Position numbers and translations under genes: made by a program. Under the pieces are notes generated by a model that had not been told where the DNA came from, ran no database searches, and saw only the letters and a list, made by a program, of their open reading frames with translations. From contig JAJZJZ010000002.1 of assembly GCA_021809755.1 (NCBI GenBank), positions 31,731-95,730 of the forward strand: a stretch of 64,000 nucleotides of DNA, written 5' to 3'. Source of the DNA: Thermoplasmata archaeon. GTDB taxonomy: Archaea; Thermoplasmatota; Thermoplasmata; Thermoplasmatales; Thermoplasmataceae. Positions 1-64,000 of the stretch are shown piece after piece (the stretch's first letter is position 1; every line of letters starts with the position of its first letter).

Positions 1-1
1 A

Positions 2-700
2 CAGTCTTTGTTATATTCGGACTATGGAAGAAGAGTTGCAATAGCACATAATTTATTAAATGGAATTAGAAAAAATATGATCACACTTTTAAAGAAATTT
101 GGGAATAGTGGAGAGGATATCGTATTTGATTTAACAGATAACACTATTGAGAGTTTAATGCTTTCAGAAGCTAGAATGAGACGAATATACTACTCTAAGT
201 TGGATCAGCTTTTGCCTGAAGAATTCAGAATAATTACTCGAGAGAAAAGACCACCTACAAACTATGGTAATTCCCTACTTTCTTTTGGAAACTCTTTGCT
301 CTATTCAGAATTTGTAACTCAGGCGAGAAAGACTTCTATAAATATAACTATTCCATTTTATCATTCCCCAGAGTCTGGAAGATTTGCATTGGCATTGGAT
401 CTCTCGGAAGTTTTCAAACCAGGTTTAGTAGATCGACTTGTATTGAGTCTTGTAAAGCAGGGAATAATTAGGCCGAATGATGATCACTTCCATTCAATAG
501 GAAACGGAATCCTGCTGAATGAAAGGGGAAGGAAAGTTTTTGTTGAAAATTGGGAAAACTGGTTGGATTCTGCATCATATAATAATAAATTCAAGAGAAA
601 GATTTCGCATAGGGAGATGATTAGGATGGAAATCCACAAGTATGCCAAAGAGGTAGAAGGAATAGAGGATTATAAACCCATAAGACTGCCTGGTGATTAG
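2..700 (+). CDS. cas1: CRISPR-associated endonuclease Cas1, C-terminal part (gene continues upstream of the window)
   Basis: Frame is open to the window edge. LSEARMRRIYYSKLDQLLP, NYGNSLLSFGNSLLYSEF and HSPESGRFALALDLSEVFKP are typical Cas1 blocks. Followed by cas2 and a CRISPR array. Confidence 0.93.
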   Translation, partial: QSLLYSDYGRRVAIAHNLLNGIRKNMITLLKKFGNSGEDIVFDLTDNTIESLMLSEARMRRIYYSKLDQLLPEEFRIITREKRPPTNYGNSLLSFGNSLLYSEFVTQARKTSINITIPFYHSPESGRFALALDLSEVFKPGLVDRLVLSLVKQGIIRPNDDHFHSIGNGILLNERGRKVFVENWENWLDSASYNNKFKRKISHREMIRMEIHKYAKEVEGIEDYKPIRLPGD

Positions 701-701
701 A

Positions 702-956
702 ATGCATGTCATTATTGCTTATGATGTTACTGCAAACAGAACTGATAAATTTAAGAAAATTTGCCAGATATATCTCCTAAGAATTCAGAACAGTGTTTTT
801 GAAGGGGATCTAACTGAAGCTCAACTAATGAGAATTAAAGATATATTAGTTAAGGAAGTGAAAGAGGAGGAAACTGTAAGAATATGGTTAACTTCAAAGA
901 TCCTGAAGTCCATAAACATTGGAACTAGAAAGGATGTGGAAGATGGATTTATATAA
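702..956 (+). CDS. cas2: CRISPR-associated endoribonuclease Cas2
   Basis: MHVIIAYDVTANRTDKFKKICQIYLLRIQNSVFEGDLT is a Cas2 fold signature. Overlaps the cas1 end. ATG at 702 preferred over the ORF-track start at 693. Confidence 0.93.
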   Translation: MHVIIAYDVTANRTDKFKKICQIYLLRIQNSVFEGDLTEAQLMRIKDILVKEVKEEETVRIWLTSKILKSINIGTRKDVEDGFI

Positions 957-1107
957 GAGTATGATTAGATCAGTTTAAGTACCAAAAATTAAAGAATCGG
1001 GAATAACCCCCATGTTGACATAAAAAGGATTTTATATGACTTTGATTAACCTTTCATCGGAAGGAAAAAACTTTAAATCTGTTATATATAGTTTTGTGAG
1101 ATTACTT
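957..1107 (+). promoter_or_regulatory. Putative CRISPR leader
   Basis: AT-rich non-coding stretch between cas2 and the first repeat (1108), including ctttaaat/tatatata near the repeat. Confidence 0.6.
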
Positions 1108-1138
1108 GTCAGAAATTTACTCTATAAGAGATTGATAC
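1108..1138 (+). CRISPR. Leader-proximal CRISPR repeat isolated from the main array by an IS
   Basis: GTCAGAAATTTACTCTATAAGAGATTGATAC, identical to the array repeat, followed by a spacer interrupted at 1169/1170. Confidence 0.95.
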
Positions 1139-1270
1139 TCCCATGGATTAACTGAGACGATCTCGGTTCTGTCAATGCCAAACGAATTTTCCTCAAAAAC
1201 GCCAAAATAAAAATCCCCAAAAACGCCAATTGAAATTTCCCCATTTCATAACGGAGATGGGGGAATTGGC

Positions 1271-2464
1271 GTGTTTAGGGATGAGAGGTGGCATATGATA
1301 AGAAACATGGCGGAAAATGGGATGAAAATATCCGAGATAGCTAAGGAACTTAACATGGACAGAAAGACTGTGAAGAAATACGTAAAATCAAGAACTGTTC
1401 CCAAATACGGGCAGCGAAAGAAGACGGGATTGAAACTCGATCCATACAGGGATTACATTAGAGATCGAATCAACAAATACAATCTCTCAGCTGTAAGGAT
1501 TCTTGAAGAGATCAGGAAGAAGGGATATAATGGCGGATACTCCACACTGAAAACCTATTGCGCCACACTGAGAAAGGATCGTGCCATCAATGCGGTGATC
1601 AGATATGAAACAGAACCGGGAAGACAGGCACAGGTGGATTTCGGTGAATTCGGTCACATTGAGATTGATAAAGTGTGGAAGAAGCTCTATGCATTCTCAT
1701 ATATACTTGGATATTCACGGTATAGATATGTGGAATTCACTGTTGACATATCAACACAGAACCTCATCAAGATGCACCTCAATGCATTCAGGTATACCGG
1801 AGGAATACCTTCTGAAATTCTTTATGACAACATGAAACAGGTTGTCCTGGAGAGGAAGATCAAAACATCCGAATCGAAATTCAATGAAGCATTCATGAGG
1901 TTATCTGAACACTATGGGTTCACCGTGAGACTCTGCTGGCCTTATAGACCACAAACGAAGGGAAAGGTTGAACGTAACATTGGATATCTAAGGAGTAACT
2001 TCTTCAGCGGTCGTACTTTTGAATCTCTTCAGGATACAAATACACAGTGCAGTAAATGGCTTATTGAGGCAAACGGAAAGGTAAATACAACCACAGGGAA
2101 GATACCTTCAGATTCTGTAAAGGAAGAGATTCTGATCACCATGAACGGTATACCGGAATTCACTTACAGCATAACCAATACACGAAAGATATCAAGGGAA
2201 TGCTATGTCAATTACAATTCCAACAGGTATTCCGTTCCATGGAAATATGCGGGAAGAGAATGCACAGTAAAGGAAGAGAACGGAAAGATCCGAATACAAA
2301 TAGATTCTGAGATTGTTGAACATGAGATGCTTGCAGGGTCATTTGGAATATCCAGAAAGAAAGAACACTTTGACGGTCTTCTAAAGGCAATAAGGGATCA
2401 GAATGTGAAGAACTATTCCGTTGAAGTGCAGAAACGTGATCTGAAAGATTTCGAGGTGTTATAA
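1271..2464 (+). CDS. istA: IS21-family transposase IstA
   Basis: N-terminal HTH (ISEIAKELNMDRKTVKKYV), RQAQVDFGEFG, LYDNMKQVV and YRPQTKGKVERNIGYLR DDE-type motifs. Confidence 0.95.
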   Translation: MFRDERWHMIRNMAENGMKISEIAKELNMDRKTVKKYVKSRTVPKYGQRKKTGLKLDPYRDYIRDRINKYNLSAVRILEEIRKKGYNGGYSTLKTYCATLRKDRAINAVIRYETEPGRQAQVDFGEFGHIEIDKVWKKLYAFSYILGYSRYRYVEFTVDISTQNLIKMHLNAFRYTGGIPSEILYDNMKQVVLERKIKTSESKFNEAFMRLSEHYGFTVRLCWPYRPQTKGKVERNIGYLRSNFFSGRTFESLQDTNTQCSKWLIEANGKVNTTTGKIPSDSVKEEILITMNGIPEFTYSITNTRKISRECYVNYNSNRYSVPWKYAGRECTVKEENGKIRIQIDSEIVEHEMLAGSFGISRKKEHFDGLLKAIRDQNVKNYSVEVQKRDLKDFEVL

Positions 2465-3226
2465 TTGGATATCTACGAAAGAGTTCATGAGTATCTGAAT
2501 CGTCTGGGTTTATCCGTAACTGAACAGATTATGGACAACTATCTGGAAACTGCAAAGAACAAACCGTTCATGGAGATTTTCGATCATCTCCTGGAACAGG
2601 AGGTGAAGAATCTGAAATCAAAGAAAGTGGAAATGAAATTGAACTATTCAGGTCTTCCCTTCAGGAAGACTTTGGAAACATTTGATTTCTCATTTCAACC
2701 ATCCATTGAGAGGAAGGTTATTGACGATCTCATGACCATGCGGTTCATTCACAATAAGGAGAATGTCGTGTTTCTGGGACCACCGGGTGTTGGCAAAACA
2801 CATTTATCTGTTGCACTTGGAATGCAGGCTGCCTTCTCTGATATATCCATATATTATATCACGGCGGTGAAGCTTGTTCAGATATTGAGAAAGGATTTCC
2901 TCTCATCGAAACTGTCATACCGTCTTGCAACCTATGCAAGGTTTCCGTTGATGATAGTTGATGAGATTGGATATCTTCCCCTTACAAGAGAAGAATCCAA
3001 TTTATTCTTCCAGTTTGTTTCATCAAGATATGAGAAGCATTCCACCATATACACCTCAAACAAATCGTTCTCAGAATGGGGTGAGGTACTTGGCGATTCT
3101 GTCATGGCATCTGCTGTCCTTGATCGTATTCTGCATCATTGCAGTGTGGTGAACATAAGAGGAGAATCATTCAGACTAAAAGAGAGAAAGAAGTTGGGCA
3201 ATACAAATATAAGTGAGATGAAATAA
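2465..3226 (+). CDS. istB: IS21-family helper ATPase IstB
   Basis: Walker A FLGPPGVGKTHL, Walker B LMIVDEIGYLPL; directly follows istA. Confidence 0.96.
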   Translation: MDIYERVHEYLNRLGLSVTEQIMDNYLETAKNKPFMEIFDHLLEQEVKNLKSKKVEMKLNYSGLPFRKTLETFDFSFQPSIERKVIDDLMTMRFIHNKENVVFLGPPGVGKTHLSVALGMQAAFSDISIYYITAVKLVQILRKDFLSSKLSYRLATYARFPLMIVDEIGYLPLTREESNLFFQFVSSRYEKHSTIYTSNKSFSEWGEVLGDSVMASAVLDRILHHCSVVNIRGESFRLKERKKLGNTNISEMK

Positions 3227-3309
3227 AATGATAGAAAATCTAAATATGAGTGGGGAAATTTATATTGGCGATTTTGGGGAATATTCAACTGGCGTTGACA
3301 GTTCCGGCT

Positions 3310-5207
3310 GTCAGAAATTTACTCTATAAGAGATTGATACGGGATTCCGTCAGATTCTCCGACAAATATTCTTCCGGTCAGAAATTTACTCTATAAGAGA
3401 TTGATACCAGTCGGTGCAGACAAACAACATGAATCCCCTCATAGTCAGAAATTTACTCTATAAGAGATTGATACAAAGATAAGGCCGAGGAATCTCATAA
3501 TAGATCTCTGGTCAGAAATTTACTCTATAAGAGATTGATACAATGCCTTCGAAGATCTGGTCTTTCATAATGTGCAGTCAGAAATTTACTCTATAAGAGA
3601 TTGATACATGAAAAAAGAGGAGGAACCATGAGGCATCTACTAAGTCAGAAATTTACTCTATAAGAGATTGATACCCAATCGGTATGTGCTTATTCTCAGT
3701 TCCATCCTTCGTCAGAAATTTACTCTATAAGAGATTGATACCTCATAGGATTGACAGCTGCCATAGTGATTGATTTGTCAGAAATTTACTCTATAAGAGA
3801 TTGATACGCACGAAATGCACACCGAAATCGGTATGGAGAAGATGTCAGAAATTTACTCTATAAGAGATTGATACATGTAACCATTCAGAAAAGTCATATT
3901 CGGTGTTGATGTCAGAAATTTACTCTATAAGAGATTGATACTACCCTCATTTCCCACATCAACGGAAAGCTTACCATGTCAGAAATTTACTCTATAAGAG
4001 ATTGATACAAAATTGATGAATAAAAAAATTATGGTGGGGATCAGTCAGAAATTTACTCTATAAGAGATTGATACTAAGGGAGATTATAAAGAAGCCATCT
4101 TTCTGGGGTTGTCAGAAATTTACTCTATAAGAGATTGATACCGATTCTCCTAACAACTCAATCATTATCTGATCTAGTCAGAAATTTACTCTATAAGAGA
4201 TTGATACCAGCTAAAGGCTACAATCCTAAGCGGAACTTTCTTGGTCAGAAATTTACTCTATAAGAGATTGATACTCCGGATCACATCCATCATGATTTCT
4301 TGTAGATCGGTCAGAAATTTACTCTATAAGAGATTGATACAGGGAGAATGGGCAGCGGTAAATCCACACTCCTAAGGTCAGAAATTTACTCTATAAGAGA
4401 TTGATACCTATTACCATTCCTCGTGCATGGAGTTCATAAGGAGTCAGAAATTTACTCTATAAGAGATTGATACAAGGGCAGTACATCCATGGTCTTTGAT
4501 ACAGTCGAGGTCAGAAATTTACTCTATAAGAGATTGATACCTAACAGAATACCCAATAAATATAGGAACAAACGCCGTCAGAAATTTACTCTATAAGAGA
4601 TTGATACAGGGCAAACACAATTCCCAGGGTGAGGAATACAAGGGTCAGAAATTTACTCTATAAGAGATTGATACCAGAGGAAGTGATCTTATCATCGGAA
4701 AGTGGCACATGTCAGAAATTTACTCTATAAGAGATTGATACGCACTGCACGGACAAACACCCTATCGCCAGCCTTAAGTCAGAAATTTACTCTATAAGAG
4801 ATTGATACGAAACACTTTAAGCTCTTGGGCAGGCTCGAGGAGCAGTCAGAAATTTACTCTATAAGAGATTGATACTCATCGAATGTCAATTGAAATGACA
4901 TTTTATGTCCCGTCAGAAATTTACTCTATAAGAGATTGATACATAAGCAGGATACCCAATTGCACAATGATCTAAAAGTCAGAAATTTACTCTATAAGAG
5001 ATTGATACGTGAATGTAACGGAATTTCCAACATCTGTTGGGTGTCAGAAATTTACTCTATAAGAGATTGATACCAGAACACTTTCACGGCTGCCGGAAAT
5101 GCAACTCTGTCAGAAATTTACTCTATAAGAGATTGATACTAGATGAAGCACACCGCATTAAATCGCTCAATTCGGGGTCAGAAATTTACTCTATAAGAGA
5201 TTGATAC
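3310..5207 (+). CRISPR. CRISPR array, 29 contiguous repeats of 31 bp with about 36-37 nt spacers (30 repeats including the one at 1108)
   Basis: GTCAGAAATTTACTCTATAAGAGATTGATAC recurs about every 67 nt from 3310 to 5177. Confidence 0.98.
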
Positions 5208-5215
5208 CAGAGTAA

Positions 5216-5280
5216 TCGCCGGTTGATAATTGTGCATTTTTGCCGGAATAAAAATGATCCAGGTCGCCGGTTTAATTTTG
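5216..5280. mobile_element. Relic terminus of another IS21-like element
   Basis: Two imperfect copies, GCCGGaataaaAaTGATCCA and GCCGGtttaatTtTGATCCA, after ttgataattgtgca; the arrangement resembles multiple terminal repeats of IS21-family ends. Confidence 0.45.
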
Positions 5281-5301
5281 ATCCATTTGCTCATCAGTAG
5301 A

Positions 5302-5640
5302 TCAAAAAGCACATCCAGAATTCCTATTTGACTCGACAATAATGGCAACAAAGGACTTGGCTCTAATCAGTTTTGACGCGATGAATATCCTCATGTTAAC
5401 AGCTATTATCTTCACTCTGGATACAAAGTTCATTAGAATCCATATGTTGTACAGAAGGATTGCCTGATAGAAATGTAACTGCCTGAGGTTATGCCTCTTG
5501 GATGTTGCTTTTGCAAGGAATTTCCGAATCATGCAATATTGTGTTTCTCTCCCTATCTCTTTCGGTACAGTTTTAAAATCTTCTTTGGTGGGATGTTCAC
5601 GTTTGTCACTAAACTCAGTTAAAATTATCATCAGTGTCAA
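5302..5640 (-). pseudogene. C-terminal fragment of a DDE-type transposase
   Basis: RHNLRQLHFYQAILLYNIWILMNF resembles C-terminal helices of IS4/IS5-like transposases; no catalytic core present. Confidence 0.45.
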
Positions 5641-5696
5641 AAATAAGCTTATCTAAAGAGCTTTCCAGTAATTAAAGGGTCGATGATGAATAGAAC

Positions 5697-6917
5697 TCAA
5701 CTAACTTTCAATCCGCCTCTGTAAACAGAATTCACAATTCCACTTGCCCATTTATAAGGTATTTCACAGGGGTTATCAACATTTAAAATTAAAAAATTAG
5801 CCCTCTTTCCAGGTTCAATGGTTCCCATTCTGTCAATCGCTCCTAAGGATGCAGCAGAATTAATTGTTGCAGCATTAATCGCCTCGTTACTTGTCATACC
5901 ACAGTTCTTCACTGCAAGATGAATAGAGAAAAGCATGTTAGGGATAGGCGATAGAGGGGAGCAATCCGTTCCCAATGCAACAGGAACATTCCTGTCAATG
6001 AAGTTTCTAGCATTGGGAAACTTTTCATTAAGTGAAAATGCCGTTATGGGGAGCAAGGTAGCAATTACTCCATTTCTTTTCATGATTTCAATTCCATTCA
6101 TATCTGTTTTCAGAAGATGATCTGCAGAAATTATTTTGTGTTTATCGGATAACTTAAGGCATCCAATATTTGAAATTTCATCTGAATGGATTCTGATTTT
6201 AATTCCAAGTTTATCACACGCTTCAAAAAATCTATTGGTCTGTTCAGGGGTAAAGGCGCCTTCATCGCAGAAGCAATCTCCAAAATCCACCATTCCAGAG
6301 ATTTCAGGAAGCACCTTTTCAACGACGAAATCTGTGTAATGATCTCCATCAAATTCTGGTGGAATAGAATGCATTCCAAGAAAAGTGGTTACGACATCCA
6401 CAATTTCCATGGATTTCAATTTAACGGCAGCATTCAGAATAGCTCTCTCTGTATCCAGATCCAATCCGTAACCGGATTTTACTTCCAAACATGTTACCCC
6501 ACTTCTTATCTCCTGCTTTATCCTGCTCATGGAATCTTCAAGTATCTGATCAGAAGTTTTTCCTCTCGTGTCCCTGACAGTTTTCAGGATTCCATTTCCT
6601 TTCTTCAGGATATCAACATAAGTCTCTCCTCGTATCCTCTGGTAAAATTCTTCCGTTCTATTTCCTGAATACAGAATATGTGTATGTGAATCTACGAATC
6701 CCGGCAGAATCCCCAGGCCGGTGCAATCTATAACTTCTCCATTATTTTCGCTTAGGTAAGATTCAGCCACCCTGTTTGGAACAATTGATTTGATATTGCC
6801 GTTCTCCTCTATGATCGAGTGTTCATATGTGAGTTCCATATGATCCTGTTCCTTTCCCCTAAGAGGTCCATTGGCCTTTGTGGTTACAATAAATTTGGGA
6901 TTGTAAAACACTTTCAA
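5697..6917 (-). CDS. hutI: Imidazolonepropionase
   Basis: Amidohydrolase signature GFVDSHTH; ALGTDCSPLSPIPNMLFSIHLA; KSGYGLDLDTE; full-length 406 aa. Confidence 0.9.
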   Translation of the reverse strand: MKVFYNPKFIVTTKANGPLRGKEQDHMELTYEHSIIEENGNIKSIVPNRVAESYLSENNGEVIDCTGLGILPGFVDSHTHILYSGNRTEEFYQRIRGETYVDILKKGNGILKTVRDTRGKTSDQILEDSMSRIKQEIRSGVTCLEVKSGYGLDLDTERAILNAAVKLKSMEIVDVVTTFLGMHSIPPEFDGDHYTDFVVEKVLPEISGMVDFGDCFCDEGAFTPEQTNRFFEACDKLGIKIRIHSDEISNIGCLKLSDKHKIISADHLLKTDMNGIEIMKRNGVIATLLPITAFSLNEKFPNARNFIDRNVPVALGTDCSPLSPIPNMLFSIHLAVKNCGMTSNEAINAATINSAASLGAIDRMGTIEPGKRANFLILNVDNPCEIPYKWASGIVNSVYRGGLKVS

Positions 6918-6927
6918 AACATCACCA

Positions 6928-7644
6928 TCAAAATATCACTCCTGAAAAATAAGAGAGGAATGTTGCAACAACGGATGCAAGAATTGGTACCATGAACGGT
7001 ATTCGATACATGGAATATTTTCTGTCTCCAAAAACTTTAGTGGAATATTTGACTGGGTTGAGATCTTCCTTAAACGGGGAATATATGAGGTACATCTTTC
7101 CGAAAGTTTTTTTGTTTATCATCCCCACAAAGGGAAACGACAGAGCTGACATGAAACCAAGATTCATTATGAGGAGAAAGGAAAGAGGGAATATGGAATT
7201 CAGGTCTGAATAATAAGATGCGGCAGATATGGATAATGGTGCAATACTTCCAAGGATTGCAATGATCCCCTTAATATCACCAATGCCAAAGAGCTTTTCC
7301 ATATAACCTGCCACAAACATCAGAGAAACAAGGGTAAGTGTGAATCCATAGAAGAATCCAATAAAGAAGATCAATACAATCGAAATCAAAAGAAAAACAA
7401 TTCCCATCAAGAAATAAATGGAAATATCTGTTCTAAGGAAGGTAAAAATAAACACCAATATGAGGAGTATAATGAAAATAGATGGAACCGATGCAGCGTA
7501 GTCAATCACAGCACCTGTTGCCATAAGAGGAATGAAGAGATACGATTTCACGGACCTCTTCTTTATATCAGAAACTGATCCTATGAACAGACTCACTAAG
7601 GCAACAATGATAATTGCAACCATTTCATAATCATTCAACTGCAT
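6928..7644 (-). CDS. Type IV prepilin/preflagellin peptidase (A24 family)
   Basis: Paired aspartate motifs SDIKKRSV and GIGDIKGI in a polytopic membrane protein. Confidence 0.85.
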   Translation of the reverse strand: MQLNDYEMVAIIIVALVSLFIGSVSDIKKRSVKSYLFIPLMATGAVIDYAASVPSIFIILLILVFIFTFLRTDISIYFLMGIVFLLISIVLIFFIGFFYGFTLTLVSLMFVAGYMEKLFGIGDIKGIIAILGSIAPLSISAASYYSDLNSIFPLSFLLIMNLGFMSALSFPFVGMINKKTFGKMYLIYSPFKEDLNPVKYSTKVFGDRKYSMYRIPFMVPILASVVATFLSYFSGVIF

Positions 7645-7662
7645 ATTATCAGAACTCCAAAC

Positions 7663-8418
7663 TTACAGTTCATAGCATGAGGAACCCGTATCCTGAAGAG
7701 CGCATTCCATTGAACTGTATTTCATCTTACGGTTGTCCATAAAGGTCTTTACATGATTTAGGGCAAGCTCGGGGGTATTGTTTTCCCTGCTGATATGCAG
7801 AAGAAGAATCTTTGTCTTATTGGAAGCAATCTTTGACAGAGCTTCCCCAGTCTGCTCATTTGAAAGATGCCCGTATGGTCCAAGTATTCTCTTCTTCAAT
7901 TTCTCATGATACTTTCCATTCCTGAGCATCTCAACATCATGATTTGATTCCAGGGCAAGAATATCTGAATTTGACATTGGCTCGACCAGATCGTCAGGGA
8001 AATGTCCCATATCTGAAAACACGGATATCTTCTTCCCTTTGTATTCTATGACATAACCCACAGGATCAACGGCATCATGTGGAATCTTGTACGATTTAAT
8101 CAAAAAATTTCCAATAGCTGTTTCACCATTCATTCGGTAATATTTATCAACATTAAGGGCAAGTGCCGTCTTTTCCCTGAGATAGATATCAGCCTTAAGT
8201 TTCCTTGCAGCTGCATTAATCCCTGAACTATGGTCAGAGTGCTCATGGGTGACAAACACAGAGATATTCCTTTCAGAAAGACCAAGTTCGTCCATTCTTT
8301 TCTGAAATTTTATTGCTGAAATGCCGAAGTCAATGGTAATAATGTCATATTTATCCCAGATAATTGTGCAGTTTCCTCCACTGCCACTCCTGACAACACA
8401 AAACCCGCTTTCAATCAA
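7663..8418 (-). CDS. MBL-fold metallo-hydrolase (YycJ-like)
   Basis: SGSGGNCTII N-terminus, VTHEHSDHSSGI metal motif, SDMGHFPDD, LLLHIS. Confidence 0.88.
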   Translation of the reverse strand: MIESGFCVVRSGSGGNCTIIWDKYDIITIDFGISAIKFQKRMDELGLSERNISVFVTHEHSDHSSGINAAARKLKADIYLREKTALALNVDKYYRMNGETAIGNFLIKSYKIPHDAVDPVGYVIEYKGKKISVFSDMGHFPDDLVEPMSNSDILALESNHDVEMLRNGKYHEKLKKRILGPYGHLSNEQTGEALSKIASNKTKILLLHISRENNTPELALNHVKTFMDNRKMKYSSMECALQDTGSSCYEL

Positions 8419-8543
8419 TATTACACACTATGCAACACACAATAAAATATTATTGTTAAGCATTCACGTTTCCAGCACAGTCCAAAAAGAGTCATGGGAA
8501 CAAGTGGAAAAAATTACAATTCTTTGATCATAAGATCCATTAA

Positions 8544-8900
8544 TCATTTCCTCAGGTTACTTATCATTTTATTGTAATCATCCTCAGAAATCTCTCCCCT
8601 GGCATATCTCTCTTTCACTATCTTTTCGACATCGCTGTAATTATCCCTATGATGATTATCGCTGGAATCTCTGAACATCTCAAAGAAGAAATATATGAAG
8701 AGCAGAACAAAGATCACTGAAACTATTCCAATAATGGGCATAAAAATGATCATTCCGGTATATCCGCTACCCATCATTCCATAGGGTCCATAGGATCCAT
8801 TATATTTGTATCCACCGAATATTGCTGCCAAAGTCGCAACCACTGCCATAAGGACGATTAGTGCCATAACAATCCACAAAAACTTTTCCATCTTTTGCAT
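8544..8900 (-). CDS. Small membrane protein with C-terminal SHOCT-like domain
   Basis: Two TM segments, then VEKIVKERYARGEISEDDYNKMISNL. Confidence 0.75.
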   Translation of the reverse strand: MQKMEKFLWIVMALIVLMAVVATLAAIFGGYKYNGSYGPYGMMGSGYTGMIIFMPIIGIVSVIFVLLFIYFFFEMFRDSSDNHHRDNYSDVEKIVKERYARGEISEDDYNKMISNLRK

Positions 8901-8933
8901 GATTTATAATAATGCTGAAACAGTTCATAAGGT

Positions 8934-9452
8934 CTATCTGAAACGTGTTTCATCAAGAACAATTTCATTGGTAACACCCTTTCTCATTCTCACTATAATT
9001 CCCTTATTTTCAAGTGCTGTTAACGCTCTTGAAACGGATGCCTTTGACGTGTTGATTAAGGGAACCATTGCGCTCTGGAGCATTCTGTTTTCATGCGATT
9101 TTAGGAGGTGAATGATATCAAGTTCTGTCTCCGAAAACAATTTCCTGGCTGCTTTTTCATCTATAGAATCGCCTTCTGAAGATACCTTCTCACCGTAGTT
9201 TATTACGACAGGCCTTTTCGCCTGAATATTGTTGATCAAAGATGGCAATATCTTCCTTATACCCTCAATTGACCCAATTGATATGACAATATTTGCGCTC
9301 AATATGAAAAGGAAAAGTAACATCTGGATGCTGTCTATTTTTCCTCCAATATAAACGACAGCAGAAAAAATGGCAACAACCACGGCAATTATCATAACTG
9401 AAAGAAATAGGGAACCTGATAAGAATACCATTCTCCTTATTTTTTCATCCAT
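8934..9452 (-). CDS. Membrane-anchored winged-helix transcriptional regulator
   Basis: Two N-terminal TM segments, C-terminal wHTH ETELDIIHLLKSHENRMLQSAMVPLINTSKASVSRALTALENKGII. Confidence 0.75.
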   Translation of the reverse strand: MDEKIRRMVFLSGSLFLSVMIIAVVVAIFSAVVYIGGKIDSIQMLLFLFILSANIVISIGSIEGIRKILPSLINNIQAKRPVVINYGEKVSSEGDSIDEKAARKLFSETELDIIHLLKSHENRMLQSAMVPLINTSKASVSRALTALENKGIIVRMRKGVTNEIVLDETRFR

Positions 9453-9730
9453 GGAACTTCACAATACCAGTCACGTATAATTGCGACAAGGATACATATC
9501 AAAGTGATACATCATTATTGTCCTCAAATCACTTCAAATCAAATCGCTAAAAGACTTCATATATAATTTTAGAAGGTTGAATGATGCATGCAAGTTTGTT
9601 CTGTATCAACGCTTTCCAATGAGAATTAATTGGCGATAGACTGAAATTGATCTACCAGAGAAAATTCTTGCTCATTTTCTATGGAAAATCAAATTTGTGC
9701 AACTTTGAAAGTTGTTTAAAGAGATAAGAT

Positions 9731-10474
9731 TTAATGAGATCGTAAATAATCACTCACTTCCGAAGCTACAACGTCAAAGGAAGGCGGGTTCAGCACCAGA
9801 GCTGGAATTTCTTTTTCCCACTGGGTTCTAAGCATTTTTATTCTTTTATCTGCCTCATCATAATTATATGTTTTTTTATAATATTCCATCTTCACAGAAA
9901 TCAATGAAAAATCCAATACCACATTTTTCTTTATTAGGAAATATATGTCGTAAAGATCCCTCGCCTGTTTTCTTGTCATAAGTGCCCTGATTTTTTCAGA
10001 AAATATCTCTTTCAGATCCATCTCGTTGACCATATATGGTCCCAGATCTCGGTAGATTGGCGTTATGTTATAATTTACAGGAGGTAGTAGCACACTTTCC
10101 CTTAAACTCACATCTATCCTGATTGTTTGCAAAGAAAGTGGTGTGTGAAACAGAGGGCCACGAATCTTTATTACATAATTGATCGATAAATTTCCACTTA
10201 ATTTTGAATATGAACTCGGATAGAATCTGTTAACTTCAGATAATGCACGTTCAATTTTTTCACCCCTAAATGCACCTGATGCTGTAAAATCAAGATCTTC
10301 AGAGAATCGGTTAAGACCATAGCATTTTTGGAGTGAAGTTTCTCCCTTGAAGACCAGTTCATTACCAATGTTTGCATAAATTCTAGAAAGAACAATATGC
10401 TGAAGATAATCCTTCTCTTTCTGGTACGCGTTGAATGATATTGGAGTATCGAGAAGCTCCTCTTTACTTAGCAT
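9731..10474 (-). CDS. AbiEii-type nucleotidyltransferase toxin (type IV TA), copy 1
   Basis: KGETSLQKCYGLNRFSEDLDF nucleotidyltransferase motif; EIFSEKIRALMTRKQARDLYDIYFL. Confidence 0.9.
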   Translation of the reverse strand: MLSKEELLDTPISFNAYQKEKDYLQHIVLSRIYANIGNELVFKGETSLQKCYGLNRFSEDLDFTASGAFRGEKIERALSEVNRFYPSSYSKLSGNLSINYVIKIRGPLFHTPLSLQTIRIDVSLRESVLLPPVNYNITPIYRDLGPYMVNEMDLKEIFSEKIRALMTRKQARDLYDIYFLIKKNVVLDFSLISVKMEYYKKTYNYDEADKRIKMLRTQWEKEIPALVLNPPSFDVVASEVSDYLRSH

Positions 10475-11135
10475 AAGTTACCCTCCATCTTATATCTTTG
10501 AACTGACCTTTTCCCCCATAATTAACATATCTCTGAGATCTAAAAACCTTTAATTTTTCGCAATTATATCCAAATTTTTCAAGGAGGTGTCCAAGTCTGT
10601 TGATAATTGCACCTGATTGCATGCGCATGCCGTATTCCGTGAGCCTTTCAAAATTTACTCCATCTTTATTTTTCAGTACTTCCTCTACCTCACCTATGAA
10701 TGTGTTAAGATAGAGTGAGTCTATGATAGCTTTTTCAATCGTAGCAATCATACCAAGATCGGACCGTTCAAACCCGAATATCCTATCTTTGCGAAATCTG
10801 ATGAATACGATTCTGTTTTGTGCAATGGAAATTGCCCTATGTTGGACAGGGGAAACTACCTGAATTTCTGCGGGTATCTGAGTTGTTAAACCATGGAGAT
10901 AAAAAGCTGAAATTAGACTAATATACGAAGGAGAAACAACATGGGAGGCAATTTCTGAAATTTCCACATCGTCCAGATAGTAAACTCCCTTCTTGATCCT
11001 CTTTATATGTTGCATTGTGGAAAGGCGGTTTGACACATACTTCTCGGATTTTCCAAAAATCCTTGCAGCATCATGAATACTAAAAATTTTTAAATTCTGA
11101 TATTTAAGCTGATCAAAGAAATCCTCCTTTTTCAC
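10464..11135 (-). CDS. AbiEi-type antitoxin/transcriptional regulator, copy 1
   Basis: N-terminal wHTH (ARIFGKSEKYVSNRLSTMQHIKRIKKGVYYL), SPSYISLISAFYLHGL, IEKAIIDSLY; overlaps the toxin start. Confidence 0.88.
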   Translation of the reverse strand: MKKEDFFDQLKYQNLKIFSIHDAARIFGKSEKYVSNRLSTMQHIKRIKKGVYYLDDVEISEIASHVVSPSYISLISAFYLHGLTTQIPAEIQVVSPVQHRAISIAQNRIVFIRFRKDRIFGFERSDLGMIATIEKAIIDSLYLNTFIGEVEEVLKNKDGVNFERLTEYGMRMQSGAIINRLGHLLEKFGYNCEKLKVFRSQRYVNYGGKGQFKDIRWRVTYAK

Positions 11136-11399
11136 ATGATAACTATACTTTCGTATGTATTAAGCCATTCTATTATAGGTGTAACTGTATATGATTATTA
11201 ATTTGCCATTTCTTGTATGAGCAGTCACCATTATTATCATCTGGTATCTTTCAGTAAACTACCCAAAGCCCTCATAGGGGACTTGTTGCTGTAAGGGATT
11301 TGCGGATCAGGCCCAAATATTCACCGATTGACATTTCATTGTCAAGGCAGGGGAGTTTCTCTCACATCTGAAACATCGAATATTTCAGTTGATTTATAT

Positions 11400-13463
11400 T
11401 CATCTCGTCTCAGTCAGCCTTCTGAGTGATCTATTTATCTTGCCCCTGAGAAGAAGTGAATTCATTACCACAGATGAGGAACTCATACCCATGGCAAGAG
11501 CGGAAAGTATTGGAAGGAAAGAGTATATCGAAAGGCCTGCAAATGGTACAAGAACACCTGCAGCAATGGGAATCAGTGCAGTGTTGTAACCAAAAGCCCA
11601 ACCAATATTCTGTTTAACCTTTCCTATGGTTTTGTCGCCTATGATCTTTGCATAAACAACATGCATGAGATCGTTGTTCAGGAGAATTATGTCACCGCTC
11701 TCTCTGGCAATATCTGTACCCGAACCCATAGCAATGCCAACATCTGCAGTTTCCAGAGCAATGGAATCATTTATTCCGTCACCGGTAAATATGACATAAT
11801 CACCATTCATCTGGTATTTCTTAATTATATCTGCCTTATCTGAAGGCATCACCTCAGCATGAATATCCTCTATACCTATCTCAGAGGCAACCCTTTCTGC
11901 CTCTTCATAGGAATCCCCGGTTATCATAGATATACCTATACCCATTGCCTTTAGCCGCCTCACAGCTTCAGCAGCATTTTCTCTTATCTTATATGAAAGC
12001 TTGAAAATTCCAGATTCAACGCCATTGATCATGACTGCAACGGTTGATCCACCTTCCATCTTCTTTCTAATTATCTCAATATTCCTGCCCTGTGCAATTC
12101 CCTTTATTCCCTTACCTGGCATTTCCTCAACATCTGATACTTCCACAATTTGTGCTCCTTTCTCACCTGCCATTTTAACAATTGCCTTTGCAACAGGATG
12201 ATTTGAAGACATCTCCAGCGAAGCTGCCTGTGAGAGAACCTGATCAGGGGAATATCCCAATGAAGTTGAGAATTCCATAATTGTTGGTTCCGGCTCAGTC
12301 AGGGTTCCTGTCTTATCAAAAATTGCCCTGTTTGCCTTTGAGAGACGGTCAAGTGCGCTTGAATTCTTTATTATGATACCGTTCTCATACGATATATCCG
12401 ATGAGAGAAGAAGTGTAATTGGTCCGGCCAGGCCTATTGCACATGGACATGCGATTACCACAACAGAAACAAATGCAAGAACTGCTATGACTAATGGGAA
12501 GGCATATCCAACCGATGAAAGATAAAAATACCAGAATAGGGAGGCTAATATGGCAGTCACAATCACAATAGGAACAAAAACAGATGAAAATACGTCTGCT
12601 ATCCTCTGAACCTTGGCTCTTCCCGATGCAGCCCGCTGAATGAGTTCATATATCTGGTTTACCGTGCTGTCTCTGCCGGTCCTTGTAACCTTAATTCGAA
12701 GTATACCATTGAGATTTTTGGTTCCTGATGATACGCTATCGGGCGCTTCCCTTGTAACAGGTTCCTGTTCCCCTGTTAACATGGATTCGTCAATGTCACT
12801 TTTCCCCTGATATATTTCTCCATCCACGGGTATGACCTCACCCGGTTTCACGAGTATGAGATTTCCGGTTTTTACCTGTCCCGTGGGAATTGTTGAAATT
12901 TCTCCATTCTCCTTTATGATCGTTGTATTTCCGGGAATCATGCCAATAAGCTTTCCTGCAGCCTTATTGGCTCTTATTTTAGTACTATTCTCAATGAAAT
13001 TTCCGGTGAGAATCAGGGTTATTATGAAAGCAGATGCATCAAAATACACATCTGATTGTGGAATTGTGCCGGGAAGCAATGTGATATATGCTGAGAAGAA
13101 GAATGCTGTTAGGGTACCCATGGAAACAAGCAGATCCATATTGGCAGTCTTTCCCCTTATTGAATGGTATGCACCGTCATAGAACCCATATCCGGAATAA
13201 AACTGTACCGGCAATGTCAAGAGAAGGAGAATATAATTTCTGTCTGTGAATGAAGAAGAAACGAGATAGGTAATAATAATAATTGAAACTGCAAGGGGCC
13301 AGCTTACAACGAGCCTTCTTTTCAGGGTGAGGGCTGCCTTTTCCGGCGATTCGTATTTATACTGGCACTCCTTAGAACAGAAGAGATACTTTTGGCTGTC
13401 CAGAACGGAATATATGGGAGAATCGTCTGGTACATACATACCGCAGACAGGATCTGTTGGCAT
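11400..13463 (-). CDS. Heavy-metal (Cu-type) translocating P-type ATPase with N-terminal YHS domain
   Basis: YHS: DPVCGMYV...KYLFCSKECQYKY; CPC transmembrane motif VVIACPCAIGLAGP; DKTGTLTEPEP; GDGINDSIAL. Confidence 0.95.
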   Translation of the reverse strand: MPTDPVCGMYVPDDSPIYSVLDSQKYLFCSKECQYKYESPEKAALTLKRRLVVSWPLAVSIIIITYLVSSSFTDRNYILLLLTLPVQFYSGYGFYDGAYHSIRGKTANMDLLVSMGTLTAFFFSAYITLLPGTIPQSDVYFDASAFIITLILTGNFIENSTKIRANKAAGKLIGMIPGNTTIIKENGEISTIPTGQVKTGNLILVKPGEVIPVDGEIYQGKSDIDESMLTGEQEPVTREAPDSVSSGTKNLNGILRIKVTRTGRDSTVNQIYELIQRAASGRAKVQRIADVFSSVFVPIVIVTAILASLFWYFYLSSVGYAFPLVIAVLAFVSVVVIACPCAIGLAGPITLLLSSDISYENGIIIKNSSALDRLSKANRAIFDKTGTLTEPEPTIMEFSTSLGYSPDQVLSQAASLEMSSNHPVAKAIVKMAGEKGAQIVEVSDVEEMPGKGIKGIAQGRNIEIIRKKMEGGSTVAVMINGVESGIFKLSYKIRENAAEAVRRLKAMGIGISMITGDSYEEAERVASEIGIEDIHAEVMPSDKADIIKKYQMNGDYVIFTGDGINDSIALETADVGIAMGSGTDIARESGDIILLNNDLMHVVYAKIIGDKTIGKVKQNIGWAFGYNTALIPIAAGVLVPFAGLSIYSFLPILSALAMGMSSSSVVMNSLLLRGKINRSLRRLTETR

Positions 13464-13472
13464 TCATCCCAC

Positions 13473-13613
13473 TTATCTGCTGTGCTTTAAAGGATTCTTG
13501 TCAAATTCTGCCTTGCATTGCGCACTGCAGAAGTAAAATTTCTTACCCTGGAATTCGCTCTGGAATTCAGTGGACTCTTTTACTTTCATCCCGCAAATTA
13601 CATCTTTTGCCAT
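13473..13613 (-). CDS. Stand-alone 46-aa YHS-domain protein (absent from the ORF track)
   Basis: Reverse-strand translation MAKDVICGMKVKESTEFQSEFQGKKFYFCSAQCKAEFDKNPLKHSR*, ending 9 bp before the ATPase start. Confidence 0.85.
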   Translation of the reverse strand: MAKDVICGMKVKESTEFQSEFQGKKFYFCSAQCKAEFDKNPLKHSR

Positions 13614-13664
13614 GCTTATGCAATGCTAATTGCATTCTTAACAGTTGCGGAATATTCCTCAGTG

Positions 13665-13791
13665 ACATCCTCCCCCGAACTAACGCATTAAGCTTTCCGA
13701 TTCAGAGACTGGATTTTCCATACAGGTATTGATCCAATCTCCACAGGCTTTATCAGTCGAGTAGAGAGCAAGCGCGGTAATCTGAGTAGAC
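13665..13791 (-). pseudogene. TnpB (IS200/IS605-IS1341 type) C-terminal tail and right-end relic
   Basis: Reverse strand reads ...KIRSTQITALALYSTDKACGDWINTCMENPVSESESLMR*, followed by the cgggggaggatgtca right-end motif; compare the relic at 35862-35932. Confidence 0.45.
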
Positions 13792-13797
13792 CTAATT

Positions 13798-14650
13798 TTA
13801 ATCCAGACATCCCGTCTGGATGGTTTCTTCAGTTTCCGTTTCCAGCTCCCCCTCTAAGATTCCGGACTGAGGCTTTTCGTCTATCCGGCTCCAAGTCTGG
13901 CCACGGTGGATTTCTCCACGACATAACATGCACCCTTCCCTTTCGGTTTGATGCGTGCTTAGCCTCCAATTGACGGTTCGAACATCTCTTCCATCCTCAC
14001 TCAGGCGGGTGGAAGGCATAAGGTCTTGTAGCCCTTTCGGGCAATAACCTGTTCCTCCGTTTTCTCAAAGGCAGCCAGTACCCACAGACCCTTTCCTCTT
14101 CTCCGTTATTATCAGGAGTGTCATCGGTACTACGATCTGATCCGCCAGGCCTTGAACGACCAGTGAGGTTGGCTTTACGCATTCCCTACCGGCCATCTTT
14201 GCCCAAGGTCTTTCCCCACTTTGCACATTATGCCTTGTATCCATGCTATCGCCCTTACACCGGAGTGTTTCTCATGCACATATACCCGTTTCACATGAGA
14301 ATTCTGCCTTCGTCCGAATCCGACAGACTCGACACACTCAATAACACGTAACCATCTTTGACTGTGCGTGCTGGATGTTACGATGCTGCAGCGTTCGCTT
14401 AATGCTATGGCCTGGATACTTGCTAACCCTTCTGGATGGTCTGGTCTTACGACTTCAAGGGTATTGTCACCGAAGCTTGCATGTGATATGTTACCATATT
14501 CACATGTTCGGTCAGCTACATTGATATCAGGTTCTTTCAATGGTCATTTCCTCCATGACTGGCTTAATGTGGTTATGGGCTGCACCGAATGCCCATCCTC
14601 ATCTTTATTTGACCAATTTTTTATTTGCATGCGGATGCATTCATCTTTAA
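13798..14650 (-). other. GC-rich ORF-poor block of unknown nature (possible structured RNA or intron/mobile-element relic)
   Basis: Sampled line about 53% GC versus about 30% in a typical intergenic line. Only short frame-hopping ORFs. Reverse strand has hairpins with GAAA tetraloops (gtggaGAAAtccac, gcccGAAAgggc) and an ATCCAGAC/GTCTGGAT stem. Confidence 0.4.
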
Positions 14651-14850
14651 GCAGATCATGAAACCACAAACATTACATCATGCTTGAAATTCCCAATTCA
14701 AAACACATCATAATGTCATGGGGCTCGTGTAAATTTGCGGAAACACATGGAAATAAAATTAATTTGCATACATTCATCTAAATGCCAAAAAAAGAAAATT
14801 AATTCTTGTCAGATCCTGTTGGAAATTTGAAATTTAAATTCCGGACCCAT

Positions 14851-15318
14851 TCAAGGTGTAATTTTTTTAAGTATTTGCCCAATGCTCAACATTAACGCCA
14901 TTAAAACAGCGGTTGAAGCTTTATAATCCTCATCCATAATGAATTTTCTTATCTTAGGAGAATATTTTTTTGGGTTATGAACGGCTTCCTGAACGTTGTC
15001 TGTTATGGTTTCAAAATTGAACATGAACCCCTTAATAAGGTCAGAGTTCTTTTCTGATGCCATGGCGCCCATAATGGAAATAGATACATTCATTGTTTTC
15101 ATTAAGGCTATTGTAAATTCTTTTGATGAAAAGAACTTTCCGAAGAAGTCCACATCTGTGGGTAAATAGTTATTGGAAACAGATTTCATCAGGTCAACTA
15201 TGTCTGCGTCCTGCAGCTTCTCAAGAATTTCGAGCAATGAATCTATTACTTCCGCGTTTTTCTCAATTCTGGAAAGAACTGTTTCTGTTGCATCCTTTTT
15301 TATCTCTTTTCCTGGCAT
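14851..15318 (-). CDS. DUF1641-family protein
   Basis: Sequence and context: LLEILEKLQDADIVDLMKS, adjacent to SQR-like/TusA/DsrE genes. Confidence 0.75.
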   Translation of the reverse strand: MPGKEIKKDATETVLSRIEKNAEVIDSLLEILEKLQDADIVDLMKSVSNNYLPTDVDFFGKFFSSKEFTIALMKTMNVSISIMGAMASEKNSDLIKGFMFNFETITDNVQEAVHNPKKYSPKIRKFIMDEDYKASTAVLMALMLSIGQILKKITP

Positions 15319-15414
15319 TTACATCACTCCCCTAAGCATGGCGCTAAAATAGGTATCTGCTGAAGTCCATTTCAAAAGGTAATCCAGTTTGCTCTGGGCA
15401 GCTGCTCTTGGAGG

Positions 15415-16455
15415 CTAGTTGTATGAGAAATAGAGGGTCATTGCTTTCTCATCTCCAGTTACCGTGGTACAGGCAACCGCGCCATCATATTCATCATCCG
15501 ATATAAATCCCGATATTTCGGATGCTATTTTAGAGGCCAAATATTCCGACTCAAAATGAGCAGTCGCTCCTGCCTTTGATATGGGCAGATTAGTTGCATC
15601 ACCAATAACAAACACGTTATCATAATTGCCATATGTAAGTTTGTGTTTGTCAACATCTATATACCCAACTTCATCTGCAAGTCCTGATTTGGTTATAACT
15701 TCCTGACCTTTGTGTGGAGGGACAAGGACCAGCAAATCATATGGTAATTCTTCACCCTCAAGTGAATTAATTTTTCTGGCTCCTGAATCTATGCTTTCCA
15801 CATTGAACATTGTGTGATACTGAATATTTTTCTCATCGAAGAGCTTTTCAATATACACCGCCACGTTTTCAATGGTAAAGACACGATTAGGAGGAAAGAT
15901 ATAGTGGATCTCAGTGTCTTTAAGGATACCTCTTTTGTTGAGATATCTATAAAGCTGGAATGTAAATTCATATGGCGCGGGCGGGCACTGATATGGTATA
16001 CTTGAAGGTCCTATGACAATTTTGCCACCATTGAAGCCTGCGAGTTTTTTCTTAAGTTCTAGTGAGCCTTCTAAGGAATAGAAGTGGTGTGCCTCAGAGG
16101 CAAAGTTTGGGATATCCTCAGGAACTAATCTGTCTCCTGTCGCAATTATTAGATAGTCGTATGTATGTTCTTTTCCGGATTTGGTCGAGACCTTTTTGTT
16201 CTGTACATCAATGTTGGATATTGTATCCTTGACGTAGTTTATACCATAATTGAAAAGAAATTCTGGTTTTTTAACGCTGTCCTGATATCTTTTCATACCA
16301 AGTGGAATGTGAATTCCATCAGGCTTAAAATAATGAAATTTAGAATTGCCAATTACCGTTATATCTGCATCTTCAGTCGGAATCAAAAATCTCAGTTTGT
16401 TGGAAATGATGGTTCCAGCTGCTCCATCGCCAAGAACCAGTATCCTATTGCTCAT
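15415..16455 (-). CDS. FAD/NAD(P)-dependent oxidoreductase, sulfide:quinone reductase-like
   Basis: RILVLGDGAAGTIISNKL dinucleotide-binding motif; YDYLIIATGDRLVPE; VFVIGDATNLPISKAGATAHFESEYLA. Confidence 0.88.
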   Translation of the reverse strand: MSNRILVLGDGAAGTIISNKLRFLIPTEDADITVIGNSKFHYFKPDGIHIPLGMKRYQDSVKKPEFLFNYGINYVKDTISNIDVQNKKVSTKSGKEHTYDYLIIATGDRLVPEDIPNFASEAHHFYSLEGSLELKKKLAGFNGGKIVIGPSSIPYQCPPAPYEFTFQLYRYLNKRGILKDTEIHYIFPPNRVFTIENVAVYIEKLFDEKNIQYHTMFNVESIDSGARKINSLEGEELPYDLLVLVPPHKGQEVITKSGLADEVGYIDVDKHKLTYGNYDNVFVIGDATNLPISKAGATAHFESEYLASKIASEISGFISDDEYDGAVACTTVTGDEKAMTLYFSYN

Positions 16456-16460
16456 TCACT

Positions 16461-16706
16461 TCACCCTTTGGTTTTTTTCATGACGATCTCGTAATATCCT
16501 TCGTGTTCGAATACGCCTATAAGTTCATTGTTTGACTTTTTTATCCACGCACTGGCATCTCTTTTGGTTCCACTATCGGTGGAATAAACAGATATAATAT
16601 CATTCAATTTGGCAGATTTATACGCTTTGATTAACTCCATCAGTGGACCTGGGCAGAAAGAGCCCCTCGCATCTATTATTTTTGTCGGCTTTATTTTTTC
16701 TTCCAT
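16461..16706 (-). CDS. tusA: TusA-family sulfurtransferase
   Basis: [17 protein letters not shown] (CPxP motif). Confidence 0.92.
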
Positions 16707-16724
16707 ATTTTCACCTCCTTATCA

Positions 16725-17135
16725 TTAAATGAAGAATGTCATAGAATCTTTAGAGAGTGAGACAAACTCATTTACTCCTATGATATCATCTACAATTGGA
16801 TCCAAATCTTCTTTTTTCATTTCAAGCAGATCAGCAAACATTGCACAGCCATAGACCTTAATGTTTCCAACCTCCTTGGCATTTTTCAACATAGTTATCC
16901 AGTTCGGTACCTTTTTTTGTTTCATCAGGGCGAAAACTTTATCCTTCATTTTCTGTCCATCAAAACTCAGATCAGGGGGAGTTTTATCATTTTTAATTGT
17001 CCTTGTAAGTCCCCAAAAAGTGACAAAAATCTGTACCTCAAGATCGTTGGCCACAGCACCAGAGGCAATAATTGCCGCAGCCATTAGCTTATCTTCCGTT
17101 CCAGAGAATGCTATAATTGACATCTTATCAGTCAT
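16725..17135 (-). CDS. DsrE/DsrE2-family protein
   Basis: KMSIIAFSGTEDKLMAAAIIASGAVANDLEVQIFVTFWGLTRTIKND and VYGCAMFADLLEM, typical of DsrE2/peroxiredoxin-like proteins next to TusA. Confidence 0.88.
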   Translation of the reverse strand: MTDKMSIIAFSGTEDKLMAAAIIASGAVANDLEVQIFVTFWGLTRTIKNDKTPPDLSFDGQKMKDKVFALMKQKKVPNWITMLKNAKEVGNIKVYGCAMFADLLEMKKEDLDPIVDDIIGVNEFVSLSKDSMTFFI

Positions 17136-17451
17136 AATACAACTATTTGATAATTTACAAAATATATTTAAGTAAAATGCCTAATTTTCAAGCTTAAAGA
17201 TTTAATAATCAACACGTGTTCTAACTAAATCAAAATGTGCATAATTCTAATATAGACATAGTGTAAATCGGCTTCCAGAACGTATATAATCAATTATTCT
17301 ATTTATATTGAAAATAACCTCAGGAAAAATGAATTTCAATCTGGATAGCGGATCAATTTATGTTTCAAAAAGGTGATTGGTCGTCTAAAAATAAAAGGAA
17401 GCGCTTTGCCTCAATTGCTTAACCTTATGAAAGATTTCATCATAAGGTTAT

Positions 17452-17823
17452 ATGGGAGAAATTCCTACGCCGGACCGGAACAATATTACTATAATGCACG
17501 ACGGTGGAGATATCAGTATAACGAAGTCAGAGGGAGTACTCAAAATTCTGGGAAAGAAATACTCATTGTTGATTATCGGTATTCTTGGAAATAACACTGC
17601 AATGAGTTTCAACGACATAAAGAAGTCCGTTGGTTGTCCCCGATCAAATCTCCTGTCCCTACGACTTAAAGAGATGAGCAATGCTGGCATTATGAAAAGA
17701 AATGTCATGGATTCACACCCGGTTTCCGTTAAATATTCCCTGACAGAGAATGGGAAGGAACTTAGAGAAAATCTCATTCCGTTGTTCAAATGGATCGAAT
17801 GCAATTGTTACCCGAAATTGTGA
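17452..17823 (+). CDS. HxlR-family winged-helix regulator
   Basis: LKILGKKYSLLIIGILGNNTAMSFNDIKKSVGCPRSNLLSLRLKEMSNAGI. Confidence 0.85.
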   Translation: MGEIPTPDRNNITIMHDGGDISITKSEGVLKILGKKYSLLIIGILGNNTAMSFNDIKKSVGCPRSNLLSLRLKEMSNAGIMKRNVMDSHPVSVKYSLTENGKELRENLIPLFKWIECNCYPKL

Positions 17824-18087
17824 CAATGAGTTCGGTCCAAGAAGAACCTTCACCCACAAGAGGCAATTTAAGATGTTAAACTAAGTTCAGTATTCCGCTC
17901 TATCCTGTTTAATAATTTGTTAGCATTGCTTTTATGGAGATATATGATTCATTCAGGACAAAATCGATGCGTTCTTCAATTAGGCTTCTCCCAGAACCAC
18001 GTAAATTACCGCAAAGAAGGATTAATTAAGCCACCTCTAATCGATTCCTTTCACCAGTTTTCATCTCGGTATCGAGGCTGAGCCAAG

Positions 18088-19314
18088 ATGAAAACGCAAG
18101 ACACGAAGCGGATAAGAGTTCTGATCTGGGTAACTCTTGCTGAAGTTCTTGCAATGAGCCTGTGGTTCAGTGCCTCAGCAGTGTCAAGCACACTTACTAC
18201 TGTTATGAACCTTTCTCATTATCAGGTACCATGGATTACCGCATCGGTTCAGATCGGGTTCGTTGTAGGGGCGATGTTGAGTGCAATCTTCGGCATACAG
18301 GATCGATTAAATCCCCGCCTAATGTTCCCAGCATCTGCAGTTCTGGCATCGGTTTTTAATTTGCTTTTTGTGTTTGAGGTACATATAGTTATACTTGGGT
18401 TTATCCTGCGGTTCCTCACCGGCATGTTTCTAGCAGGAATCTATCCAGTCGCCGTACAGTTCATATCTGCATGGTTCCCAAAGGGAAAGGGGTTGGCCAT
18501 GGGAATTTTGATAGGCGGGCTTACCCTCGGATCAGCGCTTCCAGAGTTCGTAGTTGGGCTATCTTTTGCAGGGACATGGCAAACATTCATCATGATAAGC
18601 TCAGGTTTGGCATTCGTGGCGGCTCTAATTTCAATCTTAACATTTCATGACCCACCAATGATTGTACGGCCGCAGAGGTTTTCATGGAGAAGTATTTCAA
18701 AAATTATAAAAAACAGATCTTTGATGTATGATAATTTTGGGTATTTTGGCCACATGTGGGAACTATACGCAATGTGGACATGGATACCGACCTTTTTGTA
18801 TCTCAGCTGGAATAATTATTTTACCGGACAGGCACTGTTGGAATATTCCACAATTGCCGCATTCGCTTCCATAGGAATAGCGGGGATAATAGGTGCCGTT
18901 GCCGGAGGATATATTGCCGATAAAGTTGGAAGAACTGCTGAAACAGCAGGATCAATGTTCATAAGTGGATTGTGCTCCGTGATCATAGGATTTACATATG
19001 GTGACATTCCGGCTATTACCTTCGCAATTGCATTCATCTGGGGGATAACCGTAATATCAGATTCCGCACAGTTTTCCACTGCCGTTACAGAGCTTGCTTC
19101 CAATGAATATGTGGGAAGTGCCCTCACATTTCAGATGGCCGTGGGATTCCTCCTTACCGTTGGTTCGATTGACCTTATTGGTTATATAGTTCCGGTTATA
19201 GGATGGAATTTTGCATTCTCCCTGTTGAGTATTGGGCCGCTCATTGGGATCATTAGCATGCTGAAGTTGAGGAAAAGGCCCGATTCAACTCTAATGGCAT
19301 TCGGGAGGAGGTGA
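18088..19314 (+). CDS. MFS transporter
   Basis: 12-TM-like hydrophobic protein; WFSASAVSSTL, FLAGIYPVAVQFISAWFPKGKGLAMG. Confidence 0.88.
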   Translation: MKTQDTKRIRVLIWVTLAEVLAMSLWFSASAVSSTLTTVMNLSHYQVPWITASVQIGFVVGAMLSAIFGIQDRLNPRLMFPASAVLASVFNLLFVFEVHIVILGFILRFLTGMFLAGIYPVAVQFISAWFPKGKGLAMGILIGGLTLGSALPEFVVGLSFAGTWQTFIMISSGLAFVAALISILTFHDPPMIVRPQRFSWRSISKIIKNRSLMYDNFGYFGHMWELYAMWTWIPTFLYLSWNNYFTGQALLEYSTIAAFASIGIAGIIGAVAGGYIADKVGRTAETAGSMFISGLCSVIIGFTYGDIPAITFAIAFIWGITVISDSAQFSTAVTELASNEYVGSALTFQMAVGFLLTVGSIDLIGYIVPVIGWNFAFSLLSIGPLIGIISMLKLRKRPDSTLMAFGRR

Positions 19315-20081
19315 GCGGAATAATAGAAAGCATTGGGATTTTTACCCTCATAGGAATAATAACAGGCATTCTTACGGGAATAACAGGATCGAGTGGTGTT
19401 ATAATTGTTGTTCCCAGCATGACGTTCCTTGGATATTCATTTCACATAGCGGTGGGTACGAGTCTGTTTGTCGATGTGATCACAACAGCTTCAGTAGTTT
19501 ATGTTTATACAAAAGGGAAAAAGATAGAGTGGCGCATAGGGCTCATTCTTGGAGGGGGTGCCTTAATAGGGGCACAAATCGGTGCCCATGTTGCAATCTT
19601 CATTAGCGATACTCCGCTTGAAATAATATTCACTATGGTTGCACTCATAATGGCACGGCAGTCGTTCCAAAGGGGAAAAAAGGGATTGAATATCAGGCAT
19701 CGTGATATTTCGCATCCAAATTGTCTTGGATTTTTAATCAGCTTACCAATAGGTATTATGACCGGAACGCTTGGAACCAGCGGTGGCATAATGTTCATAG
19801 CAGTCATGATGCTTTTATATTCACTGGATGCCAAGACCATGGTGGGAACTGCCACTCTATCCATGTTTGTTTCAGCAATGAGCGGTACCGCCGGTTATCT
19901 CGTACTCAACAGCGTTGATATAATCGGGGGATTAATCATAGGGGTTATATCACTAGTTTCCGGACTATATTTTGCGAGAAGAGCTCTTGGAATGGAAGAT
20001 AAAACTATCTATTATTTCCTTGGATCCGTGTTTATAATAGTTGCATTTCTCGAGGCGGTCAAGCTTGGCACAAATATTTAG
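19311..20081 (+). CDS. TauE/SafE-type sulfite exporter family permease
   Basis: GILTGITGSSGVIIVVPSM and GIMTGTLGTSGGIMFIAVM repeated motifs; GTG start overlaps the MFS gene end. Confidence 0.85.
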   Translation: MSGIIESIGIFTLIGIITGILTGITGSSGVIIVVPSMTFLGYSFHIAVGTSLFVDVITTASVVYVYTKGKKIEWRIGLILGGGALIGAQIGAHVAIFISDTPLEIIFTMVALIMARQSFQRGKKGLNIRHRDISHPNCLGFLISLPIGIMTGTLGTSGGIMFIAVMMLLYSLDAKTMVGTATLSMFVSAMSGTAGYLVLNSVDIIGGLIIGVISLVSGLYFARRALGMEDKTIYYFLGSVFIIVAFLEAVKLGTNI

Positions 20082-20352
20082 ATTAACATGGTACATTCTA
20101 TAGTCGGACCAAAAACATAAAATCAGGGGGAATAGGAATTGAATGAATATATCGTATGCACCAGTGAAAGTATCACTTTTCCGATTCATCAACAGTATAA
20201 GAACATCCTAATACCACTAAGGGTGTATAATTTTCCCCTCTCAAATGTTAAAATAGGTCAAATATTCAGGGATAATGCGAATTTTAGGCATTATACAAGA
20301 GTTTACAATATTTAATAGCAAAACGTTTTAAATATTGACATGTTGCTTATAT

Positions 20353-21288
20353 ATGCTGGTAAGAGACATAGATCGAAAACTCGACATGCGGGTAATCCTC
20401 CGTCTAAGGCAAAACACCGAACTTTTCAATCTCACCAGGGAATTGAAAGGGAAATTCCCAGTATTCTTATTCAACCGCAACGAAGAAACATGGATGAGCA
20501 CATATTTTCCCAAGGAACAAAAAAACCAGAGGCTTGAAATCGTTCTGAAAACACTTCAGGGAATTGAAAAAGAAAACTCTTTTGTCATAGATTCAAGGAT
20601 AAACAATGTCAAAGACCTCAGGATTGTGAACAAGCTCATTGAAATCCCTTCATTTATTATCAACAGATCAGACATGAACAACGGCTTCCTGAATATATAT
20701 GCCAGATTCCACAGTACACACTTGCCCGATGTATCAGAGAACCTCTCAGCTTATACTGGCGATTTGGAAAATTCCAGAGTTGAATGGCTCGGACCGAATC
20801 CTGGAATAATAAAGACAATGGATCTCATAAATTCTGAATATCCCGTGTCGCTTGTCACTTATGTTGTAAAGCTTGAGGGGGAAAACAAAGCCTTGTCCGA
20901 ACTTGCAAATAACGCGAATACATTGGTTGAAATTAAGAACAGCCAGATGAGTGATGGCAAATTCCAGGCTGTGATGTACAGCAATTCAGATTTAACCAAA
21001 TTAATAAAAGGAATTAATGTGATATCAAAGGAGGACGGTATCTTTGAAATGCCCCTGACCGATGAAATTCTGGAGTTAGTGAGAGATGCATCAAACCGTG
21101 ATCACATAATGAGGCTGAGGTTCTTTATCAAACCAAAGGATGGAAATCTTGAAGTTACAGTTTTTCTCCCAAGTTCATTGCTCTATGAATATTATTCAGT
21201 TCTTTATAATTTAACAAGGAAGATGGGTGGAAGAATCATTACAAAATATATATTGCCATACACACCAGATGTCTGGGATTTCATTTAG
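20353..21288 (+). CDS. Conserved hypothetical protein, possibly an archaeal transcriptional regulator
   Basis: Long open frame with coding composition; start chosen at MLVRDIDRKL. Confidence 0.55.
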   Translation: MLVRDIDRKLDMRVILRLRQNTELFNLTRELKGKFPVFLFNRNEETWMSTYFPKEQKNQRLEIVLKTLQGIEKENSFVIDSRINNVKDLRIVNKLIEIPSFIINRSDMNNGFLNIYARFHSTHLPDVSENLSAYTGDLENSRVEWLGPNPGIIKTMDLINSEYPVSLVTYVVKLEGENKALSELANNANTLVEIKNSQMSDGKFQAVMYSNSDLTKLIKGINVISKEDGIFEMPLTDEILELVRDASNRDHIMRLRFFIKPKDGNLEVTVFLPSSLLYEYYSVLYNLTRKMGGRIITKYILPYTPDVWDFI

Positions 21289-21477
21289 CCAGTCAAGTGT
21301 TATGGAGTCATAACACATGTGCTAATGAAAAGTTTATATTATTGGGTATTGCCCAGTCTGCAGAGATCATGGTAATTTTTCATTTCAAGAGAGTGACAAT
21401 GGAAAAGAACTCATATGCAATAGATTCGCGCGAGATATAGAGTAAAGCTAATTAATCATCTTGCACATTGCTATTCA

Positions 21478-24021
21478 ATGTCCTTTACAGGTTCAAAAAC
21501 GAGATTCATTGTTTCCATCATATCCATAGCCATTGTCCTTGTCATGATAAGTGTATCATTTGCAGGCATTCCGCCATTTTACAAACTGCTGAATCCAGCC
21601 ACCGGCATTATGGCACCCGGTCCATTACCTTATTCCCCTGGAGAGAAGAACCTTACAGTAAATGTAAATGGTGAAACATCAAATATTATTGTAAACATGC
21701 AATCCGATGGTTTCATAGGCATTGCTTCCAATAATACAAGAGGTGTCTATTATGAGCAGGGATACCTTGAAGCAAAATACCGTCTTGAAGAGATGACAAT
21801 TCTTGAACTGACTGCTCAGGGAAACCTTTCAAGCGTTGTTGGTCCATCAGTAGTATCCATGGACGTATTCTACAGAGAATTGATGGATAACCAGGTTGCA
21901 CAGGAGGAACTCAACAATCTATCAAGAACAGGTACCACATATCTGGCTCTTCAATATTTCGTTGAAGGTATTAATGCATACATCTCCAATCTGAATCCTG
22001 CTCAACTGCCCATACTGTTCAAGGTTCTCTCATTTTCTCCACAACTCTGGACAATAAAAGATGTTCTGGAGGTACAGCAGCTATTTCTCTGGGAAAACAG
22101 TGCAGGCGGTCTCGATCCAATATACTTCAATTACGCACTGGAAAAGATGCCGGAAAATGTGGTGAAGGCCTTATATCCGGCCTACCCTGCAGGGGTCCAG
22201 AATCCTATTGTACCATATTCTGTTAATCCATCCGTTTATAATGAACATGGGGACATTTCGAACCTTAGTCTTTACAATGCATCATGGTCTAATTACACCA
22301 AGCCGTTCACCAATATGGGAACATCTTCTGCAAACGTCGGCGGGCTTTCACTTTCGCAATTGCTGACAAGCATGAGATACCCATACAAAGATTTCGGCAG
22401 CAATGACTGGGCAGTTAACGGCCCCCTTACTAATAATCAGTCAGCCCTCATAGCGAATGATCCACATCTTACCACAAGCGTTCCTTCCATATGGATGGGT
22501 TTCCAGCTTGTGTCTCCAGGGCAGAATGTTGTTGGCGTGGTATTCCCAGGATTTCCCGGGGTTATTCTGGGGCACAATCCAAATGTTGGATGGGGGGCAA
22601 CAAACGGACAGGTTCAGGAGACCTATTTTTACGAAGAGTCGGTTAATGAGTCAAGACCATGGTACTATTATTCTAACAACTCATGGGTTCATTTTACAAT
22701 TTACAACGAAACCATAAATGTTAAGGGGGCTCACAGTGTTCAAATAGAAGTTAAAAGGGCTAATAACGGGGTTCTCGTTCAGAATGGATGCTTCCCCATA
22801 GCCATGGACTGGACAGGATTGTCACCATCCTATGAAATATCATTCTTCCTCCATATTGATAAGACAGGCAGCGTAATGCAGTTTCAGCAAAACGCTTCAA
22901 AATACTTTAAGGTAGCAATACAGAACTGGGCTGTTGCCGACATATATGGAAACATCGGTATCTTTCCATATGGAGATTACCCTATCATTGAAAAGGGGAA
23001 TCCAAGGGGTATTCTACCAGGTACTGGAGGATATAACTGGGTTGGCTTTATTCCAATCAATCAGGAGCCATATCTTTACAACCCATCAAGAGGCTATGTA
23101 TTCTCCGCAAACCAGATAACCGTTTCAAGCAATTATCCTTATTACGTTGGTTGGGACTACGAATCCGGATACAGAGCAGATGAAATTCATCTTCTGTTAA
23201 ATTCAACAAAAGGCTTTGATACAGCCAAAATGGAGGCCGTTCAATTAACAATTCACGATTATACAACAAACATATTCCTACCCAAGCTTATTAGCGCAAT
23301 GAAGGAGACAGGTTTCGGGAACTCAACCATATACAATGAACTCCAGAACTGGAACGGTAACATGACAATTAATTCCACGGCCGCAACAATATATTACTAC
23401 TGGATACAGAATTTTGTAAATGATGTTTTCTCTCCTTATATGACCTATTATAATATCACAGCATCTGAGGGTCTTGGTCAGGTATCATTCTTCCTTGGAA
23501 GTGACGACTATTACCATGGGCCACTAATAGAAGATTTGGTGAACTGGACAATGAACTATCCCGATGTTCAGTGGTTCTCAAACCCGGTAACCGGAGTTCA
23601 TGAAACAGCCACAAGCCAGATGATGCTTGCACTCAACAAAACCTTATCATACCTAAATAATAAATACGGAAAAATTTCAAATTCATGGCAGTGGGGGGAT
23701 ATTCATAAACGCTATCTGTCAAGTCTCTTTGGAATCAACTCATTCAACACATCTGAAATACCTGCTGCAGGAGACGGCAACACAATCAATGCAGCATATG
23801 GAACAATTTCCGACTTTGGTCCATCATGGAGAATGGTTGCAAACATGTCGCATGCATATACCAGCGTTGGAATATACCCGGGGGGAATATCGGAGAATCC
23901 CATAAGCCAGTATTATGAAAACGATTTCGTCCCATGGAACGATGGCATTTACTACCGGTTGATCCCGTTGACAGCACCTGCACAGTTCTTCTATATGTAT
24001 CCGGGAGGTGAAAGTCCATGA
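21478..24021 (+). CDS. Penicillin acylase-family Ntn hydrolase, secreted or membrane-anchored
   Basis: GSNDWAVNGPLTNNQSALIANDPHL (new N-terminal Ser motif), GHNPNVGWGATN, WAVADIYGNIG; N-terminal signal/TM. Confidence 0.92.
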   Translation: MSFTGSKTRFIVSIISIAIVLVMISVSFAGIPPFYKLLNPATGIMAPGPLPYSPGEKNLTVNVNGETSNIIVNMQSDGFIGIASNNTRGVYYEQGYLEAKYRLEEMTILELTAQGNLSSVVGPSVVSMDVFYRELMDNQVAQEELNNLSRTGTTYLALQYFVEGINAYISNLNPAQLPILFKVLSFSPQLWTIKDVLEVQQLFLWENSAGGLDPIYFNYALEKMPENVVKALYPAYPAGVQNPIVPYSVNPSVYNEHGDISNLSLYNASWSNYTKPFTNMGTSSANVGGLSLSQLLTSMRYPYKDFGSNDWAVNGPLTNNQSALIANDPHLTTSVPSIWMGFQLVSPGQNVVGVVFPGFPGVILGHNPNVGWGATNGQVQETYFYEESVNESRPWYYYSNNSWVHFTIYNETINVKGAHSVQIEVKRANNGVLVQNGCFPIAMDWTGLSPSYEISFFLHIDKTGSVMQFQQNASKYFKVAIQNWAVADIYGNIGIFPYGDYPIIEKGNPRGILPGTGGYNWVGFIPINQEPYLYNPSRGYVFSANQITVSSNYPYYVGWDYESGYRADEIHLLLNSTKGFDTAKMEAVQLTIHDYTTNIFLPKLISAMKETGFGNSTIYNELQNWNGNMTINSTAATIYYYWIQNFVNDVFSPYMTYYNITASEGLGQVSFFLGSDDYYHGPLIEDLVNWTMNYPDVQWFSNPVTGVHETATSQMMLALNKTLSYLNNKYGKISNSWQWGDIHKRYLSSLFGINSFNTSEIPAAGDGNTINAAYGTISDFGPSWRMVANMSHAYTSVGIYPGGISENPISQYYENDFVPWNDGIYYRLIPLTAPAQFFYMYPGGESP

Positions 24022-24383
24022 ACAAAAAAGTGTTATTTCTTCTTGCTTATGCTGTAAATCTCATTTCATCTCTCCTTCTTGCGGTATATGGATTATGGTA
24101 TCTTATCTTCATTCCCGCTTTGGCAATAGGGCTTATTTTTGCAGGCAGAGAATTCAAAGCATCCATTGCCGGTATATTTGGTGCCATAGGTGTCTTTTTT
24201 TCCATACTTGTTTACCAACCGGGATTTAGGATAGGGGAAGCATCCCTGCTTGCAGGAATAATAGGAATTCCCTTCGGTCCTGTTATTGTCATTCTGATTA
24301 TGCTTGTAATATCATTCCTTCTTGTATTTCTTGGAACAGAAATTGGTTGCTCAACAAGGAACTGGAAAGTGCAGAAGGTGTGA
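24018..24383 (+). CDS. Small integral membrane protein coupled to the acylase gene
   Basis: ATG overlaps the acylase stop; four hydrophobic segments. Confidence 0.65.
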   Translation: MNKKVLFLLAYAVNLISSLLLAVYGLWYLIFIPALAIGLIFAGREFKASIAGIFGAIGVFFSILVYQPGFRIGEASLLAGIIGIPFGPVIVILIMLVISFLLVFLGTEIGCSTRNWKVQKV

Positions 24384-24569
24384 ATCTCAGGAATTTATCA
24401 CAAATTACAATTACAATTTCTTATTCGAGTAGAAGAAATATAATCTATTTATCTTAAGGCCATTCTGTTCTTCTTCTCATCAAAAGATAGATAAAAACAG
24501 CAATTTTAATAATTCAAAGACTTTTCCATTCTTTCAATTACAGAGAATTTTGGTATCGATTAGTAACAT

Positions 24570-25175
24570 ATGATTTACTTGAACGGTTACTCATACGTCA
24601 GTAACTATAATTCCAGTAGCGTCTCTGTCATAGCCGGCACAACAAATAAGGTTGTTTCAAATATTACGGTGGGATTAGATCCTATTGGGGCAGTCTTCGA
24701 TTCGTTGAATGGTTACATATACGTTACAAAAGGAAATTCATTTAACGTTTCTAGTCAAACAAGCCCTTATTGCGGCAGCCTTTCAGTGATAAATGGTTCA
24801 ACCAATAGCGTTGTTTCAGCAATTAACTTAGGATCGGACCCGATCGGTTCAACCTTTGACTCAGAAAACGGTTACATATATGTTTCAATTTCAGATACAG
24901 GCGAAATCTGCATAATAAACGGTTCAACAAACTGTGTTATTTCGGACATTCAAGTTGGAGTGAATCCATATGGGGTGGCATTTGATTCTTCCAATGGCTA
25001 TCCATATGTAACAAACTTCGGTTCAGGATCTGTAAGCATTATATACATCGAGAGTCCTTTTAAATCACCCGACCCTCCTGATCTGGGAACATATGCCCTA
25101 ATTGGCGGGGTTATTGCTACTGCAGGAATACTCACTACAGTTGTACTGATAAGGAGGAGAAAAAGCACTCCTTAA
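24570..25175 (+). CDS. YVTN/YncE-like beta-propeller surface protein, apparently N-terminally truncated
   Basis: Repeats NGYIYVT...SVINGSTNSVVSxIxLGxDPIG; C-terminal TM and RRRK tail; no signal peptide. Confidence 0.7.
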   Translation: MIYLNGYSYVSNYNSSSVSVIAGTTNKVVSNITVGLDPIGAVFDSLNGYIYVTKGNSFNVSSQTSPYCGSLSVINGSTNSVVSAINLGSDPIGSTFDSENGYIYVSISDTGEICIINGSTNCVISDIQVGVNPYGVAFDSSNGYPYVTNFGSGSVSIIYIESPFKSPDPPDLGTYALIGGVIATAGILTTVVLIRRRKSTP

Positions 25176-25266
25176 TCTATTTGAGATTTTTTAGCCAAAA
25201 TTAAGGTTTCCGTTACGCAAGTTAGGGCCAACATTCTGAAGAGGTTAAGTGAGCGTCTTAGAAAAG

Positions 25267-25305
25267 AATACCTCTGATAAACAGGAAGGCTAAGACAGAG
25301 GTATT
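25267..25305. repeat. Perfect 10-bp inverted repeat AATACCTCTG...CAGAGGTATT
   Basis: Arms 25267-25276 and 25296-25305, 19-nt loop. Confidence 0.7.
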
Positions 25306-25748
25306 ACTCTCAATGATGAGAAACTACCATATTAAAAAAAGAGATAAGGATGCAATTTCTTAGACCTTTCTTTATGGATAGGTCTATATTCGATTAATAT
25401 TATTTATAGGAGAGATGAGACAGAGCATAGTGAATCAAGCAACCTTTATCGATGAGAAATACTAACTACCTTATGTCATCCTTCTATTCCGCAATTCTTT
25501 CTCCAATATAATTCCTCATCTACATATAAATACTGGAGTTAGGGTGTGTTTATTTTATCGCTTTCTTCAATTTTATTTCATGAAGGTAATAGCTGTGTTT
25601 CTTTGAAATATGGAATTCATGCATTAATCAGGGGGTTAAGTGACCGCCATAAAAAGAAGAAATTGCAAATCATATAACGGATAAACTTGCGGGTTAGAGA
25701 TTAAAAACATTGTTAAATATAATATCATATTATTGAACTGTATTTGTA

Positions 25749-26141
25749 ATGAAGTCTAAGATTAGAGTCGAATTCTCAGCAGAGCAAATAACAGTAGGAG
25801 ATAGGAAATATGATCCTAAAAATTGCACTATTAAGGGTATTAAGGGAAAGAACAGAGCTGCTGGATACCTTTCCATAGCTCTCATAGCTATCACTTCATT
25901 CTTGACTTTCATATTTTTAATGAAAATTCTTCACCTAAGTGAAGCATCAATCTATTATTCAATCCTATTCAGTTCCACGGTCTTTATTGCTGTTCTTTGT
26001 TCAATATACATATATATTAATTATGTATTGAATTATCTTGGAATTTATTGTGATGGGAGATTAATATTTAAAGTTGGAAACATCCGACGCAACCGCAAAA
26101 TTAAAAGAACGATTGTAGATGTTTTTGAAAAAAATAGTTAA
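25749..26141 (+). CDS. Small two-TM protein resembling the 60070-60480 product
   Basis: RVEFSAEQITVGDRKYDPKNCTIKGIKG followed by a TM hairpin; same layout as MEVEISENKVIIQGKAYVADNIKVTLKEL plus TM hairpin. Confidence 0.55.
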   Translation: MKSKIRVEFSAEQITVGDRKYDPKNCTIKGIKGKNRAAGYLSIALIAITSFLTFIFLMKILHLSEASIYYSILFSSTVFIAVLCSIYIYINYVLNYLGIYCDGRLIFKVGNIRRNRKIKRTIVDVFEKNS

Positions 26142-26570
26142 ATCTAAGCTATGGGACATAGAGACTATTATTATGACAATCATTTTAACTCTATTTTGTC
26201 AGCTCCCCTCTCTTTACATTATCTGCCTTTTCTGCTCGATTGCCTTAAAAGAAATCGGCCCTCATTGATCGCAATCTGAGATTTCCTCTTCAGTGACCCA
26301 CCAGCTCAGGTTTCATCTTTTTTGTGATTTGTCAAACCACATGCTTTCCTAAACATTTCCTGTATCTTGTAAATGTGTCTGTTACACTGGTTGACTCGAC
26401 TATAGGTTTCCCTTGATGAGGTTTTTCGATTTTCTGGAAGAATAAATATTTATCTTCATCCCCCTTAGCAATGTCACTCATTCATATTCATTTGTTATGA
26501 TTTCTCAAAGAAAACACCACGCGTAATGAACAACCAAATCACCACTCCAAGCATTGTAAGTGGAAAGAAT

Positions 26571-26608
26571 TAGTTGGCGATTTTGGTAAATATTCAATTG
26601 GCGTTGCC
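26571..26608. mobile_element. Solo IS21 right-end relic
   Basis: ttggcgattttggtaaatattcaattggcgttg closely matches the end of the 1170-3300 element (ttggcgattttggggaatattcaactggcgttg). Confidence 0.7.
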
Positions 26609-27061
26609 ACTACGAATACATGAGGAAAATAGGAGTTAGAATCATTAAAACCAAACCGCAATGATGCATGGGATGTGACCATCTGAGAACCATATGATTA
26701 AAATGGTCACCTACAGTTCTATGAGGGGAACTTGACTAAACCTCCACCCTGACCTGGATGTCGGGTTTTGTTAAGAGAAATCTATCCAGTCCTCTACCCT
26801 ACCTCATCATAGGAAAATTCCTTAATTTTATTAAAAACATAGAAAGGAAGTGTTTCCATATCTTAAGTATCCAAATGTGGCTAAGACATCAGTTAAAGCG
26901 CAACAGCATTTCTCCATACAGTCATGGCTCTTCAAGCGTTGGTTCAAGACAAAAGAAGGATCATTGAACACATCATTCTGGTATTATCGCTATTTATCAA
27001 TAGGAATGTGACAATGTAAATCAAGCTATGGCGGCAAAAGACTATTAGTATTCTGATCATT

Positions 27062-27517
27062 TTAAGCTGATTGTACCAGTTCTATTCTCCTCGCAATAGC
27101 TGCTTTTTCCATTACTTCGTCTGAAAATGGACCCGTTCTCAGTGTTCCCGATATGAGACTTTCTTTTCCTTTGTCCACAAGCTCAAGAATCTTCTTTCTT
27201 GTCATTGGATGAATCATATTCTTTCTCAATCCTCTCCTGTAACTTGCAAATTTGGAAGCTACATTAACTGATCCGAATACCAGTTTCACGTATTCAGGTA
27301 TTCCAAGATTCTGGAATATTGCAAGTTTATCGCCATTACGGGAAAGGAGTCTTCCCGTTGCAAGATTGCCTGTTCTTTTCCTTACATTGCGCCTGATCTT
27401 GCGGAAGAACTGTTCCATCGAATTGTTTGTCCTCGGTATTGTACCTTCCTTATTCTGTGCGAACAGATGCTTTTCCCATTTCTCGTATGCAGATATAATC
27501 TGTTTAGCGATATCCAT
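27062..27517 (-). pseudogene. C-terminal fragment of a transposase
   Basis: TNNSMEQFFRKIRRNVRKRTGN is a recognisable transposase C-terminal block; no N-terminal catalytic domain. Confidence 0.65.
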
Positions 27518-27656
27518 CTTGAAATGTTTTTCGCATATTGGGACAAAAATGAAAATTAATTAAGAAGCAGACCAATGTTCAAAATATTTGATTTCTATCC
27601 CTTCAACGGGAGGGAACAGTAAGCATCTACAAATAATAATATCACATCCATGAAAG

Positions 27657-30600
27657 GTGGACTCTGATAATGATATCGCGGTGATGCACGGAACCTGCCG
27701 TATCACCGAGACGGGGATGAGTTTCTTCTTCTGGTCGGAAATTTCTGGCGCAAGGAAGCGAAAAGGTATGGTGATCCACCCGTTCTCCAATAGCGCGAAA
27801 AACACTTTCAGCCTTCTTCATCGTGCAGGCGTCCTGAATGAAAGTGCCATAAAATACGAAAAACTGAAAGCATATTTCCCATCATCCGATGATTTGCCCT
27901 TGCCTTCAGGAGAACTTTCCGGTCTCGTTCAGGAGGCAAGTAGTGGCGAGAATGCTGTTTACCTGATGAGAGAATGGGAAGTACCTGTGGTCATGCTTGG
28001 GATCGACGATGCATTCAGCGCACTTCTAAGCATGAATGATAATTCCGCCGAGATCGGGGTTATTATGGGGAGCGACCTGAAGTTCTGGGAATCAGTGGCT
28101 GCTTTTGCCTTCAAACTTATGAATGAACAGAAATTTCTCCCTGCAGTAGTAGAGGAAGGACCTTCTGTAAGATCAAAGTGGGTCCCTCTTCTTGAAACAA
28201 ATGAGGATCAGAGTGGGCTTTATGAGATCATAAAGAACATGCCCGGGGTATGTCTCGCCTTCAATCACGATGAGGTCAATGCGGAAACCATGGTTAGAAT
28301 GTTTCTCTCATCAATCGTTGATAGTATTTGCAGGAAATTTGCTGCCATAAGGCATAATATTCCAGGTGAAAAAAGTACCGCCGGGGATACAATGAAATGG
28401 GTTGTGTCACTCTCCTCCCGTAATTCCCTTATAACATATAACAGGAGCCTTGTAATACAGAAGATCTCTTCATGGACCAGAAGGATACAGAGCAGGATTG
28501 AGTTCCCGATGAGGATGTGCTTTGATCTCGTTCCGCCACCCAATGACAGTAGCACATGGATTCTCAGGTTCATGGTCCAATCGAAAAGTGATCCAAGCCT
28601 CTTGATACCGTTCAGCAGAATATGGAATAGGAAGGATCTTGAGGCGTTGTCAATAATCAGGAAATTCTCAGAGTTTCCAGAAGAATTCCTGCTTCAATCG
28701 TTGGGTGTGGCACAATCCATATTTCCGCTTGTAAGAAAGAGCCTTCAATCGCAAAATCCCAGTGAGGTTGAACTATCTGCCGACGAGGTTTTCAAATTCC
28801 TCAAGAACTATAGTGGCATCCTGGGGGAGGCTGGCTTCGGTATTCTATTTCCTGACTGGTGGGGCAAAGCAGAAAGGAAGCTCGGTGTGAAGATCAAGGC
28901 TGCGCCAGCCTCCGGATCTGGGAAGGTTGGTCTCAACGCACTGATCAGCTATAATCTTGAAATTGTTGTTGATGGCGAGCCAATCTCGCCCGAAGACCTG
29001 GAGAAACTTTCCAGGCTGAAGGCGCCTCTGGTTCAGATAGGGAAGAAATGGGTAGAAGTTGATCAGGACAGGCTTAAGAAGATCCTGAAACTGATGAGCG
29101 AAAACAAGCAAGATCTCCCCCTGATGGATCTGCTTTCAATGGATGCGGAAAAGGGTAGCATACCCATAGTTGATATCTCTGGTGAAGGATGGGTCGGCAA
29201 GGTGCTCAACGGGAATACAAAACTCAAGACCATGAAAGAGCCTGAAAACTTTGTGGGCAAACTCAGAGAATACCAGAAGAGCGGGGCTTCATGGCTCACC
29301 TTCATGACCGGGATTGGAATGGGCTGCTGCCTTGCGGATGACATGGGCCTCGGAAAGACCATAGAGGTTATAGCTTTCCTTCTGGAAAGAAGAAGGAAGA
29401 CAAAGAAAACCGGTGTTTCCCTGATTGTTTGCCCGACATCAGTGATAAGCAACTGGGCGCACGAAATCAGGAAATTCTCACCATCTTTAAAGGTGGGAGT
29501 GCATCATGGTCTTTCACGAAGTAAGGATGCTGAATTCATGGAAAAACTGGAAGACTTTGACATAATTATGACGTCTTATGCGCTACTCCAGCGTGATATA
29601 GAGTTTCTCTCAAAGGTTGCATGGGATGGCGTGATCGCCGATGAAGCACAGTATGTGAAGAACTATTCTTCAAAGCAGAGCAAAGCCCTCCGCGCACTGA
29701 AAGCGGGATACCGTTTGGCACTCACCGGTACACCCATAGAAAACAGGCTTGAGGATCTCAGGTCTATCTTCGATTTCATAAACCCGGGATATCTTGGTGG
29801 CGAGAAAAGGTTCAGGGAACTCTTCTCCAGTCCAATAGAAAACGAGGGAAACGAGGAAGCTGCCAGTACACTGACCAGACTCGTGAATCCGTTCATTCTG
29901 CGACGGGTAAAGTCTGACAGGAAAATAATATCAGATCTTCCAGAAAAGGATGAGATGAAAGCCTATGTTCCGGTGACGGAGGAGCAGGCATCGCTCTACG
30001 ACGCAACCGTGAGTTCCATGATGGATGCGATTGCTGAGAAAGAAGGGATTGAAAGGAAGGGAATAATACTCTCAACGATAACCAAGCTGAAAAGACTCTT
30101 AGATCACCCGTCAATGGTTTCAGGGGACTCAGATCGGCGCATAGACAGGTCACAGAAGCTCATACGACTCATGGAAATGCTCCAGGAAATACATGGGAGC
30201 GGTGAAAAGACACTCATCTTCACGCAGTATGTGGAAGCCGGGAAGATAATTAAGGAAGCCATAATCAAGAGATTTCAGGAGGAAGCACTCTTCATGAGCG
30301 GAAGCACTCCCCGGATCATGAGGGAGCAGATGGTAGAGAGATTCCAGAATCCCGATGGTCCCAGAATTTTCGTTATATCTTTGAAGGCTGGCGGATTTGG
30401 TATCAATCTTACCGCTGCAAGCAACGTGATCCATTTTGACAGGTGGTGGAATCCATCGGTTGAGGATCAGGCAACGGATCGGGCTTACAGAATAGGGCAG
30501 TCCAAACTGGTACACGTTTACAAGTTCGTATCAACCGGAACGATTGAGGAAAAAATAGATGAGATAATAGAGGGAAAAAGTTCTCTCAGGAAGAAGATAG

Positions 30601-30704
30601 TGGGGACTTCGGACGAAGCATGGATGACGGAGCTTACGGGCAATGAGCTGAAGAATGTTTTTACGCTGAGAAGGGAGATCGTCACCGACGGAAGCGATCG
30701 GTAG
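27657..30704 (+). CDS. SNF2-family helicase
   Basis: [92 protein letters not shown]. Confidence 0.96.
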   Translation: [1015 protein letters not shown]

Positions 30705-31571
30705 ATGGCACAGCGCAGATACAGTCACTCATACTATCCGTATTATAGGCCCAGCACACCAAGAAAGGCGGAGGGAGGAATGAAGATAAAGTCCAGTAGA
30801 GGTGAGATTGGGGGAAAGTGGTGGTCGAAGAGATTTCTTTCCATCCTGAGTTCATACGGTTGGGACAGTAGACTTGAGAGGGGGAGAAGATATGCAAGAT
30901 CAGGACAGGTCCTGAGAATCAATATGGGAAATGGAACAGTGCAGGCAGAGGTTCAGGGATCAAGAAGTACTCCCTATAAGATAGAGATAGCTTTTCCGCT
31001 GGCAGGAGAGGAGTCATGGGCCGAGATTTTCTCATACCTGATGGAAAAGCCAGAGATTATTTCACACATGCTCACGGGTGAATTGTTACCTGAAGTTGAG
31101 GAAGCCTTCAGGAAGGCCAGGTCACCAATGATCCCGGAAAAGTCCAGTGAGATCACCATGAACTGCAACTGTCCGGATTACGCAAACCCCTGTAAGCACA
31201 TTGCCGCGGTCTTTTATGTCCTGGCGGATTACCTGGATGAGGATCCATTCCTGCTTTTCCAGCTCAAGGGCAAGAAGAAGGACGAGGTGATGAAATCAAT
31301 ATGGGAGAAGAAGGAGGCGCAGGTTCCAGATGTCAATATAAAAAACACGAAGGAAGTCGGGGAGATTTCCGCGGAATCTTTATCAAGATTCTGGGGTTCG
31401 CATTCTGTAAGCGTAAAACCAGTGGTGAGCGGTAATATCCCATCGATATCTCCACTCAAAAAGTATCCCTTGCCGGATGATTTCAACGATCCGCTTGTTA
31501 TATCTATCCTTACAGGATATTACGATGAGATTGGAAAAGGAATACAGAAACTCAATGTCAAAAGTCAATAA
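30705..31571 (+). CDS. SWIM zinc-finger protein partnered with the SNF2 helicase
   Basis: CNCPDYANPCKHIAAVFYVLADYLDEDPFLLF (CxCx(n)CxH); abuts the helicase stop. Confidence 0.92.
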   Translation: MAQRRYSHSYYPYYRPSTPRKAEGGMKIKSSRGEIGGKWWSKRFLSILSSYGWDSRLERGRRYARSGQVLRINMGNGTVQAEVQGSRSTPYKIEIAFPLAGEESWAEIFSYLMEKPEIISHMLTGELLPEVEEAFRKARSPMIPEKSSEITMNCNCPDYANPCKHIAAVFYVLADYLDEDPFLLFQLKGKKKDEVMKSIWEKKEAQVPDVNIKNTKEVGEISAESLSRFWGSHSVSVKPVVSGNIPSISPLKKYPLPDDFNDPLVISILTGYYDEIGKGIQKLNVKSQ

Positions 31572-31634
31572 GTTAGGATGGGTAAATTTCTTCATCAAGT
31601 TTGGGGGTTCATTTCTTAAATTCGGTTTCTTGCT

Positions 31635-32033
31635 ATGATTAATTCTTCACGGATCAGGGAATTACAATATTTGAGCAAGAAAGCTCTGACTTTCAGGGAG
31701 GAGATGAATTGTGAAACCTTATGTTTCGCAAAGACACTAAGATTCAGACACGAAACTCCTCCTGTGAAAAACCATGAGAAAGTCGTGCATGAAAATCCCC
31801 ATGCAATGATTGAACCTATGGGACTTCTACATGAGGTTGGGGACGTCTCCGTTCCGCAGTCTGAGCAGAGGAATGGGGTGAAGGCATATCCCGATTGCAT
31901 ACAGTCAGGGATGTATGCAAGTGGAGCACCGATACCCACAGAGATGCAACTTTCAGGTCTGGAAAGACGTCAAAACTCGGTAATATGTTCTTGCAAAACC
32001 GTCCGAACCGTGAGGAATGAAAGCGAAAACTAA
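31635..32033 (+). pseudogene. ORF-like relic, possibly mobile-element derived
   Basis: Open frame with unusual composition, no recognised domain and no paired neighbour. Confidence 0.25.
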
Positions 32034-32215
32034 GCAACGATGATAACCTCCAATGCCTTAGCTGAGAGGAGTATGTCGGTGGTTCACATTATATCAGGCT
32101 TTGTTTTTCATTTATGGGCATCTCTTAATGCACGGAGGGAAGTTCCGAAAATCACATAGCTCGAGACCCAAAGAATATCACTCTAAGGCTATTTCTTAAT
32201 TTTCTCATAAATGAC

Positions 32216-33184
32216 CTATTGCTTCCTAGCCAGATAGGACAATCGCCTGTTACGGTTTCTCTGAGTGAGCCACGAAATTAGCCTTCCAAATCTTCCCATT
32301 AAAGGGGGAATTGGGTTATCCCATCCTTCAAGTTTACGAATCAGGGAAGCCACAGCGCCGGGATTACCTGTCATCTTTGCTGCGTATCTATCTGCGCTTC
32401 CGTTTTGATTAAGAGCCATAAATCCAATTATTAACGGGGAAAATATAATCTCGATCAGTAACAGGACGCCGACAATAGGAAGGATGATGATGCCAAGGTT
32501 TGGAAATCCACCCATCAAGATATAAGCAAAAATGTCAGCTTCAAAAGCGAAGACAGTTGCAATCAGGTATACTATTCTGGTGTTTTCGCCGTGGGAGTAT
32601 TTGAAGAATGAATAGGCAAGTAAAGCGTCCGTTTCATCTGGAGATAGTGTTTCTATTAACGAATCAAGCAAAAATATCTTCCTTTCCTTTAGCGTGATAG
32701 CAATCTTTTTCCGGCGGAAATCTGTAAACTGAGAAAGATAGACAGAGGGAATACCTTTGTCGTTGCTTTCAAGCATTGTGGCTATCCTTTCAGTCAGTTC
32801 CGCACTGTAAACCCCACTGGGAAATGTCGGGCCAGCCTTTGTCTTCAAATAATGGGCAATGGCGTATGAAGCAGCAAATATGGACCCGGTTAAAATTACG
32901 ATTCCGATGACCTGCTTTTCCAGCAGTGATGGTAAATATACAAGCGTTGACACCAAGGTTGCTACAGTTCCCTCAAACAGGTATAATGCTAAGAATACGG
33001 TAGTTCTGGACTTTATGCTGTTTCTCAGTAGCCACACCTCAAGATAAGAAGAAACCAGAAGTGAAGACCATATGACGGGAAGAAGATAGATGAGCTGAAG
33101 CAATCTGCTTTCACCAACCCCTATTAGAATGATCAGTGGGATACTCATTGGTATACTGGCAAAATTGTCTGGACTCCTTCGCAT
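32216..33184 (-). CDS. M48/HtpX-like membrane protein lacking the HExxH motif (putative pseudoprotease)
   Basis: LSPDETDALLAYSFFKYSHGEN aligns by eye with LSPEELEAVLAHELGHIKHGD; SADRYAAKMTGNPGAVASLIRKL matches the M48 D-x-x-A downstream block. Confidence 0.6.
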   Translation of the reverse strand: MRRSPDNFASIPMSIPLIILIGVGESRLLQLIYLLPVIWSSLLVSSYLEVWLLRNSIKSRTTVFLALYLFEGTVATLVSTLVYLPSLLEKQVIGIVILTGSIFAASYAIAHYLKTKAGPTFPSGVYSAELTERIATMLESNDKGIPSVYLSQFTDFRRKKIAITLKERKIFLLDSLIETLSPDETDALLAYSFFKYSHGENTRIVYLIATVFAFEADIFAYILMGGFPNLGIIILPIVGVLLLIEIIFSPLIIGFMALNQNGSADRYAAKMTGNPGAVASLIRKLEGWDNPIPPLMGRFGRLISWLTQRNRNRRLSYLARKQ

Positions 33185-33369
33185 TATGTTTGAAACGTTT
33201 AAATTATATAAACATTGGTTCAGAAGCTATGGCGACACCTATATTAGATTAACGAGGAATACAAAAGGGGGTGGAACTCCCGTTAGAAAATGATATACAT
33301 CCTTTTGATTGCTATAGGTGTTTCCCCTAATTTTGGTTCTTTTTTGACGTTTATGTTGATAATGGTAGT

Positions 33370-34842
33370 TCAGTCCTTATATCTGGCAAGCGTATATGCA
33401 AAGAAGAACGGTATGATCATCCATAAAATGCCGGCTATTATGAGGGTTGGGCTGATGATTCCGTATGCAGCAGGGTTGATTGTCTCAGCACCAAAAAGTC
33501 CGAACTTATCTGTAAACATTGCCTGCACCAGACTTGAATATCCGGCGGGGCTTGCATAATCAAAGGCAATGTTTGCAAGAATATATGCAGAGGTGCTTGA
33601 CGATACATTCAGGGCAGAAAGTACAGCTACAGGTATAATTCCCCAGAACAGATCAAAAACTATAAACACTCCTATGGAACCCCCAAGCAGTGTGCTTTGG
33701 GATTTCACAACATGTGAAAAGAAATAAACAATGGCCAGAAACGCAGTACCCTCAACGACATACGTCCATAGAAAATACAGGCTGAAATAAACTGAAAGAT
33801 ACATACCAAAGTAGTGGTGTATTATCAGGGAGGAAAAAATCACTGATAACGTCACTGCTATTATTATAGCTATCACATTGGATGTAAATCTGGAGATGAT
33901 GACACCTCCTCTGGTTACTGGTCTTTTCATCACGGATTCAAGCACACCGCTTGTCCGGTCCCTGCCATAGGTCAGATACCCCGCAAATATTGCAAGGATT
34001 GGAATCAGAAAACCCAGTATTTGGGAAGTTCCCGAAAATACAAGAATCTGTAGGGAGCTCTGTGTCATGGGCACATAATCTGTAAGCGGCCCTATAACGT
34101 AAACATATTGCGGCTTAATCATAGAGAATACCTGAAAAACGTCACTATTATTCTTTGCCACAACTGCATAAGTATTATTTATATCTCCATAGGTTACACT
34201 TGGGAAAAAGGATTTAACAACAAAATTTGACGCATTGAATTTAAACGAATAATTTTTTGCAGCAGAGTACTGAGATTCCCCAATAGAGTAATTTGAAACA
34301 TAAATTCCAATCTGCGGTGCTGATGATCCGTTACTGCCTACATACAGCATCAGGAAGCCTAAACTGCTGGTGTTATACGGATTCACGATCCCGGGAATCA
34401 CGCTGAAACCGGAAAACCTTTCCTTTGGATCAACTTGATATTCTGTCTGGGTAGTTGTTTTTGAGCTCCTCAAAGTAGAATAGGTATAGTTAACGCTAAT
34501 AACAATTGATGATTTAGAGGTATTTACTTGAAATGTTGCATTGGCAAAGCCCTTCAAACCTGTTTTTACCGAATGAAAGGTGCCATTATATTCAAAATGT
34601 GCAATCACTCCGCTGGATGGTTCTCCATATGCATTATGAGCAAATCCCACCATTGTGATATTTGTACCTTTAATATAATAACCGTAGTTTAAGCTTGACT
34701 TAGCAAAGATTGAAGGAGGTGAGTTGAAAGTAACAGAAGACTCATAGGCCAGTAGCGAGGAAAAGCCAACTATGGCTATGATAAGAATTATAACAAACTT
34801 ACTTGTCAGTGTTCTCCTAATTTCGTAAATTATTGGTTTTAT
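33370..34842 (-). CDS. ABC-2 type transporter permease; reading frame extends upstream of ATG 34653 to an ATA overlapping the ATPase stop
   Basis: Frame upstream of 34653 reads IKPIIYEIRRTLTSKFVIILIIAIVGFSSLLAYES..., a typical ABC-2 permease N-terminus; downstream YGRDRTSGVLESVMKRPVTRGGVIISRF. Confidence 0.8.
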   Translation of the reverse strand: MKPIIYEIRRTLTSKFVIILIIAIVGFSSLLAYESSVTFNSPPSIFAKSSLNYGYYIKGTNITMVGFAHNAYGEPSSGVIAHFEYNGTFHSVKTGLKGFANATFQVNTSKSSIVISVNYTYSTLRSSKTTTQTEYQVDPKERFSGFSVIPGIVNPYNTSSLGFLMLYVGSNGSSAPQIGIYVSNYSIGESQYSAAKNYSFKFNASNFVVKSFFPSVTYGDINNTYAVVAKNNSDVFQVFSMIKPQYVYVIGPLTDYVPMTQSSLQILVFSGTSQILGFLIPILAIFAGYLTYGRDRTSGVLESVMKRPVTRGGVIISRFTSNVIAIIIAVTLSVIFSSLIIHHYFGMYLSVYFSLYFLWTYVVEGTAFLAIVYFFSHVVKSQSTLLGGSIGVFIVFDLFWGIIPVAVLSALNVSSSTSAYILANIAFDYASPAGYSSLVQAMFTDKFGLFGAETINPAAYGIISPTLIIAGILWMIIPFFFAYTLARYKD

Positions 34843-35756
34843 CGATCATCACCTATCAATTTGAAAAAGAACTCCTCAAGACTTTCCCCCATCGGGTTGA
34901 ATTTCCTCAACCTGAAACCTGATTTCATGAGTTCTTCTGAGATGTCAACGATCCTTTCATCACTTATTGTCAAGTTTCTCACAGTCAATTCATTACCAGA
35001 TACTTCAACGTCACCATATTTCTCAAGCAACTTTTCACATTCAATACTATAATTATCTACAACTATATGGAGAACGGTATTTCCAAGAGATTTCATTTCA
35101 AATCTGCTTAGTACCCTTATCAATTTCCCATGATCTACTATGGCCACTCTGTCCGCAAGATCCTCTATCTCGTTCAATATGTGGGATGACAGAAGGATGG
35201 CTTTTCCTTCTTTCTTCATCCCAAGAATAAGTTTCCTTACGAAGAGAACCCCCTCTGGATCGAGACCATTTAGGGTCTCGTCAAAAAGAATATTTTGTGG
35301 ATCCCCAATAATTGATTCCGCGATCGCAAATCTCTTCTTCATTCCCTGAGAGAAGTTCCTCAACTTCTTGTCAACATGTTCTGACAATCCAACATTTTCA
35401 AGCAGCTCGTTGATTCTTCTTTCAACGTTAATGTCTCCAAATCTGTAAAATCCCGCATAGTACCTCATAAGTTGAAGTGGTTTCGCATTCATCTCAAAAT
35501 TTGGTTGTTCTGGAATCCACCCAACGCCTTCCTCTGCCTTAATCTTTTCACTTACAATATCAAAGCCATCAACTGTTATTTTGCCAGATGTGGGAATTAT
35601 TATTCCAGAACACATTCTTATTGTAGTGGTTTTTCCTGCTCCGTTTAAACCTACAAGACCGAGAATTTCCCCATCTCTCAAATCTAGTTTAAGATGATCA
35701 ACTGCAAGCGCAGTCTTTGATGAAAATGATTTACTTACCGTCTCTATGTTTATCAT
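34839..35756 (-). CDS. ABC transporter ATP-binding protein
   Basis: GLNGAGKTTTIRM, RNFSQGMKKRFAIAESI, ILFDETLNGLDPEG. Confidence 0.95.
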   Translation of the reverse strand: MINIETVSKSFSSKTALAVDHLKLDLRDGEILGLVGLNGAGKTTTIRMCSGIIIPTSGKITVDGFDIVSEKIKAEEGVGWIPEQPNFEMNAKPLQLMRYYAGFYRFGDINVERRINELLENVGLSEHVDKKLRNFSQGMKKRFAIAESIIGDPQNILFDETLNGLDPEGVLFVRKLILGMKKEGKAILLSSHILNEIEDLADRVAIVDHGKLIRVLSRFEMKSLGNTVLHIVVDNYSIECEKLLEKYGDVEVSGNELTVRNLTISDERIVDISEELMKSGFRLRKFNPMGESLEEFFFKLIGDDR

Positions 35757-35861
35757 TCAACTCCCCCTGAAATCCCCTCCATCAGAAAAGGATAATTAAC
35801 CTAACTGCAAACACCTTCACATGCATTAGAAATTAAGGCTTAAGTCTTGCCATGGGTGATT

Positions 35862-35932
35862 TCCTCCCCCAGCTAACGCAGGGGGCTTCCCGTTTCATTG
35901 ACCGGAGTTACCATTGCTGGTAGAGCTTCAAT
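35862..35932 (-). pseudogene. TnpB C-terminal tail and IS200/IS605-type right-end hairpin relic
   Basis: Reverse strand reads IEALPAMVTPVNETGSPLR* then LGEEITHG; hairpin CCCCCAGCTAACGCAGGGGG (35866-35885). Confidence 0.6.
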
Positions 35933-36510
35933 TGTCAACGCCAATCAACTTTTTTCCAAAAACGCCAATTGAATATTTTCCACCCGTATTTAGATTTTCT
36001 TTCACTCCTTTTTCACCTCATTTATTATGACATTTCCAGTTCTTTTACGATCTTTCAGTCTGTATGATTCTCCTCTTATGTTCACAACATTGCAATGATG
36101 CAGAATACGATCAAGGACAGCAGATGCCATGACAGAATCGCCAAGTACCTCACCCCATTCTGAGAACGATTTGTTTGAGGTGTATATGGTGGAATGCTTC
36201 TCATATCTTGATGAAACAAACTGGAAGAATAAATTGGATTCTTCTCTTGTAAGGGGAAGATATCCAATCTCATCAACTATCATCAACGGAAACCTTGCAT
36301 AGGTTGCAAGACGGTATGACAGTTTCGATGAGAGGAAATCCTTTCTCAATATCTGGACAAGCTTAACCGCCGTGATATAATATATGGATATATCAGAGAA
36401 AGCAGCCTGCATTCCAAGTGCAACGGATAAATGTGTTTTACCAACACCCGGTGGTCCAAGGAATACCACATTCTCATTATTGTGAATGAACCGCATGGTC
36501 ATGAGATCGT
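35933..36510 (-). mobile_element. 5'-truncated IS21-family copy (right end plus 3' part of istB)
   Basis: Begins TGTCAACGCCAA (right end, reverse orientation); carries the istB C-terminal two-thirds, nearly identical to 2465-3226; homology stops near 36510. Confidence 0.88.
36002..36502 (-). pseudogene. Truncated istB
   Basis: 166 aa from TMRFIHNNENVVFLGPPGVGKTH to the C-terminus; N-terminal part missing. Confidence 0.9.
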
Positions 36511-36796
36511 TGATATGCTCCCTTTATTACTTGTACAGTATTAACGAGATATTATAATCATCATCCTATGGTTATATTGGTCATTCTGACGGCATTCAAC
36601 TTTAACATTTGAGTAAATTGTTTCTTTAAAGATATATTCAATCAAGGATCAATAGTTCCCTATCTATCTAATATAACATTGAATGTATTAATCAGATCAA
36701 TATATTTCTGACGCTTTGAAGAAAAAGTCTCTCAAAGGCCTATTTTAAAAGAAAAATGGTATTTTGGTCTCCTGTAAATATGATTCACAGATCATC

Positions 36797-38176
36797 TCAT
36801 TTCTCGGGACTATCAGATACAGAAAACTCGGCAATAACACTATCTTGAGGGATTGAATGTTTCTGATTTATTTCTTCTTGGAAATCAGATATTGAAGATT
36901 TGTTATACACGCTTTCCTGTAGTATCCCTTTTAATACCATGCTTATGGCATAAATTGATAGGTATGAAGCGGTAAAAACGAATGCGCCAACAACTATTAC
37001 TGCAAAGGACTCAAGTCCGAGCTGATAAAGCGCCGCAAAACCTCCGCCAAAAAGTAGACCATTTGGAAGATTTGAGGCTCCGGATGCACCTGCAAATGCG
37101 GTTTGTGTAAAAAATGCTATCATAAGAAGACCAAATATTCCTCCAACGGTATGACCCGGAAGTACTCCGACCGGATCGGTATACCATTTTGGCTTGGAAA
37201 ATATTCTCTCTGCAAATACAAATATGGGCCCGCTTATGAGACCAATAATAACTGCACTTCCCGGACTCACATATCCTGCCAGAGGTGTTATGACAATGAG
37301 TCCCATTAGAACACCGTTCACACCATATAAGACTCCAGGATCCTCTTTGGAAATGAGGAATTTCGTCGCCATGGTTGAAACCATTGCGGATGCAGCAGCC
37401 AGAAATGTGGTTATTACCACTATCACGGTTTCATTTGTAAAAGCGAGTTCACTTCCTGGATTAAAGCCAAACCAGCCAACCCATAGAAGAAGAATTGAAA
37501 GCGTTAACCAGCCGGAATTCAAATTTATCTTTTCTACCAATGACTGTTTTAATCCTCTCCTCTTTTCTTCCTGCCATATTCTAATCATTATGGCAATTGC
37601 AGCGAACCCTGCAGCCGCATGCACCACCAACCCTCCCGCAAAGTCACGAACTCCCATCGTATACAACCAGCCGGTTGGATTCCAAATCCACGCTGCCGGC
37701 AATGTCCATATTAATGCAAAGTAGATTATTGCAAATATCATGAAAGCAGATAATTTAATCTTACGGAGCACCACAACGGCAACAAGTGCAAGTGTTACAG
37801 ATGCGAAAGCAGTCTCAAAGAGAAAATATGTACCCAATGACAAGCCAGTATCAAAGAACTTTGTTCCGGTAAGCCAGAAAACGCTGGTCAATGATCCTGA
37901 AACGGTGGTAGAAAACATGCCGAGGAATATGTTGCTGTAAAAGGGATTTCCGATTACTCCACCGATGGTTGGAGCGAAGGCGATATTGAATCCTATCAAT
38001 CCCATAAAGAACAATGCAAACCCCGTGATAATGAGGGTCTTGTATAGACTTCTGTCCATCCTGTGGCCAAGTTCACCAATTTCAAGAAATCCAACCGATA
38101 TTGTCATGGTAAACACGAGAAGACCTGCAATCAAAACCCAGAGATTATTTATTAGATCAGTTTGCATCAAAATCAC
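36797..38176 (-). CDS. amt: Ammonium transporter (Amt family)
   Basis: GVRDFAGGLVVHAAAGFAAIA, GWFGFNPGSELAF, PVGVLPGHTVGGIFGLL. Confidence 0.94.
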   Translation of the reverse strand: MILMQTDLINNLWVLIAGLLVFTMTISVGFLEIGELGHRMDRSLYKTLIITGFALFFMGLIGFNIAFAPTIGGVIGNPFYSNIFLGMFSTTVSGSLTSVFWLTGTKFFDTGLSLGTYFLFETAFASVTLALVAVVVLRKIKLSAFMIFAIIYFALIWTLPAAWIWNPTGWLYTMGVRDFAGGLVVHAAAGFAAIAIMIRIWQEEKRRGLKQSLVEKINLNSGWLTLSILLLWVGWFGFNPGSELAFTNETVIVVITTFLAAASAMVSTMATKFLISKEDPGVLYGVNGVLMGLIVITPLAGYVSPGSAVIIGLISGPIFVFAERIFSKPKWYTDPVGVLPGHTVGGIFGLLMIAFFTQTAFAGASGASNLPNGLLFGGGFAALYQLGLESFAVIVVGAFVFTASYLSIYAISMVLKGILQESVYNKSSISDFQEEINQKHSIPQDSVIAEFSVSDSPEK

Positions 38177-38727
38177 TTACGTCGGGGAATTAGGGATGAT
38201 TATTTTAAATATCGTGTTGAATTATTAGTCACTTTTATGTTGATGCAGTTTCATATTCAATTTCACCAGACATGTGTGGAAGAAAGCCATAGATGGACAA
38301 TGTCTAAATTATGATGAATAACGCCGGAAAAACCGGAATGAGAAATAATGCCTGTATGGCAGAAGACACAGCTATGGAAATTTATTCCATATTTGTTTGG
38401 ATTCTTAGAAGCCACATTGTTCAACAGGTCAATTCTTTATGCCTGAGATAGAGGAATAATGCGAGGATAGAGGGGATTAAGCCCACTGCAATATTGCTCA
38501 TGAATTGTGCAATAAAACTTGACGCCTCAATATATCATGATTGTGATAGGTATTGTGCAGAAAGAATCATGTTTGTCATCGTGAAACCGACGTAAAATCC
38601 TATGGCGGTCAGACTATCCCCTAAACCTAAGACAGGAAGCGGTCCCACAAATGTGTAAGGTTGTGTATTCAAATTAGGGTGAAAATTTTAAAATTGGCAA
38701 TCCTCTGCAAATTGAAAAGTAGTTTCC

Positions 38728-39480
38728 TTATGCCTCTTCTAACCATTTGCTTATACATTTTTGTACGTCATCAAAGTCTGGTAATACGCCCAGGATTATT
38801 TGTTTCAATTCCCTTTTATACGTTTTGCCTGTCTGGTCCAATCTTTTCATAAATTCATCGAAGTCAAAGTGCGTATGGTAATAGTCAAGCTTCTTGTTTA
38901 CCAATACCTGGTCAAACTTAATCTTCTTTTTATAAATCAGATAATAGAGATCGTTTACATCCCTGGCTTTTTCACGTGTAAGTATTGCTCTAATCTTTTC
39001 TGCTCCCACCTCATCAAGATTCATTCCTTGGACTACCTTGACTGGAATATCGTATTGTGGAAAGTCTGCCATCAGGGATATCTTTGGAAGAATAATATCC
39101 TCCCTCGAGCTGATTTCCACATATACGATGCATCTGTCCTTTTCAGTGGTATTAAGGGGGCCGTTAATCATGAATCTTGCAGATAGACCAAGATTGTTAT
39201 CTTTCATGATCTTAAATTCATTTTCGTAACCGTATAAATTCAAAGATCTGGAAACAAATTCAGGTAGCGTTTTCTTTATGGGAGCTGCAGCAGTGAAATC
39301 CAAATCCTCAGAAAATCTGTTCAGGCCATGAAAAATCCACAGATACGTTCCCCCTTTAAACACGAGAGGGTAATCGGAGACTATTGTGAGAATCAGACTC
39401 TGCACATAGTGCTTTTCCTGCTGCCATGGCCTCATGCCTGATAGTTTTGACAATTCTATTATTCTCTTTGAGTTGATCAT
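38728..39480 (-). CDS. AbiEii-type nucleotidyltransferase toxin, copy 2
   Basis: FKGGTYLWIFHGLNRFSEDLDF; GAEKIRAILTREKARDVNDLYYL. Confidence 0.9.
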   Translation of the reverse strand: MINSKRIIELSKLSGMRPWQQEKHYVQSLILTIVSDYPLVFKGGTYLWIFHGLNRFSEDLDFTAAAPIKKTLPEFVSRSLNLYGYENEFKIMKDNNLGLSARFMINGPLNTTEKDRCIVYVEISSREDIILPKISLMADFPQYDIPVKVVQGMNLDEVGAEKIRAILTREKARDVNDLYYLIYKKKIKFDQVLVNKKLDYYHTHFDFDEFMKRLDQTGKTYKRELKQIILGVLPDFDDVQKCISKWLEEA

Positions 39481-40049
39481 CCAACCGCCTCCAGCAGCTT
39501 CAATCTTCCTTTGCCTTTGAATTTCTCCAAATAAGGCTTAAATTCTAACATCTCTTTGCTCCCAGTATATGGATCAATATCTTTTTTGGAAAAATAATTG
39601 AGGTAGTATCCATCCAGAAGCGCTTTTTCTACAGTTGCAACAAAGCAGTAACTTCTCCCTATTTTGTGGCGTTCATAACCAAACATGAGTGCCGAAGGAA
39701 TCTTATGATATACCAGACCGAGGCCGACAAGCACGATGGAGTTCACGGGAGTTACAGATTGGACACTGTGCGGAGCCTGCTGCAGTACATTGTGAAACAG
39801 CAAAGCCGAGTGCAGTGATATATATGATGGTTCAATTAACTGAGAAGCTATCACTAGATCATTGGCTGCAAAAGAAATTTTTCCTCTTACCAAAGGAATA
39901 GCAAGACCACTTTTCCATAGGCGAGTCAGATAAACTGAAGCAGTGGTGTGATTTTTACCTGTTAAATTGGATAGCTGAGATGTTGTGTATACTGCCCTTT
40001 CAGACTCCAGAGCCATTTCCCTAATTTTATAAAGCGTAAGTTCTTTCAT
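39477..40049 (-). CDS. AbiEi-type antitoxin, copy 2
   Basis: wHTH plus EPSYISLHSALLFHNVLQQAPHSVQSVTPV, VATVEKALLDGYYL; 4-bp overlap with the toxin. Confidence 0.88.
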   Translation of the reverse strand: MKELTLYKIREMALESERAVYTTSQLSNLTGKNHTTASVYLTRLWKSGLAIPLVRGKISFAANDLVIASQLIEPSYISLHSALLFHNVLQQAPHSVQSVTPVNSIVLVGLGLVYHKIPSALMFGYERHKIGRSYCFVATVEKALLDGYYLNYFSKKDIDPYTGSKEMLEFKPYLEKFKGKGRLKLLEAVG

Positions 40050-40740
40050 TGTTATCAGTCTGTTTATACAATATTGTTAATGTGGGATGACCATATAAGC
40101 TTAATCGATCTGCCGACAAGAATCTGGATTACATTTAATGAAATTGCCTGGATTAATGAATAACCCGCAGGGAGATAGAAACATCCTTCGGCATCATGAA
40201 GAACGATCTCGAGGGGGACAAGACATGACTGCAAATTCATGATTCGGTCAGGGGGATATCCTCAGAATTTTCACGGTATTATATCTCCATTAAGGTATTC
40301 TCAACATCTTGACGGAGAAAGGTCTCAATGGAAAGCCATTGACCAGTGAGTTTCATCCAGAGTTGCTCAACACAAATTTGATCAATCATTGCTTAAAAAC
40401 AATATTCTAATGGATACCAAAGCAAGCGGAGAAGACGGAAGAGATTATGCGGATAAAGTTATTCTAAAAGATTCTGAGGAGCAAGCTTTTTACAGAGATA
40501 CTTGTTCTCAGGAAAGTTGAATGTTATTTTAAGATTCAGGATCGTAAAATCCAACCACTATTTCCTTCGCAATTTTCCTTTTTCGGTTACAGACATGGAT
40601 TCTAAATTTTTCTGAGAAGGTGTATGGAGTATCGGGATATTTGGTATCGGTTGTGAAATCATCGGAACATCATGACTTGGTACCAGTATGGCAGATTAAC
40701 CATAGATATACTTTAATATAGCTACGGTTGATCAACTATA

Positions 40741-41385
40741 ATGAAAATTCCATTGGCAAATCAACTGAAGAAAAGGCAGCAGGTTGAAACCGCGTTTCTT
40801 CAGGATGAAATCATAAGAATCATATATATGACCACAGAGGATTTGGTTTTGCATGGCGGGACGGCTATTTGGAGATGTTATTCTAGTAAGAGATTTTCTG
40901 AAGACCTTTACTTTTACTCATCCTCATTCCCAACTCTCACTAAACAGTTTGAAAAAAGGGCATCATCTCAAGGGCTTATGATTACAAAAATAAAGGATAC
41001 GGGCAATGTTATAGTTTCCACTGTTTCAAACGGCAAAACAAGCGTGAAACTTGAGGTAAATCATGTAAGAAAGGTAGAAGGAACAATAACAACATATGAA
41101 CTCACAGACGGTACGGAAATAGAAATACTAAGTCTCACACCTGATCAATTTATAGAAGAGAAAATTAACGCATATAGTGACAGGCGTTACATTAGAGACA
41201 TATACGACATTTACCACCTGGTTAAATCATGCCGTATACTGGAATCTACCCGAACAAATCTTAGACAATTTTTGCAGAATATTCAGCATCCTGTGGATGA
41301 ACCCATTCTCAAGTCAATCGTTTATATGGGGCTTGCGCCAACCTTTGATCGCATGGTTAACGAGATAGGGAGAAACATTGCATGA
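40741..41385 (+). CDS. AbiEii-like nucleotidyltransferase, copy 3, with DLYF replacing DLDF
   Basis: LHGGTAIWRCYSSKRFSEDLYFY; FIEEKINAYSDRRYIRDIYDIYHL. Confidence 0.85.
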   Translation: MKIPLANQLKKRQQVETAFLQDEIIRIIYMTTEDLVLHGGTAIWRCYSSKRFSEDLYFYSSSFPTLTKQFEKRASSQGLMITKIKDTGNVIVSTVSNGKTSVKLEVNHVRKVEGTITTYELTDGTEIEILSLTPDQFIEEKINAYSDRRYIRDIYDIYHLVKSCRILESTRTNLRQFLQNIQHPVDEPILKSIVYMGLAPTFDRMVNEIGRNIA

Positions 41386-41972
41386 AGTTCATGAAGCAGT
41401 TTATAGAGGAGTTCAGCAAAAAGCCTGCCTTTGGAATTGATGAAGTTAAGACGTTCATTAGGAGGAGAAATGCATCTGAGGGATATCACAAACTTCTGAT
41501 TCAGAACTTGCTTAAATCAGGTCGGATTTACAAAATAACCAGGGGTGCCTATACGTTCTACGACGAAGTACAATATGTCGGATTTGCTTTTCCTCCATTC
41601 TACTATGGCCTTGAGGATGCCCTTTCATTAAGGGGATTATGGGAACAGGAAACCAACCCTGTTATTATAACACCAAGAAAAGTGAGGAATGGGATTAGGC
41701 AATTCGACTCCCGTAACTATCTCGTGAGACGAATTAAGAGAGATATGTTCTTCGGATATACACTATTGAAATATGAACAATTTTACATCCCGGTATCTGA
41801 CATAGAAAAAACCTTGATCGATCTGGTTTATTTTGATATAAGAATACCAGATGAAATTATTTCCACCGTGATCAAGAAAATGAATCGGGAAACTTTCAAT
41901 AGCTACCTGACAGAATTACCGCAATATCTCTCAAACCGGATTAGAATTATTGTTCGCAAAAAGAAATGGTGA
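41382..41972 (+). CDS. AbiEi-like partner, copy 3 (downstream of the toxin-like gene)
   Basis: LLKSGRIYKITRGAYTFYD; YYGLEDALSLRGLWEQETNPVIITPRKVR; DIEKTLIDLVYF; ATGA overlap. Confidence 0.82.
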   Translation: MKFMKQFIEEFSKKPAFGIDEVKTFIRRRNASEGYHKLLIQNLLKSGRIYKITRGAYTFYDEVQYVGFAFPPFYYGLEDALSLRGLWEQETNPVIITPRKVRNGIRQFDSRNYLVRRIKRDMFFGYTLLKYEQFYIPVSDIEKTLIDLVYFDIRIPDEIISTVIKKMNRETFNSYLTELPQYLSNRIRIIVRKKKW

Positions 41973-42149
41973 AGTGAAAGCAGTTACTCCTTTACGATTG
42001 GTGACCATTCCAAGTTGAGCAATAGATCGAAAATATATCTCTTCAGACTGATATGCATCAGTTAAATCTGCACATCTCCTGCCCTATCAAATCGATCATA
42101 TTAGATCGCCCCTATTGTTTTCTTCTTGTTTTTAAGAACGACTGGGTAT

Positions 42150-42509
42150 TCAAATCCTCATAGTATCAGTTCTGAAGTCCAGTTTCAGTCCAATCATTTG
42201 AAGTATTTCCACTCCAATTATAGCTGGAAAATCTATATTTTCGAGAATTATAAATTCCGGTTCAGGAATTATAATCCCATTCAGTTTTAGATACTCGAAT
42301 GTCAATGAACCATGTAATTCCTTGGACGATGACCCTGGTATAGAAACAGGAATTTCACTGTAAGACATAAATCCAAGTTGTTCTGGTCTAATTCCACTGG
42401 GTAATACAGCATTTATGTAGTTACCTTCAGCTCCAGAATCTATCAATGCGGAGAATTTGGCACTCTTGCTTGTGCCCTTTACTTCAATCTGTTCGATGAT
42501 CAATCCCAT
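42150..42509 (-). CDS. Retropepsin-like (clan AA) aspartic protease
   Basis: FSALIDSGAEGNYI active-site motif and AIIGVEILQMIGLKLDF. Confidence 0.8.
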   Translation of the reverse strand: MGLIIEQIEVKGTSKSAKFSALIDSGAEGNYINAVLPSGIRPEQLGFMSYSEIPVSIPGSSSKELHGSLTFEYLKLNGIIIPEPEFIILENIDFPAIIGVEILQMIGLKLDFRTDTMRI

Positions 42510-42523
42510 GTGAAAGAGTGTCC

Positions 42524-42775
42524 TTATGTCGGGTTCTCTTTGAATGCCTCAACCTTTCTGGTAGAATCATTTATCACCAATGAGGCAATAATTCCTGCCT
42601 TTTGCTTTTTATCCCCAACTTCTATGTCTCTTGAATAGACAACAATAACACTCCAATAGCCCTGATAGAATTTTGCAGATGCAATCCTAGCTGGTCCGTC
42701 TATACCCAAATCCTTAAGGTGTTTTTCGACAACGAGTCTCACATCCTTAATATCCATCTGGACTTCCTGATCCAT
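42524..42775 (-). CDS. Small hypothetical protein upstream of the aspartic protease
   Basis: 83-aa coding-like ORF, same strand, 14-bp gap. Confidence 0.6.
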   Translation of the reverse strand: MDQEVQMDIKDVRLVVEKHLKDLGIDGPARIASAKFYQGYWSVIVVYSRDIEVGDKKQKAGIIASLVINDSTRKVEAFKENPT

Positions 42776-43003
42776 ACTATATACATTATTGTGTCTTTAA
42801 TAAACATTGTTTTGGATTGCCGTCATTAGATTTTCTATCAAAAATGCAATTCGAGAACAAAGTTTTAAGTTTTGATAAATATAATTATCTTCAAGATACT
42901 ATATTTATGGGTCCGACCTGATTTAGACGTATGTCATATGAAGCAATACCAAGTTGAAATATTAAATGAAAAGCCTTATACCTTAAATTCTATTAGACAA
43001 ATT

Positions 43004-43219
43004 ATGAGATTCACGGTGGTCCTGGAAAAAGATGAGGACGGGGTATACGTAGCCACAGTTCCAGCTTTACCCGGATGCATATCAGATGGCAACAGTGTAG
43101 AAGAGGCTATGTCAAACATAAAGGAGGCTATTCGTGGATTTATAGAGGACATGAAAGCGGACGGAGAGACTATTCCTCACGATATAGACATAATCGGAAA
43201 TGTTGAACTGAATGCCTAA
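43004..43219 (+). CDS. hicB: HicB-family antitoxin
   Basis: MRFTVVLEKDEDGVYVATVPALPGCISDGNSVEEAMSNIKEAIRGFIEDM; ATG at 43004 preferred over the longer ORF. Confidence 0.93.
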   Translation: MRFTVVLEKDEDGVYVATVPALPGCISDGNSVEEAMSNIKEAIRGFIEDMKADGETIPHDIDIIGNVELNA

Positions 43220-43433
43220 ACTCCCCTCCGTCTCTGGTAAGGATGCAGTAAAAGCTCTTTCTAAAGTTGGATTTGAATTCAGGCGGCAGGTTGGTAGTCA
43301 TATGATACTGAAGCGAGAACTGGATGGAAAGAGAGTAGCGATTCCTAACCATGATGAATTACCTAAAGGTACGCTGAGAGCAATAATCCGGCAGTGCGAT
43401 CTTACTGTTGAGGAGTTTGCCAAATTGCTGTAA
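43212..43433 (+). CDS. hicA: HicA-family mRNA interferase toxin
   Basis: KLPSVSGKDAVKALSKVGFEFRRQVGSHMILKR...IPNHDELPKGTLRAIIRQ; catalytic H in GSHMIL. Confidence 0.94.
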   Translation: MPKLPSVSGKDAVKALSKVGFEFRRQVGSHMILKRELDGKRVAIPNHDELPKGTLRAIIRQCDLTVEEFAKLL

Positions 43434-43502
43434 AATCTCATGAATTTCAAAATCCATAATTCAAAGCAATTGGATTGAGATTAGTAGATCGACTATTCTT
43501 CG

Positions 43503-43982
43503 TCACTGGGCTTCTTTTTTCCTTTTTGAAACATAATCTCCAGGTATCATCTGAAATGCAATGTTGGCTCTGTTCCATGAGTTTATGCTTATTACCGCTC
43601 CAGTTAGTTCGACGAGTTCAACCTCGTTAAATTCTTTACTGACTTCCTCAAACAGTTCATTGGTGATGTGATTTTCAGAAATTAGAGTAACCGCCTCAGT
43701 CCACTTAAGTGCCATTTTTTCACGGTTCGTAAACTGTGGAGATTCTTGCCATGCATTTAGAAGAAAAATCCTCTGAGGAGATTCGCCAGATTCCATCGCA
43801 TCCTTGGTATGCATATCTAGGCACCATGCGCATCCATTTATTTGGGATGCCCTTATTTCTACCAAGTCTAGAAGGCCTCTTTCTAGGTTGCTATTAGCCA
43901 GGTATCTTGAAAAGCCAAGCATTGCACTATACAGTCCGGGAGACACTGTTTTATAATTCGTTCTCTTAAACATGAAATCCAA
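43503..43982 (-). CDS. Carboxymuconolactone decarboxylase/AhpD-like protein
   Basis: LVEIRASQINGCAWCLDMHTKDAMESGE (CxxC...H). Confidence 0.92.
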   Translation of the reverse strand: MDFMFKRTNYKTVSPGLYSAMLGFSRYLANSNLERGLLDLVEIRASQINGCAWCLDMHTKDAMESGESPQRIFLLNAWQESPQFTNREKMALKWTEAVTLISENHITNELFEEVSKEFNEVELVELTGAVISINSWNRANIAFQMIPGDYVSKRKKEAQ

Positions 43983-44470
43983 AGAGTTATTCCTGATTAT
44001 GATTTAACAATGATGATGTCGCATTTTCGTTGACGTCCAACTACGGGCTGTAAGACACTGGAGTTCATAAAGAGCGCAAACAATTTATTTTCTTGTTTCG
44101 TGGAAATCTATTCTATCCACTTCCCGTTTTCTTATCCACTTTATCAACCAAAAGTTGACAATGTCTAGCAATTAGGCATGGAACTACACAAAATACAGGA
44201 TGATATCTTTTCAAAGACTTTGTCCTTGATTGGTTTGGTTCCCTATTGTGAGAGAAGACCAACTTCTTAGCAATCATCACTTTTTTATTAGACTTTCGCT
44301 AACCAATGGGTATTTGTCAGGTAATCTTGTTAGTCCTACGGCTACGACTTTTCAGGCATTCTTGCGTTATTCTTGTAGCTTATTTTTTAGAGACTTGGTA
44401 CACTTGGAGTCAAGAATCTCAAAGTACTTCAGGGATGTATTATCTTATGGACTTACTTATAACTGTAAAT

Positions 44471-44541
44471 GGGCCCGACCGGATTCGAACCGGTGACCTT
44501 CTCCGTGTCAGGGAGACATCATACCGCTAGACTACGAGCCC
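44471..44541 (-). tRNA. tRNA-Val (GAC anticodon)
   Basis: Reverse strand gggctcgta...tctccctGACacggaga...ggttcgaatccggtcgggccc folds as a cloverleaf; anticodon loop ctGACac. Confidence 0.92.
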
Positions 44542-44634
44542 TTTAGGGTTGATAAAATAAGGGTTATTTATGTTTTCTAAAGGTTTATTCTTCATCTGGA
44601 GGAGCTACAAACAAACTAATATTCACATATTCAT

Positions 44635-45486
44635 ATGGCGTATATGGAAAATATCATTTACCTTCATGGGGGCGTTGGAGGGCATACCGACTATTCTGAA
44701 AGAGTTCGTGGTTATGCAATGAATTCCATGACAGGAGATTCACTTGAATCAGCCATACATGGAGTTTTGCAGCTGGAAGATGACCCTGATTTCAATGCAG
44801 GAACCGGATCTTATCCCAGAATAGATGGTAGTATTCAGATGGATGCTGCTGTGATGACTGAGAAGACATTCGGATCTGTAATAGCAATAGAACACGTTAG
44901 AAATCCTGTTCTTGTGGCAAGAGATGTAATGGAGAAATCACCGCATGTTATGATGTCCGGAGACGGTGCAATTGAATTCGCAAGGAAAATGGGTCACGGA
45001 TTCTATGATGTATCAACAGAGAGAACCTTGGAAAGGCACATAAAAATGCTAACCAAGATTAAGGAGGGAACTGACAGCCTCAATGATAAAGAAAAATTTA
45101 TCAGGGATATTCTTGGATTTGGGGAAAGTACAGGTGATACTGTAGGGGCTATTGCAAGGATTAATGGAAAATTCGCTGTTGCTGTTTCAACCGGAGGATC
45201 GGTTCCAATGCTCAGGGGTAGGGTAGGAGATACTCCAATAATCGGTTGTGGCTTTTATTGTGGGCCAAAGGGAGGGATTGTAACAACCGGCATAGGCGAG
45301 GAGATTGCCAAAAGAATGCTTTGTTACAATATATATAATCAAATAGGTTCCGATTCGCTGAAAAACATACTTGACGATGCAGTAAAGGATTTTGGCGATA
45401 TTCTTGTGGGAATTATCGCTGTTACACGAGATGAATATGCAAGCTCTGCTAATGGCAACATGTCCACAGGAATCCATATATTTTGA
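44635..45486 (+). CDS. Isoaspartyl peptidase/L-asparaginase (Ntn hydrolase)
   Basis: DFNAGTGSYPRIDGSIQMDAAVMTE and GDTVGAIARINGKFAVAVSTGG (nucleophile Thr). Confidence 0.92.
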   Translation: MAYMENIIYLHGGVGGHTDYSERVRGYAMNSMTGDSLESAIHGVLQLEDDPDFNAGTGSYPRIDGSIQMDAAVMTEKTFGSVIAIEHVRNPVLVARDVMEKSPHVMMSGDGAIEFARKMGHGFYDVSTERTLERHIKMLTKIKEGTDSLNDKEKFIRDILGFGESTGDTVGAIARINGKFAVAVSTGGSVPMLRGRVGDTPIIGCGFYCGPKGGIVTTGIGEEIAKRMLCYNIYNQIGSDSLKNILDDAVKDFGDILVGIIAVTRDEYASSANGNMSTGIHIF

Positions 45487-45535
45487 AAAAGGGGCGTGTC
45501 AAAATTTATATGCTGCAATCCAATGATAGTGAGAT

Positions 45536-46594
45536 ATGGAGTTTGAAAAGTTCCGGACCATGCAGTTCCCAAGGGACATTTATGTAGGTCACGGCGTTCT
45601 TTCACAGATCAAGAATATTGCCAAACGAAATATACGTGAGGGAACAGTTGTTATTATTACTGGAGAAAACACCATCAAACTTGCAGGCAATGAGGTCTCA
45701 AATCATCTCTCAGACGCATCAATCGACAATCATATTATCGTTACAGGCGGTGCTACATATGAAAACCTTGAGTCATGCATATCGCAATCCAAGGAATTCA
45801 ATGCCGGCCTTATGGTTGGAGTAGGAGGAGGAAGCAAGATCGACCTTGCCAAGAAAATTGCATATATTTTGAATATTCCATTTGTTAGCGTCCCAACAAC
45901 ACCAAGCCACGATGGCATTGCATCTCCCAGAGCTTCAATTAAAAAGGATGGATGGTCAGTTTCTGAACAAGCTGCAATGCCTGTTTCCATAATAGCAGAT
46001 ACATCCATAATGGTAAAGGTTCCATTCAAATATCTGGCTGCAGGGGCTGCAGATGTAATTTCAAACGAAACTGCAATACTCGACTGGAAACTTGCAAACA
46101 GGATCAAAGGTGAGGAGTTCAGCAGCAGTGCAGCAGCAATAGCTGAATATGCTGCAAAGGAACTTATTGAGAAGGCGCATCTAATTCTTCCTGGAGTAGA
46201 GGAGTCGGTATGGCTTGTAGTTAAGCAGATACTCGCATCCGGAACATCCATGGCAATAGCATCATCATCGAGACCTGCCAGTGGCAGCGAACATCTCATA
46301 GCTCACAACCTTGAAAATCTTACTCCCGGAAAAGCTATTCATGGGGAGCAGTGTGCAATAGGTTCCGTAGTATCCATGTTCCTTCATGGAGGAGATTGGA
46401 AATCTCTGGTTTCAACATATTCAAAATTTGGTTTGTCCGTTAAGGCAAAGGATTATGGAATTCCTGAGGATTTAATGATTGAGGCTGTGAGAACTGCTCA
46501 CAGAATAAGGAAGGAAAGATATACTATTTTAGGAGAAGTAGATTTAAGCAGAGAAGCATCTCAAAACGCTCTCTATATAACTGGAATACTTTAA
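45536..46594 (+). CDS. egsA: sn-glycerol-1-phosphate dehydrogenase
   Basis: PRDIYVGHGVLSQI, GVGGGSKIDLAKKIAY, SVPTTPSHDGIASPRASI, HGEQCAIGSVV. Confidence 0.95.
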   Translation: MEFEKFRTMQFPRDIYVGHGVLSQIKNIAKRNIREGTVVIITGENTIKLAGNEVSNHLSDASIDNHIIVTGGATYENLESCISQSKEFNAGLMVGVGGGSKIDLAKKIAYILNIPFVSVPTTPSHDGIASPRASIKKDGWSVSEQAAMPVSIIADTSIMVKVPFKYLAAGAADVISNETAILDWKLANRIKGEEFSSSAAAIAEYAAKELIEKAHLILPGVEESVWLVVKQILASGTSMAIASSSRPASGSEHLIAHNLENLTPGKAIHGEQCAIGSVVSMFLHGGDWKSLVSTYSKFGLSVKAKDYGIPEDLMIEAVRTAHRIRKERYTILGEVDLSREASQNALYITGIL

Positions 46595-46602
46595 GGTGGT
46601 AA

Positions 46603-47046
46603 TTGTTTATGTCAAAAATTTCGCTCATTGGAGTTGATCAGGCACGGGAGGGTAACATCTTCACATTTGTTACTCCTCTGCAAACGTGCGGGGAATGCAG
46701 GATAAAGAATGTATGCTTCAATCTTGAAGCTGGAAAAACCTACCGGATTTCAAAGGTAAGGGAGAAAGTCAATCCCTGCTTTGTTTATAACCAGGGGAAG
46801 GTGTCCACAATTGAGGTAGAGGAAGTTGAAGAATCTCTCAATATAAGATATGGTAACAGGCTTCAGGAAGGATCCACGATCAACGTTTCAGGAATGAAAT
46901 GTGATCATTTGTCATGCCCGGAGATAGAGACCTGCAATCTCATCCATAAGAAGGATTCAATGAAAGTTACGGTTGATAGGATCACTGAAAAGATCGACTG
47001 TCCAAAGGGATATGACATGAGAAGAGTTTCTGTAAAGATCCTTTGA
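46603..47046 (+). CDS. UPF0179-family protein
   Basis: Cys-rich TPLQTCGECRIKNVCFNLEAGKTYRI and CDHLSCPEIETCN; typical archaeal family. Confidence 0.85.
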   Translation: MFMSKISLIGVDQAREGNIFTFVTPLQTCGECRIKNVCFNLEAGKTYRISKVREKVNPCFVYNQGKVSTIEVEEVEESLNIRYGNRLQEGSTINVSGMKCDHLSCPEIETCNLIHKKDSMKVTVDRITEKIDCPKGYDMRRVSVKIL

Positions 47047-47047
47047 A

Positions 47048-48211
47048 ATGTCTCTGAAGATAGGAATCATTGGGAAGCCCAATTCAGGCAAATCAACCCT
47101 TTTTTCTGCACTCACTGGAACAGCGGTTGCCATAGGAAATTATCCTTTTACCACAACCAGCACGGAAGTGGGGGTAGCATATATAACAAATAAGTGTCCT
47201 CATTTAGAGATTAATGTTCCGTGCAATCCCAATTATGGAAGATGCCTGAACGGAATCAGGGAAATACCCATAGAGATTGCAGATGTTCCAGGTCTTGTGG
47301 AGGGTGCAAGTCAGGGAAAGGGCATGGGTAACCAGTTTCTTGACAGTGTGAGTGATCTCAATGCAATAGTAAATCTGGTAAACCCAATGGGCGATGACGG
47401 GAAACCCCTCACCCCGGAAGGCATTGAAAAAGCTGCCTCAGAAACAGAGAATGAAATCTTCACATGGTTTGCATCAAGGATTTCCAGAGACTGGCAGAGA
47501 TTTGCGAAAAAAGAGGATGCAACAGATTCACCACTGGATGAGAAACTCATCACAAAGATGTCTTTTTTTGGGATTAACAGGGAGCAGATTAAGATTGTAC
47601 TTTCCAGGGAATCTTTTCCACATGCGCTTTCAGCATGGTCAGAAGATGATTTTATGAATTTTTCCAGATCCGTTTTCAAGCACATCAAGCCTGTTATCCG
47701 GGTTGTAAACAAAGGAGATCTGATTCATGATGTGAATACAATGGAAAGGTTGCCGGAAATGGGATATTCCATCATAAGCGCTGATTATGAGCTTTCAATA
47801 TGGAAGGCACTAAATCATGGACTCATTGATTCTCCTGAATCCATAAAACCTAAGGAAAATGCCAGTTCTGCACAGAAAAACGCACTATCCCAGATATCAT
47901 CACTCTTCTCAAGTGGAAAAATATTGAGAATTTCCAGTATGTTTAGTAGGATAATATACGATTATCTGCAATATATTGTTGTATACCCAGTATACGATGA
48001 ATCAAAATGGACTGATAAAAAGGGGAAGGTTCTTCCCGATGCTTTTCTTATGAAACATTCATCGACAGCGGAAGATCTTGCCTATATGATCCACACGGAT
48101 ATTGGCGAAGGTTTCATAAGGGCTGTTGATGGTCGAACAAGAATGATACTTGGAAGGAATTATGAATTGAAAGATCGGGATGTTATAAGGATCGTATCAA
48201 AGACGAAATAG
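47048..48211 (+). CDS. YchF/OBG-type GTPase
   Basis: GIIGKPNSGKSTLFSALTG, IADVPGLVEGASQGKGMGNQFLD, C-terminal TGS-like domain. Confidence 0.94.
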   Translation: MSLKIGIIGKPNSGKSTLFSALTGTAVAIGNYPFTTTSTEVGVAYITNKCPHLEINVPCNPNYGRCLNGIREIPIEIADVPGLVEGASQGKGMGNQFLDSVSDLNAIVNLVNPMGDDGKPLTPEGIEKAASETENEIFTWFASRISRDWQRFAKKEDATDSPLDEKLITKMSFFGINREQIKIVLSRESFPHALSAWSEDDFMNFSRSVFKHIKPVIRVVNKGDLIHDVNTMERLPEMGYSIISADYELSIWKALNHGLIDSPESIKPKENASSAQKNALSQISSLFSSGKILRISSMFSRIIYDYLQYIVVYPVYDESKWTDKKGKVLPDAFLMKHSSTAEDLAYMIHTDIGEGFIRAVDGRTRMILGRNYELKDRDVIRIVSKTK

Positions 48212-48259
48212 TTATACTATTTCAATAATACTTTTTAAGTTGTATTCCCTTATCATTCA

Positions 48260-48706
48260 ATGGACCAAAAGGAAACCGCTCTGGGTACAGTCATAGTTTT
48301 AATAGGCATTCTGTTCATATTGCTCAGAAATTATTATGTTGCCGTGGTACTCATAATCGTGGGCGGTTACTTTCTTTATAGAGGTATCAGGAGTCCATCA
48401 GATGGTCAGATAGCAAAGCGAGCTAATTCATTGATTTATAATGAGATTTACAAAAAGGGTATAGATAAAATCAGATCTGGGACTATGAATGTGACTGAGG
48501 AGCAATTCAGCAGCGTTATGGAAAAGATAGCCTGGATATTTGGCAGGCAATCCCTCATGCCGCAAATAGGATTCGATGCAGTTTATCTTCACTACCAGAA
48601 GGAATCAGATGCTGCGGAAAATCTTGAGAGACTCCAACGAGAGGGAATAAAAGCCTCAATAGTGCAGGATAAGTCAGACTGGCAAATAATGATTGAATTC
48701 AAATAA
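48260..48706 (+). CDS. Hypothetical membrane protein
   Basis: Two TM segments, then soluble domain; coding composition. Confidence 0.6.
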   Translation: MDQKETALGTVIVLIGILFILLRNYYVAVVLIIVGGYFLYRGIRSPSDGQIAKRANSLIYNEIYKKGIDKIRSGTMNVTEEQFSSVMEKIAWIFGRQSLMPQIGFDAVYLHYQKESDAAENLERLQREGIKASIVQDKSDWQIMIEFK

Positions 48707-48790
48707 AGCATGAGATTGGGTAATAATAACTATTTTAGATTGGTTCTAGTTGATTTAATTTAAAACACATATTATATATAATTATTATTT

Positions 48791-49600
48791 ATGCTGGAAT
48801 TTATGGGTCAACCCAATATTGGAAATACCTTACGCTGTTCCTTTTGTCTTGGAATGAACACTGTTAATGATACAATATGCAGCACTTGTGGAAAGCCTTT
48901 ACATAGTGTTGCCAGTACCATCCCTGTGGAAACTTATGCAGAAGTGAATAACAGTGTGAGGTTTGATGAAGATATATCAAATACGATTACGGGTTTATTA
49001 TTGTTAGCAATTGGAACAGCAATTGCCTGGGTACCCATAGTTAAGTACTTAGGCTTAATTCTTAATTTTGTTGGAGTGATCCTCATATTTTTGAATCGTA
49101 AAGAGTTCAATTCCAGGCACAGCACATACGTGGTTCTATCCATAGTTATATATGTCACATCTTTTATAACTGTATTTTACTCGTCTTCCACAACAACCGT
49201 CGTAGGTTCATATTATTCCTCAGGCCTTGCCCAGAAAGAAACATTGATCATGAATCAACTTAAAGGAGAAATAATTGCTGCCGTCTTAAGCGCAATCATA
49301 GGCTCAATAGCCTATTTCTTTATCACAATTGCATTACAGGATGCTTTGGGTAAATTGCTTCTGGCATGCGGTCTAGTCTCCTCATTTATTATTGAACTGT
49401 TAATGGGGAGTATACTTTATGATTCCATATCCACAATAGTCAACAATGCATTTTCCGGCGTTACTTATAATTCAGCGCCAATAAAGTCGCTAATAAACAA
49501 TTTAACAGTTCTATCATTGCTTGGAATAATTCCCGATATACTCTTCGCTGTAGCCTATTTAAGACTACGTAGCGTGTTGGATGATGAAATCATTGCATGA
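48791..49600 (+). CDS. Zinc-ribbon plus multi-TM protein (DUF973-like), tandem paralog A
   Basis: CSFCLGMNTVNDTICSTCGKPL zinc ribbon; DISNTITGLLLLAIGTAIAWVPIVKYLG shared with paralog B. Confidence 0.75.
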   Translation: MLEFMGQPNIGNTLRCSFCLGMNTVNDTICSTCGKPLHSVASTIPVETYAEVNNSVRFDEDISNTITGLLLLAIGTAIAWVPIVKYLGLILNFVGVILIFLNRKEFNSRHSTYVVLSIVIYVTSFITVFYSSSTTTVVGSYYSSGLAQKETLIMNQLKGEIIAAVLSAIIGSIAYFFITIALQDALGKLLLACGLVSSFIIELLMGSILYDSISTIVNNAFSGVTYNSAPIKSLINNLTVLSLLGIIPDILFAVAYLRLRSVLDDEIIA

Positions 49601-49821
49601 ACGAAAAAAATTAATTTTTTCTGTTTTAAAATCAAATTCATCCGGGATTTCTATTTTATAATATGTCTGTTCACAGAAGTAAATTTAAGGGTGCAATTCA
49701 ATACTTCATAGGGGATTAGATATTATATTCAAACTGATAAATCTGTATCTTTACTTACTTCAATAGATTAATTTTGCTATGATAAAATTATATATATCCT
49801 GATTATCAACACCAGAAATTT

Positions 49822-50649
49822 ATGGATAATAAAAACAATGAGCAAACCATTCGCTGCCCCTATTGCATGGCTACAAATCCAATAACTGCTGCAATTTGCG
49901 AAACTTGCGGTAAATCTTTAACGGAGGCGCCTCAAAACAATTTAGCAATGGCAGATTCTAAGGTAAACAATAATGTAAAGTTCGAAGGCGATATATCTAA
50001 TACAATTACTGGGCTCCTTTTGCTTGGAATTGGGACAGGTATAGCATGGATTCCATACATTCAATATTTAGGATTTTTGCTTAATTTTATAGGAGTCATT
50101 TTAATTTTCCTAAACAGGCATAACTTTGAATCAAAACATTCTACCTTTGTAATATTATCCATAATTATTTACGTGTTTTCCATTATCATTGGAGTAATTG
50201 CAGGTGTGGCCGGTACTCTGAGCATAGTTTCTAGTACTATCACCTCTTCAACCGTCTCTCAGAGCACGATCACATCTGAAATTCAGAGTATAATAATATC
50301 AACAATAATAGCAGGAATGATTGGTTCATTAGCTTATTTCACAATAACATACGGTCTGCAAGATGAGAAGGGTAAATTAATTCTGTTAATCGGTATGATT
50401 TCATATTTTATTGTGGAAGTCATTGTAGGTTCCATATTGTACAGTTCACTGACATCGACTGTCAAAAGCATATTTTCATCAGGTTCTCTAAACCAATCCA
50501 AATTAGAAGCTTTCTCTACAACTATCTCAATATATGCTATGTTAGCAGTAATACCCCTTGTAATTTACGCATTTGCATATTTGAGAATCCGGTCAATAAT
50601 AGGAAAGGAGGCGGGATATGGGAAAAACGATGATTCTGCACCAGCGTGA
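49822..50649 (+). CDS. Zinc-ribbon plus multi-TM protein (DUF973-like), tandem paralog B
   Basis: CPYCMATNPITAAICETCGKSL; DISNTITGLLLLGIGTGIAWIPYIQYLG. Confidence 0.75.
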   Translation: MDNKNNEQTIRCPYCMATNPITAAICETCGKSLTEAPQNNLAMADSKVNNNVKFEGDISNTITGLLLLGIGTGIAWIPYIQYLGFLLNFIGVILIFLNRHNFESKHSTFVILSIIIYVFSIIIGVIAGVAGTLSIVSSTITSSTVSQSTITSEIQSIIISTIIAGMIGSLAYFTITYGLQDEKGKLILLIGMISYFIVEVIVGSILYSSLTSTVKSIFSSGSLNQSKLEAFSTTISIYAMLAVIPLVIYAFAYLRIRSIIGKEAGYGKNDDSAPA

Positions 50650-50785
50650 TTTTTTAAGTGTAATAGAGAGAAAATTGAATATTGCAAATTAAGAACATTG
50701 CATCCCAAAAGGATTTATATTCTCCTCTCATTTACCGGTTTACCTATCTCTGATAGTAATTTAAGATCATATTAAAGGTGATTTA

Positions 50786-51214
50786 TTGGCAAATGGAGAA
50801 AATGCAGGAACAAAGCTGAAGAACGACAGGGAAAAATTCCGCTGGTCAGACAGTAAGTATAAGAAGAGAATATTACAGCTAAAGAAAAAGAGTGATCCGC
50901 TTGAGGGTGCACCACAGGCAAGGGGAATCGTTATTGAAAAGATTGGTATTGAAGCAAAACAGCCCAATTCAGCCATAAGAAAGTGCGTCAAACTTCAGCT
51001 TATTAAGAATGGAAGGCAAATAACAGCTTTCGCACCAGGAGATGGTGCAATAAATTACATTGATGAACATGATGAAGTTCTCGTTGAAGGAATAAGGGGA
51101 AGACAGGGAAGAAGTAAGGGAGATATCCCAGGAGTAAGGTATAAGGTTGTTCAGGTAAATGGAATCGCATTGAACGAGCTTGTAAGGGGAAGAAAAGAGA
51201 AAACGGTGAGGTAA
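50786..51214 (+). CDS. rps12: 30S ribosomal protein S12
   Basis: [43 protein letters not shown]; non-ATG start. Confidence 0.98.
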
Positions 51215-51215
51215 A

Positions 51216-51779
51216 TTGGATATCAAATTATTTGGGCATTATGAAATTGCTGGCATAGAAATCCATGATCAGGGGCTTTCAAATTATATTAACCTGAATT
51301 CGTATCTGAATTTACATACTGGTGGAAGATTTTCGAACTATTCTGCTGGAAAACGCAATGTCAATACTATAGAAAGATTTCTGAACAAGCTCATGAGAAC
51401 TGAAAACTGGACAGGGAAAAAGTACAGTGCCTATAGGGTCCTGAGAGAATCCTTTGAAATAATCGAGAAAAAGACAAAACTAAACCCAGTTCAGGTGTTC
51501 GTAAATGCCATTGAAAACGCTGCACCAAGGGAAGAGGTTACCAGATTGAAATATGGTGGAATAGCAGTTCCAAAGGCTGTGGATGTTTCCCCGTCTAGAA
51601 GAGTAGACGTAGCATTAAGAAACATAGCATTGGGGGCAACCAACGCTTCTTATAAAAAGAAAAAATCTATTGAGGCATGCCTTGCAGATGAGCTTATACA
51701 GGCATCTAAGAACGACGCAACATCATTCTCCGTGAACAAAAAAGAGGAGATTGAGAGAATAGCGGCTTCAGCAAGATAA
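51216..51779 (+). CDS. rps7: 30S ribosomal protein S7
   Basis: [52 protein letters not shown]. Confidence 0.98.
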
Positions 51780-51949
51780 TTTTTAAATTATCTTCACTTT
51801 TTACTTTTGAAACATTCATAGGAATATGTTAAATTTATAAAAATAGTCAATAAGAGAAATAGTGGAAGATTGCAGAACAATCTATAACAAATTTTTAAAT
51901 TATGATTAAACTTGACAAATTTTAGCAGTGTAAACCGTTAGGAGGAAAT

Positions 51950-52102
51950 TCACTTAACTTTCTGCAACTTTTTTTCCATTTCCTTCAATTCTTCCTGAAG
52001 TTGCTTATTCATAGGGTTTTTGTGTATTTTCTGCTTTAACTCCTCTATTTTCAATTCTATACTCTTGTTCTTTCTGGTAAGGTCTCTTTTCCCAAGTCCC
52101 AT
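51950..52102 (-). CDS. Small 50-aa charged coiled-coil-like ORF (absent from the ORF track)
   Basis: Reverse-strand translation MGLGKRDLTRKNKSIELKIEELKQKIHKNPMNKQLQEELKEMEKKLQKVK*. Confidence 0.5.
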   Translation of the reverse strand: MGLGKRDLTRKNKSIELKIEELKQKIHKNPMNKQLQEELKEMEKKLQKVK

Positions 52103-52248
52103 AAATATCTAAAATTATATTATAAACACAGATATTATCTTATCTAAACCAGAATAAGTAAATGTGAATAGAGGAATCATATTTTACAAGGCACTTCATT
52201 CTTTCAAGCAAACCTTTAAAACAAACTTGGCTTTCCCTATTGATTTAA

Positions 52249-52863
52249 ATGAGATCAGACAGGAATCTTTCAAACATCAAAACTGAACTCTTAATAGCTA
52301 TGATATTTCTAATCTTAACACTTATTGCATCATTAATCTTCATTATTATTTTCAGTATTTTGGTAATATCAGTATTAGGGAACCCTAATATAAACGGACC
52401 CCCCATCTTTTTTTCAGGTTTTGGTTTTATAGGGCTAGTGTTTTTCATTCCAGCTCTTATTGTCCTATTAAGGGTAAGGGAAATGCAAGATGCTGTTAAT
52501 AACGGAGATATTGAGAAATTAAAATCTCTAAATTCTCTTGCAATAGCAATAATAGCACTTATTCTGACAGGAATCATTCCGGGAATTATGTTATTGATAG
52601 CATACAGTGAAATCAACCAGTTTAATACAGAAACGAGTCAAGTTGATCCTATGGAGAGAATCAATGGCCTTAAGAAAATGCTAGATGAGGGTATAATCGG
52701 ACCCCAAGAATTTGAGTCCAAAAAAGCAACCATACTTAAGACTGCAAACCCGGTGGATAGTAAGATAGAGGATATGAGGAAACTTAAAGAAATGAGAGAT
52801 CAGGGTCTTCTGACAGCAGATGAATATGAAAAAATGAAGAAACAACTTCTATCCAAATATTAA
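52249..52863 (+). CDS. Membrane protein with SHOCT-like C-terminus, tandem paralog A
   Basis: Four TM segments; C-terminal MRKLKEMRDQGLLTADEYEKMKKQLLSKY. Confidence 0.75.
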   Translation: MRSDRNLSNIKTELLIAMIFLILTLIASLIFIIIFSILVISVLGNPNINGPPIFFSGFGFIGLVFFIPALIVLLRVREMQDAVNNGDIEKLKSLNSLAIAIIALILTGIIPGIMLLIAYSEINQFNTETSQVDPMERINGLKKMLDEGIIGPQEFESKKATILKTANPVDSKIEDMRKLKEMRDQGLLTADEYEKMKKQLLSKY

Positions 52864-52985
52864 TTAGCTTTCTTAATTTCATAAAATAAGAATAATATTA
52901 ATAGATCAACGCAATCCATAAGGTATAGGTTAGAATAGTTTAAGAAAGTTTTATAAGAATTAGATCTAATTACCTCCGATTTAAA

Positions 52986-53594
52986 ATGAACGATAAAAGT
53001 AAACCGATCTATTCGAACTTAGGAATTGCAGAAATCTTCCTCTGGATTTCCATCATTCTCTCGGCATTTTTTGCAATATTCTTTTCCATAATGCTTACAT
53101 TGTCATATTATGGTATACGCTCAAGGTTTGAAACAGAAGCAGTACTCATTCTTGGCATAATTGGATTCTTCTTCGTTGGGGCAACCATAGAGACACTTGT
53201 CATCGTTAGAAAAATGAGGGAAGCAATAATGAACAATGATATCGTTACCCTTAAAGCCCTCAATTCAAAGTCAATATCCATCATAGCACTTTTTCTGGGA
53301 GGAATAATACCTGGAATCATTCTTCTTTATTTGCACAAAAGGATCAATGCACTTGAAGAAACTGATTCCAGGATCGATTCAGTGGAGAAGATTGAGGGCC
53401 TTTTACAAATGTATAAAGAAGAGTTAATCTCAAAGGATGAATTTCTCGAAAGAAAAAATGCCATTCTTGGAAACATCGATCCGGTTCAGCTCAATATTGC
53501 TAACTTGAGGCAAATTAAGGAACTTTTTGGTAAAGGCGAAATAAGTCAGGATGAGTACGACGAGCTAAGGAAGAAGGTGCTTTCAAAATATTAA
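52986..53594 (+). CDS. Membrane protein with SHOCT-like C-terminus, tandem paralog B
   Basis: Same layout; C-terminal LRQIKELFGKGEISQDEYDELRKKVLSKY. Confidence 0.75.
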   Translation: MNDKSKPIYSNLGIAEIFLWISIILSAFFAIFFSIMLTLSYYGIRSRFETEAVLILGIIGFFFVGATIETLVIVRKMREAIMNNDIVTLKALNSKSISIIALFLGGIIPGIILLYLHKRINALEETDSRIDSVEKIEGLLQMYKEELISKDEFLERKNAILGNIDPVQLNIANLRQIKELFGKGEISQDEYDELRKKVLSKY

Positions 53595-53794
53595 GGTATT
53601 TTAAAAGTTACTGGTCTCCCATCAATATCATTTTGTTTTGTTGTTAGTGTTCAAGCAGAGGAATAGTCATGGCTCATACGAAGAAGTGAAAAATAGAGAT
53701 ATCCAGCACCATGATCGCATAACGAAACTAAAGGAACGAGGCAGGATTCTCCGAAACATGTTCCTATTATACTTCTCTTTTATATTCTTCTATT

Positions 53795-55726
53795 ATGAAT
53801 GTTAAAGTAAACTCCAGCGAGACTGGAATTATGAAGGTATCCATCGGAGAACCTTTTGAATACCTTAAGACAAATTTTGTTGGCGGCCTTGAGAATGAAA
53901 TTAAATCATTGAGTGAATTTGGCATTGAAGTTGAAATACGTGAAGTTCAGACTGAAATATCAATTCCGCTGGATCCATTAGATCACATATTGGGATTGGG
54001 AGAAAAAGCGTTTCCAGTAGAAAGAAAGAGAACAAAAAGTGTCTTATGGAATAGCGACGCATATGCGTATTCTATGTATTCGGATCCACTATATTGCTCA
54101 ATACCTTTTTTCATAAAAATATCCAATAATGGCGATTATGGTATTTTTATAAATTATCCCGGTAAGCTCATATTTGATTGTGGTATTTCAAGCTACAATA
54201 AAATAAGGATTCAAAGTTCATCTTTAGCATTGGCTTTTTATATCATAGGAGGGAAGACCCCCGAAGAGATTGTGGAAAAATATTCAAGCCTAACAGGTAA
54301 ACCATTTCTTATACCTAAATGGGCGCTGGAACACCAAATATCACGCTATTCATATTACCCGGACAATACCATCATTTCAATGCTGGAAAGATACCGAGAT
54401 GAATTAGGTGTTAATTCTGTAGGTTCTATTTATCTTGATATTGACTATATGGATCATTATAAACTGTTTACAATAGATGAAAAGAAATTCCCGGATATTA
54501 AGGCTTTTTTGAAAAGGGTTCAAGGAATGGGGGTGAAGGTAATTCCTATCATTGATCCGGGAATAAAGGCTGAACAGGGATATGATCAATTTCAGACTGG
54601 AATAGGAAGCTATGTGGAAACTGTGAAGAAGGAAATCTATACCGGTAGCGTATGGCCGGGAAAGTGCGCATTCCCTGACTTTTTTAGTGAAAAGGGAAAA
54701 TCATTCTGGAAGAAAGAAGTGGAGAAGTTCATGGAAAACGGCTTCGATGGAATATGGCTCGATATGAACGAACCTGCTGTTCAGGATGAAAAAACAGGTA
54801 CATTTCCTGAAGATCTCATACATTCTGTGAATGGTAAAGAAATGAAACACAGTGAACTTCACAATGCCTATGCGCTTGCAGAAGCTGAGGCAACATCCTC
54901 TGCTCTTGGAAAAAACAAATTCATATTAAGTAGGGCAGGCTATTCAGGAATACAAAAATACGCCGCAATATGGACTGGTGACGGCACATCATCATCTGAA
55001 AACATGGCACTTCAGATCCCAATACTCACAGGATTGAGCATATCAGGTGTTCCATATGTGGGATGTGACCTTGGAGGTTTCCTAGGATATACAACTCCAG
55101 AAATGCTGCTTAGATTCTACCAAATGGCACTTCTCTTTCCAATATACAGGAATCATAAATCGAATACTGGAAATGATCAGGAACTGTATATTTTTCCAGA
55201 CCACATAAAAGAAAAATTTAGACAAATTCTTGCCTTGCGCCATGCACTTGTTCCATTTCTGCACTGGAAAAGCGTCAAAGCAGTGGAAAGAGGAACGCCA
55301 ATTATCAGGCCACTTGCATTTAATTATCCTGAAATCGAGTCGCTGTTTACCATAAATGATGAATATATGGCTGGAAAAGAGCTTCTTCTTGCTCCAATTG
55401 TAAATGGTAACAATGAAGAACGTTATATCACACTTCCACCCGGGAAATGGTACTCATTTGAACATGCGAAAGTCTACGAAGGGAGTTCAACATTCAATTA
55501 TACTGGGGAATTGCCCCTTTTTCAGAATAAGGACACCTGTATAATTGCCGGAGAAAGGTTGTACATTTTTGGTGAAGTAAATGAAAGGGTATTTTTCAAA
55601 GGAAAGTGGATTAATGTTACCATGGATAATGATTCGGTTTACATTGATGGAAATAAAGCACAGGAAAACGAATATGTAATAATAAACAGGGGTCAAGATG
55701 TTTATTTAAAAGACCTGACTCAATAG
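53795..55726 (+). CDS. Alpha-glucosidase, glycoside hydrolase family 31
   Basis: YLDIDYMDHYKLFTIDEKKFPD; GIWLDMNEPAV; SRAGYSGIQKYAAIWTGD; GVPYVGCDLGGF. Confidence 0.95.
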   Translation: MNVKVNSSETGIMKVSIGEPFEYLKTNFVGGLENEIKSLSEFGIEVEIREVQTEISIPLDPLDHILGLGEKAFPVERKRTKSVLWNSDAYAYSMYSDPLYCSIPFFIKISNNGDYGIFINYPGKLIFDCGISSYNKIRIQSSSLALAFYIIGGKTPEEIVEKYSSLTGKPFLIPKWALEHQISRYSYYPDNTIISMLERYRDELGVNSVGSIYLDIDYMDHYKLFTIDEKKFPDIKAFLKRVQGMGVKVIPIIDPGIKAEQGYDQFQTGIGSYVETVKKEIYTGSVWPGKCAFPDFFSEKGKSFWKKEVEKFMENGFDGIWLDMNEPAVQDEKTGTFPEDLIHSVNGKEMKHSELHNAYALAEAEATSSALGKNKFILSRAGYSGIQKYAAIWTGDGTSSSENMALQIPILTGLSISGVPYVGCDLGGFLGYTTPEMLLRFYQMALLFPIYRNHKSNTGNDQELYIFPDHIKEKFRQILALRHALVPFLHWKSVKAVERGTPIIRPLAFNYPEIESLFTINDEYMAGKELLLAPIVNGNNEERYITLPPGKWYSFEHAKVYEGSSTFNYTGELPLFQNKDTCIIAGERLYIFGEVNERVFFKGKWINVTMDNDSVYIDGNKAQENEYVIINRGQDVYLKDLTQ

Positions 55727-56217
55727 AACTGCAATGCAACTGCAAGTATTGTGATTACTACCATGAGGAGAAGCGTGATATAAGAAAATAGATGTGAGGT
55801 CTTTCTTAATTTTCTCAACCCTTCCATATTGCCCTCCTGTGCCATTTTCATTATTCTTTTTCCATGGTACATATTGTTGGCATACATCAGAAGAACCATG
55901 GCTACCACCACAATTCCCTTTACGAAAAGTATCTGGCCACCCTCTGTGTAAAGGAGCGCGTTTATGAAATTTGGGCCAAGGTACCATGTTGCATTGTATA
56001 AGCCGGTCAATATCAAAATTATGATTGATGCATTGGTGAAAACTGCAAATCTCTTTCCGATTCTTCCCACGATCCGAGTACGCAGCTTTTCATCATCTGT
56101 TATTTTGAAGGATTCCGGATAAACTACCAACCATATGAAAAATGATCCTCCTATGAAAAAGATTGCAGTGAAAATATGTATCCACAGAATGATCAGATCA
56201 ATTAATGTATTTGACAT
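55720..56217 (-). CDS. Four-TM membrane protein (CopD/DUF2269-like)
   Basis: LIILWIHIFTAIFFIGGSFFIWLVVYP; RFAVFTNASIIILILTGLYNA. Confidence 0.65.
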   Translation of the reverse strand: MSNTLIDLIILWIHIFTAIFFIGGSFFIWLVVYPESFKITDDEKLRTRIVGRIGKRFAVFTNASIIILILTGLYNATWYLGPNFINALLYTEGGQILFVKGIVVVAMVLLMYANNMYHGKRIMKMAQEGNMEGLRKLRKTSHLFSYITLLLMVVITILAVALQFY

Positions 56218-56221
56218 TCAA

Positions 56222-56848
56222 TCAGTCCCCATTCTGCTTATCGACACTTCTCTCCCCTTTCATTTGCTCTATGAGTTCAAGAACATCAGTTTTAAAGTGT
56301 TGAAGTCTTTCCTGCCTGTTCTTCTTGGTAAGTATGAACGCTGATTTTACTATTTCCACTATAACCTCTGATACCTGATCTATTGCCTCGTTTAATATTC
56401 TTGAATCTTCCAGATCCGCAAGAATTTCCGGGAAAATGATATCCCTGTTCATAGAGGTAGCCAGCATCTTATTCCTGATGTTTTCTCTGAACTCTCTGAG
56501 GTTTTTCACATAGCTTTTTCCCTTGTCAGTAAGGAAGTAAACCTTTGATTTGCCTTCCTTTTCATGGCGAACCAAATCTTCTGCTTCCAGTGCTTTCAAA
56601 AGAGGTCTTATTGTTCCACCGGAAACGGAAGTTCCATCCCACTTGATCCTTCTGGATAGCTCATAGCCATTCATTGGTTTAAGTGAAAGGATGAAAAGTG
56701 TGCTATCAAAATATTCGCCATAACTCATATATCGATTTCGATAATAGTTTAAGAACATATAAACCATGGTTTTTTCCCCGCGATATATAAAAACAAAAAA
56801 AACAGGAACTGTAAAAGCAATCTGTTCAAGCGCATAATGTTGAAGCAA
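56222..56848 (-). CDS. PadR-family transcriptional regulator
   Basis: LFILSLKPMNGYELSRRIKWDGTSVSGGTIRPLLKALEAEDLVRHEKEGKSKVYFLTDKGKSYV. Confidence 0.85.
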   Translation of the reverse strand: MLQHYALEQIAFTVPVFFVFIYRGEKTMVYMFLNYYRNRYMSYGEYFDSTLFILSLKPMNGYELSRRIKWDGTSVSGGTIRPLLKALEAEDLVRHEKEGKSKVYFLTDKGKSYVKNLREFRENIRNKMLATSMNRDIIFPEILADLEDSRILNEAIDQVSEVIVEIVKSAFILTKKNRQERLQHFKTDVLELIEQMKGERSVDKQNGD

Positions 56849-57019
56849 GGAACTAAAAAAATAGATAAACGAAGAAGGATAAATGGAATATTATCGTGAT
56901 TATTTGTTCAATTACGCGAATTCAAGCAATTTTTCAAGCGTGTTAACAACATATGAATTTTCCGGTAGTGGGTTCACAAGATATGATAATTCCGAGGACC
57001 ACTTCATTAAGTTCAAAGC

Positions 57020-57335
57020 TTCTCTGATCTTTTCTCTAAAACGATTCGTATTGAATTGTGCAAAGCCGCATCAAAAGCTTCCTTCACATAAGAAAACGCT
57101 GGTTTATTCAGGTAAAGTGAGTCAAGAATTCCCTTTTCTATTGAGGCAATGTAAAAGTTTTGAATTTTCTCAAATCCAAAAAATCTTTAACTGTCAACTG
57201 TTCTGAATTCTATTCCGTTGTCTCCAAGATTAATCTCCCTGTGTCTCTTCAAGGATATAACACTGTATGTGTTTATGATCTGCTCAATGACAGAATAATA
57301 TTAAAATGCTGCAAACAGGCTAATATATGATGGAA
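57020..57335 (-). pseudogene. Degenerate C-terminal half of an AbiEi-type antitoxin
   Basis: Reverse strand reads PSYISLFAAF*YYSVIEQIINTYSVISLKRHREINLGDNGIEFRTVDS*RFFGFEKIQNFYIASIEKGILDSLYLNKPAFSYVKEAF, colinear with AbiEi copy 1. Confidence 0.8.
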
Positions 57336-57423
57336 TGTAAACGCCCATTCAAATTTACCCATTTTCGCCCATTGAAAAGTATCCAGAAAAGGCAATTGAA
57401 TATTTACCACTCCATACATTTTC

Positions 57424-58638
57424 ATGCTGGAGATTGTAAATGCGCTAAAAGCGGAGGATTGGCATATGATTAAATCAATGAAAGAACAGGGAATGAGCAT
57501 AAGTGAGATAGCAAGGAGAACTGGTGCAAGCAGGAAAACTGTTAGGAAATACATCGCAATGGAAAAACCTGCGAAATACAGCAGAGGGGGGAGACAGTCC
57601 GTCATTGCCCCTTACACCGATTATGTAAGGAGTAGGATTGACAAATATAACCTCTCTGCTGTCAGGATATATGAAGAGATCAGGGAAAAAGGTTATCCTG
57701 GGTCATACACAACTGTCAAGAGGCTATGCAGGGAACTGCGCAAGGACCGCAGGATACAGGCTGTATACAGGTATGAGACTGAACCTGGAAAACAGTCCCA
57801 GGTCGATTTCGGTGAATTCGGTCACATTGAAATTGATGGAAAGCAAAGAAAACTCTACGCCTTCTCCATGATACTTGGATATTCCAGGATGAGGTATGTG
57901 AAATTCACCACTGACATCTCAACAGAGAATGTCATTAAGATACACCTCAATGCATTTTCATTCTATGGTGGATTCACTGACACGATACTATACGACAACA
58001 TGAAGCAGATCGTCATAGACCGGAAGATAAAGGCATCTGAATCGACATTCAACCAGAAGTTCCTAGATTTTGCAGAGTACTATGGCATAGTCATAAGGTT
58101 ATGCTATCCCTACAGGCCTGAAACAAAGGGGAAGATTTAGAATACAATCAAATATCTGAGGTACAATTTCTTCAATGGAAGGACTTTCACCGATCTCAAT
58201 GATGTAAACATACAGTGCGCAGGGTGGCTGAATAAGGTAAACTCACAGGTACATGGAACAACACATGAAATACCCTTGGAAAGGCTGAAGAAAGAATCAC
58301 TCAATCCGGTATCTGCAGTACCGGCATACATGACAAGGAAGGAGGAGATCCGCAAGGTCTCAAGGGATTGTTATATATCATACAAGGGAAACAGGTATTC
58401 CGTCCCTTGGAAATATTCGGGAAGAGAATGCAGAATAGTTGAGGAATCTTCCATTCTAAAGATAGAGATCGATTCCAGTATTGTTGCCGAACATGGAATT
58501 CTCACAGGAACAGGAAGGACGTCAAGGAAGAAGGAACATTTTGAAGGATTGCTTAAGGCCATAAGGGAAGAGAATTCCGCCATATATGAGCAGAAAGTGG
58601 AAGAGAGGAACCTGAAGACATATGACGGGGTGATCTGA
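57424..58638 (+). pseudogene. istA: istA with an in-frame TAG at 58138-58140
   Basis: Frame is continuous apart from KI*NTIKYLRYNFFNGRTF; the intact copy reads KVERNIGYLRSNFFSGRTF. Confidence 0.9.
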
Positions 58639-59396
58639 TGGATTCATATGAAAGAGTTCATGAGTATCTTTCAAAACTTGGTCTCACAAGAATGGAAAGC
58701 ATCATTGATTCATACCTTGAAGCATCCCATGACAGAGCGGTAATGGACATACTGGATCACCTTCTTTCAGAAGAGCTGAAACATAAGGTCTCAAAGAAGA
58801 CAGAGAACATGCTTAACTGGTCCGGTTTTCCCTTCAGGAAGACGCTGGATGATTTCGATTTCTCATTTCAACCATCCATTGACAGATCTGTCATTGATGA
58901 ACTCATGACCATGAGATATTTACACAACACCGAGAATGTTGTTTTTCTTGGTCCGCCGGGTGTGGGGAAGACACATCTGTCAGTAGCACTGGGAATGAGG
59001 GCAATCATGTCGGATATCCCGGTTTATTATACATCTGCAATGAAACTTATCCAGACACTTAAGAGAGACTATGATCTCAAGAGGCTGGAATACAGGATAA
59101 AGACATATTCAAGGTTCAGGCTCATGATAGTGGACGAGATCGGTTACCTTCCCCTGACCAGAAAGGAATCGAACCTGTTCTTCCAGTTTGTTTCATCAAG
59201 ATATGAGAAGCGTTCCACCATATACACATCCAACAAGTCATTCTCAGAGTGGGGTGAGATATTAGGGGATCAGGTCATTGCGGCAACTGTCCTTGACAGG
59301 ATACTGCACCACTGTGTGGTGGTGAATATAAGGGGAGAATCCTATAGGCTGAAGGACAGAAGAAAGAGTTCTTTACCAACAATGAAAAAGGAGTGA
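58638..59396 (+). CDS. istB: IS21-family helper ATPase IstB
   Basis: FLGPPGVGKTHLSVALGM, LMIVDEIGYLPLTRKESN; intact 252 aa. Confidence 0.95.
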   Translation: MDSYERVHEYLSKLGLTRMESIIDSYLEASHDRAVMDILDHLLSEELKHKVSKKTENMLNWSGFPFRKTLDDFDFSFQPSIDRSVIDELMTMRYLHNTENVVFLGPPGVGKTHLSVALGMRAIMSDIPVYYTSAMKLIQTLKRDYDLKRLEYRIKTYSRFRLMIVDEIGYLPLTRKESNLFFQFVSSRYEKRSTIYTSNKSFSEWGEILGDQVIAATVLDRILHHCVVVNIRGESYRLKDRRKSSLPTMKKE

Positions 59397-59473
59397 TAAA
59401 ATGAAGACAAGTATAAATACAACTGGGGAATTTTACTTGGCCGATTTTGGGTATTTTTCAATGAGCGTTTACA

Positions 59474-59707
59474 TGGAAAAACAACTTGATAAGCAATTTC
59501 ATAGAGGTTAACCACCTTTGATGAATCGATAAAATAAAGTCCACGTTCAATTCTCTTTACTTTCCTGTTTGAAGATAATATCTTTGAAACATATTCTTTT
59601 GGTTTTTTCATCAGGATGACTGTATCGTTTATGGTGAATACATTCTTGCCATGCAACTGTAACTCTTCAAGTATATCCTGAACTTTATTATATACTGTTA
59701 ATGGCAA
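59474..59707 (-). pseudogene. N-terminal half of the interrupted AbiEi-type antitoxin
   Basis: MPLTVYNKVQDILEELQLHGKNVFTINDTVILMKKPKEYVSKILSSNRKVKRIERGLYFIDSSKVVNLYEIAYQVVFP, then IS sequence. Confidence 0.8.
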
Positions 59708-60069
59708 TCGTTAGATCCATTGATAAAGTTAGTATAACATAATACCCACAAATCTGGTGCTACTGTTACAAATGACTGAAACTTAATATGACATAAGCTA
59801 ATTTTCCGTTGAAACTTAAAAATATTGAATGGGATGAATATATTTAAAGGAAATCAAGTATGGAGATCACGTTTGGGAGGAGAAGAAGGCGTTGTATCTG
59901 AACATGAGAACGGGAACTGTGAAAAAAATTGCAGAAAATAGGCTGTGGAAAGATTTTTAAAAAAGACAGCAATCTTCTAGTCATGAAATATTTTAGAGTT
60001 CAGAATTATAATTGGTATACCTTCAACATGAATAAAATATGAAAGGTTCTAAGCTATACAAATACAAAA

Positions 60070-60480
60070 TTATTTAGAGGAAAACTCTACCTTTCCTGCT
60101 ATTGAAATTATTTTATCTATTACTGGTCTTCTCTCCCTTGAATAGCGTAATCCTATATTTCTATTGTCACCAAGTGAAATAGTAGCATAATTGATGAAGT
60201 ATTTAAATAATATCTTCGTAAATAAAAGCGTAAAACTTATTGTATAAATTGCTAAAAGTGGGAGAAAGTACGTGGCTATGTAAATCTGCTTCAAAGATTC
60301 AAACATAAGAGTGGAAAGCAAAATATATACAAATATCAGAAAAATAAGGTATGTGTTACCTCTATATTTATTTAGTTCTTTTAGAGTAACTTTTATGTTA
60401 TCTGCTACGTAAGCTTTACCTTGGATAATAACCTTATTTTCTGATATTTCGACTTCCATTTTTTCCACCTTATGCTGCAC
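60070..60480 (-). CDS. Small membrane protein in an operon with the 60470-61177 ORF
   Basis: 136 aa, TM hairpin; start overlaps the upstream stop by 11 nt; layout resembles 25749-26141. Confidence 0.65.
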   Translation of the reverse strand: MQHKVEKMEVEISENKVIIQGKAYVADNIKVTLKELNKYRGNTYLIFLIFVYILLSTLMFESLKQIYIATYFLPLLAIYTISFTLLFTKILFKYFINYATISLGDNRNIGLRYSRERRPVIDKIISIAGKVEFSSK

Positions 60481-61177
60481 CCAATGCCCCTAAATAGGCA
60501 GCCCCTAAACCCGCTAACGTACTAAGCACTGCGGCACCCAGAGTTATTGACACCCCTGCTTCGGCAGCAGCGTCACTAGCAGCAACCAATGCACTAGCGC
60601 CAGTGTAAAGACCAACCAAAAACCCTGCAACCCAAGCAACTGCTGTTGAACCTACCAAAGCTTGGTGACCAACAGATGCATTGACAAGATCAGCGATTCC
60701 TGTGATTATCCAGCCCATTCCTGTTGCATACATTGCGTTAATCATGGACTGTATAGCATTTCCGTGAGATGGACTCCAGAAAGCGTAGTAGTAATAGACA
60801 TATGCTGATGATGAGCTAATCGAAGAACCAGATTCGAAATAGCTCGTGGCGGTTCCAACCTCGTTCAGCATCAAAGAACCTCCAAATGCCGCATAAAATC
60901 CAAAAAATAGCATTGTTACCAGCAACACACCAATAATCATGCCTATTCGCTTTCGGTTCATTTTCTTGCGTTTGACATCTACTGATCCATCAGTTCCTTG
61001 TGAAATAAGGTAAACGCAATTATCTTCTTGCCTTTTATTTAAGATATTGCTAATACCATATTTCTCCATACCTATGACAAAACTTGTCTCTGTCATATTA
61101 CTCTTTAGTTTATTATAATATATAATACTTTCATTTTGCATAACAGTCAAATCATGGCTGATACAACCATTCTGCAT
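60470..61177 (-). CDS. Putative secreted protein with Gly/Ala-rich hydrophobic C-terminus (bacteriocin-like?)
   Basis: Internal signal/TM MNRKRIGMIIGVLLVTMLFFGFYAAFG, then hydrophobic C-terminal segment ...AAAEAGVSITLGAAVLSTLAGLGAAYLGALGAA. Confidence 0.55.
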   Translation of the reverse strand: MQNGCISHDLTVMQNESIIYYNKLKSNMTETSFVIGMEKYGISNILNKRQEDNCVYLISQGTDGSVDVKRKKMNRKRIGMIIGVLLVTMLFFGFYAAFGGSLMLNEVGTATSYFESGSSISSSSAYVYYYYAFWSPSHGNAIQSMINAMYATGMGWIITGIADLVNASVGHQALVGSTAVAWVAGFLVGLYTGASALVAASDAAAEAGVSITLGAAVLSTLAGLGAAYLGALGAA

Positions 61178-61285
61178 TACGTTTTATTGGAAATGAGAAA
61201 CGAATAAAGATCAGTTGAAAAATAATTCTCATGTGGGGCTTATAGGAAAAGTCTTTTATGTATTCAAAAATTAAGAAGCCATCTG

Positions 61286-62713
61286 GTGAACTTTCATTTG
61301 GTATCTCAAGAAAAGAAATTGATACTATATTATGAACCTTCCGATTATTTTTCGAGGTTTCTATCCTATATTGTGGATTTGTTTTTCATAATGTCAATAG
61401 TCACATTGGTTGAAGTATATTTTTTTAACGAACCTCCCATTATCTATCAATTTCCATATTATTATTTGTACACGCATAATTCTATACAAAGACTATTGCT
61501 AAACAACAATGGTCTAGATTTTCTTCTCCTTTTTCTTTTGATTAATTTTTTTTATTATCTTTTTACTTATTTCTTAGGTTACACCATTGGTGGAATTCTT
61601 CTAAACATGAGGGTAAAATACTTCGAAAAAACTAAAGTCAGTATGGTGAAATTAAATTCGAAGTTAAGTCCTTTAGAGAAGTTAGAGAAAGCAATGGTTA
61701 AATCCATTTCAATGACAATACCATTTATGCCCATAATCGATAACATTCTATCGAAAAATGGAGTAAAATATACAGATAGACTCATCCAATCCATAACAGT
61801 GATCCCTGTATATATGAAACCAATGAATGGCTTAAGTGGTTTGGGTAAAAATAAGATGGTTGCAAAAGTCAAAAGTAGACTTATCACTTATAACGAATTT
61901 ATAGAATATCATAAAATTGACACTAAAAAGGATAGGAGTAACATAAAGAATAGAATCGCCAGAATGAATACAAATGAAAAAATATCTATGGACCCCGCAC
62001 ACTCTAGAAGAGTTTATGACATACTTAAAATGAAGATATTTTATCTTACTGGATTTCCTAAAATTAATTTAAACAATGAAACCCCAGAACAAAATGGCAT
62101 ATACAAAGTTATTAGGAGGCAATATTTTTCAATCTTCTATATAGGTCTGCTTACCTATTTTATTCCATTTATAACAGCAATATTGGTTGGGATACACACA
62201 ACAAACGTTTCAACATTCCCCACACCTTTGCCCTTGGCGACAAACAAGTATTCTCCAGCCAATGGGTATGCTGGTCTTCAGCAAAGTTTGTTTAATAACA
62301 ACATTGAAATTGACCTAAAATTTTTTATTTTAGGTGGAATCTCAATGTTTTTCCTTTCGTACCTCGGTATATATTCATCAGTTTATATACCAAATCTCAT
62401 CATAGCAAGCTCCTTACATTCACAATATTGGTATTATTTGATTTTCGCTGTTGTTCCTCAAGCAATCCCAGAAGCGCTCGGTTACGTCTTTGGAATCAGT
62501 GCAGGCCTTTATTTATCTAAAATTCTCGTAGATTCTTTTATTTCATATGTAAGAGGTGTTGAATCAGGTACTTTCTTGGGATTAATTTATGAAAATCTAG
62601 AACAGTTTTTTATATATTTTGCAATATCATTTTTTCTAATTCTTTTCGCTTCTTATATTGAAGCATATGTCACATCATATCTTCTCAATCATTTATATTT
62701 CGTAAGGTCTTAG
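61286..62713 (+). CDS. RDD-domain plus SpoIIM/DUF95-like fusion membrane protein
   Basis: RFLSYIVDLFFI and YFLGYTIGGILLNMRVKYF (RDD-like); C-terminus with AVVPQAIPEALGYVFGISAGLYLSK (SpoIIM-like). Confidence 0.6.
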   Translation: MNFHLVSQEKKLILYYEPSDYFSRFLSYIVDLFFIMSIVTLVEVYFFNEPPIIYQFPYYYLYTHNSIQRLLLNNNGLDFLLLFLLINFFYYLFTYFLGYTIGGILLNMRVKYFEKTKVSMVKLNSKLSPLEKLEKAMVKSISMTIPFMPIIDNILSKNGVKYTDRLIQSITVIPVYMKPMNGLSGLGKNKMVAKVKSRLITYNEFIEYHKIDTKKDRSNIKNRIARMNTNEKISMDPAHSRRVYDILKMKIFYLTGFPKINLNNETPEQNGIYKVIRRQYFSIFYIGLLTYFIPFITAILVGIHTTNVSTFPTPLPLATNKYSPANGYAGLQQSLFNNNIEIDLKFFILGGISMFFLSYLGIYSSVYIPNLIIASSLHSQYWYYLIFAVVPQAIPEALGYVFGISAGLYLSKILVDSFISYVRGVESGTFLGLIYENLEQFFIYFAISFFLILFASYIEAYVTSYLLNHLYFVRS

Positions 62714-62896
62714 AAGGCAGTGTAGGAGGCCACTCTTAGTTTCCACTATGACTTTGGAATCTCCCAACCTTTTTGATGCGATTACAGTTTCTCTAGTTTC
62801 AAAGAACAAATCGTCCCCTCTCTTCAGGGTCACATCATTTCTCGCAAAGCCACTGTTCGGTATAATTCTTTCATAGTAGTGAATAATAAAATACAT
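62693..62896 (-). CDS. Small hypothetical protein
   Basis: 67 aa, soluble, charged; convergent with 61286-62713. Confidence 0.35.
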   Translation of the reverse strand: MYFIIHYYERIIPNSGFARNDVTLKRGDDLFFETRETVIASKRLGDSKVIVETKSGLLHCLLRPYEI

Positions 62897-62950
62897 TTTT
62901 TAATGTTAACATATATCACGGAATATATATATGGTTTAGTTCAGACCTTG

Positions 62951-64000
62951 ATGAAAAGAATAAAAGAATATTTGAATAGAGAATCGATCCGCGGAAAGAT
63001 GAGTTCGATCATTGAATCTGCAAGAGCCAATAAGAAGAAGACCTTTGCGATCATTGCAGCGGTTGTAATGATTATATCGGGTTCAGCCTACATAATTAAT
63101 TTCCTAAACCATAACAATAATTCAGTTTCCATCAATCTGGATGTTTCTCTTACAGGTTCAATACCGAATATGTCTGCAGGAACGGATATTAAGGTAGGAG
63201 GAATAAATTCATTTGCCCTAGGCACAACTTCTCCTTCGTCCTATGTGAACAATTTCATACTCACTCCATCAAACGCAACATTTCTAATCACTGCTGTAAA
63301 TTCTTCATTATCAACTTTTAATACTCAATATGTTGCTAATAATGCAACCACCAATTCAACACTTCTCTCAATGATAAGTCAGCAGCAGAGCTTTATGCCA
63401 ATAAACGACAGATCGATGGATATTGTGTTTGATCATTCACTGAATAATTCATGGGATTATTCAATTCCTTTTACCGATCTTTACAATAATCTGTCACAGG
63501 GATGGAGAGAAATGCACTTTGATGCAATTGCATCTCTCTCCATATATGGCCTATACAATTTTGTTTTTAATAACCATGTTTATGCATACTACTATTACAA
63601 TGCAATAGACTATAACCCATATTCAAGAACGAATACATTGTCAATAGAACCAAAATTCAATCTGTCAAAACCCTTCATGGTCAAATCCCTTCAATCGCCT
63701 GGAATAAGTAAAATCCATCCCGGAAGGATCATAGGTTCTGGAGGAGGTAGCAGTTGCAGATCATATTCAACTGTAATGACCGTATATGCAAATACAATGA
63801 CAGTACCATTTCCACTTGCAATCCTAAGTGGCGATGTTTCTAGCATCCCCGCAATGAGTGATACCAGCACTTCTATCCTGCAATCCCTGTCATATCAGGG
63901 AGTCTCAACAATACCATTTTCAGATCAATACACAACCAGTGACAACCCAACATGGTCTTCCAACCATGTGAATGTAACAAATTCTTCAGGGAGCACTACC
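62951..64000 (+). CDS. N-terminal part of a large secreted/surface protein (runs off window)
   Basis: MKRIKEYLNRESIRGKMSSIIESARANKKKTFAIIAAVVMIISGSAYIINF then Asn/Ser/Thr-rich extracellular-type sequence; frame open to the window end, absent from the ORF track. Confidence 0.75.
   Translation, partial: MKRIKEYLNRESIRGKMSSIIESARANKKKTFAIIAAVVMIISGSAYIINFLNHNNNSVSINLDVSLTGSIPNMSAGTDIKVGGINSFALGTTSPSSYVNNFILTPSNATFLITAVNSSLSTFNTQYVANNATTNSTLLSMISQQQSFMPINDRSMDIVFDHSLNNSWDYSIPFTDLYNNLSQGWREMHFDAIASLSIYGLYNFVFNNHVYAYYYYNAIDYNPYSRTNTLSIEPKFNLSKPFMVKSLQSPGISKIHPGRIIGSGGGSSCRSYSTVMTVYANTMTVPFPLAILSGDVSSIPAMSDTSTSILQSLSYQGVSTIPFSDQYTTSDNPTWSSNHVNVTNSSGSTT

What the first reader, a model, noticed from the sequence alone, without database searches (positions are those of the whole stretch)
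60070..62713. Candidate archaeal bacteriocin-like locus with an RDD-SpoIIM membrane partner
60470-61177 has a signal/TM segment and a Cys-free, Gly/Ala-rich hydrophobic C-terminus (STAVAWVAGFLVGLYTGASALVAASDAAAEAGVSITLGAAVLSTLAGLGAAYLGALGAA). It overlaps a small two-TM gene (possible immunity) and is divergent from a 475-aa RDD plus SpoIIM/DUF95-like fusion. SpoIIM/DUF95 proteins accompany circular bacteriocins such as AS-48, and the halocin C8 precursor also carries its peptide at the C-terminus. This combination in an acidophile-like archaeon would be new to my knowledge, but no search was run.
Basis: inference. Interest (0 to 1): 0.62.

Follow-up and report, generated by a model that had tools for sequence, protein, structure and literature searches.

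The report
Archaeal bacteriocin-like locus with SpoIIM partner
An acid-loving archaeon carries a small two-gene unit that looks like a secreted hydrophobic toxin plus its immunity protein, next to a membrane protein whose relatives in Ferroplasma and kin mostly sit beside a protease and a hypervariable toxin-like precursor, pointing to a sizeable, apparently undescribed group of archaeal bacteriocin-like systems.

Summary
The three reading frames exist. The precursor's likely start is 61096 (208 aa, TATA box just upstream); the small gene then starts 10 bases after it, so they abut rather than overlap. Neither has a Pfam or NCBIfam family. Precursor + small gene recur as a unit in three other genomes, patchily, with duplicated or orphan copies of the small gene and decayed precursors: the pattern of toxin plus immunity. 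The 475-aa neighbour is a genuine RDD-SpoIIM protein. Following it across the order gave the main result: 29 of 42 RDD-SpoIIM frames directly follow an M48 metalloprotease gene, and 24 of 28 of those proteases sit beside a precursor of about 110-180 aa with conserved leader, one TM, a hypervariable Cys-free anionic hydrophobic core and a fixed hydrophobic C-terminus. Tandem copies share up to 97% of the leader but as little as 25% of the core. Ferroplasma acidarmanus Fer1 has such a cassette. SpoIIM is the hallmark of circular-bacteriocin clusters, whose leader protease is unknown, so this is testable. Limits: the window locus lacks the M48 gene; its precursor's kinship to cassette precursors is only suggestive; no sequence or fold match to circular bacteriocins; no activity shown.

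The parts
60470..61096 (-).
   Evidence: Homologues in G077, G008, G061, G020; no Pfam/NCBIfam hit; dN/dS 0.12-0.22
60887..60946 (-). Signal/anchor TM segment of the precursor, after KKMNRKR
   Evidence: Hydropathy and alignment A1
60473..60664 (-). C-terminal Gly/Ala-rich hydrophobic segment, putative active part, free of Cys, Lys and Arg
   Evidence: Sequence
60070..60459 (-). Putative immunity gene ('imm'), 129 aa, two TM segments between hydrophilic ends
   Evidence: Next to pre in own, G077, G008, G061 (two copies); without a recognisable pre in G073, G003 and (contig end) G002
61113..61126 (-). TATA-like promoter element of pre-imm
   Evidence: position relative to ATG 61096 fits a leaderless archaeal transcript (inference)
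61286..62713 (+). RDD-SpoIIM membrane protein, 475 aa, divergent from pre
   Evidence: Pfam SpoIIM E 4.3e-8, RDD weak; family A5/A6; tree places it with the G059, G020:C4 and G073:C9 proteins
62162..62674 (+). SpoIIM domain
   Evidence: residues 293-463
61346..61639 (+). RDD-like N-terminal part
   Evidence: residues 21-118, sub-threshold here
61122..61257 (.). Short repeated element between the divergent genes, also at G000:C144:3116-3251 (79%)

Best explanation
The window holds a divergent member of an archaeal bacteriocin-like (archaeocin) system of Ferroplasma and its relatives. Step 1 (inferred): pre is made as a leader plus signal-anchor precursor and inserted so that its hydrophobic C-terminal part faces outward. 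Step 2 (inferred): a protease frees the C-terminal peptide; in most related cassettes this would be the co-encoded M48 metalloprotease, in two others an S26-like signal peptidase, and here an enzyme from elsewhere. Step 3 (inferred): RDD-SpoIIM, the component common to the variants, serves maturation or release, as SpoIIM does in bacterial circular-bacteriocin clusters. Step 4 (inferred): the nearly Lys/Arg-free, weakly acidic core is charged near neutrality but protonated at the low outside pH, so it can enter membranes of competing cells; imm protects the producer. Shown: gene architecture, conservation, leader-core evolution and gene linkage. Not shown: secretion, cleavage, cyclisation, killing, immunity.
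For: pre-imm unit conserved in 4 genomes of 4 genera, patchy (pre in 5 of 77 genomes of the family); imm duplicated beside pre in G061 and present without pre elsewhere; pre frameshifted in G077 and decayed in G020. RDD-SpoIIM lies by pre-imm in own, G077 and, as a remnant, G061. Across the order 29 of 42 RDD-SpoIIM frames follow an M48 gene directly, and 24 of 28 of those M48 genes have a leader/core precursor beside them; the other four are two contig ends, one frameshifted gene and one with the precursor two frames up. None of 10 M48 homologues away from RDD-SpoIIM has such a neighbour. Leader+TM identity 0.77 against core 0.27; tandem copies up to 0.97 against 0.25. Cores anionic with a fixed hydrophobic C-terminus. 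SpoIIM is a class-defining gene of circular bacteriocins (PMC8659200, PMC7132975).
Against: No M48 gene beside the window locus; the own genome has only a generic HtpX-like gene and one M48-like gene without HExxH. Homology of window pre to cassette precursors is weak: hhalign probability 43% over 38 columns, and 1-3% once leader and TM are removed, although the core score just exceeds all of 200 column-shuffled controls. Gene order at the window is not conserved, and G008 has the pair without any RDD-SpoIIM match. No PDB fold match, with low-confidence models. M48 cassettes have no obvious immunity gene.
Confidence: 0.6

Rival explanations
1. The cassettes and the window pair make a peptide pheromone or signal: an anchored precursor is cut by a dedicated membrane protease (M48/Ste24-like or S26) and sensed by kin, with hypervariable cores giving strain specificity.
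For: Dedicated membrane protease, conserved leader with hypervariable cargo, tandem variants.
Against: Cores are about 80-95 aa, very hydrophobic and predicted all-helical, large for a signal; no receptor or regulator gene is conserved beside them; imm duplicates and imm without pre fit immunity better.
Confidence: 0.12
2. The precursors are pilin-like or other surface/membrane structural proteins, and M48 and RDD-SpoIIM are assembly or quality-control factors.
For: N-terminal TM and leader; 15 of 24 cassette precursors have a class III-like motif before the TM.
Against: The motif is missing in 9 of 24 and in all window-type members; leaders are about 35-50 aa; C-terminal parts are hydrophobic helices; no pilus ATPase or platform gene seen beside the loci; no family hits; core hypervariability and patchiness are unlike structural genes.
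Confidence: 0.1
3. pre-imm is a toxin-immunity pair, but RDD-SpoIIM is only a neighbour brought together by mobile elements and works elsewhere.
For: Divergent order not conserved, repeated element in between, IS genes nearby, no RDD-SpoIIM in the G008 assembly, no M48.
Against: In G061 a remnant of an RDD relative directly follows pre-imm-imm on the same strand; in G077 all three are within 3.5 kb; the same protein family is the constant partner of other precursors.
Confidence: 0.2
4. An intracellular addiction (toxin-antitoxin) locus acting on the host's own membrane, not secreted.
For: Two-gene order, decay of the toxin gene, likely horizontal spread.
Against: TM-led precursor with leader/core design, and linkage of the wider family to proteases and RDD-SpoIIM, point to processing and export.
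Confidence: 0.08

Closest known systems
Head-to-tail cyclised (circular) bacteriocins (AS-48, circularin, gassericin groups)
   Same: Leader + hydrophobic, Cys-free, all-helical core (prediction for a cassette core) ending in a hydrophobic residue; SpoIIM/DUF95 membrane protein in the cluster; small putative immunity protein (window type); multiple precursor copies; M48 or other peptidases noted in a few bacterial clusters (PMC8659200).
   Different: Archaeal; RDD fused to SpoIIM; no ABC transporter seen beside it; precursor carries its own TM; core about 80-95 aa or more and anionic; no sequence or fold match; cyclisation untested.
Halocin C8 / other archaeocins with a C-terminal peptide
   Same: Archaeal precursor with the putative active part at the C-terminus, freed by proteolysis.
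   Different: No family hit; window core is Cys-free (halocin C8 is Cys-rich, my own knowledge); the cognate protease of HalC8 is unidentified (PMC12893001), whereas here a protease is co-encoded in most relatives.
Sulfolobicins (SulA/SulB, SulC)
   Same: Membrane-associated proteinaceous toxins of thermoacidophilic archaea, about 20 kDa (PMC5733018).
   Different: Sulfolobus proteins whose sequences could not be obtained here, so homology is untested; no SpoIIM/M48 link reported in the passages read.
Archaeal SpoIIM homologues arCOG01994 (Makarova et al. 2015, PMC5898192)
   Same: Same SpoIIM superfamily in archaea.
   Different: Those are described as mostly stand-alone or paired with arCOG02177 and assigned to membrane remodelling; no RDD, M48 or bacteriocin link is mentioned there.

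Membership tests
Circular (head-to-tail cyclised) bacteriocins | SpoIIM (DUF95/PF01944) membrane protein in the cluster | tested here: met
   Pfam SpoIIM E 4.3e-8 in window; clustered with pre-imm in own, G077, G061 remnant
Circular (head-to-tail cyclised) bacteriocins | Precursor matches a known circular bacteriocin family model | tested here: not met
   No such hit in Pfam or NCBIfam for window pre or 24 cassette precursors; no PDB sequence match
Circular (head-to-tail cyclised) bacteriocins | Compact helical-bundle fold of the core | tested here: inconclusive
   Cassette core predicted as 5 helices, pLDDT 66, pTM 0.55, no PDB match with E below 5; window core not modelled
Circular (head-to-tail cyclised) bacteriocins | Transporter (ABC) gene in the cluster | tested here: not met
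   Gene maps of window and relatives show none adjacent; judged from the ORFs read, no dedicated search
Circular (head-to-tail cyclised) bacteriocins | N-to-C backbone bond in the mature peptide | not testable with these tools
   Needs mass spectrometry
Archaeal type IV pilins | Class III signal motif at the start of the hydrophobic stretch | tested here: not met
   Absent in all window-type members; present in 15 of 24 cassette precursors
RDD-SpoIIM family of Ferroplasma and relatives (defined here) | Window 475-aa protein belongs to the family | tested here: met
   With the window protein alone as query, relatives at 1e-21 to 1e-9; profile search E 1.6e-106, the window being in the model; tree
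M48-type precursor cassette (defined here) | M48 metalloprotease gene beside RDD-SpoIIM | tested here: not met
   None next to the window locus; own genome as assembled lacks a cassette-type M48
M48-type precursor cassette (defined here) | Precursor homologous to cassette precursors | tested here: inconclusive
   hhalign 43% over the YY..W.PS box; core score just above all of 200 shuffles but probability 1-3% without the leader; own genome has no A7 match

The most novel reading that the evidence does not exclude
Ferroplasma and its relatives make a large, hypervariable class of SpoIIM-dependent, possibly head-to-tail cyclised archaeal peptides in which the co-encoded M48 protease is the leader peptidase (perhaps also the ligase). 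The conserved position and nature of the last residues would be the ligation end; the window locus would be an M48-less branch with its own immunity gene. This would give the long-missing maturation enzyme of circular bacteriocins a minimal three-gene model.
Probability: 0.25. Interest if true: 0.87.

Novelty: new variant of a known kind. Interest (0 to 1): 0.68.

Why it matters
Bacteriocins are hardly known from thermoacidophilic archaea outside Sulfolobus. antiSMASH and BACTIBASE searches of the E-plasma genome found none (PMC10354927), yet that genome holds two of the cassettes found here. The protease that cuts and the enzyme that closes circular bacteriocins are unknown (PMC8659200); a three-gene cassette of precursor, M48 protease and RDD-SpoIIM, present in the sequenced Ferroplasma acidarmanus Fer1, makes that question directly testable. 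It may also help explain how many close archaeal relatives compete in acid mine drainage.

Tried and rejected
Weak hits of pre in other families (G044, G040, G047, G059) lie in antiporter-subunit-like (MnhB-type) or enzyme genes: chance. PDB sequence searches and Foldseek with two AlphaFold models (79, 99): nothing usable; the models are of low confidence. Viral contigs: no relative of pre or RDD-SpoIIM (67, 68). Pilin hypothesis: motif inconsistent (109). Papers: no description of these cassettes found; Makarova et al. 2019 (mBio, archaeal antimicrobial peptides and polymorphic toxins) is not held, so prior mention there cannot be excluded. Ellen et al. 2011 (sulfolobicins) is not held either. 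RDD-SpoIIM outside the order: four weak RDD-side hits in 293 genomes of the phylum, not followed.

Full report
WHERE. The window is contig C49:31731-95730 of an unnamed draft genome (2.08 Mb, 179 contigs, 86% complete). The window ends at the contig end, so the gene at 62879 is cut.

OBSERVATION. The three ORFs are real. Comparison with relatives moves two starts. pre most likely begins at ATG 61096 (208 aa): homology in G077 and G008 begins there, a TATA-like box lies 17-30 nt upstream, and the region upstream of it overlaps a repeated element. imm most likely begins at ATG 60459, behind GGTGG, 10 nt after the pre stop. Neither protein matches Pfam or NCBIfam. The 475-aa protein is RDD-SpoIIM.

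pre-imm IS A CONSERVED UNIT. In G077 (core 97% identical), G008 (63%) and G061 (about 50%) pre is followed at once by imm. G061 has two imm copies in tandem, then a truncated RDD gene on the same strand. imm relatives without a recognisable pre occur in G073 and G003; in G002 imm lies at a contig end. The pre of G077 carries a stop and a frameshift while its imm is intact, and G020 has a decayed pre; assembly errors cannot be excluded. Only 5 of 77 genomes of the family have pre. The near-identity across genera with G077 suggests recent transfer, although G077 is a draft with 5% contamination. dN/dS is 0.12 (G077) and 0.22 (G008) for pre and 0.21 (G077) for imm. Patchiness, duplicated or orphan imm and decayed pre are what a toxin-immunity pair would show; this is inference.

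RDD-SpoIIM LEADS TO A LARGER SYSTEM. A profile of the family (A5) matches 24 of 117 genomes of the order, and only four weak RDD-side stretches elsewhere in 293 genomes of the phylum. I fetched the surroundings and counted. Of 42 RDD-SpoIIM frames and fragments, 29 have an M48 metalloprotease gene directly upstream on the same strand, mostly overlapping by 1-44 nt. Pfam confirms M48 for the three tested (1e-19 to 7e-8); His199, Glu200 and His203 of HExxH are invariant in a 16-member alignment. Of the 28 M48 genes involved, 24 have a precursor gene adjacent (22 on the same strand within 115 nt, two divergent within 41 nt). The other four are two contig ends (G059, G061:C6), one frameshifted locus (G076:C31) and one with the precursor two frames further up (G020:C23). 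As a control, ten M48 homologues away from RDD-SpoIIM in seven genomes have no such neighbour. Two loci of the window's clade in the tree (G020:C4, G073:C9) have an S26-like signal peptidase gene instead of M48, with a small two-TM gene.

THE CASSETTE PRECURSORS. Twenty-four were aligned (some truncated). They have a leader (for example MESNILNPTYKELIAMEKYRN), one TM ending in GVPIY, a box around GDIxxYExxHxGxxPS, a hypervariable hydrophobic core and a terminus such as VIAW, IVGY, IAAF, IIAA exactly at the stop codon. For 29 pairs with leader identity of at least 0.6 the mean is 0.77 for leader+TM and 0.27 for the core; tandem copies in G077 and G061 with 0.97 identical leaders have cores 0.25 and 0.49 identical. 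The last 85 residues contain 0-3 Lys/Arg, 2-14 Asp/Glu and no Cys in the ones inspected (one search counts, sequences). AlphaFold gives five helices for the core at low confidence and no PDB match. This is leader-guided cargo diversification, as in bacteriocins and polymorphic toxins.

IS THE WINDOW LOCUS A MEMBER? Its RDD-SpoIIM is. Its precursor shares the layout (leader, basic stretch, TM, spacer, YYYY-W-SPS box, hydrophobic helices, small C-terminal residues), but sequence homology is only suggestive. No cassette M48 and no cassette precursor exist in the genome as assembled. I therefore call it an M48-less, imm-bearing relative rather than a member of the cassette.

LITERATURE. SpoIIM is found in nearly every circular-bacteriocin cluster, and removing it left mature peptide inside the cell in leucocyclicin Q (PMC7132975). 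The leader protease and cyclase are unknown, and M48 genes were seen in two group-1 bacterial clusters (PMC8659200); neither paper's text contains the word archaea. Makarova 2015 treats archaeal SpoIIM as membrane remodelling (PMC5898192). antiSMASH/BACTIBASE found nothing in E-plasma (PMC10354927), which holds two cassettes (L157, L161). Resemblance of the C-termini to those of AS-48 or circularin is from memory and untested.

MECHANISM. See Best explanation. Shown: architecture, linkage, leader/core evolution, conservation. Inferred: export by the precursor's own TM, cleavage by M48 or another protease, RDD-SpoIIM in release or maturation, acid-dependent membrane insertion, imm as immunity. 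Cyclisation is a possibility only.

Noticed in passing
window 25749-26141 (+): A distant paralogue of imm (profile E 2e-7), behind a 201-aa surface-protein fragment with beta-propeller-like repeats.
   Followed up: partly
window 32216-33184 (-): M48-like membrane protein whose HExxH position reads differently (DALLAYSFFKYSH), possibly a non-catalytic M48 homologue; similar ones in G002 and G008.
   Followed up: partly
window 62879-64000 (+), cut by contig end; L059 2375-3028: Large secreted Ser/Thr/Asn-rich protein beside RDD-SpoIIM in both window and G077 (E 2e-84), truncated in G077; function unknown.
   Followed up: partly
L063 5660-7357 and 7772-8215 (E-plasma): 565-aa secreted protein with an Ala-rich hydrophobic stretch near its C-terminus, followed by an imm-family gene: possibly a second kind of toxin with the same immunity family.
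   Followed up: no
L036 1220-2482 (G000:C144): 310-aa secreted protein with hydrophobic Ala-rich region followed by a 104-aa membrane protein: another toxin-immunity-like pair in the own genome; about 0.6 kb further on lies the copy of the 61122-61257 repeat.
   Followed up: no
L136 / L168 (WH1.bin9, G077:C59): Array of four precursor-M48 units on one contig with two RDD-SpoIIM genes (one truncated), a natural series of leader-sharing, core-differing copies.
   Followed up: partly
window 57424-59396 (+): IS21-type istA (broken into pieces) and istB genes just outside the locus (recognised by eye, no family search).
   Followed up: no
L067 (G020:C4), L152 (G073:C9): RDD-SpoIIM variants with an S26-like signal peptidase and a two-TM protein of about 72 aa instead of M48.
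   Followed up: partly
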